From Hirudinaria manillensis (lineage: Eukaryota; Annelida; Clitellata; Hirudinida; Hirudinidae): a stretch of 64,000 nucleotides of DNA. The stretch's first letter is position 1; every line of letters begins with the position of its first letter. Positions 1 to 64,000 of this stretch are shown here, piece after piece. The position numbers and the translations under genes are program-made. The DNA is taken from the NCBI GenBank assembly GCA_034509925.1, contig CM067536.1:4706501-4770500 (forward strand). Direction: 5' to 3'. Below the pieces are notes generated by a model. The model did not search any database, was not told the DNA's origin, and saw only the letters and a program-made list of their open reading frames with translations.

Positions 1-310
1 TAATCAATTTTAATTCCTCCCTATTTTTAGAAATTGAAGATCCAGCCTAACTTGTGACACATTTGAATCTCTTGCTGTGCACGCGTGTAAGCGCACATAA
101 ACGTATGTGACTGCACATGAATACACATGAATGTACACGTACGTTAATCAGGGCCCTGCGGCGTCAAAGGGGGGTCGTAGTTTCACTACTGATACCTCAC
201 CTCAAAACCACAATAGAGGTTTTAAACTCTGCGGTGGTGCCAGGGATGCAAAATTAAATGAAAATCTAGTGCGGGGACATTTTTTCCGATTGATTAAAAC
301 TTGTTAGAAC

Positions 311-1750
311 CTGCATCACGGAGTCCTCTGAAAGACTGTATTCCCTCAAAGTTCTTTCCTCGTCCAAGTATTTGGCAGCCTTCGTTGCCGATGATGGAAT
401 GTAGAAGCCCAGGTTCAAAGGTTCTTCGAGTTCCTATCGCAAGATGTTAACAAAGGTTTCTTTATTCAGTCGATAATAATTATATCAATTCTTCATAATT
501 TTAATTTCAAAAACCAGCAACAAGTTCGAATACATATCTCCTTTCAATGAGTTTTTGTGAAGACGAATCATTAATAATTAAATCTATTAAGAATCGAGGA
601 ACGCTGATTAATCGGTATATTAGTCTTTCGTATTAAATTTTTCTTATATTTTCGAAAACAGATTATTTATAATTAGAAAGATTTTAATTTAAATGTTTGT
701 CGCCTGTTGCATTTTTATCGGTCACTTTGAGCATCGGTTTTTGTCTCCTAGTCATGGTGACATCACCGCATCACCATGAACCATCATCATCATCATCATC
801 ATCATCGTCGTCGTCACCATCACATTCATAGCATTTATTCATCCTAAGCGTGAAGAATGGAGGGAAAAATTAATGCAATGGATCGGCTGCAAACACAGGT
901 AGATGTAAAGGTACATGCAGATGAGTGGATTTACAGGTAGATGCACAGGTACATGGATTAAGGGCGTATATAAAGTTACAATGACAAGTGGATGAATGTT
1001 TTGAATTTACATAATTTTTTTAACATCATTCAAATTATATCGATCAATTAATGCTTCCGCTCACGTGTGCAATTGTTTTGATGACGTCATTCTTCAAATT
1101 CCAGATCGTTTCGTCGAGATTCAAATTCAAATAAGTCTGAAAATTCATTTGCTTTTCAACGAAATCGTACAATTATTCACTGATGATTAGGTTAACGGTA
1201 AGATTACATGCAGTCTCAAAATCATGCAGTTTACATTACAATAGAGTTTGACGTTTAATATTATTTAATGTTAGTATTAGTAATAGTATTAGTTGATATT
1301 ATTATTATTCATTAATAAGCAATTTTCAAACCTGCTCAGATCGCAGTTGTGGTATTTCCAACTTTACCCTGACAACTTCTTTGAAATTTAAAAACGTATT
1401 TTTACAATTGAGCAATTCAAATGTTGATTTTAAAATTGATATAAATGTTAACTTATTACATAAATTATATCTTTAACATAAGTTAATATTCGACGAAGTA
1501 AAATCTTTTTCAGCATTTTTAATTTTCATGGAATCGCAAACGGTTCCATTTGACATTATAATTCAATGATTCGATCATGTTTGGTGAAAGTGACTCGATC
1601 AATCACGATGAAGCATCAATACAAGAAATATGAGTTACAACAAATTACTTGTCAAATAAAGAAATAAATAACTAATAATTAACAAGTAATTAAATTAAAT
1701 TATTGAATAATTAAACGCTCATAGAAACATTTAGGCGACTTACCTGACAT
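311..1750 (-). CDS. Orphan coding exon(s) of an unrecognised gene
   Basis: I do not recognise this gene. A 123-nt exon at 433-311 is open, is bounded by an AG acceptor (gatag) and a GT donor (gttcta), and encodes a hydrophilic stretch beginning ELEEPLNLGFYIPSS and ending LSEDSVMQ. It lies downstream of BAF60 but is not part of it, because BAF60 ends with its own family-typical exon at 3317. A possible first exon lies at 1750-1744 (ATGTCAG followed by a strong gtaagt donor, in a good start context). Its phase does not fit the 123-nt exon directly, so another exon or a different start would be needed. If real, the gene continues past the left edge of the window. Confidence 0.3.
781..823. repeat. 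CAT/CGT trinucleotide tract
   Basis: An imperfect (CAT)n run turns into CGT and CAC triplets. It lies in non-coding DNA between the orphan exon at 311 and its candidate first exon. Similar CAT/ATT tracts recur in EGFR introns. Confidence 0.8.
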
Positions 1751-3316
1751 TTTGTCAATCAATGCAACTCGATGAAAACATGAAACACTAGTTCTGAGTT
1801 CGTGAAGCCAATGAGAAGCTAATAAAGAAGCAGTCAGATGAAGTGAGTGAGAAGCGGTGAGGAGCCTAGGAACACAACAAGGAGAAGAAGAAGCACAGGG
1901 CCTCTTATTGTTCTCGGGAGCAGTGAATGAGTGAATTGGCCGTGTTACTAGGTGACTCGCAAGTCCGTTAACGAACGTCGTGATATGAGAAATTTCTATT
2001 TTGGGCGAATTCAAAAGAATTAGTAAAAACAGCGAGGTGATCTCATTTCAAGTAAACATTAAGCTTTTAATTATTCCAGGCATTTCACGGAAATAATATC
2101 TCAGTGAGGTAATTTAGCCATAACTCGAAATTACAGACCTTACGAAGTAGTTATTATTAATGCAAAAAAAAACTAGTTCATTATTTCTTCTAATCAGCTG
2201 GAGTGAATATATTGTAATATAATAAATAATTTCAGTAGATATTGAATACAAGAATTGCTATTATTATCTGATTACAAAAGAACTTCTAAAAATTTGGGCA
2301 AATACTAGAAAGGTAAGGTGAGAGTCGAACTCTAGCGTCTTGTGTTAGTTTATTATAATATTTATTTGACGTATTCTGTAAGCCCATGTGAATTGTCGGC
2401 ATTTTGAAATTGTCAGGCGCTGTGATTCTTTAGAACGACTTCATGAAGATCGACTTCAATAAAATTTGAACGTTTTGTAATTCGAATCACATTTATATCT
2501 GCAAGGAACTCGACAAAGCGTGTATATATAAAAAACGTTTATATAAAAGTGCTCGTTAATCGTGCATGTGACTTGACATTTTTATGCCGCTGAGTAAGAG
2601 CCTTTCTTCTAGGTTTTGTTGACATAAGTAGAATCATTACGTCAAATTCTTTCAGATTTTTTCTGAGTGGACGACATACCTTAAATCAAACATTTGAGAA
2701 GTGACAAATACTGTATTGACAAATACGTAACCACTCGTAACCATCACCAACAATACTTGAACTCGGCTCTTGATCTTCCTGAGACCCAGAGAAACAGATG
2801 AACAGAGGATGTCCGGGAATATTAATGTCCTCATTAATTTGCGGAATCAGACCAGAATTAAAGTCGCGCGAACTCGCAATCGGCCCACCAATTCGATGTT
2901 AGGTTCCCAACTATAAACACCTAGTGGCCTTGAATAGACAACGTAAGGTCGATTCATAAACGAACGAATTCTCGACTTAATGGAAAAGAGCCTTCTCATC
3001 CACTTATCACTTGTCTTTGTCAAACTTAACCACTCAAGACTAGACCCACATTTGTATCAAATCACAACCCCAAGGAAAACCACCGATGATGTAACTGGTC
3101 ACAAAAAATTTGAGAAAGTGTATTTGCCAAATAATAACTATTATTAATAAAGTAAGAATCATCAGCACGAAGAACATTCCCAATCCTTGAAGATCCAATC
3201 AATAGATTTTTTTATTTTCCAAACGAGGTTCCTAAATGACCACTAAAATAACTATAACAAAGTGACACATTTACACTTGATGCAAAAAGACAATGAAGAG
3301 TCAATGAAGTTAAAAT
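1751..3316. other. Non-coding interval left of BAF60
   Basis: AT-rich sequence between a candidate start exon near 1750 and the BAF60 stop codon. It should hold the BAF60 3' UTR on its right side. Short open frames here (for example 1700-2014 and 2652-2834, minus) show no domain, splice logic or family similarity. I see nothing else supportable. Confidence 0.5.
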
Positions 3317-7411
<4,095 letters not shown>

Positions 7412-7808
7412 TCCAGCTTAATCCGTAAACAATAACTCCGCGAACAAGTATCGCGATGCCAAAGAATTCCAAAATAACAAAGATACATGCAATTACTGGC
7501 TACATTCGCCCAAAATATAGCTTCTATCTTATTAAACAATGATGTTTAGTTACGCATTAAAATAAATTAATACTAAATTAAATTTTGGAGTAGGCAATAT
7601 AAATTTCCAGAAACAATTCTGCCTGTCATTTAATACGAAGTTCTTACAAAGCGTTTGAGTGATTTATTTGCAATTATAACTTTAAAGTGAATGAATTTAG
7701 AATAGGACAAAGTGAAAGTAACAGTTGGACTGGTGTAAGACTATTTTTGCTGTAAATACTTACGTCGCGCGCTGTGCCTCTGTTTTGGATTAATTAAATA
7801 TATGCATA
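7412..7808. promoter_or_regulatory. Shared 5' region of divergent BAF60 and HMGXB4-like genes
   Basis: The two start codons face away from each other across 397 bp, so this interval must hold both 5' UTRs and probably both promoters. I see no convincing TATA box placed for either gene. Bidirectional use is inferred from the geometry alone. Confidence 0.5.
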
Positions 7809-10071
7809 ATGTCAGGAGTAACAAAATCTGGCAGAGTGAGTTTTAATATGGTTTCTATGGAATTTTTGCGGATGAAGTAACAACTGCCTATTCGTACAGG
7901 TTGTGAAAAAATCTGCTAAGGTAATGGAAATGGAAAAAATGGACGACTTTGACGAATCTGTAGATAAAAGAAAAAGGAAAAAATGCGCTAGCGTAAAGAA
8001 TAAGTTTAGCGAGAGAAAACTGAACTGTGTGCCGTCACTTGATAGCTCGACTGTAGCTGGTGCCTATACTTTTGTATTTGTATAAGCATAAATCATTTTC
8101 CTAGAGTTTTAAACCAAATTTTCAGTTGCACCAGTTGGGAATGAACCATCAGTCATCTCAGACAATACTGGAGATGAAAGCGTCGTCATGATGGATGCCA
8201 TTAGTGGCTCAGATTCAAATATTGGTGCAGAATTCTACCTAGAAGAAAGCATTTCCCATCAGGCAGTTTTTTTTATAATTTTTAAAAATTATCTGCCAAA
8301 CCATTAACTGAGAATTTTATTAGGTTGAGGCCAGGCACAAACTGAGCCCTCATAAGCCTTGTACTTCTACTGAGGCACAAGATTCTTTGCTTGTGCATCC
8401 TCCAGATAGTTCAAAGCATAAAAAAGGTTTCATGTTACTTTGTTTAATTTCAGGAATATGACTATAAAAAATAAGTTATTAATCAGAATCTAATTTGAAA
8501 TTCGTTTGAATAACTTGGAAATGAAGTGAAGAAAATATTATGTTTGCTAGGCCATTGACAGAATTGTAAGATTTTTATAGGTTTAAAATTAACTTTCAGT
8601 CTCAAAAAAGAAAGACAAGAAGTCTGATGTGGTAAGTTTCCAAATTTATGTGAAAATATCAAGTTATTTAAAAGCATAATTTAAGCTGCTTGAATGGTGT
8701 TATGATTTGGTTAGTTATTCAGATGTTATCAAGGTTTGCATGAATGACCTGAAAGTCTGCTTGTTGAAAATCCACTGATATTATATACTGATTATTGATT
8801 TAGCAATAAATTGAATATGCTTGCTTGCATCATTAGATCATTATTTGATTAATATTATGAACCTTTGCATAACCAAAATTAATGAAAATATTTTGGCCTT
8901 TGTTTGTACTTGGTAAAAGAGGTTCATTGTTGCTCTCGGACTTCCTAAATAACTTGAGTTTTGTTGAAAAAATACATTAATGTTTTTATGGATTTATATT
9001 TTGTCATTAATTTGTGAAATCTTAGCAACTGGAGTATGATTTGTTGTACCAAGTGACCCATTAGCCCTATATATCCACATACTTTTTATGTTTATATTTA
9101 CTTATATTTTAGTAGAATCCAGGATAGTATTTAGATGGTATGTGTTGAACTTATTCTGTAGAGGAAGCCATCAGCAGCTTTTGTGGAATGGAGCAAATCT
9201 CAACTCAGCAACATGGCTGAAGAGCATCCTGATTGCGGTCTGCTTGAAATTATGGATTGCAAAACCAAAGAATAAAATTGATGCTTCACTTTATTGATTC
9301 TCAGATATGGATCTTCTGCAAGAGCAACTGGTAGGTTTTTGGAGATGTATTTCTGCCAAAGAAAAAATGGTTTGTTATCTCTTTCTTAAAACGAGGGTTT
9401 GTATTGTATTTGAGAAAGGTGTTACATTTAGAGATGGCACAGGAAAGCTCAAAGAGGTGGCGAGAGTGTTGTTGATCACGAACCAGAAGAAATTCCTTTT
9501 GAAGTGAGTGAAGTCATAATCATAATCATAATTAAGTTTGCTACATCGATGAAGATGTTGTATTGATGAAGTGCCACTGAGACGGTTTTATAGTTTCAAT
9601 TTGTAGGAGAATTTTCAAAAAATTCAAGATATTTTTATTTTCAGAAAGTTTCACTGGGTCCTGTTGATATTGCTGCTCATTTTAGCTTGATTGGGGATTC
9701 GTTGGTCAATCTAGGTACAAGACTTCAGGAACACAAAGTAAACAAATTGACTTTCTTTCAGTGCCATAAAAGTTGTTGAGGATAACTTGCTTATCATAAA
9801 ATTTCCAATTATGAAATACTATAACAATGAGTGGAAAACTATTATTTTAAAATATCTATCGACCATGATGTGCTGGCATTGCTGACATCATTTGCAAAAA
9901 TAGGGAAAGGTGCCTCTGGAAGGAAACCTGTCGATCTTACTTGACTCTCTGCTGTCATCTCTCAGCCTCTTGATGGCTTTAACAAACAACCTTCCAGCAT
10001 TGCAAGGCAATATTCAAGATCTCCATCTCGACACGATCGACAAATTGAAGGGATTTTTTGAAGTCGGATGA
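7809..10071 (+). CDS. HMGXB4: HMG-box protein, HMGXB4-like
   Basis: Probable nuclear HMG-box protein. The model has 10 exons and about 310 aa: 7809-7835, 7900-8059, 8126-8262, 8324-8426, 8600-8631, 9162-9237, 9305-9369, 9432-9503, 9645-9737, 9904-10071; phases close exactly. The first part is Lys-rich and acidic (KRKRKK; KKKDKK). A divergent HMG box is split over exons 6-8: RKPSAAFVEWSKSQLSNMAE, then EQLVGFWRCISAKEKM, then RWHRKAQRGG. The last two exons carry the best diagnostic: PVDIAAHFSLIGDSLVNLG and LSILLDSLLSSLSLLMALTN, which match the conserved C-terminal region of vertebrate HMGXB4 (shorter here overall). The intron after exon 3 needs a GC donor (CAG|gcag). The HMG box is weak by eye; the C-terminal match is the main basis for the name. 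Confidence 0.75.
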
Positions 10072-10892
10072 AATGACATGAAATGGTCGAGCAAGTTTCA
10101 GAACCTGTGATCTGATTTAGTTGAATGAATGTCTTTTGGAGGGGCTTTTCTAGGAATGCCTTTTTTGTTTATTCAGTTTATTATCTTCTGTTTTTTGGCC
10201 TAAGTAATTCTCATATTAAATAAAATCTTAAAATATTTTTATGTTGAACAAGTTGAAGCTATGGAATTAAAAGTTGGGCATAATTCAATGGTAAAATAAT
10301 GCTTGAATTCTTGCATTGTCTCTTCCTTAATCATCTGACAGTTGTGATGTGGTGATGATATACAAAGATTTACTTAGGTTTCAGAAAAGCATCTGTTGTG
10401 CATGTCTCAAGTTGAGAAGAGTTGGGTTATCATTAATAAGTTAACTATTTAATAGTTTTATATTTTATCATCCCCAACCAAAGTAGGTGGCTGAATGACA
10501 CATACTGAGGCAATATTTGCGACCTATGCATCGAAGTGCGCCTGGCATTTTAAACAAACTGTGGGCACGGTTCTTAGTTTTGTTTCTTTTTTCGGTTTCT
10601 TGTATTAGCTTGGCTTAATACACTATGAGTAATTTCTTCCTCGGTCTGGGGAAAAATCGCGCCAAATTACTTCATTTAGTGTTCGATGTAAGTAGCCACA
10701 AATAATAATATAACTTTATTAATTAATTTTCTTAGTATAAAAAGAAAAGAGAAAATATCAGCTCTTTACATATAAAACATCGCCAAAAGACAGCTTAATT
10801 CTGTCGTCAACATGCGTCGAGTTCATGTCATGTAAGCCATGTACATTCATTTCACGACTCTTCGTTGGTTTTAAAAAGTGAAGAATGAAAAG
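10072..10892. other. Convergent 3' ends of HMGXB4-like and EGFR genes
   Basis: 821 bp between two stop codons that face each other. An AATAAA hexamer at 10219-10224 on the plus strand is a reasonable poly(A) signal for the HMGXB4-like gene, about 150 bp after its stop. The right part is expected to be EGFR 3' UTR. No other coding signal was seen. Confidence 0.5.
10219..10224 (+). terminator. Candidate poly(A) signal AATAAA
   Basis: Canonical hexamer about 150 bp downstream of the HMGXB4-like stop codon, on the coding strand. Such hexamers are frequent in AT-rich DNA, so position is the only support. Confidence 0.4.
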
Positions 10893-13800
10893 CTATGTGG
10901 AAAACTCAAGTTCATTGTAATATTCGTGCTCGCTGTGCTTGTCTTTCATAGGGCTGAAACCACCAGGTCTTGGTGAGCCGAAGCACTTCTTTGTCATTGG
11001 AGAGCTGTTTTCGTAGGGCACGAATGAGTTATACTTCGAAAGCTCAGGCGTTCGAACTGATTCTAATCGCGTAGGTCGGTCGAGAAATCCCGGAGTGAAA
11101 TCGTTCTTGTAACTGTGAGAAAGGTCTGACACGCTGGGAATATAGGTGATCTCCGCAAATTCACTCGATTCATTGCTGCCCCGTTGATCTATATTCAAGA
11201 AAGTCATCATCAAAATTATCGAGAATATGAAAGCAATGTTAACAAATTACGGAGTGATCTTTACAACCTTTCTTGAAGGAGATATTAGCATAGGATGGCA
11301 GCAAAGGAGATTGAGATTTTAGTTGAAGAAGGTTCTTGTACAAAATTGGAGGTTCTAAATAGTCAATGGGCTTCGAGCAGTTGTTCTCGTGGTGATGTTG
11401 ACGATTTTGATGATAGAAATTGTTGTTGTGATTGGCCACATGATGGTCTGATCTGGTGTACGGTGGAGGTATGTGCTCAGGCTAAAATATAACAATGTTA
11501 TAATATTTTATAATTTCAAGGACAGCCATCTATAAAGAAATGAAACATTAATGAATAAGCCCATACCCTTATGTTTATAAATTTTGAAGGATTGGCCAAC
11601 ATGAAATCCATAACTCTTGCCAAATCTGAAAAAGTTGGACGCATTTCTGGCTCCCATAGCCAACCTAGCGAAGAACAAATCAATAGAAAGTCAATTATAA
11701 TATTCATAATATTAAGTTTCATTGAAGCAATATCAATTTAAAGTTTCTAAATTGTTGTTCTACCAAATATAAGTTATTACCACTGATAAGCGAATTAATG
11801 ATAATAATTTTATTACTATTGTTTAAATCACAATCTCATTGGTTTACATTTTCTAAGTTGCTCGTAGAACTCCAGCGAGCAGATTTCAGGTTTCTCCAGT
11901 CTTTTGCCACTATCAAGGTATTTAAAAACTTCACAAAAGTTTGCGATGAACTTGTACGGACGATCTCCAAAAGTACACAACTCCCATATCGTAATTCCTG
12001 CAAGTATTTATTAACCTTCTTTATTCTTAGGATTTGAAAGTACTTAAATTTAATTGTAAAGGACTAGATGCAGTTAAAAATCAGTACCAATCTAATAAAT
12101 ATAACAAACCAATAAATTCTAACAAAAATCCAAACTTTTGCTAGCTCCGACTTTTTAGACAATGCCATTGAGAAGTAAACGAATAAGTAAATTAAGCAAA
12201 TGTAATGTTTATGCAAATAATTATGTTTATGCAACGGTATCGGAATTTTTTTTAGAACATCTTATGCTGAGGTAAAGCACACACTAAGTATAAACATTTA
12301 AATTTAAAAGAAACAGGTTAATTTAATCCTGAAAACTGAAATGGCAAGCAATATCATTTTTGGAAAGTATTTCAGATGATCAAGCAAGTAGAAATGGACA
12401 CATACTTGATTTATCATTTATCACAAGATAACATATGAAATACGAAATAATTAGAAAAGCGTTTATTGTATTCTAACAAATTGGATTCCTAACCATAACT
12501 CCAGACGTCACTTTTGTGGGTGAAAGCTTTTTCTTTTAAGCTCTCTGGAGCCAGCCACTTGACGGGCATCTAGGATTAAAATGTTACCAAAAAAATATTA
12601 AAGAAATTCTTAAATGTTTGATTCTTTTCTTAGATGTGAAAATAAAAATAATTTTTCAACAAAAATATTTTTTAAGATTCCCTTCCCTACAAATGGCATA
12701 TTTAGCGACTTTAACCCTTCATTAAAAATTCAAAATCTTGTCAATACGCTGCCACATTCGACCTTTAAGCCAACATCTAAATAAACGTAAAAACTCGTGA
12801 GCTTGATTTTAATTATTATAAACCTTATTAATAATTACTTGATATTATTATTAATAAAAAAACATACTCTTATCAATTGATTACGAATTTAACAATTAAT
12901 TGGTTGAATTAATCTATTAATATTTGGAGTTTCGTTTGCCTGGTTCATTTACCCACAACTGTAATCATCCTCAAACTGCATGTAATAGGATTGAAATAAA
13001 ATGGATTATCCTTATGGCTTGCAATTTATATTTTGTATATTTATATTTAATATTTGTTCACAAAGAAACAGGAGCACTTAAAATGCAATAGAAACGACCT
13101 TGTTTGGAACTTCATTTTCGGACGACATCGATTGAAGCTCTTTCCACAGGTGAAGTCTCGCGAGACCAAAATCAGTTATTTTCACTTGTCTGACGCTGTC
13201 CACTTAAATTGTAAAGACAAATATTTTATCTTGCTTTAAACAGACTTAATTCGTTCATAAAAAAAAACGTGCCGAACAAAAAAAAATTTTGTTTAGGAAT
13301 TTTATAACTCACCCAGAACATTTCTCGCGGCTAGATCGCAGTGTACGATTCCCCTCGACTCCAAATGATCCATACCCTTAAAGTCGAAACAAATAATCTG
13401 AATTAGACCACCAAATAGACATTCGGCACATTACCGCAACCAATTGCAATACTTTTTACGTATAAAGTTATCTATGTCTTTTTAAAATAATCCTAAAACA
13501 ATCGCTACCATCGCTATCTGTTTGCTCCAAAGAAGGACTTGATGGTTTGTGATCGAAGCGATGTTCTTTCTCACGTAGTCGAGCATGCACCCCAGTTTCA
13601 TGAGGGGCGTGATTAGCATCAGTTCAGCAGACAGTGACACGCAGAGTATTTTAATGCAGCATTCGTGATTCACCGACGCCATGATCCTGGCCTCGTCAAG
13701 AATTTCCTGACTGTTTTCCTTCAGGATTTTAATGGCGACTTCTATTGGAGCCATGCCTTTCGGTCTCCACAATCCCTTCAATCAATTAGAATTTGTCGTG

Positions 13801-16800
13801 CTTTAACGAAGCGAAATTTTCAAGCAATCAATATATTAACGGTAACTAAATGACAATATGTAAATATTTCATCTGCAAATTAGGAACCCTACCTTATGAA
13901 CTTCGCCGTATGCTCCATTGCCGATGGATGAGCCAATCGTGAGTTCTGAACTTTTGATGATGACTAAATTGGACATGTCAGGTATTTTCGAAGGATCGTT
14001 CAAAAGAGACACCTGGCGTAACATTTTCACAATTATTTCATCTAGAATTTCTTTCAAACAACATATTTATAATATATTTTTTTTTATAATGTAATAGCAT
14101 TAATTTATATTTTTATATTAAACACATATTACTTCTTCTTTGTTGTTTGCTTGAGACATGACTTCTTTTGCCTCCCTGATCGTGTCTTGTGCCTTTTGCT
14201 TTTTCAAGCACAAAATCAACACAACGATGGCCGAAAACACGAAGCTTATCGAGACCACTAGAGATATGATAGCAATCATCCTGCTTCTAGCTCTGTTTAA
14301 TAATTTATTAATTTATTTTACCGATTAAAACACATAAAACTTTAGAAATAAAAATAAATTTAAAAATATTAACAGTTCGAATACCACTAACTAGTTCAGA
14401 TATTCTTATGCAACAAAGGATAAGTTGGAGTACGAGACACTTTGCATAATTTTTTTAAATTTTGCAGGAAGTGGTTTTTTTTTGCAACTGCTCGACTTGC
14501 ATAGAATGAGTCTGTTGTACTTAATTGCACTTCATTACATTCTATGGTACTGGTGTGCTGTCTCAATTTGGAGTAGCCGTGGGGGAGTGCGATGTAAGCA
14601 TCCCTACCTCAGACAATAAAGCCTCTTAAGTGACTATGTTTTAGTGTGAAAAACAAAAAAAAGTCAACAATTTGAGTAACCCCCCCCCCCCCCATCAACG
14701 AATTAATAACCCCCAACCTACTCCATTACTACTGTTACCGCACGGTTTCGTGCTTAATTTTCGTGTTTCAATTGAAACAAATCCAAAGGCGAAACTCACG
14801 CATAGTCCAAGGGTTGGCAAACAGTATCCGCATTGATGACTACCGATTCTGGTTTATCATCTGGACATTTCTCTGCGCAATAGAACTGAAAGAAAAAGCA
14901 TATAGTCATTGAAGAATGTTATTTTCAGAAAGTGAATGAAGTGGTTTTAACTCAATACTACTTATTAATTACGAAAATGTCTTAAAATTCAATGAATAAC
15001 AATAAATTAAAGCAGATATTTAACAAGAACAACCACGCTAATAATAATATAATACTAACAACTTAATTGGAAAATAAAAACTAACAGCTCTATGTTCAGC
15101 CAAAGATTCATTGAGAAAGACTTTGTATTGTTTGCAGATGCTGCAATTCCTGTGTGATGGTCCATGACATTTGAGGCAGTTGTGATGACAAGGAAGGCAA
15201 GTGGCTTCAAAGACAACTCTCGTCTTGTCGGAAGATGACGTGTTTTGAGTGGAACTTAAAAATCATAAAACAAAGTTAATAACAAACTAAATATTTAGCA
15301 ATTACTCACTAAACATTCAACCAGTTTTTAGTGGTTATAATTTCATCGAAAAGAAAAAATAGTTTTTACATTTCTATGGAATGAAACGAAAATGAATATT
15401 TCATAATCTAAATGATTGAAGCAAAAGAAAACAAACTCCGAAGCAAAACTCTTGAGAGGTTGCCTGGATTCGTAATAATTGGGAGGACACGACAATGTAC
15501 ATTTGCTCTCCAGTCTGAATGATTTGCACGACACACACTCTTCCAAAGTTGGACCACTACATTCCCGGCACAGGGGATGACAGGCCATGCAAGCCTTGGT
15601 TAATTAGAAAAGCAATTTCATAAATAGAATCTGATGAGAAATTTAAAAGGATTTTTAAATCATTGATCATTTGATCACCTACGCTTTTAAACATTCTCAT
15701 GAAATGACCGCTGGGACATTTCGAACCGGGACTCAGGCAAGTCGTGGTATTCGGAGGTGAACTGCTTGTATCCTTCCACTTGTAGAGAGGCAGTTTGCAT
15801 GACCTACACCCCCGAACACTTTGATAGGAAAGAGGACCCGTGCACCCGTCTTCGTCACAATTTGGATGGCATTCCTTGCACGTGCCTTCCTCGTTTAGGT
15901 ACTTTGCCTGAGGGCATTTTGAGACGCAATATGGACCGTCCTTGGCTCTTTTGCAACTGTCGCATTGATCAGAATTCTAAGAATAAGTTAACGTATCCCG
16001 TGAAACACATGATCTTTAAAGATTGTAATCATCATGACGTACTGGACCAAAACAGTTGGTGGAGCATTCCTCGTGACACGGTCTGCATTCGTTCGGTGCA
16101 GAGTCAAACATTCCAGAACGAGAACACGACGATACGCATCTGATGACATTTTGATTATTTTCATCCACGAATTTGAAGTTTTTGCAGGAGAAACATTGGT
16201 CGTCCCCGGGACCCCAGCAACCGTCCGATGAACATTCAGGGTGACAAACCTTGCCTTCGTGGTCTGTAGGATCATTGAAAATCTTTACATTAATGATATT
16301 TAAAGTAGTTTTAAGGATAACTTCGCTTCTCAAATAATAATTTAAAACACAAATAATTAAAATACTAATAATTGCTTAATTAAGTTAAATTTCTTTGTTA
16401 TATGTTGTTTATCGTGAACGCACAGCAAACATATCCCTCACGCGAATTATTATCTAAATTTTCGTGATAAGAGCTTTGATAATAATCATGCGAGCAGTTT
16501 TTCTGTCGTGTTTGAATATATCCTTAACGTGGCTATAAAAAGCAATTTTTAAAAAGTAAGTTTAGGAGCGTAAATTACAACGCACTTGTTCGTTCTCAAA
16601 GTTCAAAAATTATAATTTTTGCACCTAGAGTCTACAAATGTTTGATAAGACTATTACAACTCTGAAGTGAATACCATGCGATACACCATACGTGTTACCA
16701 CGTACATGATTTCGATCACTTCTCAATGCTTGTAGTTGGAGTGCCGTGAATAATAGGAGCGTTTAACAATTAACAAACTCATATATTTCTTATCGGAATC

Positions 16801-19800
16801 TAGATGTTGCTACTAAACCAAACAAGACGAAAAGTAAAGGCTTGCTAAATCACCATCAGATACCCGATGTTTGAGAAATTTGATTGGAGCCATTCACCCC
16901 AGAGGCAAATCTCGAATAAAAATCTTAAACAAAAGATCATGTGCACTCGATGTACTACAATTCATTGTGCTTCGTAACAACACATTTTCATGGCATCATA
17001 ATTGACTTTTAGTGATTTGAAACCGAATTGACGGCTAAATATCTTCACGAAGTCATTTTAGTCCCAAGAGATGGTGTTGTGCCTTAATGAGACCTCCTAA
17101 AATATTTCTCGTCACAGCGGCTTGTCAAATGAATCAGGTGAATGTTAATGCACATAAGTCGCATACCTACACCGCTTTTCACTCCGTTCGTTCGTTCGTT
17201 TCTATAAACAGCTCCATTTGTCTGATCGAATTCATTCATTAGAATGAAATAAAAAAGTGATTTTAGTTAGATTTCTGGAGCCAAACGACAAATTACCATT
17301 AATTTGGCAACATTTTAATCAATTTTAACTTAATTATAACAAAAATGTGGCGTAATTGTAAAGAAATTTTGAAGCGAAAGTGTTAATTGAATGTTTCGTT
17401 CGAATTAAAAATCTTTCGTTTAAATAACATCAAACACCGACTTTATTAAATGTTTAACAAAGAATTAATTTTTGAAAGTTGATTAACAATATTATGATAA
17501 GTCTCACTTTATCTTAACTTAATGTTCATACATTTGACTCCAATAATAATAATAACGATTTCAGTACTAATTAATTTCACTATGAACTTGATTAATAACT
17601 CACCACAGTTGGGTTTGTTGTTTTGTATGACAACTTTTTGCTTCGTCTGTTTGATGATTTTCACCCAAGAGATGCTTTGAGCGTGACAAAGTTTGGTGTT
17701 GTTGGAGATGAAAATCGCTCCATTTCTAATCTCTTTTAGTGAATTCAAACCAAGAATTTCCAAGTTTGTTTTGAATACGTGCAGCGATGATGAAATTCTG
17801 TTGTCAAAAATTTTAATTTCTTGAACGCTATAAAAAGTAGCCCGTTGTAATTTAGTTTACCACTAAGACGAAAGAATTTAAAATTAATTAACGAACTAAT
17901 TCAGTTAACAAATGTATGAGGACCAAGACTTTCATAAGGCAAGGTCGTCAATGCTGAGAAGTGAGTGAAACTTCTTACGAATCAAGTTTCATGCCGTGAA
18001 TGATTTCAAGGTTACTGAGGAATGAGAGATTCTTCAGTTGAGGAATGTCTGCTTGAATCTTTACGAACCCTGAAACCTCTCTAATGTCCTTGAGATGTGA
18101 AAGGTCACTCACGTTCATCGGCGGAACGTCCAAATAATCGTCTCTGTGTGAATTGAGTGATGGATTTCACATTCATTCATTTGCTTTTACTTACAGATTT
18201 AGCATTATAAATGAGGCATAACATAGTATTTTCAAATTAGTTAGCAGGTAACGCTAACTAATATTTTTTTATAAAAATTATGAATAAGAAGGCGAAGTCA
18301 ACGAAAATAATTTCACACCAGAAATAATTTTGATTCTAAAAAGCAAAGATTCTACAATCTTTAAAGAATGAAACGGTAACTTTTCTGCTGTCAAAAGTTT
18401 CGAAAGATGCTGGTTTTAGGTATTGAGGTAGTTAGAGAACTGATAATTAATTAACTCTAATCACTAATGACAAATCGACAAACCAAGGGAAATATTTGTC
18501 GTTCATTGTTCAATGTTTTTGTTGTTCTATTAATAGTCACTTTTTGGAATGTGAATTTTAATGCTGATTTGGAAAGTTACTATTTCAATGAACTAAAAAC
18601 TTTCATGTTATCATTACTTTCGCCTTAAGAATTTAAATTTACGTGTTTACCTGTGATTCTGAATGAATGAAGTCAGTGTCTATTAAACATTGTTCATTTT
18701 TTTTATTAAGCTACCAATATTTTATATTATAAGGACAACAACATCCAAAGTCAACCCGAGTAAAGTCAACTTTGAAATAAAAAAGCCAAGCATATCTATT
18801 TGCATATGAAAACAAGTCAAAACCTTCATTCAACGTTACCGAGAAAAGTGAGGCGTCGTTGCATGATTAACATGCATTGAATGTGAATTATTATTCATTT
18901 ATTCATTGAGTATTTCAGGCAGAATATTCATACGCCTCGATGAAGAAGCGCAAGAAGTTCCTACGCTGATAACAATTCGCAAATCTTTAATTAACAAGCA
19001 ACACGTGACTAATACTATAAGTTATCAAAGGCATATATGAAATATTTGCTGGAAGTAACACATAATAACGAGTCTTGTTTAGTTGTAATACCATAAATAA
19101 TAATATAATAATAACAAGAATATGATGTTGATTGTGATACAAATAATAATAATAACAACAACACCTTTCACTTCCACTTAATGGTACAATATAATAATAA
19201 TAATTAAAATTATTATTATAATTATTATTATTGAAAGTAAATAAATAAAGCATTATTAAATGGTAAACAAATAAATATTGATAAATTTTATTGAAATATG
19301 TTTATTAAAAAATGAATATTAATTAATTAATTAACCTTTGGAAAGTCAAGTCAGGAATGAAGATGCTTCCCTGAACGATGGTGCAATCCTTTAACATGTG
19401 AACATTTCTCGAGTTCACGTGGGTGAATTCAAACTTGCATTCTGCATCATTTGTTTCATAATTATTTGAATATATTTTTTAATAATAATAATAATAATCA
19501 TCATCATCATCATTTATTTCTATTTATCAATAATTATCAGATAATCAACGTTAATATCTTGGCAAGAATCGGTTCGTTTTTCTCTGAGTTCAATAACAGA
19601 TTTTCAAAGAGCGATTCAACAAATAGAATTATTTCAAGTAGAACCCCACAGGAAGCAATCACCAACTTGAAGCAGGAATACGTCTCCGATGTTCTTAGTA
19701 TTATCATTATTATTATTAATATTTTTATAAGTTGCTATACATTGCAATTACTATAAATATACAGCGGTCGTCATATCTTTAAACGGGAGATGATTTTTTG

Positions 19801-22800
19801 CGATAACGTTTGACAAAATTATTTTACAAAACCCAAATTTCGATTTGTTATTTGATATTTGTGTCTATTTCAACATAGTAAATAAACATCAAGAAATAAT
19901 CGTCTCTTAAAAACGCTTGCAAGGATATAATGTCAGAAGATGACAGTCAGACATCAAGCAGTTAAAGGATTAAAGATGGGTGACCTTTTGGACACGTTCC
20001 ATTGCATTCAACGCATTTCCTGTGCTCGTTGGCAATCATCCCTTTGCCGCATTCCTGCACACAAGCACCTTGTCTGCTGTTGAGATGATCTGCAAATCGT
20101 AAATTAATTTAAATTAAAATTATGATTAAATAATAATTAAATTATAATTTTATTTTAAATTATTATATCGTAATAATAATAATAATAGTATAATATAATA
20201 ATAATAATACATTTCGAATTCGTAAAAGTCTACCATAGCGGCCTAATTCAGTAAAAATAGTTCAATAAAAGTGAAGTAATTGTAATAACAAATAATTGTA
20301 AATAATTATGGAATCAAAATGACGTTTTATGGCACCAACCAGGACACTTGTCGACGCAAAGTGTTCCGTAAGAGTACTTGAAATTAGGATTTGGAACCTG
20401 CTTAAACAGGGCAGAGTCGTAAACAAATTCTGGAGGACAAAACTTCTGGCAGACACCGTTATCGTCGAAATTTTTGCAGGCCTGAACGAAAGTATTTCCC
20501 CAATTAATTGTAAAATATCTTTCGAATGCATTCAGGAGTTTGAGAATTGAGAACCGAATCGACCATGGAACACCAACCCAACACTGGTCTTCCCGCGGTC
20601 CGACGCAGCCACCTATGCATTCGGAATCGCAGCATTGGTTCGGTAAACTTCCGAAACATTGTCCACCGCATTGTTTACTACAGGTTTCTCTGTTCACTTG
20701 AAATGTAAAGTCATTATTAATGGACCTAAAAACGGATTATTGACAACAGTATAAATTGATGCAGGAAAAGCTCAGATGACCGATTTCCCCTTCCGGTCAT
20801 TAATGCAAGGTCTATTCCGTATCATATAGTCGTCATCATTACCACAGTCATCATCATCGCCATCGTCATTATCTTCATCACTATCATTACCACCATCACT
20901 ATCACATCATCATCATCATCATCATCAAGTAAAGCCAACATTTTTGACAGTTCTCTTGTCCTTGACCCCAGCAGAACTTGGTTCCATTAAAATTGCAGGA
21001 TTCGTGGCAACTTTCACCTGCAATCAGTTCATCACTTTCAGGCAAACAATTTCAATTCCTATGTTAACATCATTCACGGTTTTTAACATAATCGTTCATT
21101 TAATGACATTTAATTTCATAATTTAATTTAATTACATTTAATAAAGTGAAATTTAAACCAAATGAAATAAATTTCAAGCATCAAGCGTGCCTAACAAATG
21201 CCTAACAATATTGTTGAATTAAAAATAATTAAAACGATTTACAAATAAACAAATAAAGTTATTTCTTCAAAAATCTGTAAGAAAAATCCTAAGGCGGGAT
21301 ATTTGATACATAAAAATTCCTTTCACTTGAAGCTTTAAAGGAAGTGTTTGACCTGTTTCGTGATGAATATGATGGTTACGATGACGACGACTACGACGAT
21401 GACGGTGATGATAATGCTGCTCGTGGTTGTGACGATGCAATTGGTTGAATAATTTTGCGACGGAGAATGAAGAGGCGGAGATAAACTTATAAACAAGGAA
21501 GCGCCCCAAATGCATATTAATTAATTTTATGCAATTAGAGTAATACCTGCCTGCAGGAACAGCTATTTTATTTCCACGAAAATAAATGTAGCCCCTATGG
21601 ACAGGATGTCCCTTTCATCAGCTGCCTACGTTAAACTGAAGCAAAATCGGTTCCTAGAAAAAAGGCCCTCAGGACAGGTTTTACTCTCGGGTGCCCTAAT
21701 TTACAGGTTTTACTGTAGTTGTACAATGTACAATATTGTATTCAATTTATAGTATTCAATAGTATTCAATTTATATTCAATTTTCGAACATCCTCGATTA
21801 AGTACTGTTTCATTGGAAAACTATTTGATTGCGTTTTCTAATTTCTTTCATGTGAAACAAACTCTTGATTAGGACTTTTATACATATTTGTAAATACTTT
21901 GTATTAACGGCACATACTGTTTTAAATAATATGTATGAGTAATACCTTCAATTGTCAGCGTTAGTAATGTATATTAACGTATATTGCATTGTATACTTAG
22001 TGATGTATATTAATGTTTAGTGTCCCAAATGATAATTCGACATTAAATATACATCGTTCTGCTGCTTTTAAAAGTTGAAAAGTTTCAAAAGTGAACTTCG
22101 CTCACATCGGACATGAGGGTGGAGAGGATCGTGTTGTTCTGAAGTCTTAATGAGACTCGATTCGCCAGTCACAATGTCCCTCCACAGGATGTCATTTCCG
22201 TGGCAAAGACGGTTGTTGTGTTGGACGAAGACGCTTCCCGATTGAATTTCTGTTTGATCACAGATTGTGAGAAAATAATAATCATAATCTTAATCATCAT
22301 AATCATAATTTTCATCATCGTCGACGTCGTCATGGGCATCGGTATCGTCATCATCACCACCACCATCACTATCAAATTCATCATCATTATCTTCAAATTA
22401 GATAATTATAATAAAAAAAGCTAATAACAAATCAATAAATCCGAATTTCCAACCGTGAAGTGAGTTCAGTTGCAATTCTCGAAGTCCGACGTTGATTGGA
22501 TCATCGGGATTGAAGTTGAGATAAACGTAGAGACTGTAGAAGTTGCTGAGTCCCTCTTCGTTGTCGTGGTACAAGGTCCTACCTCTGATGACCCTGAGAC
22601 TCGTCAGTGGAACGAAGTCCACGTAGGAAATGGCGATCAAGACGTAGCCTGTCACCTCCTTGATGCCAGACAGAAAGGAGAGGTCGGGGTTTGGATCGGT
22701 GATGAAAACTAGCTCGAGGTTACCGTCGACGTGCGTACAGTTGACGTATCTGTTATGCAGCGAGGTGTACCTCTCCTCCGTCCACTTCTGATGGGTCAGT

Positions 22801-23050
22801 CCAAGGCTCGTGCCCTGACAAACTGCGTGTTATGACGTCGAATTGCTTTTTCAAGTTTTATTCACTCTCGGTGTTTTATCTTTTACGATGCTTTTATAAA
22901 ATGGACGCATAAAAATAAAAGAAATAATCATTTAATCTGTTATAAATGGCTGATTGCGATGAGAAAATTGACTGCAATAATCTTCAATTGCCCCTGATTG
23001 GACAATCCGTAAAAATTGTTCGGCAATTTTCTAGCGTAATTTTATTATTA

Positions 23051-23084
<34 letters not shown>

Positions 23085-23166
23085 TGTTCATTAAATGCGG
23101 CATAAGTAAAAAAATTATTTGACATCCAATAATTTGAATCGCAATCAAAAGTTACTTGAAAAGTGT

Positions 23167-23200
<34 letters not shown>

Positions 23201-24515
23201 TTATCTCTCATAATTTTTGTATGAAGAAATTGCTAACAAACCCTCTCAAGTCTTGGACTGATTAAACTCCTTATAACTCCTTAATTGCAACTTGGCCAAA
23301 CAAGACAATAAACAAGAGGGTTATGATGGTGCATTAAAATTTCATTCGTGTAGGAGAAGATGATGCTGATGCTGATGATGATTATGATTACGATGATGAT
23401 GATCTTATTGGCGATGATAACGAGACGACACCGTGGTAAATCGTGTTGACACAAGGTCGAGAGGTCAGACGTGCAAAGGTCCCTGAATTCGTGTCTTCAG
23501 TGAAAGCAAGAAACATCAAGTGACTGTTCGTTCCTTTAGATCTTTCAAGAGTTTTGCAAACACGACTCATCAGTGGATGATGACTTCGCGGAACAAAAAT
23601 TTCCGGCTTATCAAAAATGTCAAGCAGGGAAATATTATTTCTATGATGCTTTCTTAGATATACTGGTATTAACTAGTAATTAAAATGGTTTTTATTTCAT
23701 TTCCTTGCTGTTCCGCCGGTAGATTTAAATGTTTGGAATACTTGAAGGACTGTAGTTTGTTGTGTCGAAGTAGGTCCAAAAATTGTTGACGTGTGTGAAG
23801 AATCAGGTGAAACGAAATTAGAATATGGAGCTGTAGCAAGGAGCTCTGCGCTCGTGAGCTGTGACACTCGTGAGCCACGACAATGCATGACATTGCAATT
23901 GGCCGGTCGCACTTCGTAGTGGCTTCAATAACTTAATATCACTTGCTGGATGATAATGTGCTAGGTTTTAATGCGCAAATCTTCTGGAATATTTGTCTAA
24001 AAAAAGACGCCCAATAATTAATTGGAAAGAAATGCTTGGTAAATTCCGCTTAATCCGACTTTATAAAATGCAAGCGATAAATCCGCAATCCAAAAGTGCG
24101 AAAATATTTGCCTCTAGACAAGGCTAACTTATCTGGACTTGATTTCATCAATTGAATCGCATTTCTAGTCTGGGTCGTTTCTCGTAACAAATATAACGAG
24201 ATACGAGGCGCCAGTAATTACTCTAATTATATTACTGCCAATTATTATTAATAATTATGCATTACACGAGCATTAATTCTGCGTTGTTTCGAAAGTGTTG
24301 ACATCGCAAGTTGATATCATGCCATCATCCCCGCGCATCATCCACAAGAACGTTCGTTCAAAACATGAACAACAACAACAACGACGACGACAAAAAAAAA
24401 ATAATGAAACTTTTGTCCAACCTTTTTTATAATCCGAAGTCGACTGTGAATTTGAGATGGAATTGAAAAGAAAACAAGAAAGGAAGAACATTCGGATGAA
24501 GTTCATCTCCTCCAT
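10893..24515 (-). CDS. EGFR: EGFR/ErbB receptor tyrosine kinase
   Basis: Single-pass receptor tyrosine kinase of the plasma membrane, binding EGF-family ligands and signalling to Ras/MAPK and PI3K. My model has 25 exons, total 3993 nt (about 1330 aa) with every phase consistent. Exon 1 (24515-24422) encodes a signal peptide with a hydrophobic core MFFLSCFLFNSIS. Next come L domain 1 (22822-22106, GYVLIAISYVDFVPL), furin-like Cys-rich domain (21017-19985), L domain 2 (19441-17604, NLEILGLNSLKEI) and a second Cys-rich region (16263-14800). The membrane segment is in 14292-14133 (MIAIISLVVSISFVFSAIVV). Kinase exons run from 14012 to 11567: glycine loop IGNGAYGEVHK, VAIK lysine, EILDEARIMASV helix C, threonine gatekeeper in LITPLM, DFGLA, and MPVKWLAPESL. 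The catalytic loop reads IVHCDLAARNVL, with Cys for the usual Arg of HRD. The tail (about 170 aa, exons 11481-11268 and 11188-10893) has a Grb2-type YENS site and ends EYYNELEFST. Confidence 0.97.
14683..14693. repeat. Poly-C run in EGFR intron
   Basis: An uninterrupted run of about 11 C residues in otherwise AT-rich intron DNA, just upstream (in genome order) of the exon that precedes the membrane-segment exon. Probably a length-variable homopolymer. Confidence 0.8.
19484..19516. repeat. AAT/CAT trinucleotide tract in EGFR intron
   Basis: Consecutive AAT and then CAT triplets lie next to the exon encoding part of L domain 2. It produces spurious Asn/His-rich open frames, which I did not annotate. 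Confidence 0.75.
20884..20927. repeat. ATC/CAT trinucleotide tract in EGFR intron
   Basis: Imperfect then perfect CAT repeats lie immediately downstream of the short Cys-rich exon 21017-20940. Confidence 0.75.
22274..22395. repeat. AAT/ATC-rich imperfect repeat in EGFR intron
   Basis: About 120 bp of interrupted AAT, ATC and CAC triplets fill most of the intron between the two L-domain-1 exons. The open frames across it (poly-Ile or poly-Met) are repeat artefacts. Confidence 0.7.
23041..23084. repeat. (ATT)n microsatellite in the first EGFR intron
   Basis: Near-perfect ATT repeats, with a second shorter ATT block at about 23175-23201. Both lie in the 1.6 kb intron that separates the signal-peptide exon from L domain 1. 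Confidence 0.85.
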
Positions 24516-25048
24516 TTATATTAAATTTGAATCCATGAATCGTTTGACGAACATCAAGCACTGCTTGCAAGTCAAAAGTTGTTGCCTCTCAAGCAACTAC
24601 TCATTCAACTACTCATTCAACTACTCACTCGACCATTCACTACTCTCTCGCTCAACGCATTTTCTGCCGCTCTTCGATAAAACTTTGCTTAACTTCTTTT
24701 TAAACCTTCCACCGTCGGATTTATTGGGAAAAAATATTATTGTTTCATTATTTTTCAAACATATTTTTAATAAATAATGTGAGTTTTAATTAAAGTTATA
24801 AAAGTTAGAAGCTTATAAATCAATGAACACAGCGTGGAGAGATGAGAAAGTGTTTATTGGAGATATTGCATTAAGTTTTAAGAAAATGAATCCATTAAAC
24901 TATCTTCAATTTTCAAGCGATCGATTGAACACCGAATAAAAAAACAGCCAAAAAAAAATTTTCAACTTCGTGACTAATCACCAGAGGTCGACACTACACT
25001 CGATTGGATGAAATCTCAAACTATTAATTAATCTGTAAATGAACATCC
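24516..25048. other. Gap between EGFR start and the next gene's 3' end
   Basis: Both flanking genes are on the minus strand, so this interval should hold the EGFR 5' UTR and promoter and the 3' UTR of the gene at 25049-27793. It includes a short ACTCATTCA tandem repeat (about 24597-24640). No coding sequence supported. Confidence 0.5.
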
Positions 25049-27793
25049 TCAGTCGTAATAATGAGGGTCCTTGCGTGTCTTGCAGATGAGGTCCCTGACT
25101 TTGCGACGTGTGTCACTCATTGGTGCCTTCACGTCCTTGTAGTTCTAAAACATGTTAGGTTCAGGTCAGCTTCTATCTCGTCATTCGTTCCAAATTTATT
25201 TTGAATTATTATCCGTCTGCTGCATTTTTAAAAATTATTCTTTGATATTTAAGGCTTTCATATGTTGTGCCTTATGAACAAGTCGTATTATTGAATGTTA
25301 AACGTGATTCGAACCACGATGGGTCTGGGTGAATCCACAGCCACCGATGCAGAACGCGGTTTCAATGCAGGTTGTGCCGTGTTCAGAGCCTCCGAGTAGC
25401 GACTCCTTGATCTTCCTGACCTGAGATTCGATGGGGAGGTGTACTCACCACCAGTGTTCAGCTTGTAAGTCGATCCATAAGTCGGAACCTAGTTTTAACA
25501 TTTTATCGTTTTTCATCTCTGCCAATCATAGTGCTTACGTGACTAAGAGTTGAATTGAGATTTTTAATCGTAAATAAAATTGTAATTAAAAGTCACAAAT
25601 GATTAAATTAAATTCCTGAAGAAAGTTTATTAAGTCTAACCGGCGGTTTTGCTGAATGAGTCACATCAGCCGAAACGGTTGTGTTCAGTGCAGGCGTGGT
25701 GTGTCTGTAGAAAGCCATGGAATAAGGGCGCCTTGCCACACTTGGGGACCTGACGACACTGGAAGATCTCACCACACTGGGCGACCTCGCCACCGATCTT
25801 GGAGCCTGCAGACAATAAAAAGCTTTTTATTTCCACCTCTTTTAAACCTGTTTCTTTTTTTCTATACTTATTTCTCCGCGAATTTAGAATTTAAAAACTT
25901 TAACCCAACACTAACATAATTTGTCAAAGGTCTGTAGACGCTTGTGACGAAAGGGGTTTGAGAGGTGACGGGGATTGGTGAAGGTGAAGCCACACGGGTT
26001 CTCAGAGAATAGGTGGGTTGGTAGCCACTCTTCGATAAGAAATATAAAAAAAAATATAACATACAAGCCATACACTGAGGAACGTTTCAGTACTTTGTTA
26101 AAAGCAGGAATTTGTGAGAATGCAAGAAATGTAAATTTAAAGTGAATGTTAATTTCAAATCATTTTATCACCGATGTTAGTTCAGAAAGCGCATTGCTGT
26201 TAGTGGAGTGAAAGGTGGAACGAGTTGGAATGCATTAAGATGATGATGGGTTGGTGCTCACATAGGTGCTGCCTGAAGTCCATCCAGAAGTACTCGGAGT
26301 CCAGGTAGGAGGACGGTACAGGTGCTGAGTGGCGTAGGAGGGTGTTCCAGTGTAGGTGGAGTTGTAATAACTCACACCTGGTGTGCTCCTTGAACGAAAA
26401 CTGGGAGTGTACGAAGTGTACCTAAATGGAATATTTGGCTCATTTGAATAAATACTAACTAAATCAGGTTAATTAATCAACTCAACTGTTGCGAGATAAT
26501 TAATTACAAGTTGGATTGATTAATCAATTACTAAATTAAATTCACCGATGGACGAGGAATTAATAAATACAAAAATCTTGAAACTATCGGTAAAGATACC
26601 TTGGCGTCGAAGCCAAGAAGGCTTCAACTTCATCGTCCATTGATGTTCGTTTTCTGACCACTGGGCGAAGTCCATTGACCCAAGTTCTGCGTCTGACGTC
26701 GGTCGAGTAGGATCGCGGATAGGAGGGAAGGGTACGAGCAGATGAGCTGTAGTTGTAGTAAGAGGGCACTCTGGCGCGAGGGGCGTGACTGACGTAGCTG
26801 GCAGAGGTGTAAGGCACCGAGTAAGTGGTGGTCGTCGTCTCGACCAGTGGAGGCGAATAACTGGAATCCATGACGATCGGCGATGGTGGATGAACACTGC
26901 TGAAGTACTGTAAAGTAAGTGATACTCGTGAATAGGTTTGCCTTGGCTTCGTGAATCATTGATTTCCTTTTATGTGAACGATTTTTTTCATTTATTCGGT
27001 GATTTAATTTAATTGATTAGTCGCTATTGTGGGACTAGCTGTTATTTGATGTTCATAATCAAATGTTCTGCAATCTCGTATTTAATCTCGATTTAAAATT
27101 AAATTTTTATTCTTTACGTGGATAATGTTTTCTAGATAATGGAGATTTTTTTCAAATAACCTTGAAGAGGTTAAAACCGACCAATAGATTGATAATAATA
27201 AAAATTACAAACGTAAATAAAATATTATGATAAAATTACAATTTTAAAGTTAAGTTATTTAAAATGCAGAAAGCAAGATGCAGACGATCGTAAAACAGGC
27301 TGCCATCTAAATGGCGGACTAATTTCGATTAAATGTTTTCGATTGAAAAACCAAATAATGAACTTCACGAACTACTTTGCTGATGTTTCTGACGACATCC
27401 CTCTCTGGTCTCAGGTTTGAATTGAGGAGGTCATCAGTGTCCAGGAAGATTCTCGATGTCCTGAGCAGCTGGGGCTCCAAATCGGTTTCAAAGTCGTCTT
27501 TGAATTCTTCCACACGGTGTACGTGAACTAAAGCGAATAAATATTTCGAACGTTAATTTATGTTTGGACGAATAAATGTCTCTAATCTTTAATCAAACAA
27601 CTTCTATCTGAATTTTATTTTATTTAGTTCATTCAATCTTTACCGGGCACTGAAGCTCCTCTTTTCCCGGGGAATTCAGAGAAGTAAAGCTTGAAAAGTG
27701 TTCACGACGTGTTGAATTTAACATTTGAAAACGTAAAAGAATAAAAATTGAGACGACAAAATAGGAACTCACAGTTCTTCCTCTGAGGACCAT
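25049..27793 (-). CDS. Ser/Tyr/Arg/Pro-rich basic protein, possibly myofilin-like
   Basis: I am not certain of the identity. The model has nine exons, 1236 nt, about 411 aa: 27793-27773, 27689-27644, 27527-27376, 26907-26600, 26421-26262, 26029-25916, 25805-25641, 25488-25315, 25144-25049; phases all fit. The N-terminus (MVLRGRT, then LYFSEFPGKRGASVP) and an acidic segment (EEFKDDFETDLEPQLLRTS) are followed by a long low-complexity middle rich in Ser, Tyr, Thr, Pro and Arg. One exon repeats a unit like RSPSVVRSSSVVRSPSVARR. The basic C-terminus, KVRDLICKTRKDPHYYD, looks like a conserved motif. No signal peptide, membrane segment or heptad coiled coil is seen. Composition, size and the basic end resemble arthropod myofilin, a thick-filament muscle protein; that comparison is from memory. 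A miniparamyosin-like N-terminal region is the main alternative, but no coiled coil follows it. Confidence 0.7.
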
Positions 27794-30700
27794 TTTTTTT
27801 GTATTCAAATGTTGTTCGTTTGTTTCACTTCGTTACTCGATCCTATGAACTCGCCGATGCTGTTTGATTTATTGCCAAATATTCAGCGTTATTCGAAAAA
27901 AAAGTTCGGACTTTAAAATTGTAAAGTTCGAATTAAGGAATTAAGACAACCTGCTGCCTCCTCAGGCACGAACTTTTTCCAAGCAATCCGACAACTCGCA
28001 ATCTCAACTCCTCACCGATGCTGTTATAGCGCCGGTTATTGCCTTCCTGAGCTGCTCGTGTTGGATTCTTGTTGCGAGCCAGCTAAATTCTTCCATGGAT
28101 GTCACTCATAATTGTGTTTGTTATTACTTAACTATTATTCGACAACATTGCATTTCGAACGCTTCGAAGAACGCGAATTCTGATTATTCCGTTGGGCGGG
28201 ATGCTGGCATATTTCTGAAATATTGCCTGCTATTGAAGGCGATTGTCAAGCGAATGTATATATTTTTTACTATATATGGGATGGAAAGACGTTTAAAGAT
28301 GGAAATGCAATCCAGCTTGCGATGGATTGAAGGTAAAAGTAAATGACTTGTGCAGCTCCAACCAAGTCGTTGCTCGCTCGAGGCTCGCTTAGCAGTTGCA
28401 AGGAGCATTTGTTGGTGTTTTTTAATTTTTATCCATCAATTCGGTGCACGTTTGAAAATTGTTTTCGAAAACATTTGCCTTTAATCGAAATTATTCTTAT
28501 TACCAAGCAGCAACAACATCTTGTTATAGTTTTTATCAGGCTCATCACACCAATTAGTGAACCTTTTTCTGAACCTTGTTATTGTTATTGCTTGATATTG
28601 ATACAACCTAATTGATTTGTCCGATATCAATACTGATTTTAAATTGGAAAATTAACAATGCAAATAGACTTTATTAAAAATAAATTGTTATAAAAGCAAC
28701 TTTGATGTGATGAATCAACACATTTTTGAAACATTTTATTATGACAGTCTAGTTGAAATTTGCGTAAAATTCGTCCCAATTTGGACAAGTTGTTAGCACT
28801 TAGAACTATAGGAATTCCTGGCCGAGGAATGAATTCGTAGAAGCGGAAAAATAAACAAACGAACGAATGAACGAACGAATGATTAAGAATTGTGCTGAGT
28901 CCATTCATGAAATGCTCCAAGATCCAAACATTGAGGCCAGTTCCATCAAAAGAATGTTTTGGAAGCTGCTTAAAGTCCGAAAGAATCCTCGTCTGCAACG
29001 AATGGGTCGAGAGATTATTGAAGGATTTATGGAAAATAAGATTCCATGCTTTAAATAGACGGTGCATTTCAACAACTCACCTCTTGATAAACCGAGCGTT
29101 GATTTTTCGGTGTTTTCAAACTATTTTAAGTCACCGATAAAGTACAGTTAATTTAATCTTTCAATATTTTTAATATATTTCAACTTACATTTTTCTAATT
29201 TCCATTTATGTTGATCACTTTGGCTACGACGTCGTCGTGACGTGATATGTCATTTGTACTTTTAATGTCAACTACGATTTATTTTTGTCTTGAAATTCTC
29301 GTGTGCAACCTACTTATTAAAACACGTCATCGCCTAACAAATTAATCATTATGATCAACTGTTAAATTGAAGCATATTCGTAGCATTCAAGTATTTATGA
29401 GGCCCTTAAGCATAGCAAAAGTTTTTTTAACTTTGTGATTATAAATCTGGGCATTAAAATAATTTAAAACCAGTTCGTCGAGTGAGACTGCATCACTTGT
29501 GTTTTAAGACATGAATTAATATTTGCTTAACATCAACACATAACAATCACCATTAATTTCGATAAATAACAAATAAATTTTTATTTTCTTGACAGTAACT
29601 CGTTTATCACTAATCTTTAAGCAACTTAACATTTAAAAATTCCTTCCATTTGTTATTCCGTGCTTTCCACGATATCTAAGTGGCAGGTGGTTTACCACTT
29701 CAAAATCTTGAAATTCTTTTTACAACCTATTTTAATTTTGTTTTTGTTATAAACTACTTCGCGTAAAAGACAAATTTCAATATTCTTCGATTTTCTTATT
29801 TCCTGGATAATAATAATAATAATAGTAATAGTAATAATACAACTTGAGAAAATTATGGAAGCTTATGAAATTAAGGTTTGCCACAATTTGAAATAGTTTA
29901 AAATTTATTTTAAAACATTTATAAATTTATAATCCTTCATTAAAATCTCTTCAACAAAAACAAGATTACATGATGACATGATATCACGATTGCAGTCAAA
30001 TGTTGGAGGCACAATTAAATCAGAAGGGGTTTTATCGGAAATGACTTCAACTTTGGGAGTCCACAAAGATCTTCATAATATAAATTTAAGTTATTGATGT
30101 TTTTAAAATTCATTAGATTATAAAAAATAAATAAAAATCTTGAGCGTACAAATCTTGGTCTTTGTTTTGAATTTTGAAACAAGAATTTCTTAAGGCCTGC
30201 CTGAATAATTATTGTAACAATTGGACGCTGCTAACCATTTATATCTTTGAACAATTTGCATTTTGTGTTAACCAATAAATTAAAATGTCTTCCTGAGGCT
30301 TTGATAAATCGTTATTTTTATTGTTTGGTACCAATTCTTGCTTGGTTTATAAAAAAATATTCGTTTTTTTCCTGCTAATTTTAATCACTTTATTGTCGGA
30401 ATGCTCAATAAGCATGCAATGCGTACAATATTAATATCGCCTCAAACAATGACGATCTAAATTCTTTGGCTGTATGCAATTGGGCGAAACACTTTTTGGC
30501 CAGTCACTGTTCCTTTTATTAGAATTTTATTAGCATAAACTTAACTATATATATGTATGTGACAATATTCCTCGTCGATTTATAATGCGTATTTATACCT
30601 TTCTTTATCTCAAGAAACAGATATAATAACTTTAACTATCGATAACAACTTATACCAAATAAATAGCTGTTGTCAGATTACTAGTTGAAGTTTGTGGTCG

Positions 30701-30979
30701 AAAACAAGATCTAGAACTGGCAAAAGACATAAACAAATAGCTTTTGCAGAATTTTTGAAAAATCCGTGGTCCATTGAAGGGTGCGCCTGAAACATGCCTG
30801 AATGGTTTTAGCAGCCAATGCTCACAAAGGCTTTGTCACAGCCCAAACTAACTTCTAACGCAAGCTGGCGTGGCTTTCCAATTGTTACTCAATAGTCCGT
30901 GATTTACGTCAATTTTACTGCTTTTTAAGAACAGTAATTCGTCTCGCGAAAAGTTTTGTCTAAAATTATTTTCAAGATT
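27794..30979. other. Intergenic interval with one weak ORF
   Basis: 3.2 kb of AT-rich DNA between the start of the gene on the left (minus) and the start of the first DOMON/b561 gene (plus), so it should contain two 5' regions. A TAA/TAG triplet tract lies near 29808-29840 and a GAAC-type tetranucleotide tract at 28857-28880. Apart from the ORF at 28867 I see no coding signal. Confidence 0.5.
28867..29058 (+). CDS. Small ORF of unknown function (63 codons)
   Basis: I do not recognise it. The frame begins inside a GAACGAAT-type repeat (two in-frame ATGs) and gives a basic, amphipathic peptide with segments such as IKRMFWKLLKVRKNPRLQRM and REIIEGFMENKIP. It has no visible partner exons, signal peptide or poly(A) signal placed convincingly. 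The opposite strand carries an even longer open frame (28639-29067), so at most one of the two is coding. Composition is a little less AT-rich than its surroundings, the only positive point. Confidence 0.2.
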   Translation: MNERMIKNCAESIHEMLQDPNIEASSIKRMFWKLLKVRKNPRLQRMGREIIEGFMENKIPCFK

Positions 30980-33900
30980 ATGGACTTAAGAGGACTAATT
31001 GCCATCGTTGTCTTTTTCTCGGCGCGTGTTCCCATTTTATTCGCAATCAATGACGATGTTCCAGTGTTTACATGTGACTCCTGGACTCCGGCTAATTCCA
31101 CCGGATCATTCGAAGCCCTTCAAACGTTACCTTATTCGATTTCTGTCGATCCCGGATGTTCGATAGGTGAGTTCTAAATTTTCTTTTAAATTAAAATAAA
31201 GCTTCATTAAACAAGAGATTAAAATGATTGATGACTCATGGGCTTCTTCGATTAACCAGTTATTTAATTAACTTGACCAGAATTTATTTAATATCTTGTC
31301 TAATAAATATTCATAAGAATGAGTTAACGTCTTTTCCAGAATCAACTGAATATTTTCATTTGCAGTTGTGATTCAAGGAACAGAAACTTTCAAAGGATTT
31401 TTAATAAAAGCCTTCAATGAAAGAAATGAAACGATTGGAAAGTTTGTTAAAAATAACGAGAGGGCCAAACTTATTTGCGAGGTGATTCTTTAAGAAGTGT
31501 TTTTATCTAATTCTATTAAATTTAATTCAAAATTTTCTTAAAGTAATATTTTATTAACGAAAAAAATGTTTGGATTTCATATCCAAAAATATCATTTTCA
31601 TTTTGCGTTCTTTGTTTTGTGAATCCTTTAATTACGAGTAATTGCGGTTTATTGTTTGTATCATCACCATTATCTCATTATTGTATCATCACTGTCACCC
31701 GGACCCCTCCATTGAAGAGGAATCGTTTAAAAATGTAAGGGGATGACCTTCCCTCACTTAATTTGGGTTGTAAAAAGAAACAAATCAGGTAGAATTATTT
31801 GTGTAGAAGCAAAAGCTGGTATTGAGGAAATTTCTATTTAAATACTCATTAAGATATCTGAATGAAATGCTGATCGTTGTTGTAAATATTATTATTATTT
31901 GTACTGAGTGTATAATTATTGAGTATTTATTAATCAACTCATTTAATTATTTCTTTATTTAATGTTTAATAGGTAGATTGTTTCATTATATGAATAATGA
32001 TGAGTAAGGGTCAGAAATCTTTCAGGACCAAGCTGCGACGAATGTGGAGGAAGGACTGAATGTCAGTCAAATTGGCCTCAGGTGGGATCCCAACGGCTTT
32101 ATTGGGACTGTTTACTTTCTGTAAGTTTTTGTGGATATGTGTTCAAAAACATATTTAATATCGATATTATAGTGGAACCATCCTATGAAATATATTTCGT
32201 ACATCAAAAAAATAATTTAATTTTCTTAGCGCAACAGTTGCCAGGAATGTGTCGGACTATTGGAACATAACAAGTCCGACCTGTCATACGATAACCACAA
32301 CAACCGAAAAGGAAACAACAACTACTGCTACTGCTAGTACTAGCACTGCTACTAGTAATAGCACTACTACTAGTAATAGCACTACTACTAGTAGTTCTAC
32401 AAGTCCTTCTCTTATAACACCTCCGGTGTCGAACTGTAATGGTTGCAATACTGTTACTGCTACCACAACAATTCCCGCAGCGATACCATCTAGCATGACG
32501 GAATGTATTGGTTGCAATGCGACCACCACAACAAAACCCAGTAATGAGGGAACACCCTCTCTAAATCCGTTACAAGTAAACATTTAAAGATACTTGAAAT
32601 GATTTGAAGTCTTTTTCTTTATTTCAGTACTTATAATAAGCATTAGATTTAAATTCAATGAGCTTTTTCAATTGATTGTCTTCAATCTTTCATAATATAA
32701 TATAATATAATATAATATAATATAATATAATATAATATAATATAATATAATATAATATAATATAATATAATATAATATAATATAATATAATATAATATAA
32801 TATAATATAATATAATATAATATAATATAATATAATATAATATAATATATGAACATTTACAGGATAATAAACCACAGCAATCATGTCCAGCAAATGTCAA
32901 GTGCTTTCAATGTCCTGACAACAACTGCGTCATCACTTGGGTGAATGGATCGAAGGATTACGTAGACTTTAAAATGTCTGGTTACGTTAGGAGCGACAAT
33001 CGCTATTTGGCCATGGCATTTTCTTACGATCAAAACATGGTTTGTCGAAAGAACGAATGTTTTTTTTTTATCATTTAGCCGATAAATCGATCTTCAAATT
33101 GACAAATCAATATTCTTATAGGGAAATGACAGCGTCGTTCTTTGTTGGAAAGAGGGAGACAAGTACTTTGCCGAAGTTTGGTACACAAAACAATATTCGA
33201 TCTTCAAAACACCTGACGTAAGAAAAGATGCCTAATAAGAAAGAAAAGCAAATAAATAATTGTATCAATTTCCTTTTTAGCCTCTAGAAAGTCTGAACCC
33301 TAACAAAACCAGTGGTTCGTATGAGGACAAATGGATGAGCTGCAGGTTTTCCAAAAAAATAGAACGAGGTGGAAGCAGTTCCAAAGAAGTTTATTATCTC
33401 AACGAGTCAACCTACAACATACTTTTTGCAACCGGGATGATGAGTCCGGGTGGGCTGAATTGACTACATTAAACGTCAACCGTGAATTTAAGAAGAGGAT
33501 CTAATTTAAAAAAAAAAAAAGATTAAATTAATTTAAATTGAATAATTTTTCATAGGAGGGCCATTGGAACACGAGAGGAAAACATTTTCTACCACGAAAT
33601 TCAATTTTACGGATTTTACATTGGAACCAAGTGCTCTACCTAAAGTAATCTTTCAAACCACGTTACATCCCCTTTCATTTATTGTAATATTCCAATTTAA
33701 GTTTAAACTTTTTTGCAAAAACATTTTGTCAACTTTCAAAATTTTGACGATGGATTTTAATGAATGAGAAAATTTGCTCATTTCTAAAAACAAATTCTTA
33801 TAAATCATCAAAATTTCAATTGCAGGTTACAAACCAGTGTCCTGTGAACTCAGGATGTTTCCAGTGTCCGGATGGAAAGTGCACCATAACATGGAGCAAA

Positions 33901-36900
33901 AAACGTGACGATTACCAGTCATTTGAAATAACCGCTCCTGTGGTTGATGAAACGTCTTACTTAGCGATGGCACTTTCTAAAGATGATGAAATGGTTACCA
34001 ATTAACATTCATTTTCTGCAAAATGGATATGCATTTAAATGATAAGTTTAACTTCTAGGGTGATGACAGTATCACTGTCTGCTATAAATTAAACAAATCA
34101 TTCGTTGCAAGGATGTGGTATTCAGAGGGTCGTACTGTTCGTAATGTATCGAACGTGAGTTTGTATTTGTTTTGTTTCTGTTATTTTAGGGTATCCTAAT
34201 AGGTTATGAAGGCACTTTCTAATAGATGGCACTCCTTGACGGTGCAGGCGGGTTGCGCACGCGATAATATTAATATTATAATGTTAGGTTAATATTCATT
34301 ATAATGTTAGATTAATATTAATATTAAACTAATATCAAATAAGAAGGCATTTCTAATAAGATTTTAATCGAGTAATTGGTGCTTCAACCAGCCTTTAGAA
34401 AGTTTGGATCCTACAAGTTTTGATGGAACTTATGGATCTGGAATGATGAGTTGCAGATTTTCGAAGCAAATTAAACGTCCGCAAGGGAGTGACAGCTCGG
34501 TTTATTATCCCAGCGATCAACTCTATTATTTATTCTTTGCTACCGGACCAATGCAGGGAGGTAATCCATTGATATCTTATGAATATGATGATTGTTTAAC
34601 AAAGCATTTTGCATCAAAACATTCTTATTGTCCCCAAGTCTCAAAGTTTGTTCATGTTACTAAATCTTATTAATTATAAACTTAAAATTAAAACTATAAA
34701 ATTATATTATTATTAAAAATAAAATAATGTCTAAAATTCAAACGATTTTCTGCATTTCTTACATCACCTTAATCCGTATTTAATTTTGTTTCCCTGTAAT
34801 TCAAAATAATCATTTGTTAAAACTTATTTCAAACCTATGGCCACCTAAAACAAGCCTTTCTCTCGTAATCAATACCGGTGTGAGGCCACTACCGCAAATG
34901 TTAATTAAATATCAAATGTTGTGAATGTAGAATGGTTATGTCTTATTTTCATAGAGTCCAATATTTAATTATTTTTGCAATTTTCATAAAAGTATTTCGT
35001 TCTACGTCTTTCTGAAAATATCTTAGCTTCAAGTTCCTATTGAATTATCTTTTATAATTTTTATGAACTAATATGTAACAGATTTAAAAATTTCATTTAA
35101 TTTCACAAACCTACAGAAATTCCACAGAAGCACGTGTACAAAGCGCTCTCCAAATCGGCTTTAAATCTCACTGAGTTGTTGACGTTCACTGCAGATGAAA
35201 GTTCATCAAACAGCCTCATTAAAGCGCATGGTAATGACATTGTTAATTAACGGAATTAGTTATACAATTTTCTTCTTAAATTCTTAAGCAATTATTTGTT
35301 TATTTATTTGTTCTCAAATCAAAAACGTTTCCAGCATAATTAGTATGGGCAATGGAATATATTATAATAATATATTATAATTTATAATTATAATAACTAT
35401 AATAATTATTGTAATTATAATAAAATAAGTATTATAATAATTATAATAAGTTAGGTATTATAGTAATTATAATTACTTATACATTACTTATTATAATATA
35501 AAGATGATGATAGTACTGATTTCTGGAGGAAAACAAAATGTAATCTACATATATTATCTGTAGGCTATTTCGGTCCCTCAATCAAGCAAATCTTTTTTTA
35601 ATTCTAGCTTTTACAGCCTTGTTTTAAATGCTCATGTAATGATTGTATATTAACTGGGAAGTTTTGGATTTTATATCTCCAATACACAATTTGTACAGGT
35701 GTTTTTATAAGAAAGTACATTGAATCTTTAAAATATTAGCGACATTCTCACTCTATCGACGAGCCAAATATACGTTCTAGGATGTTTGGGATATGCAATG
35801 CACTTGTGAAGTATGGGCCTATGTAGCACTGATGAACCTTAGCGTATTTGAATACAAGAATTTCGTTTTCTACAATTAATCTAAGGAGAAAGATTTGACA
35901 GACTTAGAATAATAATGTTCTAGAAATATTCCAAAAAATTAATCTCTTATTCTTTTACTAGTTAGCCTTGTCTTAGGAAGTAAATTTTTGTCAATTCTAA
36001 AGCCAAACATTGAAGGGATTTGAATTTTAAGGAATTGTTCCAATTTCACGAACATCATTTAAATAGAATTAAAATGAGAGAAGTTGTCGCGTGAACTTTA
36101 TTAAGGCATTCAATGTGGATAAGTTTTAAGTGTCACAAATATGGATATCACCTCATACATCAACAATCACTTAATTCCGTTAAAGTGCAAGCTGGGAAAT
36201 TCCGGAGCTTGTATCTGGAAAATATGAAATGATAAATGACTCAGGTGGCTTGCTGTTTCCATGTTCTAGGAATCCTGATGGTGATTGCTTGGCTGATGAT
36301 GGCAAGTGTCAGCATGTTGTTGCCGAGGTACTTCAAGTCGGCCTGGCCTGACAAGAAGATAATGGATAAGCCCATCTGGTTTCCTGTCAGTCATTGACAT
36401 TTATCTTTCATTTTAACCACGTCCAGGTGGAGAGCTAATTATCCCATAACTTCAATTACAGATTCACCTGACATTAATGGTCTTTGTTTTCCTATTGACT
36501 GCCATTGCCTTCATCATCATTTTCTGCGAAGTCAGGGGATACGTAGGGGTACGGTTAAATAATAAATACGAAATAGTTACAATTGCAATTTTATAGAACC
36601 TATTAAAAGGAAATGTATTTTCTAGTTTTGATTCTAGAATTTGATTGTCTGTTGTCACACTGTGACGATAAGCCCATTTTAACAGACTCTTTTTGAAGCA
36701 TGATTTCAATTGATAATAATTTTTGTAATGCAAATACACATTTAGGATGATGACAGTGACACAACGAGGGCCCACGCTCCAATAGGAATTATAATAATGA
36801 TACTCGTAGTTCTCAATGTTAGTGGATTTTCGATTTATTTTGAAACATTTTTTTAACACACATACGCTTAGTTGCTGAGTTGTTGAAGTGTTAGTTTTAA

Positions 36901-37856
36901 TTCGTTCGATTGCAATGACTTAAGTGAAGTGAGGTTAGAATTTCCAATGCTTGACTTTTTTTTCTTTCCTATTTTTGGTTGTGTTTTTTTTATCAAAATA
37001 ATTTCACGTTTTAAAAATAAATATTTCTTTTTATCGTAGCCTTTAATGGCCTTGATCAGATGCAACCCTGACCACAAACATCGATGGGTTTTTAATTATT
37101 TTCACGCTTGTGTTGGAGAATTTGCCCTTGTTCTTGCTGGTTAGTTGGCTTAACAAAATTTTAAATTTAAAAACAAAATGCAAATCTATTATACTATGAT
37201 ATGATGCTATTATGCTATTACATTATACTATTATATTAATATTATACTAGGCAAAATACTAGTTTTACTTAGAAAGATTTGTTTCAATCCAATTATAATT
37301 TATTTAATCCCATTTTAGACCCGAAAGATCGTAGCGCCAACGTTATCTTATATCATCGTTATGAATATTAATTAATAAATTAATAAATTACTTTTCAGTG
37401 ATCAACATTTTCCTGAGCTTTTTCATGCCTCAAGCGAACATCGGATTTTGGGTAGTGTGGGTGATGGTGGCTCTCGTATGTTGGCATGCCATCATTGAAC
37501 TCCTACTTATTATGCATAAGAGATATGTTAAGTCCAAATCCTTCAGTAAGTGTTTCCTGTTAACTTGAATCTTTATAACATGACTTATTTTCTATGTCTA
37601 ATTTAGGGTTACCAGGCAACACACTTTCCAGTGAAATGAAGCTGCATGATTTTACGTCAACATCAAGCAACGTGAGTCCATAAATTAAAAAAGACTTCAT
37701 ATTAAAAAAGCGATTGATAAAACTGATGCTTTGGTGAAATTTATTTGATTGCATTTATTTCAGTTGTCCCATCTCCAAACGTTTTTACTTTTTGCTCAAT
37801 GGATCGGAGTCACTGGACTTGCAATCGCTGTTTGTGTCGGTATCGGCATTGCTTGA
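30980..37856 (+). CDS. Reeler-DOMON-DOMON-cytochrome b561 membrane protein (ferric-chelate-reductase-like), copy A
   Basis: Probable transmembrane electron-transfer protein related to FRRS1. The model has 19 exons, 2502 nt, 833 aa: 30980-31166, 31366-31481, 32026-32120, 32230-32575, 32863-33039, 33122-33217, 33281-33449, 33556-33644, 33826-33993, 34059-34154, 34392-34560, 35117-35230, 36270-36385, 36462-36548, 36746-36817, 37040-37139, 37399-37545, 37607-37671, 37764-37856. Order: signal peptide (GLIAIVVFFSARVPILFA), Reeler domain (exons 1-3, GTETFKGFLIKAF), a Thr/Ser mucin-like linker (exon 4), DOMON 1 (exons 5-7, KCFQCPDNNCVITW), a short link exon, DOMON 2 (exons 9-11, GCFQCPDGKCTITW), then the b561 core with histidines in KAHGILMVIAW, FPIHLTLMVF, NYFHACVGEF and WHAIIELLL, and a last hydrophobic helix. 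Start is the ATG at 30980. The tandem copy B lies 3.2 kb downstream. Substrate is unknown; FRRS1 proteins are described as reducing ferric chelates with cytosolic electrons. Confidence 0.9.
32692..32849. repeat. (ATAAT)n pentanucleotide satellite
   Basis: About 31 perfect copies of a 5-bp unit fill the intron between the mucin-like linker exon and the first DOMON exon of copy A. It ends 13 bp before the next exon's acceptor. Repetitive Tyr/Ile open frames on the minus strand are artefacts. Confidence 0.95.
35338..35490. repeat. AT-only palindromic tract in copy A intron
   Basis: About 150 bp almost entirely of A and T with many self-complementary TATAATTATAA-type segments, in the intron just before the first b561 exon. 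Likely able to form a hairpin; no coding content. Confidence 0.6.
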
Positions 37857-40800
37857 GACAATCAGTCATTCTTCAAAAAAACTTGGAAAAAGCATATTCA
37901 TGTTGTGCATATTTCGATATGTCTACATTCTAAGATGCCCAATATTTGTGTGAAATTTGTCCAATGCTGTTTTTGTTGACGCCATTGCTTATTTCATCAC
38001 CTGGATTTATCACATTTAATTTGCTGGAGAGACTAAATTGCTTAAGGCAAACGTGGGTAGGTAAACTTTATTGGTAATTGGCTGAAGAGAAATAAGATAA
38101 ATGCAGCGGCACAAATATGGAGAGCAAATATAGAAAGCCTGCAATTATATCAAGCCTAAAAATGCAATTTTTCACATAAATGTTCGCGCTCTTTGATCGT
38201 ATGTATTTCTTTATCATGATTTTCGAGATGTTCCTTAAATTTAAAAATATACACGGAATTCAGTTGCTTTAATCCTCTGTAGATCGTTGGTGCAGGTTCC
38301 TAATATGTGCCTCTTGTCAATGTGCTCAAGATTCGCCTTTGGATTATGCGTAACCCACCAACAAGACCTCTATAATATTGTCTTGCTTCGTGCAGGCCTC
38401 TACTGGCTACAAGCATATCAACTCGTGTTTATTCTAAGATTATTAAAATAAGGAAGGAATTTAGAACCCGAAAAATATAAAAATTTTAACCGATTAGAAA
38501 ATGACATAACAAGCAGTCAATCATTCGAAGATTGAATTTGAGTAAAACTAAGACCTTTATGTGACCACAAAGATGGAACCGTGATGATTGAATGAAAACA
38601 AAACAGCACTGAGTCCAAAATCATAATCCGACTGAATGAAATCATTTGAGCGTTAACTCCCGATGAATATAAATTTTCTATTGGATCATCAAATTTCTGG
38701 TAGCATCTGAATAAGCGGATGGCATATAATATGACTATAACACATATAATGAAAGACCAGTAATGCGAAATAAAGAAGTCACATAACTTTACTACAAGAT
38801 TATTCTGATTAAGTTGATTATAAAAAGACTTTTCATATTCAAAACAAATGCTGTATTAGTAGTTCCACATCTAATCAGAAATAATAACATTTTCACAATA
38901 AAGATTAATAACGATAATAAATGTTTTATAACTAATCTGTTGGATAGATGGATTGCATGTAACGTGACTAGTTGTTAATGTTCGTCTCAAAACTGGACAA
39001 TTAGGATAGGGTAGCGATTGTGAGAACCATTGCACTTATTTGGGAACCAATTCAACGATTTGTGACGATTGTCTGTTGTGCGTTGAATGAAATATTTGAG
39101 AAGACGTTCAAAAACAGCTCGAATGAAGAATGTTCAGCTTTCATGTGCAATATTTTTTATGTTGCGGTACCATCAAGTGGTTAGTGTATGTCATTTATAA
39201 AGAAATTAATCACTTATTTTGAAGATAACTGATATACTTAAGTAGATGATATACTTATATTCAACAGACAAAGAATATCATAGACTACATTTAAATATAA
39301 ATAACGATAAGAACTTTTAAACAACCAAAACAACCTAATTTTGTTAAAAATCAAACAATAGAAGCCTTAATGAACGCAGAGGAGTTCATTCAAAATCGAT
39401 CTTCCTGCTTAACTTGTATATCACCTGAGACATACATGAAAATTCCTATCATTATTGGGCTGACTGTACCTAACATAAACTATAAAAAATGTTTATTCGG
39501 ATACTCGGTCCTATTCAATGAAATGTCAGAAGGATCTGAAATAGTAACAGGATTTTGCCAATTTTTCCATTATTAACGAGGTTTTATACAAATTCATTAG
39601 CGTTAGTTAACTGTTGGGAATAAATTGGAGATTTATTTTCTTACAACATTTTTATCAAAATGACAACATTTCGAAAAATGAAACAAGAAACGTCATGTGA
39701 TTTTATATTGTATGCGCACATAAATTTCCCCACATTTCCCTTCCGTTGCACAATCTATTCCAGACAATATTTTAAAAACAATCAAAATTACATAATGAAG
39801 ATGCTTTTTATAAAACTTACAATACTTTACGTGTGTAATTATAAATGAGAAACCCTTGTTTTAAAGATTTTACCGAAAGTAATTTTTATTTATTTTTACT
39901 TCAATGCTTCGTTATTTGTCAGCAACCACTCATAAAAAGTTACAAAGGCTCTATTGATTACTATAACTACGTTATAATATGTAGGAGAGTAGGATTCACC
40001 GGATCCAAAGATCAAGGATTTTAGTATTTTAAATAAGCACTCGTGATCAAAATCATCATCATAGTAGTTCGATACTTGAATAGACAAACAAGTTTTATAC
40101 TGAATGAGACATGAAATAATCCATAAATATTTCTTCATTGTATTGGTAGGAAACGTTTTTGGACATCCTTTTAACGAGGAACATTAAACAACAGTGGTGG
40201 TTCAATTCCAGTTTTCATTCGAACAATCTAACGTTTGGTTGACCAAATGGGTTGCACCCCTGCACGATGTGGTGATAATAAGTATTAATATGTCTTTCAA
40301 CTATCCGATCCCAGCAGTTTAATTTAGGTTAATGGTATACTTAAAGGGTGTTTCTTAATTTAAAAAAGCAAGTTCGAAGTGCTTCTTCATCCTATTTTGC
40401 TACATAATGCTCTTAAAAAGATTTATTGCGATCGCACGGCAAACCTTCTGACCTTCTCTTTCTGTTAAATTAATGATTTTTCTATTGACGCATCTCGATC
40501 ACTTGGACTGGGTCCTCGTATTGTCACTTGGGATAACAATATTTACCCGGGCCTATCAGGGAAATGTAGGTCGAGTAAAAAACTAAGGCCTCTAGCCACC
40601 ATGCACACCTGGACCACAGAGGAGATGACTCCCCTGCCCTATATTTGCTGTTGATCACATCGTACTTAATTATCATCAACAAAAAAGTTTACGACACGAT
40701 CGCGCGTTACTTTGGGAGCACTTCTTAAAGTTGCGAACTTTGTCCTCTTGCGTGCTTCGCGTTCTTGTAAGAACGAGTCGTTGTTGGAGTTCGGTTTTTG

Positions 40801-41086
40801 GAACAAAGTTGCAGTTGTTTCTAGTGTCCCCGTTTTCAATTAATACCGCTAAAATACTACAGCGGCAGGAATGCAACAGTTGTAAAAAAAAAAACATTTG
40901 CAAACTTTTTTTAATAGCATTGTTTTCTGCAAATAGGAGATATTACTTTAAGTGAATGAATCACTTGCTTTTGATTGAGCACCTTCTATTCAACCTCATC
41001 TTTTTATAGCTGGTTATTTTAATCGCTTCTTTAAAACCAAACCCGATTTGAATCTAGAATCATTTGAGACAGAAACCGATTCGAAA
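37857..41086. other. Spacer between the tandem DOMON/b561 genes
   Basis: 3.2 kb holding the 3' UTR of copy A and the 5' region of copy B. Mostly AT-rich without coding signal. A more GC-balanced patch at about 40430-40660 stands out in composition and may be a transposon remnant, but I could match it to nothing. Confidence 0.5.
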
Positions 41087-44000
41087 ATGTTTAAATTAAG
41101 CTTGATTTGTATTGCCTTCTTATTCTTCCACAAAATTAATGGATACAGCCGGGGAGCTCCAAATTCGATATGCCAGGACCAAAACATGAAACCGCAGCAT
41201 GGTAGTGAATTCCAAGCAGTTCCGTCTCCTTATTCAGTGGTTATCAGTTCCTGTAACACCTCTCTCTGTTCGGGCAAGTCTCTCATAAATTAAATTATTA
41301 AATCAAAATAGAATTTATTGAATGTAATATTTGAATCAAAAACAGTAATTATCGAAGGGGCGTCCAATTTACGGGGAATACTCTTGAGAGCTGTTGACGT
41401 GAACGGTCAATTTGTTGGAAAATTTGTTAATGTGGAGTCCACGACAAAACTCATTTGCGATGTGAATTTTATTCAATTTTATTTATTATTTAAATATTTT
41501 ACTTCTTAAAGATCCAAATGAATTACTTGACAGGGTGGAGCCATCACACAAAGCTCAGCTCTATCGCAAAATAAGTTGCAAGCAAATTGGATCGTTGATA
41601 ATTTCAGTGGACTCATTCAATTCAGGTTGATCTTGGGCTAAACATTTGTTCGCTACCGAAAACTCGGTGTTGCTTGTATCGTTTAGATCAATTCAGCGGT
41701 TTATTCGTAGACCGCAGTCCAGGGAGCCTGTTAACATAGCAGGAGATCTAAATAACTGCGCACAAATCCAAACAATAAGTTGTTTACAAAGTTTGTTCCC
41801 CAATCTCCAATCAAATATAGATTTTATAGTAGTGCTTGTTTGATAAGTTTAGTCTGTCTCAGCCATCGATGAATGCCAGTGCAATATAATTTGATGAACT
41901 TGAACCGATAAACTGTCAAGTGTCTGACACCACATCTAAATCGTATTTGATGTTCCATGCTCTTACAACAGGAATTCTTGCTCTTTGACGGGTCATTTTT
42001 TGCTAAAAATCCACTTTGAGGCATTGATGCCTGCTCCATCAGTCAGATGAAGACGCGCCTTGTCGGACTCTCAGTGCATTTCTGGCCAATTTTGACTTCT
42101 CATTGAAACATATTTGGCTAGGTTCATGGTAATTCCAATTCTGGCCACCGAAATTTCAACTTCAATTTCAAATTTCCATAATTTCCAGTTCCAACATTTG
42201 TGCTGGACAGTAAAAGGAGGTCGTCCGCAAATGCGATGCAATGGCATTTATCAGCTGATCGTTCTACTCTTAGTGTAATAGCTAACTTAGTGTATTCTTC
42301 CTCAGGCCAAACCTATTGAGAATAACTTGAACTTTTTTTTGGTATTCGTTTGGAAGAACATGAATCTGGTGCACTCTGAAATATTTTACTGGGTTAAAAG
42401 AACCTTCACAAACCTGCAAAATTCAAATTTTTCCTTCCCTTTGTGAGTCTTTGGCATTTGCATTGATCTTTGAGACACAGCATTTGTGCCAGAGGAATCA
42501 CGTTTAAAGATTTGTCTCGAAGAGTTCGAAGAAAGTTATTATAATTGTTACTAGAGTTAAGCATTTCCAAAAGACCTCTTTTCACAAAGACTGAGGGACC
42601 TTAAATTTAAGTCAACACTCTTAAAGTTGAAGTAAGGCTAGCAAACAATTAAAACTGTAAAATATGAAACACGTGAATAGTTAATAACTGAGAATGTCAA
42701 AATTCCAAGTTAAGGAAAAACTAGTCAACAGAAACGACGTTACAGGAGGATTCTCGTTCGCAGATCATTTTCCCATTTTGTTTTACCGAAACAATAAAAA
42801 TGTTTTCACCCTCAGACAATAGGGTAGGTAGATAACGAGTCCAAAAATTCAGAAAAACACAAAAAAGGGAACCAACTACCCAAATCATTAGATTGAAAAC
42901 TTGCAAATTAACAGTTTTATTGTTGATTATTGCCATTATTAGTTTTATTATTGCTATTGTACGTTAAGATCGAATAATTATTTTGAGTTATAATAACATT
43001 TTATTATTGAATCCAGGGCTACCATTGTACAAAGTTATTCTTTCTTTTGGAATGTTAAAAGCTCAACTTATAACATCGGTTTGATAGACGAAACAACCAC
43101 TCCTTCCTTGTTATCAACAAAATCACACGCTAAATTTTCCATCACGACTTCAAATTATTCGCAAGAAGTTGCTTCGGTTGGAGTCACCAATTCCTCATTT
43201 GGAAACGATTCTACGTTTCAGAGTCAACAGTGGGTTTTTCGAATTATTTTGCTTTTATGACTTATAATTTTGAAATTTTAACCTCCTTGGGAATGCGATT
43301 GAATTTTTTAAATATAAATTCTCATCCCATTTTCTTATCATTGATACTACATCAATGAGACTAAAAAATTTAAATGGGATGGCATTGATATGTATATTTA
43401 TTTATTTATTTCACCGAAACTACAATTAAACGTAGCATTTAATCAACAAAATAACATGACCCATAAAAATCATGACTTGTAGATTCCATCATAACAAAAT
43501 TCGTCGCCCCTTTGAATTTTTTGTCAATGTTTCATGTTTATATATCACTAAAACTTACTTTGAAGTTCTTATGAACCTTGTAAAATAAATTTTATAGCAC
43601 ATATGCAAAAACTTCCTATCATTATTAGTCATTTTAAAAACACATTGTTATGCAATTTACAAGTTGTATTAGTCATAGGAAGCTCAAATTTTACAAAGTG
43701 TTTTGTGTGTGATAAAATGATGCAATGTTCAAATTTGAACAAATTTCATTGGTTAGTTCTCGAGAAATTTGGGAAAATGTGAAATTCCTATCATTATTGT
43801 CTCCACTGTATAGACAACAGGGAAATATTATAAAGGAGATCTAGTTTTATCAATTATTAATAAATGAACCACAAACTGAGAAAAATGAGAAAAGATTGTA
43901 AAGAGACTAACAAAGATATGACATGTTTTGTAAATGCTTCGTACAGGGCTTTTACTTGGACTAATGTTTCAACAATTTGGAGCACAAAAGGAGTCACCAG

Positions 44001-47000
44001 AAACCCGACGATTTTCAGTTCTTCAATTGGGAATCCAATTTCTTCAAAAACTCTGCAACCTTTGCCTGTAATTGCTTACCTTTTAAACCTTTTGTCGTAC
44101 TTTATCTAATCATATGCAATAAATAAATTAAGTCATTTTTATTTCACGTACCAATATATTTACATTTATCTACTATTTGCAAAGCTTCCTTACCCTAGGA
44201 CGCTACCCCGCAATGCAAACTCGGTTGCGGACTAGAGAGCTGCACGGGGCCGAGCCGAGCCGAGCTTTTTGACCGCAGGTCCTGCTAAGCTATTAAAATT
44301 ATTTATAATTGTAATCAATATATAGATCAAAAGAATTGAAGTAATGTAGTGAAACATGTAGGGGAGGATGGGGTCCGATTTTATAACCTCAATTATTTTT
44401 CTGTTTCTGACTCTGCTTGCGACGCTTCAAAAATTCTACATCACGATACGTAACATCATAAAGAATACGTTTCTATATTTGAAAGGTCTCCCACATAAAA
44501 TCCTGTGCAAAAAATAATGGCTCCTGTTTCCAGTGTCCCAATCAAGAATGCTTTGTCATGTGGTCTCAAGGAAAACTCAATTACGCAGACTTCCAAATAT
44601 CTTCAAAGGCAGACAATGTCAACAGATACATTTCGATAGCTTTTTCTAAAGACACGAAAATGGTTAAAGATTCATGCCTCTTGGTTTACTAAAAATAGTA
44701 TCTACAATTGTTTTGTATTTTGACTGTTTATGCTGCTAAACTTCACAATTGCTAAGCGCGAATTTATGTTTTTATTTCTCAATTTTATAAACCAATCAGG
44801 GAGATGACAGTATTGTTCTCTGCTCAAAATCTGGCAATTCATTCACAGCAGAACTCTGGTATTCTGTGGGTAGGAGCATCTCAAAGGCATCAAATGTGAG
44901 AAATATTGCTGTTAAATTGTCTGACATTATAGTTGTATTGTAATACCCTTATCCAGAAGAGCTTGAAGTTGAGTTTAGTGACCAAACCACTTTGACTTAG
45001 CTCAGAAAAGAACTTATATTCGAAATATATTTTGCTTATTAAGTTTTCTGACTTGAGCTCCTCTTTCAAGTCCCAGTTTTTATAGTAAATGACACAACAG
45101 TAATGTTTTCATCAAGAATCTTGTGATTCCTATGTAGTTATGTTTGCTAGTAGATACTCTGGGCACCATCATAATTGTTTTCGTTTCATTGTTATTATGG
45201 TTATGTATATTTTTAATTAAATGATTGGTCCTCGAATGTTAAAGCCGCAAGAAAGTTTGGACCCTGGCAACAGTGGATGGTTGTATTCCGATGGATGGAT
45301 GAGTTGCATCTTTTCAAAGCAAATAACACGTACAACTTCTCTTGTGAAAAGAATGGACGACTTGGTATATTATCTCGATGATCAAATGTACTATTTGTTA
45401 TTTGCAACTGGTTCAATCGGCCAAGCAGGTGAGTGAATATCTTCAAAACGTCGCTGCAAAAGTCTTAATAAATGGTTAATTAATAACAATTAATGACTCC
45501 AATTTACGCAATTTATTTATAACCGTAGCTCCATTAATTAAACAATCACACAGGTAAACCGCAGATGCACGATTACAGAACATATTCAGATAATGCTTTA
45601 AACTTCACGAACTTTCAAACCGTCATCGCGGGAACACCAAAGTCACCAAATAGTCTAATAAAGGCTCATGGTAAGAAAACTTAATTTAAATTACGTCTAT
45701 CAATTATTACATTTTTAAACCAGGGATCCCCCAACTTATGTCCCGTGACAACTTTTTAAACATTTTATTTTTTATTATTTTGCCTGGTTTGTTTGGATCA
45801 CTAGCAAGTATTGATTTTTTGTTAAGTTTTTTCATAAAAACTGTTGCCAGCTACAGGATTTGAACAATGTCTGTATATTGAGGTTAATAAAGTACTTTTA
45901 TATTTATTTATTACTTTACAAAATTTTAATTTTAATTTAAATAAATACTTTTGTGGTCCTCGGTACTCTGAAGTTTGGGGTTCCCTGGATGGTCATCTGA
46001 TTCAAATCGACAAACTCACATCAATTGTAACATGAAGTTTACATCAATTTTAACAACACATGCTTTTTCTTTAAAAAGAAGAAAGATATCAATATAATTA
46101 CGTAGCCCTTTTGCGGGTTTATTATTATTAACCAAATCAATCACAGGGGTTGGCTCATGTTGAGTCAAGCAAATGACGTCAGTTAACAGGGCCGCGTTTG
46201 TCATCGCTTTTGACACAAAGAGGCGAAGAAACACGCTTTCAATGTGCACTTCGAAAGCATGAATCAGTTGTAATCATTTCTTTGCACTTTGTTGAGTCAT
46301 TTTAACATTTCTTGACAGTAAGCACTACGCTGGTTACTTCTAGTGAAGCATTCAGAGGCATAATCAATGATCATTGATCACTTAAAATAAATCCTATGTG
46401 GACTGATCCTGGATTGTTTCTTTAATGGTTAAGTTTAATGATAAATAGAAAGAGTCGTAACTAGGGACAACTAAAAATTTTTAGACTTTACAAAGCATGT
46501 CACGAAGATAGAAGGAAGTGCAAGTTGATACTGGAGAAGAGGAATAACAGAGATGACCTCATCCAGGCATATAAAATCCTCTCAGTATAAAAATAGTCAT
46601 CAAAAGTGCTGCCATTATAACAAAGCCATCCCTTCGGACGTATCAGAGGGATTTAAATTATACCCGCTTAAATGTGGCCTAAGAAAAACTATGCCTAAAA
46701 TTAAGGACTGGTTATCACACAGACTTTGGTCCTCTTAACCACTACAATTAATTGTGGTACTACGGTATGTTAAGTTGAATATAAATCTTCTTTTAAATGG
46801 TGCTAAGTCTCTTTGAAGACATCATGCGCCAATTCGGAATGAAGAACTTGTTTAACAACCATCGAATGAATTGTCTGCGCGAGGAGTATTTAGTAATTAC
46901 AAGCTGTTAAACACCACAAGGCCGACACAATCGTTAAAAACTAAAACTTCTAAAGTGAATATTTATTATTTCAATAATTTTCTCTGTTTGCTAATTCTTC

Positions 47001-50000
47001 TGGTCTGTTGTAATCTCAATAATAAGAAAGTTAGAATTCAGAAAAATTAACTAAATAACATTTGTACTGATATGGTACATGCCACATATACTTAAATAAC
47101 ATTGCTGAAACCAGATAATTGGAATAGTTATTTTATTTAATTATAAAAATTTAAAATATAAAAATTATTTAATTTAATTAAAAAATAATAATTTTTTTAA
47201 ATTAATCGGGAATTATTAATCAGGATTATTTTCAGAATCTTTGGTTGTGAACCTCTTCAATTGTCAAATTGTCTTTATTGAATCAAAAACAACAAAATTA
47301 ATATAATATCAGTTGGCCAGAAGGGATTTTAATCCCGCTAGGTGGCCAACCGGTTTAATAATTACTATCATATAATAAGTAAATTTATCTTGAATTTAAT
47401 TCTTTAATTGTTGTCGTAGCTGTTGTGTTTTTCATCTGTACGACTTCGGGCCACTTGGAGTAAGCGTCTTCTACTAGTACCATGAACATCATTCCTTCCA
47501 TTGGTCCAGCAAAATTGATGTGGATTCTGTCCCATTTTGTGCTAGCCATGCTGAAGGCTGATTTCTTACAGGCATTTTTGCAGCTTTATGACATAAACCG
47601 CAATTATGAATCTTGACTTCAATATCTTTGTCTGTGCCTTTGCCAGTAAACGTTTATCCTGGCCAACATCTTCATTCTTTTTACTCCAGGATGCCCTTCA
47701 TTCTCAAAACTTGTCTTTGTATTGTTATCTGGTAAGCATAGAATCCATTCTCTCTTGAAAAAGTCCGGGTGCGCATTTTACTCCGAAAGGTATCCTAATG
47801 GTATTGGAATAACCATCTCTGTATTCTTATCGTCATCAGCGGGTTTTCGGCATCGCCAACTCGGCTCATGTTCTTGGCCTCGCCGTTCTCTTGAAACGTT
47901 CTCCATTCGCTCGAGACGTCGATGACCCTATCGGCAACGACGAGATTGCAAGCCGAGCAGACCATGTCGCCACAGTGGTAATCGTCCAATAGTTCTGCGT
48001 CGGGATGATACTTGCAACACAATTTGGGAATCGAGATTCCTTTGTCAATCAAGCAACGGGGACGGTTAGGCATTTTAGGCGTAAAACTGACTTTTTTTCG
48101 AGCGAGCGACTGCGAAAATGCTTATGCGCGGAGAGAGTTTTGGTTCCTCCCCAACTTCCATTTGCAGATATGCGCCGGCAAATTCACTCTGCGTAAACCT
48201 TTTTGGCAGATTCTGACAATTCTATTTTTCTTTGGTACAACTTCGATTGGTTTCCCCCAAGTACTGTATTCAACCTTTTTAACATTCCTTGTTCCACGAG
48301 TTGGTCGATCTCCTTATTAACAGTTTCTTCCCATGCAAAGGGGACTTTCATTGTCCTACAGAAACTTGGCTGTGCTCCTTTCTTCAAAATCAATCTTGCT
48401 TTTTTTGTGAACTTTCCCAGTTCTTCCTTAAACACATTGGGACAATCTATAGATAACTCTTTCGCAAATTGTGTGCCTTCATGCACTGTCTTCCTTTCCC
48501 TAGCTTAAACATTTCCTGTGAGCGTGGAATCTCGTTTATCCACTCGATACCCAGTAACTACCCCATACCTCAGTGGGTATCCCATTTGCAGCCTTTAGCT
48601 TTACAGCATCATTCTCCAGAATTGGCGATTTAATCTTTTTCCATGTTTTTGTATTGATTATGGTGATTATCCGCACCTATTCTTGACTTTTCCAAAATAC
48701 ATGACTGTGAATCGCCGGTTGCTACTTCGCTTTTAGATTTTATTCACTCTTAAATTCCTTTCAGGACAATTATCGGCGTATAGCTTTTTTTCACAATCGA
48801 AACAGGTACCTCTAGTAAAAAAACTTCGTTTGGACGCTTTGCTAAGGAACTTAAACTTTTTCTCTTTAGGCTTCCACTGTACCTTAGTGATCGGCCCTAC
48901 CCAGTGATGGGGAAAATCATAGTGATTTGAAATCAAAATCAAATCAAAGGCAGCTATAATGATTTCAAATTAAAATCATGATTTTCGATTTTGAAAAAAT
49001 CAAAAAATCATTTGGAGGGGGGATATATATGTACATATGTATACTGGCGGTGCCCAGCCACGCGTTGCCGTGGCTCAATCTGATTAATTTGTAAAGAAAG
49101 AAATTTAGCACATATTTTCGAATATCTTTATTATTACAAATTCATAATGCTTGTGGGTAAATGATGTTTTTAGTTGTTCCCTTCTCTGCGTAAATGTAGA
49201 GATTGTCAGGTTTGCCGACTCTAGAACATGCAACATAATTGTTCATGCGAGAAGCAGATCTGTGCCTAGATCTAAACCACACAATTCCAAAGATTGTCTC
49301 TGAGCTTTGTTTGTTGTGATTGCAAATGCCAATCGAATTGGGAATTGCAATCTCTTAAACTAAAATGGCACATCCGTCAGTGTCATGGGAATGCGAGGAA
49401 TGAACACATCTTCACCTTTCATAGGTCCTGCCAAGATTGTTGCTTCTAGGACATTCTTCAATAATACTTTCACTGCAAGTCGCGTGCCGTGGCAAAGCTT
49501 TGGCTGGTTGATATTTCGCAACATAATAATCGGCACGCCGACTTTTAATTGCAGTACATGTGGTGGAATTCAAATTGAGTGAATTCAAAAATTCTATTGG
49601 ATAATGAACTGCTTCATCTGCCTCTACATCAGTGTCGATGGACTTGTACATAGTCTCGCTTTGAATATTTGATTGAATGATATTGTTCAATTCATAGACG
49701 TCTTTGTTTTTGGCCTCAATAATGGCTCGTTCCCCCAGCCAATCATGATTCCTGTAATTCGTTTGAATATTGGGAGACACTTCTTTTGAATTCACTAAAT
49801 TATAGAAGTTGAGGCAACGAAATTCATCCTGAGATGGGGTCAACCGGCATCGTTCCGGCAACAATGTCCTATAGTTGGTGCGAGAATATCTCAGCTGATC
49901 GATCTTTTTGTAGCTGCATACGCATATTTATAGTTAATTTTAACGTCTGTATGTGTCGCCACAAATTAGAATATTTCAGGCAGGAATTTATTTCGTCTGC

Positions 50001-53000
50001 TGGAGTCGATCTAGGAATTACAGGTAACGTTTGCCTGAAATCTCCTGCAAGCAATAATACTGCATTCCCAAATGGCCGGATGTTTCAACGCAAATCTTGC
50101 AATGACCTATCAAGGGCCTCCAGAGATTTTTTGTGCGCCATTGTGCATTCATCAAACAATAAGTTTGCATTTCTGCAATACTTTTCCCATGCCGGAAACT
50201 TTTGAAATATTGCACGTAGGAGTTTCAATCAACTGCATGTTTAATGACAATTTCAAAGCGGAATGAGCAGTTCTTCCACCTGGTAGCAATGTCGCCGCTA
50301 TTCCGGACGACGCAAGAGCTAAGGCCACATCATTTCGGGATTGAATTGCTGCCAGAATTAATCTAATTAAGAACGTTTTACCAGTTCCCCCTGGCGCATC
50401 TAAGAAGACTTCCCCAACTCCTTTACTGACAGTTTGCATTATTCGATCTTAAATGCCTTTTTGTTCGAGCTTTAGCTTAGGAATATTTGATTGCACATAG
50501 AGCAAAAGATCGTCCATGTTGAAACTTTGTTCACGACGCAATTCCACATCGAAAGAAGCGGCAGCAGATCGATTCGGTGATGGCATTTCCAATTGATTGA
50601 GAACTTTGTTCGTGATTTCCAAGCATCTTCAATCAATCTTCAATCATGATCATGAACTTCGTTCACGGCAGAAATCTATATTCCTATTTGAATGCTCGTT
50701 GCATATTCGACGGGAAATATCTTCCGCCATATGCAGTTTTTATTTCTCCCACAATTCTATTGGAGATGAAGGAGAGCAGGAGGTCAAGATGATTGCAAAC
50801 AATCCACGAATTTGGTTTGGACGCGAAGTGTTACATGCATCATTTATGCTGGTGTATCCAATTTTGTTACCAACACTCTGGTTAATTCTTCATCAGGTAT
50901 GTTTCATCTCTTGTTCCACCAAAGCTGCCTCGAAACGCTTGATCCATTTTTATCTGGTTTTTTACTAGAGAATGAGTTTGTTCAGAGTTACTCAAGGGGG
51001 ATGAGAATGTAATAGAGTCACTAGTAGAACATGTGGAATCGCCAACAGAGCCTAGAAAATTGAGATGACGAGAGGGCGGAAAGTGAGGTGCACGAAACCG
51101 AAATGATAGAAAGATCAGTGGCCAATGAGGATGGCGAAACAAAGGAATCATGGGATAGGGAAGGATCAATATAGAGATCGCGTCCCCATAGCCAAGATGA
51201 AACTTGGAACGGATATCTATTCAGGACGAACAGATTTAAGAAGTGACTAGATAATTAGAATAAATAAAATTAAATTGCGAATAATTCATTTTGTAATTAA
51301 TCATGATAACATAATTTTTTTTTGGTCTTTGAACATGAATCTCTTCAATAATATAAGTTAGCAGAGTTCACTAATTCGTACTAATAGGAAACTCGTAACT
51401 TCCAGCCATCTTAAGATCAGTTACATTAACCGAATACTTCTAATAAACTTGACCTTACATTATTTTGCGGACTCCGCAACAGTATTAATGTCGTGATTAC
51501 CAACCTGATTGTAATATGAGTTCATAAATAAACATATAAATATGTGCTTTAGGAATCCTGATGGTGATTGCATGGTTGATGATGGCAAGTGTCAGCATTT
51601 TGTTGCCGAGGTACTTCAAGTCAGCCTGGCCTGACAAGAAGATACTGGATAAGCCCATCTGGTTTCCTGTCAGTCAATAATTTTTAATGTGTTACATCTT
51701 CATATGTGCATTACTAATCAATAATTAATAATATTAAGTAACTAAATATTAATAATAAGTTATTAATAAATAATAATAATAATATTAATTGAGTAAATAA
51801 TCTTAATAATAAAAGATACGAATAAATTACACAAATTCGCTTACAGGTTCATCAAATATTGATGAGTTTTGTACTGATAATAACTGCCATATCTTTCATT
51901 ATCATCTTTTCTGAAGCCCGAGGATACGCCGAGGTTGTTTGATCAAACTGACGATTCATTGCTCTTTAGTCAAATGATCTATTTATTTATTTAATTTAAT
52001 TATTGTCAATGTAACAACTAATTGTTATTCAACTTAGAATTGAGATAAGTGAACCAAATTGTCTAATTAACATGAAATTATTAGAAACTGAAATGTTGAC
52101 AACTATATTTGGAAGGTTTGCACAAATTAACACATGTATTTGTCGCTTTAGTCCAGCAACTATGTGGCCAAGGCTCATCCTCCTTTAGGCATTATCGTGA
52201 TGATTCTCGTATTTGTAAATGTAAGTCAAAGTGTGTTACATGTTGAAACATTTTATAAACGATTATTAATACACTTCAGCCCGTTATGTCACTGCTTAGA
52301 TGTTCTCCAGATAGCAAGCGTCGGTGGATATTCAATTATTTTCACACTATGGTGGGGGAATTTGTTCTTATCATAGCAGGTACAGGAATTTCGTAGCAGC
52401 TTTATTAAAAAAGATGTTTCAATAGTGTAGTAGTTTATATAACGTCTCTGATAATGATAACAAATTTCCTACTTTGAAACGACTTTTGATTATAAACATA
52501 GTGTAATAAATTTAAAGAGTTAGGTTATGATATTTTATATCCTACAGTATTTTGACTTTTTTTAAATGAATTTTTTTGGGAATGCTGGGTTTTAAATAAG
52601 TTTAGACGAGATCAATAAATTATGCATGTCAATTACCTAAGAATTTAGGGGCAATGTGAACGGATTTTAAAATAAACCTCTTCAAAATATCTGATTTTTC
52701 AGTGATTAACATTTTCCTGAGCTTTTTCATGCCTCAAGCAATGATCGGATCTTGGGTAGTATGGGTAATGGTGGCTCTTGTCTTATGGCATGCTATTATT
52801 GAGCTCCTTCTTGTTATGCACGAGAGATATCTTCAATCCAACCCTTCGAGTAACTAATATGATTCTTGGAAATGTCAGTTCATTAAATTTATAAAAAATT
52901 TAATTTACTTCCAGAAGATAATTCTCATCAAAATAATGCAGGAATGGAATTTCAGGAACAACAAAAGCCACCTCGTTTGTCAATAAAAAACGTAAGTATC

Positions 53001-53163
53001 TATTATTTGTATTCATAGTATAATATTGAAGAGTCTAAATGATATAAAAGTATCAAACTCTTTAAAGATTTCCCAGACCAAGACCATTCTCATAGTTTCC
53101 CAATGGATTGGCGTCACTGGTCTGGCAATAGCCGTTTGTGTAGGAATAGGAGTTGCTACTTGA
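41087..53163 (+). CDS. Reeler-DOMON-cytochrome b561 membrane protein (ferric-chelate-reductase-like), copy B
   Basis: Paralogue of the upstream gene. The model has 16 exons, 1986 nt, 661 aa: 41087-41273, 41346-41461, 41534-41625, 43017-43229, 43947-44067, 44486-44662, 44800-44895, 45245-45428, 45554-45670, 51553-51668, 51847-51933, 52152-52220, 52280-52379, 52703-52849, 52915-52991, 53077-53163. Signal peptide (LSLICIAFLFF), Reeler domain with SPYSVVISSC, Ser/Thr-rich linker over exons 4-5, one DOMON (GSCFQCPNQECFVMW), then a b561 core with histidines in KAHGILMVIAW, FPVHQILM, NYFHTMVGEF and WHAIIELLL. Many exon lengths equal copy A exactly (187, 116, 177, 96, 116, 87, 100, 147), which supports both models. 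The first intron uses a GC donor with consensus gcaagt. The 5.9 kb intron 9 is packed with transposon remains, yet coding exons are intact. Exon 6 start (gaaag acceptor) is inferred from frame and from length equality with copy A. Confidence 0.88.
41840..42620 (-). mobile_element. Decayed non-LTR retrotransposon (LINE) reverse-transcriptase fragment
   Basis: Inside intron 3 of copy B, on the opposite strand. The minus strand at about 42245-42205 reads HCIAFADDLLLLSS, carrying the FADD catalytic motif of non-LTR reverse transcriptases. Further RT-like fragments (for example AKYVSMRSQNWPEMH) follow, broken by frameshifts and stops. Ends of the element are not defined; the interval is approximate. 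Confidence 0.6.
44190..44290. repeat. GC-rich GAGCC-repeat island in intron
   Basis: About 100 bp, clearly GC-rich against an AT-rich intron of copy B, containing tandem GAGCC units (GGGGCCGAGCCGAGCCGAGC). It has no open frame of note. Possibly the terminal part of a DNA transposon, but no inverted partner was found. Confidence 0.4.
46440..46740 (+). mobile_element. LINE 3' ORF scrap
   Basis: In intron 9 of copy B. A plus-strand segment reads KRNNRDDLIQAYKILS, which resembles the conserved region just after the reverse-transcriptase core in CR1/L2-like LINEs (RRxRGDLIxxYKIL). It breaks off into stops and frameshifts. Short and heavily decayed. Confidence 0.45.
47312..47350. repeat. 39-bp near-palindrome
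   Basis: Begins GTTGGCCA and ends TGGCCAAC, with an inner GGGATT/AATCCC pair, so it can fold into an interrupted hairpin. It lies about 60 bp from the integrase end of the Gypsy fragment in intron 9 of copy B. Function unknown. Confidence 0.6.
47400..48950 (-). mobile_element. Decayed Gypsy-type LTR retrotransposon pol
   Basis: In intron 9 of copy B, opposite strand. In element order: a zinc-knuckle-like segment (TCFDCEKKLYADNCPER, about 48850-48780), the region before the RT (NVFKEELGKFTKKARLIL, PFAWEETVNKEIDQLVEQGM, about 48450-48260), RT motifs (SEFAGAYLQMEV near 48180-48140; PFGVKCAPGLFQERMD near 47800-47745), and integrase (RIHINFAGPMEG, EDAYSKWPEVVQMKN, about 47550-47420). The first integrase catalytic Asp expected in HIDxAGP is Asn here. 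Frameshifts, stops and internal deletions make it non-functional, and no LTRs were identified. It is interrupted by a TFIIB gene fragment (see separate entry). Confidence 0.8.
47834..48131 (-). pseudogene. GTF2B (fragment): 5' fragment of a TFIIB gene inserted in the Gypsy reverse transcriptase
   Basis: TFIIB recruits RNA polymerase II to the promoter. This fragment carries what looks like a short 5' leader (about 58 bp) and an ATG at 48073 followed by about 80 codons. It spans the zinc ribbon (CCKYHPDAELL, GDMVCSACNLVVADRV) and the B-finger/linker (VIDVSSEWRTFQ, SRVGDAENPL). The homology stops after ENPLM, and the frame continues directly into Gypsy RT sequence (TIRIQRWLFQYH). On the other side the Gypsy RT ends at EEPKLS. 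The rest of TFIIB (cyclin folds) is absent, so it cannot work as TFIIB. The frame has no stop or frameshift, which suggests recent capture. No obvious target-site duplication was seen. Confidence 0.85.
49044..51000 (-). mobile_element. Decayed Helitron (RepHel helicase portion)
   Basis: In intron 9 of copy B, opposite strand. Pif1-type helicase pieces in element order: ASFDVELRREQSFNMDDLLL (about 50560-50500), Walker A DAPGGTGKTFLIRLIL (about 50405-50355), SSGIAATLLPGGRTAHSAL, LLAGDFRQTLPVIPRSTPAD (about 50055-49995), LKLTINMRMQLQ, ERAIIEAKNKDVYELNNIIQ (about 49725-49665), and the C-terminus TTKN(I)IYP near 49160. The element's 3' end shows a hairpin (AGCCAC/GTGGCT, 49075-49056) and ends CCAG at 49047-49044, one base from the usual CTAG. 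Stops and frameshifts are frequent, and no Rep endonuclease motif was seen, so it is a 5'-truncated dead copy. Confidence 0.85.
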
Positions 53164-54976
53164 AACTTCATGAAGAATAAAAGACCTGAACGTTCACTTA
53201 ATTGATTGTAATTATCCATATCACTTATAAGTTTATATTACCATTGGTCTTTGTTTCGGTCAAGTTTACGCTTAACATTAGGCAAATACAACGTTTGATG
53301 GTTTGATTATCTTGTAAAGGCAATTTATTTACTTGGTACAAAAAGAATTGGATAACTTATTCAGCTATCCCATTCATCAGGCGAACTTAAATAGGAGTGA
53401 AAACCCGCGATAAGAACGGCAAACATCTCAGTCGCATGATGGGAAAATTCATTTATGAGGCATGCAAAATCTTTTATGTAGCCCTAGGAGACATTTGCCA
53501 GATTTTTTTGGCCAATTTTAAAATTCTGGTTACAACATTAAAGTAAACTTGCTTTAAATCATGAAATAAAAGAGTTGTGATTACCCTAGGTAATGTGCAA
53601 AATAGTTCGAACCGAGGACTCCGCACTGGGTTTAAGGTTTGCCTTTAGACTAGCCGCCTAAACAGTGCAAACAGAAGAAAAACGGGTTACCACACAATTT
53701 TGTAATAGTTATTGCATTAATATACGAATTAATGGTTTTATTTTGAGGACATTTTAATATATTATGCATCTATACATTTCTAGTTATTCCTGAAATTTTC
53801 GTCATAACATTTTAGCGCATTAATTTAGAAATTAAAAAAAGTGATTTCGAAAAAACCCTGAAAGATACCTTTAAACATACTCTAAAAATTAATTAACTCA
53901 CGCAAAATATGAAAAAACAATGTTTAGAAGAAAATAACGTTTCCTTCATAACTTTAAGGCATATCTCACGCGTTGGTAGCACTACAAGGTCTTTTGTGAA
54001 ATTACTCACTGGTTCTTCCTCAAACCATTAACTTGTCAATCATTGCAAAAATGTGAGGCATCCCCACAACATCCACAACATTGCACTGTAAAACTCCCAG
54101 GGTTGATCGAGTTAGCAGATGCTTTGACACAGATGCAGACGACTCACCTATTTGGTGCCAATAACCTTATGGATTCCAAATTCTCAGGCTCCAAAGCACA
54201 ATCGATCAAAGCAATGGACATTGAGCACATCAAAGAAGTTAAACACCTTAAACGACACTGCTTGAAAGCAGATGCATTAAAATCCACTTGTTAAAACTAA
54301 AAGGCATCCATTCAATGTTACTTCCAGATTCAATTAGAAACAGATCCCAAAATCCAAAGCAATTAATTGGGAGCTCACGACATTTGGATTTATTTGCATG
54401 AATATCAAATCACCAAAATTTCTTAGGCATGCACTTCATAATGATGGTTCTAATCATTTCAGAGAGATTTTCCTGGCAATTAACTGTTCAAAAATAAACC
54501 ATGACATTGAACATATTTATAATTCAATATAAGACTTCAAGAGAAGATTTAAGAACAACAATTGCAGACAACATTGCCTTCATGATGAGAATTTATGTAA
54601 ACGAAATGACTAGGTAAGTTCAAATCATTCATCAATCCAACAACCAAATATTTTGATCATTATTATTTCCAACATCAAGACATGCATAATGAGAAATTAA
54701 AACAGCTAAAACAATGGATAGTTAACAATGTAAGATCCATAAGCCTTAACCATGATGTAATGAACACTGATGTACAACCAAATGGGCAGGAAACAATAAA
54801 AATACTTTTTTCGCTTCAGAATTAGCAATGTTGACAAGATCGAGATGATGCAAAGCGCAACAATTAATCCGTCCGATTATGCGAGCCACGATACTCGTGC
54901 AAATGTCGACTAATGTGATAATGAGCAAGGAATGAGACTTATAGGTACAATTGTAGAGACGATTTTAAATCAATAG
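53164..54976. other. Convergent 3' interval between copy B and tetraspanin
   Basis: 1.8 kb between two stop codons that face each other; it should hold both 3' UTRs. A plus-strand frame at 54043-54294 (83 codons, hydrophilic) lies in a less AT-rich patch, but has no signature or splice partners. Nothing else supportable. Confidence 0.45.
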
Positions 54977-57900
54977 TTAAAGAAAAGCGCTGGGATTAGC
55001 TCTGGGATCTTTCTGGTTTCTGTATCTGAAAGTCAGCCATATTCCAATAATCTGAAAAGAATGTAGTCATGATCAATTTTACATGACAGGTCATTGATTC
55101 ATTGCTCCCTCAATTGTTATGAGTATGTCATCACACTGTTACCAATGAGTTTGCAAAGACCTATTATTTTAACTATCTTGAATCTATTGAATGGTGCAAT
55201 CCAAATAAATCCACCACAGTGCTTGACAATGGTGCACCAAGGGTAGGAGGGTTTGCCCTGGGAAACATGCTGATGAAACATGTCTGATTAATAGTCATGA
55301 TCCAAAGTTAGATCTTTCCTTGTCAGCCTATGAAAATAAATATTTTGATGGCTTTCTGGGATTTCAAAGGTCATAACATCATCAGGATGTCGATGGGAGG
55401 AGGGGAAACTAGTTGGTACACCACTGATGTTTGATATCCAAAAACTTTTGCTTAAAGTTAAATAAAATTTATAGACTTCCAAATAATGGTCCATGCCTAA
55501 ATGCTAAATGATGTGAAATATGATTTATCATGAATAAATATTATTGTCAATTATTTAAAGTCTAGAAAGTAAAATTATAAGTTATAGGCATCCAAACACA
55601 TTTTCCAAGTAATATGTTTACATAATCATATGAAAATATTAATTAAGATATTCTTAGCTAACAAAATGTAAAGGCACCACAAGCAAACCTTCCTGAAAAT
55701 AAGCAGAGATCCATATTCTAAAAAATATATTTGAAAAGACACATGCCTTCTTGAAAAACTACATATCTAGTGCCCTGTCTCCCAACAGGAACTGACTGTT
55801 TTATTATTTGGTTAACATTATATTATTGTCTTGCACAAATTTTACTCATTTCAATTGTCATTTTATTTTGTTGATTTTTGAATGTTTTGGGTCATTAAAA
55901 ATTGAGAACTATTGGCACAACATCGGAGAGCATTGGTTGCGATGAGGCAAAATCTCCATCAAATATTCTGCCATGGTACGGCCCTCACAAGTTGATGAAG
56001 CTTTGGCTCGATGACCATCCAAAAGTCGTTCACAGGGCACACATCAACTCCAGTAGAGTTGAAATGATCACATTGTTATGTTTCAAAGGAATGAGAAGAT
56101 TGTGGAGACCACATGGAGATTCAAATTGTATATATATATTGGAACTGAAATTCGTTGTTCTCATTTTTCTTAATAAAGAACTTCTTCACCTTCTAAATTC
56201 ATCATTTCAATCATCTTGTTGGAAAGAAACAACACCTAGGAAAGTTAATGCATCCACACCAAACACCTTTTGCTCAACTCTTGTTAGAGTGAAGAAGGTA
56301 CCATCTAAAGTCAGTTCGGGTACTCTTCTAAAAAGAACCAGGAACCGGTTATTGTCGGTTCTGGCAGTTTAAGGACTAAGCATCAAGCTGAAACCTCAAC
56401 AAAGTTTTCATTTCTATTTGAGATTTTAATTATTTTGGAAAAAAGAGAGATATAATGATATCAAAAATTATTATATAGTGATAATATAATTCATCATTAA
56501 AAATTAACACAACACAAGCTGGTGAAATGAAACATTTAACAATTAACTAGCAAGGCCTCTTGAGCTAATTCAATTTGCATAAAGCCTTAAAAGAACATTC
56601 TGTCATGTAAACACAATTAAGCACACTAGCAAAAACAATTTTGATACTTTTATATAAAATAAAGGCAAGATGATAACAATTGTTGAATTATCATGATAAT
56701 GATTTTTACATATGTAGTCAGAGCTTTTCTCTGAAAAAAAAAGGTGATAGAACTCACCTTTATTCAGTATATCATATAATAAAGCAGTCTACTACTGATG
56801 CTACATCCCAGAAAAAAGCACCTTACATAGTCAAAGCCAAGGATAGGCAATGAACTCTAAACAAGTGATGCATAGCAAGAACAATGGAAATAAAGCTCCT
56901 CAAAGAATGAATCTTAATTAAGCATTCTTAAATGGCTCACATATGAGGGTCTTGGTAGGACCTCAGAAGAGAGAGAAAATCAAGGATCAAAACATGAAAC
57001 TAAAGATCAAGCCTCCACCAAATAATGCAAGCCACTAAAAGGCTTCAAGTAACCTCTACAGAAAAATGCTGGGATTGAAGTCAGGACTCTTCAAATTCCT
57101 ATACCTTACTGTAAGCCAGACAGCAAGAAGCTGTAAAAATGTTTAAATAGTAACAACAGCAACAAAAGAACACTGAACAAACTTGACACTTCTGATGAGA
57201 AGAAAGGTCCCCAATCAACATAAAAGTTCTATAAGACTACATTTATCCATATACAAATTATAATAACCTCAGAGAAGCTGAAGAACAGCCCAATTGCACC
57301 AACTGCCCTCACAAGTTGATGAAGCTGTGGCTCGATGACCATCCAGCAGTCGTTCACAGGGCACACATCAACTCCAGTAGAGTTGAAATGATCATCTCCA
57401 TAGCAACATTGTGACATCACCCCACTTGCATTACACAAATCTGAGTACTGGGTGACAAAGTCTCAATTCTAGAGTAAAACTAATTTAAATGTAATGCAAT
57501 AAAAGTAAAAACAAACACATGTGGGGTGGCTGTATTTGGGATGAGAGGCATTGTTAATCTGGTAATCTTTGTCCATCCCACAACAGCCAAGCATGATCTG
57601 TGTCTTGTTTCTCAAACTAGGAGAAGCCAACTTCCAGCCCAAGTAGAAAAAATCTTTTTGTTGATCATCTGTCAAAGCCAAGCAGGCACAAGCAACAGAA
57701 AATTGCAGAAGGAAGATCAAGAAGAGAATAACCATGTACTGAATTAAGAGTTCAGGAAAATATATTCTGACAATTGATTTATTCAACTTTGGCAAGATAT
57801 TATCAGTCTTAACCTATTCACATAAAATGTATGAAATGTAAAAATTCAATATAGTTAATGTGTACAATGTCAAATTCATAGCTTTACAAATAATGCCTTT

Positions 57901-58567
57901 TTTGTAAAGCTATTTTTACTGTTGGAATTTGAACAGGACACAGCACAACTATTGCCAATTTACTTCAGGAAACAAGCTCCACAAAAGGCATAATAGAATG
58001 CAAATGAGCATTCATTATGATATATTTTTTAGAATGCAATGCATGTGCCATCAAACCATTCCCTCACATTACAAGTTATTCAGGTAATCATTCAAAAGAT
58101 ACAAAAAAGAGCAACACTTGGTGGTGCTTCACAGCTCCTACGAGTCCCACTATGGCAATCATGGCAAGGAAAACACCACAAGCTATGATGCCACTAATCA
58201 CAGGGATGGTTGTGATTATTGCCAGTGCCTTAGCATAAGCTGCCAAACAAACCAGCATTGCTCCAACACACTGAAAAAGCAATGTTTAAAAATAGTTCAA
58301 GAAGCAGCTTTGAAACATGTTTGAAACATTAGATATAATAAACTCTAAAACTGTTAGGTGAACCATGTCAAGAATCGCAATCAACTCATGAATTACGCAA
58401 ATGTATCTAGCAGACTGCTCAAGCTCTACTTCAGCCTTAAAATGTCGACCTCACAACATTTAAACCTCCAAACATTATATTTGGAAATAGGTGGAATAAC
58501 TTACAAAATATAGAATGTTTAAAAGTATGAGTGTGTTCCTAGAACACATAAAACCCCCGCAAGCCAT
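54977..58567 (-). CDS. Tetraspanin of the TSPAN31/TSPAN13 type
   Basis: Four-helix membrane protein that organises membrane microdomains. Exons: 58567-58505 (MACGGFMCSRNTLILLNILY), 58270-58103, 57738-57519, 57440-57268, then a 75-nt terminal exon at 55051-54977; total 699 nt, 232 aa. Landmarks: helix 1 over the first junction, helix 2 GIIACGVFLAMIAIVGLVGA followed by KHHQVLLFF as in TSPAN31, helix 3 YMVILFLIFLLQFSVACACL, a large extracellular loop with the CCG motif (GCCGMDKDYQINN) and further cysteines (SQCCYGD, DVCPVNDC), helix 4 AIGLFFSFSE continuing into IIGIWLTFRYRNQKDP, and the tail RANPSAFL, close to the TSPAN31 C-terminus. Start chosen at the ATG giving the family's MxCGGFxC opening. 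A second terminal exon at 57130-57056 offers an alternative C-terminus. Divergent from MED10. Confidence 0.93.
55981..56085 (-). pseudogene. Partial copy of tetraspanin exon 4
   Basis: About 90 bp match the coding part of exon 4 (near 57306-57396) with only about 3 mismatches, in the same orientation. It lies in the intron before the distal terminal exon. On the coding strand the copy covers the DHFNSTGVDVCPVND region. Just upstream it has a 12-nt deletion and an in-frame TAA, and downstream the similarity stops before the exon's splice donor. It therefore cannot replace exon 4. An antisense 156-codon open frame (55902-56372) runs over it and is not credible. Confidence 0.85.
57056..57130 (-). 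other. Alternative tetraspanin terminal exon (proximal)
   Basis: 75 nt, the same length and phase as the distal terminal exon at 55051-54977, with a good acceptor (tttttacag) and its own stop. It encodes LLAVWLTVRYRNLKSPDFNP then SIFL; the distal exon encodes IIGIWLTFRYRNQKDPRANP then SAFL. It lies only 137 bp after exon 4. Nucleotide identity between the two exons is about 60%, so the duplication is old, yet both frames and stops are intact. Confidence 0.75.
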
Positions 58568-59240
58568 ATTTTCCACAGTAAATCGCAAACCAAAAAGATG
58601 GCAAAAAACCACCGGATGATACCACAAGTACGACTAAACGTCACATGTTGGGGACAGCAAGGAATCCTTCTAAAGCGTTTGTTTAAAAAATAAGTAAGCA
58701 TTATAAGTATTATATCAGTTTAATTAAGCATTCACATATTTACTAATCATTAATGCCGAAATTTAATCATGATATCATTTTTCTATTAAATTCACAATTT
58801 CTTGATTGGTTTAGCGAAGTCAAAAGAAATCCAAAATTTTTTTAATAGTCTTTTAATTTTTTAATTTAGTTTACATCGAAAGATAAATCAAAACTTTCAT
58901 TATCTTCAATTCTTTTCTTTATTCTATTGTTATCTGGATATTTTAATTTTTGCAAATAAGTTTTCATAATTAAAATAAAATGAAAATATTTATAGAATTA
59001 TAAAAGTTAATATGAATCTTTGGAAATTTATAAAAACTGTTTAATTTAATGAACGTAATTGACAAAGCTCTTGCCGCGTTACGGTCGATTATTGTTAAAT
59101 CAAACTAATAAATTTTTAATAAAGTCATTTATCAAACATAAATTGAACCTCTATAAACTGAATAGAGAACTTTTGTTTACGTTGCTGATCTGTTGGGTTT
59201 GTGCGGTGGTCGAGGGACTGTGCACTTGTAGGGCTGTGCG
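58568..59240. promoter_or_regulatory. Shared 5' region of divergent tetraspanin and MED10
   Basis: 673 bp between two start codons facing away from each other. It should carry both 5' UTRs and promoters. Strongly AT-rich in the middle; I cannot identify specific core-promoter elements. Confidence 0.45.
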
Positions 59241-59903
59241 ATGGCTGACTCGAATTCAAAATTTGAATTATTGGAACAGCAGTTAGAAATGTTCATAGAA
59301 GACGCTAGACAGATAGGCATTATTGTTGCGGATATGACTCCGATGGGACAAAACGTCCTAAATCAAAAGTTGTTAGTATAGTTCTAACCCAGTAATCTAA
59401 ACTGCTAATTATCTTAATTTAAAATATGATAACAATGCGTTTTTACTGAAGAAACCAATTAGTCACTGGGCTGCAAGATATTGAGAAGTTACGACCATCT
59501 GTTCAGGATGTTATGATCCCCCATGAGGTGTTTGAGTAAGTCCTGTTCCAGCTTAGTCTTAATGTTAACATTCTAGAAGCTCTGTTAATTCATTTTTGGA
59601 AGATAACGTTACTTTTTTGTTATTGTCTTCCAGATATATCGATGAAGGGAAGAATCCTCAGCTATATACAAAAGACTGTATGGAAAAGGCTTTGGCTAAG
59701 AATGAAGAAGTCAAAGGAAAGATCGATGCATTAAAAGTAAGCATTTAATATTAATGCCCTCTAGAACTCTAGATTGAATTCCATATTTAAACAATTTTCA
59801 GAAATTCAAGACTCTTTTGACAGTTGAACTTAGTAAGGTATTCCCAAACGAAATGGCCAAATATCGTCAATTAAGAGGAGATGATCGACCATTGGACAGA
59901 TGA
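59241..59903 (+). CDS. MED10: Mediator complex subunit 10
   Basis: Small subunit of the Mediator middle module, which relays activator signals to RNA polymerase II in the nucleus. Four exons: 59241-59371, 59452-59535, 59634-59736, 59802-59903; 420 nt, 139 aa, close to the usual 135. The sequence is strongly conserved: IEDARQIGIIVADM, NQKLNQLVTGLQDIEKLR, FEYIDEGKNPQLYTKDCMEK, ALAKNEEVKGKIDALKKFK, ELSKVFPNEMAKYRQLRGDD. Start at the ATG giving MADSNSKFELLEQQLEMF. The acceptor of exon 2 (ctgaag) was chosen over a nearer one (aattag) because it alone keeps frame and restores the family residues KLNxxVTGLQD. Confidence 0.97.
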
Positions 59904-60129
59904 CTTTTTAGATTCTATTGCAAACAAAATTTATTCCCAACAAAGTTTTCAAATTGTAAAAACTGTTTATAAACTCTTGTCTATGTCCGAACAGCTGTAA
60001 AATTAAGATTAATGTACCAATTGGTGTTTGCAAGTAGTATTCATTACACAAATAAGAGAAAGGCGTGAATTGTTTTGATGTTGTATTCATAAGCAAACAA
60101 TGACCATTCTGTAAGTTTTATCTTTAGAA

Positions 60130-61501
60130 TTATTCAGAAAGTTCTTTGATTTGGCTCATGATCAGAGGGATTTTCTCTGCTTCAACAACCATGACTGTTC
60201 TGATTGGATCCCTCTCTTTAGAAAGCAATTGCTCAGATGAAATTGTTTCATCCGAGCTATCATGCTGACCTTTCACAGAGTAATTGAAGGAGAGGAGGCA
60301 ATTCTGCAAAATTTTGTTGAATTATTTTTTGAACAAAAAAAATGATTTTTGTCAAGAACCTGATGGAAGACTTCATCCTCGGGATTGTTGAATTCCCTTG
60401 TCGAAATCTTCAATTTCTTGCCAGAAGCAACAGTTCCTCTGGCTACAAGGAGATATTTTGAGAACTTGTATTTCATTTTTTTCTTGTTTGCCCTCTCCAA
60501 ATCCTTCCTACAACAAATTTTAGGATAAATGTTGAATAATCATGCTTGAATGAATTGAAAGTACAATCGCCTTTTCTTGGATTTACATGTGAAAGACATT
60601 AAAAATTCTGCTCACCAGAGAGATTCAAAGTTTGGAAGTGCAATTTGTGGTGCTGCAAAAATGCGTTCATTAACAAGGTAGCCAATCTTTTCATTCGGAT
60701 CAGACAGGATGCTCTCAAATTTCCTGTAAACATTTGTTGCACTGTTTTCCTTGCACATTTTATCCAAGAATGAGCGCAATTCTTTGATAAAGTTCAAGTC
60801 CTACAAAAGATAAGGATTTTTAATTGAGGTGCATTTATTTGAGGTCACAAATTAAACCAACCTTTTTATCTGTGATATTGATGACAGTGAGCAAACCAAA
60901 GATAGGATCATCACTTTCCATCTCATCATCTTCTTCATCAGACTCATCATCATCATAGATTTGCTGCAAATTCAAAAGTTGTGAAAAGCTGCCACAATTT
61001 GAATATGAGACTTAGCATTACATGTAATACGCTTCCAACGTAGTTCTGGGACACAATTTGGTTGGCCATTTCAGAAATATCTATGCCTGATTGGGGGAGA
61101 AGCTGTAAAAGAAGTATAAATTGGCACTTTGTTAAAAATCCAAACCAGGCAAAAGCTATCGAAAGTTACTTGTTTAAGCAGATTTATGATTCCACTGATG
61201 TCAGAATCATCAGGAGACCTCCCTTCAAAATCGACGTTCAAAACCTTTGGATACGTTCAGTATTATTAAACAATTAAGCATAATAAGTCTAAATGTATAG
61301 AATTACATTAAAATAAATAGTTATGAGTTTTGGGAAGTTATGGTAACTATGAACATGTAGTAATTTCACCGCGAGTGCCATCGCATATCAGATCTACGTT
61401 GTATGCCATGAAAATTATCAATATTGCCAAATATTTAATGTTACTAGAGCTACGAATAAACAAACCTCGTCAACGCAATCCATTTCGCTATCGCTGCTCA
61501 T
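60130..61501 (-). CDS. BCCIP: BCCIP family protein (BRCA2- and CDKN1A-interacting)
   Basis: Nuclear/nucleolar protein tied to BRCA2, p21 and, in yeast as Bcp1, ribosomal protein export. Seven exons: 61501-61466, 61244-61170, 61102-61022, 60963-60862, 60800-60616, 60507-60360, 60303-60130; about 266 aa (human about 314). Family landmarks: short acidic N-terminus (MSSDSEMDCVDE), VDFEGRSPDDSDISGIINLL, acidic run YDDDESDEEDDEMES followed by DPIFGLLTVINITDKK, GYLVNERIFAAPQIALP, the lysine-rich DLERANKKKMKYKFSKYLL, and the C-terminus DPIRTVMVVEAEKIPLIM. All phases agree and splice sites are canonical. The gene converges with MED10, leaving only 226 bp between stop codons, so their 3' UTRs are short or overlap. 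Confidence 0.95.
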
Positions 61502-61799
61502 TTTTACAATAATCTGAGTGATTGGCGACAATAGACTGGTGAGCACAGCTAAAGTCCAAACCAAAACATAGAAAGATTGCAATAATGGGTCTTTAAAGGA
61601 GAACAGTAACATTTTAATGTAAATTAAATTTATCTAACTTTTAAAGAATTTGTTGTGTCTAAAAAAGTTAAATTTTTTTGAAAAAAAAAGATTATTTTAC
61701 CCATGCCAAATGAGTTGTTTTCGGCGGTGGAAAAGCAATCAGTGCAGAGAGTTACTAAAAATTAATTAATAATTCGGAGTGTTTTTAGAATGCCTTATG

Positions 61800-62700
61800 T
61801 CCAGGAGGGACTTCAAGAACACTGAGCAGTTAGGCTTTCCTTAAAGAGGAAGCTTTGAAAAAGAAAAACAAAAGCTCGGTAAGCTCGGGTGAATAGGTAA
61901 GTTTTAAGTTTAGATTTGAAAGCATCTAACGACTGCGTCATGTGAATATTCGGAAGAAGCTCGTTCCATGTTACGGGAACGCTAACACAGAATGACTGGT
62001 AACTTTGCTCCAGAGTTCGAGACCTTGGAACGACAAGGATCCTGTTGTCTGAAGAACGAAGAGACTCTTCGCCAAGAACGGCAGAGGTGCTTGTAATTAG
62101 TGCAAATAGATATTGAGGGGCGCGAGTCATGGCAGCCTGGTAGGCCAGATGAGATATGTTTTATGTTATTTTGTCTTCGACCAGTTTAATTCATCAGTTC
62201 ATTCACTAATATCGGGGTGATGTGGTCCGATGATCTTCCTTCGATTAAAAGTCGGGCTGCTTGGTAGTATTTAGAACTTGATGGTTTGCATTGACCATCA
62301 GCAAGTTACATTAATCAAGTCTTGGAAGTATGAATTGTCGGAAGGTATCAGGTGGCAAGAATGGTTTTCCTTCCTTGAGGGCGCGCAGCGACCCTATTAA
62401 CATGTGGTTTCATAGTCAGGGAAAAGTCTAGTTAGATCCCCAAATTCCTGACTGTCTGTGAAGAAGTGATGAATGTTCTCCCCAGAGAGTGGGAGATTAC
62501 AAATCCAATTGAGTTTAGCGGCAGTGCCAAACCTGATTGCATCTGTCTTGTAAGCATTGAGTAGTAGTCGGTTGGTTGCTGCCCAGAAAAACCATCGCAC
62601 TTAAAAAACCTCAATATTATCTTCAAAGTCCCCAAAGGAGTCCGGAAAAAACCCAAGATCTCTGGTACATATAACCTAGAAAACCTCAATAAATAAGTGG
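61800..62700 (-). mobile_element. LINE (non-LTR retrotransposon) 3' ORF2 remnant
   Basis: The minus strand shows two typical pieces of CR1/L2/Jockey-like reverse transcriptases. The first, ATNRLLLNAYKTDAIRFGT, is the NxLxLNxxKTExxxFG motif (about 62580-62520). The second is the C-terminal region RILVVPRSRTLEQSYQSFCV, VPVTWNELLPNIHMTQSLD and AFKSKLKTYLFTRAYRAF (about 62050-61860). Frames are broken between them. It is a 5'-truncated, dead copy lying between BCCIP and the gene at 63209. Confidence 0.8.
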
Positions 62701-63208
62701 AATGGCTATCGCGGTTTCATTTTTGAGGCACAGAATGCTTACTAAAGACTAATTTAAGGCCAAAATACAAACCTTAAATATGAATCACAATAATTTTAGT
62801 TTATTCCGTAAATACAAACTTGTGCATATGGAAAATGTTGCGTTTAGCCATGCTCTCGTCTACAACGAAACTCAGAACCACTAATAGAAAAAAGCATATT
62901 CTTTCTACTGGAAATGCGACTGGCAAAACCATTCTAATTTTACATTTAAATATTACACAATACATTATTTTCTTATTTAAACGTCATTTAAGCAACACAG
63001 GTTTAAAGTCTTGATTGCAAAAACTATGATAAACATAGATAAACAATCTCACAATCAAAATATTGCATAAACTTATCCTAACATCGGCCAAATGATCTGG
63101 TCGATAACGAATTGTGGTTCTGGGGACTGTCGTTACTCCTTAAATGAAATGCAGATAAATATTAAATTTTGTCAACATATTCAATTGGATTAATAAATAT
63201 TTTATAGA
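62701..63208. other. Intergenic, 5' of the last gene
   Basis: About 500 bp of AT-rich DNA between the LINE remnant and the ATG at 63209. It should include that gene's 5' UTR and promoter. The short frame at 62820-63014 looks random. Confidence 0.4.
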
Positions 63209-64000
63209 ATGGAAGAGTATACTTCTTATATTTTCCAAATTGTGTGTCTTCTCATCGTTGCAGTAATTGTGTTGTCGTTATGTTTGTTGGGGTGCTTCAA
63301 AAGGTGAGTATTTTATTATAATTCACAGATCTTGTATTAGTTTTGAAACTGGGTTATCTTTAAAAGTGTGAAAAGTGTCAGGAACAGTGAGTCTGCAAAT
63401 GAAGGTGCAACTGATGTAAACCAGGTGAAGTATAGCTTGTGTTATGTAATGTAGGCATATATGTGTAAGTAGAGAGTTATTTGAAGAACTATTTTGGGAA
63501 TTAAAGTTGAGATTGTTTGTAAATTCTATACCATATTTTTTACATTTCATGTATTGCTTTTTATTAAATTCATAAGCTATGGATGAGGTTCTTTAAAGTA
63601 AGAGGGGCATATTAAGTGGTCTTTGTTTGAACTTTACTTCATGTATATTGTTAAGAGATTTGTCTCTTGAAACATCTGTGGCTATTGCCATGAACACTGT
63701 TGATAAAAGTGGAATAAAGGCTAATCGAACAAAACTTACATACTGGGAATTTGCAATTAAGTTGTAATTACATACTTTTGTCAGTTACTTGCTGGTTATT
63801 AACATTTTGCAATTATAATCACTAGAGCATGCTTACAAGGAAATATTATTCTGTGTGCAAAATATTATGGTGGTTTGTCTTTCACAGGTTGAGGAAACTA
63901 GTGATGAAAGAGATGTTGGTGGCCACAGGTAAGAAATTAGTTTTTAATTCTCTAAATATACAAGGTATATTAAGTGCGAGTAACACAATGTAACTTATTG
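63209..64000 (+). CDS. N-terminal part of a single-pass membrane protein (incomplete)
   Basis: I do not recognise it with confidence. Three exons are visible: 63209-63302, about 63368-63424 and about 63890-63929, each with GT-AG sites and matching phase; the rest lies past the right edge. Exon 1 gives MEEYTSYIFQ followed by a hydrophobic segment IVCLLIVAVIVLSLCLLGCF and then KR, which fits a type III or N-terminally anchored membrane protein. The following part is hydrophilic and acidic (SVKSVRNSESANEGATDVNQ, VEETSDERDVGGHR). An N-terminal anchor followed by a charged region would suit, among others, the ER protein DDRGK1, but nothing here proves it. Confidence 0.6.

What the first reader, a model, noticed from the sequence alone, without database searches (positions are those of the whole stretch)
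54977..57130. Two intact, equal-length alternative terminal exons in a tetraspanin
Exon 4 ends in phase 0 at 57268 and can join either of two 75-nt exons, 57130-57056 or 55051-54977. Both have good acceptors, both stay open for 24 codons, and both end in a stop. They share WLT-RYRN and NPS-FL but differ in the cytoplasmic tail (LKSPDFNPSI versus QKDPRANPSA). The distal one matches the TSPAN31 family tail. Nucleotide identity is only about 60%, so both have been kept open for a long time, which suggests regulated alternative C-termini of the last helix and tail.
Basis: partly seen in the sequence, partly recalled or inferred. Interest (0 to 1): 0.7.

Follow-up and report, generated by a model that had tools for sequence, protein, structure and literature searches.

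The report
Tetraspanin gene with two alternative endings
In what looks like a leech genome, a membrane-protein gene of the TSPAN13/31 type carries two old, intact and different versions of its last coding exon, so it can probably make two proteins that differ in the end of the last helix and in the tail; duplicated alternative exons are a well-known device, and use of this pair could not be shown here.

Summary
Exon 4 ends in phase 0 at 57268. Both 75-nt exons (57130-57056 and 55051-54977) follow an AG, stay open for 24 codons, end in a stop, and share 45 of 75 bases and 14 of 24 residues. They are an old exon duplication: the flanks show no homology (21/60, 18/60) and synonymous change is near saturation (pS 0.87, pN 0.27). 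WLTxRYRN, searched as exact degenerate DNA, occurs only at these two places in the 148-Mb genome. The gene is a TSPAN13/31 (fly Tsp97E) orthologue with a U12-type intron 2 of 4. The genome fits the leech Hirudinaria manillensis (inferred). Most likely this is a pair of alternative last exons, the proximal one with its own poly(A) signal, giving two C-termini. Use of either exon was not shown: no transcripts and no related animal genomes were available. The acceptors are fair rather than strong (ranks 11 and 7 of 125). A new instance of a known kind, of moderate interest.

The parts
58505..58567 (-). Exon 1 coding part from the putative start (MACGGFMCSRNTLILLNILYF)
   Evidence: Translation and GTAAGT donor
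58103..58270 (-). Exon 2 (TM1-TM2 region)
   Evidence: AG acceptor before 58270; donor GTATCTTTTG
57739..58102 (-). Intron 2, 364 nt, with U12-type signals: donor GTATCTTTTG, branch-point-like TTCCTGAAC (8 of 9 to TTCCTTAAC), 13 nt from the intron end
   Evidence: consensus recalled; intron 2 of 4 of fly Tsp97E listed as U12 in fly and human (PMC2831892 Table 2 passage)
57517..57738 (-). Exon 3 (TM3, start of large extracellular loop, CCG)
   Evidence: Translation
57268..57447 (-). Exon 4 (rest of large loop, first half of TM4), ends in phase 0; donor GTTATT
57056..57130 (-). Proximal terminal exon 5a: LLAVWLTVRYRNLKSPDFNPSIFL*
   Evidence: intron to exon 4 is 137 nt
56759..56764 (-). AATAAA, candidate poly(A) signal of exon 5a, 292 nt past its stop; overlaps a strong donor-like AAGGTGAGT (56760-56752)
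   Evidence: sequence match only, AATAAA is frequent here
55978..56070 (-). 93-nt, 96% identical copy of 57394-57302 (part of exon 4); truncated at both ends, a Cys codon changed to Phe; dead fragment
54977..55051 (-). Distal terminal exon 5b: IIGIWLTFRYRNQKDPRANPSAFL*
   Evidence: intron from exon 4 is 2216 nt
54389..54394 (-). First AATAAA after exon 5b, 583 nt past its stop; candidate only

Best explanation
A TSPAN13/31 (Tsp97E) orthologue, single copy as far as the searches show, whose last coding exon was duplicated long ago. The two copies act as alternative last exons. When the nearby acceptor of 5a is used and the transcript is cleaved after the AATAAA at 56764, the protein ends ...LLAVWLTVRYRNLKSPDFNPSIFL. 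When 5a is skipped, exon 4 joins 5b and the protein ends with the family tail ...QKDPRANPSAFL. Both forms keep TM4 and differ in its second half and the cytoplasmic tail. Shown: homology, frame, splice-site consensus, near-saturated synonymous change with limited replacement, no second locus found. Inferred: use of both junctions, the poly(A) sites, regulation, and a difference in trafficking or partners.
For: Both exons intact, same length and phase, with AG acceptors and terminal stops. Homology is confined to the exon: 45/75 inside, 21/60 upstream, 18/60 downstream. pS 0.87 and pN 0.27; Fisher p 1.8e-5 or 3.9e-5 by rounding. With the same 29 changes (stop codon left out) placed at random, 0.0055% of 200,000 trials kept an open frame and at least 14/24 identity; unconstrained drift of 0.4 and 0.5 substitutions per site left 1.2% and 0.14% intact with that identity. 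No paralogous locus found for either exon. Best 19-residue hydropathy over TM4 nearly equal in both forms (1.85 and 1.82). AATAAA followed by a T-rich stretch after 5a.
Against: No transcript or related genome was available. Acceptor scores are ordinary (ranks 7 and 11 of 125; AGs without a coding reason to be used score higher). AATAAA is common in this AT-rich window (241 in 64 kb, both strands), so the poly(A) signals prove little. By eye, exon 5a has replaced residues that 5b and the recalled vertebrate tails share (Q, D, R, A, A), which also fits relaxed constraint. The constraint test joins both branches and rests on 24 codons.
Confidence: 0.72

Rival explanations
1. Exon 5a is a relic: functional for most of its history, no longer used in this species and still intact because the loss is recent.
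For: By eye, 8 of 24 sites depart from the recalled human TSPAN13 tail against 3 of 24 in 5b; 47% of unconstrained simulated copies keep AG, frame and stop after 0.1 substitutions per site and 24% after 0.2.
Against: Acceptor, frame and stop position are all intact, and replacements spare WLT-RYRN and NPS-FL.
Confidence: 0.17
2. Exon 5a is included together with 5b through the strong donor-like AAGGTGAGT at 56760-56752, so the proximal stop lies upstream of a junction and the mRNA is a target of nonsense-mediated decay; 5a then serves to lower expression.
For: AAGGTGAGT is the only match to NAGGTRAGT on this strand between 57300 and 54200, and it overlaps the AATAAA.
Against: A poison exon needs no conserved protein tail, yet 5a keeps 14 of 24 residues with near-saturated synonymous change.
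Confidence: 0.08
3. The second exon and the exon 4 copy are remains of a tandem copy of the gene rather than an exon duplication.
For: A piece of exon 4 lies between the two terminal exons in the same order.
Against: The exon 4 copy is 96% identical while the terminal exons are near saturation, so they are of different ages unless gene conversion intervened; the copy has abrupt ends and no splice sites (by eye), and no other exon of the gene appeared twice.
Confidence: 0.03

Closest known systems
TSPAN13/TSPAN31 of vertebrates and Tsp97E of Drosophila
   Same: Tetraspanin with CCG loop and a U12-type intron 2 of 4 (PMC2831892 Table 2 passage; a table row in PMC2952598 gives Tsp97E a 5 in a column whose heading I did not see, perhaps exons), and the tail QKDPRANPSAFL (vertebrate tail recalled).
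   Different: A second terminal exon with the tail LKSPDFNPSIFL; the listings of nine paper searches showed no title or abstract on such an exon, but several lists were capped and most papers were not opened.
Tandemly duplicated, mutually exclusive terminal exons (Drosophila pip, PGRP-LC, CG42235; passages of PMC9013439)
   Same: Homologous terminal exons in tandem (stated for pip), or alternative 3' variable regions, one to be chosen per transcript.
   Different: The review treats them as 3'UTR or 3' variable regions governed by competing RNA structures. Here the pair is coding, and pairing of intron 4 with the 150 nt upstream of 5b was no better than shuffles (11 of 40 as good or better).

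Membership tests
Tetraspanin family (Pfam PF00335) | Profile match over the four-helix body | tested here: met
   E 3.5e-19 (form b) and 1.6e-18 (form a), 69.8 and 67.6 bits against cut-off 32.1
TSPAN13/31 (Tsp97E) orthologue group | U12-type intron at position 2 of 4 in the coding gene | tested here: met
   GTATCTTTTG donor and TTCCTGAAC branch-point-like site, intron 2 of 4; fly and human state from PMC2831892. Codon-exact position not compared.
TSPAN13/31 (Tsp97E) orthologue group | C-terminal RYRNQKDPRANPSAFL | tested here: met
   Present in exon 5b; the family tail itself is recalled, not fetched. Exon 5a does not carry it.
Tandem exon duplication | Adjacent homologous exons of the same phase in one gene | tested here: met
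Alternative last exons | Both exons spliced to the same donor and separately polyadenylated in transcripts | not testable with these tools
   No RNA data held; only consensus sites seen
Mutually exclusive exons controlled by competing RNA pairing | Complementary intronic elements that pair in alternative ways | tested here: inconclusive
   One pairing tested, intron 4 against the 150 nt upstream of 5b: 11 of 40 base shuffles as good or better. None of the 19 inverted pairs listed in 53000-59000 joins these stretches. Wider pairings were in a script that timed out and were not repeated.

The most novel reading that the evidence does not exclude
An ancient switch in TSPAN13/31 that exchanges the second half of TM4 and the whole cytoplasmic tail: one form with the tail kept across animals, one with a changed, Ser-Pro-containing tail (LKSPDFNPSIFL), so that one tetraspanin gene yields two forms with different sorting or partners in different cells of an annelid.
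Probability: 0.35. Interest if true: 0.5.

Novelty: new member of a known kind. Interest (0 to 1): 0.36.

Why it matters
I found no stated job for the TSPAN13/31 tail in the passages seen (its near-invariance in vertebrates is recalled). A natural second tail, kept under constraint in the same gene, would show which residues can change (QKDPRA, A) and which cannot (RYRN, NPS-FL), and offers a paired comparison to find what the tail binds. TSPAN13 is an interaction partner and modulator of CaV2.2 channels (PMC7567506 abstract and passages), so a tail switch could matter for channel or trafficking complexes; that link is speculation.

Tried and rejected
Search for relatives carrying the same exon pair: none in viral contigs or genome contigs, as expected for collections without animals; the window's genome has no relatives in the tool. 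No solved structure matched at E 0.001 (0 of 177,635 distinct sequences). Structure prediction was not tried because spliced proteins are outside its stated rule. Competing RNA pairing: one pairing tested without support; a first, larger script timed out and printed nothing, so the wider pairings stay untested.

The exon 4 copy as a third alternative exon: rejected, because it is truncated, shows no splice sites by eye, and has changed a Cys codon. The duplication as a recent event: rejected, because pS is 0.87. Read-through of intron 4 as a third C-terminus (EVIIICIWINVVL*): possible, but AT-rich sequence gives such hydrophobic residues easily, so not pursued.

Literature: nine searches bear on the question. 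Listed of found: 20 of 1,075 (none of the 20 names TSPAN31), 5 of 5, 5 of 5, 11 of 12, 3 of 3, 8 of 92, 15 of 26, 12 of 760, 10 of 9,050. No listed title or abstract start deals with alternative terminal exons of TSPAN13/31/Tsp97E. Passages were seen in PMC12084885, PMC2831892, PMC2952598, PMC10087013, PMC10671345, PMC9013439 and PMC7567506; no whole paper was read.

Full report
What is there. On the minus strand a tetraspanin gene with five coding exons runs from 58567 to 54977. Exons: 58567-58505, 58270-58103, 57738-57517, 57447-57268, then either 57130-57056 (5a) or 55051-54977 (5b). Both spliced forms are 235 residues in one open frame and match Pfam Tetraspanin at E 3.5e-19 (5b) and 1.6e-18 (5a). 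The introns before 5a and 5b are 137 and 2216 nt.

Which gene. The distal tail RYRNQKDPRANPSAFL is the tail that I recall for vertebrate TSPAN13 and TSPAN31. Independent of that recall, intron 2 has a U12-type donor (GTATCTTTTG) and a branch-point-like sequence (TTCCTGAAC, 8 of 9, 13 nt from the intron end; the U12 consensus is recalled), and a published table lists intron 2 of 4 of fly Tsp97E, with human TSPAN13, as U12-type in both (PMC2831892, passage seen). I file the gene as the TSPAN13/31 (Tsp97E) orthologue. A whole-protein search of the genome gave 8 matches: 7 at this locus (one of them the exon 4 copy) and one elsewhere at E 0.175. The exact degenerate pattern for WLTxRYRN has two matches in 148,429,096 bases, the two exons. 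A diverged second copy could escape both searches. A Pfam search listed 50 tetraspanin-like matches elsewhere in the genome, exon by exon (146 candidates scored), so the wider family is large; this gene's own exons did not reach that list's threshold.

Which organism. The tool holds a genome of 148,429,096 bases in 23 contigs. Matches all lie on contigs C1 to C13. Contig C23 is 15,581 bases; in the 5,000 bases of it that could be read, translation with code 5 and tRNA calls give cox1-N-cox2-D-G-Y-cox3-Q-nad6-cob on one strand (protein genes named by eye; two further tRNA-Leu calls touch the masked stretch or the end and are left out). This resembles the annelid order as I recall it. Hirudinaria manillensis has been assembled at 148.59 Mb in 22 scaffolds with 13 chromosomes of 14.76 to 8.30 Mb (PMC10671345, passage); another assembly of the species is 157.5 Mb with 13 pseudo-chromosomes (PMC10087013, passage). 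The species is inferred, not proven.

Are both exons real exons. Homology stops at the exon borders: 21 of 60 upstream and 18 of 60 downstream bases agree, against 45 of 75 inside; the exon alignment score was reached by 0 of 200 base shuffles, those of the upstream and downstream flanks by 173 and 50 of 200. Between the two exons pS is 0.87 and pN 0.27 on 15.7 and 56.3 sites; Fisher p is 1.8e-5 or 3.9e-5 depending on rounding. With the same 29 changes (stop codon left out) placed at random on 5b, 33% of 200,000 trials stayed open, 0.0105% kept 14 or more residues, and 0.0055% did both. Under unconstrained drift of 5b with AG, frame and stop required, the fraction intact with at least 14 of 24 residues was 46%, 20%, 5.9%, 1.2%, 0.14%, 0 and 0 at 0.1, 0.2, 0.3, 0.4, 0.5, 0.75 and 1.0 substitutions per site (000 each, no indels). 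So the proximal exon was probably constrained for most of its life. A loss within roughly the last 0.1 to 0.2 substitutions per site would leave no trace in this test.

Splice and end signals. A matrix from 7 U2-type acceptors of this window ranks 5b 7th and 5a 11th of 125 AG sites in the stretch: acceptable, not outstanding; the best-scoring AG (56730) has no coding reason to be used. The exon 4 donor GTTATT is unlike GTAAGT, but other introns of this window have GTTTGT, GTTGGT and GTTCTT. After 5a there is AATAAA at 56764, 292 nt past the stop, followed by a T-rich stretch; after 5b the first AATAAA is 583 nt past the stop. AATAAA occurs 241 times in the window on both strands (172 expected from shuffles), so these are candidates only. 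The 5a signal overlaps AAGGTGAGT, a strong donor-like sequence; if used, it would turn 5a into an internal exon with an early stop.

The exon 4 copy. 56070-55978 repeats 57394-57302 with 4 differences in 93 (96%); a search with the surrounding 301 bases found only itself and exon 4. It has abrupt ends, no splice sites by eye, and one change turns a Cys into Phe, another a Gln into Lys. It is far younger than the terminal exons and cannot come from the same event without gene conversion. The stretch between the exons also holds pieces of dispersed repeats (around 56384-56232 and 55404-55293; most of the 39 other matches fall there).

How it works, most likely. Alternative last exons: the polymerase meets 5a first; if its acceptor and poly(A) site are taken, the LKSPDFNPSIFL tail results, otherwise 5a is skipped and 5b gives the family tail. 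Best 19-residue hydropathy over TM4 is nearly the same (1.85 and 1.82), so both forms should insert normally, and the difference lies in the inner half of TM4 and the tail. Competing RNA pairing, known for some fly 3' variable regions (PMC9013439 passages), found no support in the one pairing tested: 11 of 40 shuffles paired as well or better. Regulation and function are inferred.

Novelty. Tandem exon duplication with exclusive choice, including of terminal exons, is known (PMC9013439 passages). The listings of nine searches (several capped) showed nothing on such a pair in TSPAN13/31/Tsp97E; most papers of subscription journals are not held. New member of a known kind; interest moderate, limited by the lack of transcripts and relatives.

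Noticed in passing
57739-58102 (-): Intron 2 of the tetraspanin gene has U12-type (minor spliceosome) signals, as its fly and human orthologues do.
   Followed up: yes
55978-56070 (-): A 93-nt, 96% identical sense copy of part of exon 4 sits alone between the two terminal exons in DNA that found no other match; I saw no flanking direct repeats by eye, and how it got there is unexplained.
   Followed up: partly
57225-57270 (-): Reading through the exon 4 donor gives EVIIICIWINVVL and a stop, a hydrophobic end without a tail; intron retention could give a third C-terminus, or it is chance in AT-rich DNA.
   Followed up: no
56752-56764 (-): AATAAA directly overlaps a consensus donor (AATAAAGGTGAGT), an arrangement in which U1 binding might suppress the proximal poly(A) site.
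   Followed up: no
59241-59900 (+) and 61500-60130 (-): Neighbouring genes look like Mediator subunit Med10 (Pfam E 0.0029 on exon 1) and BCCIP (E 3.6e-5 on one exon); both matches are below Pfam's cut-offs, and the extents are by eye.
   Followed up: partly
15557-22829 (-): Exons that look like an EGF-receptor-like gene; 22398-22829 matches Receptor L domain at E 1.8e-14, the rest judged by eye.
   Followed up: partly
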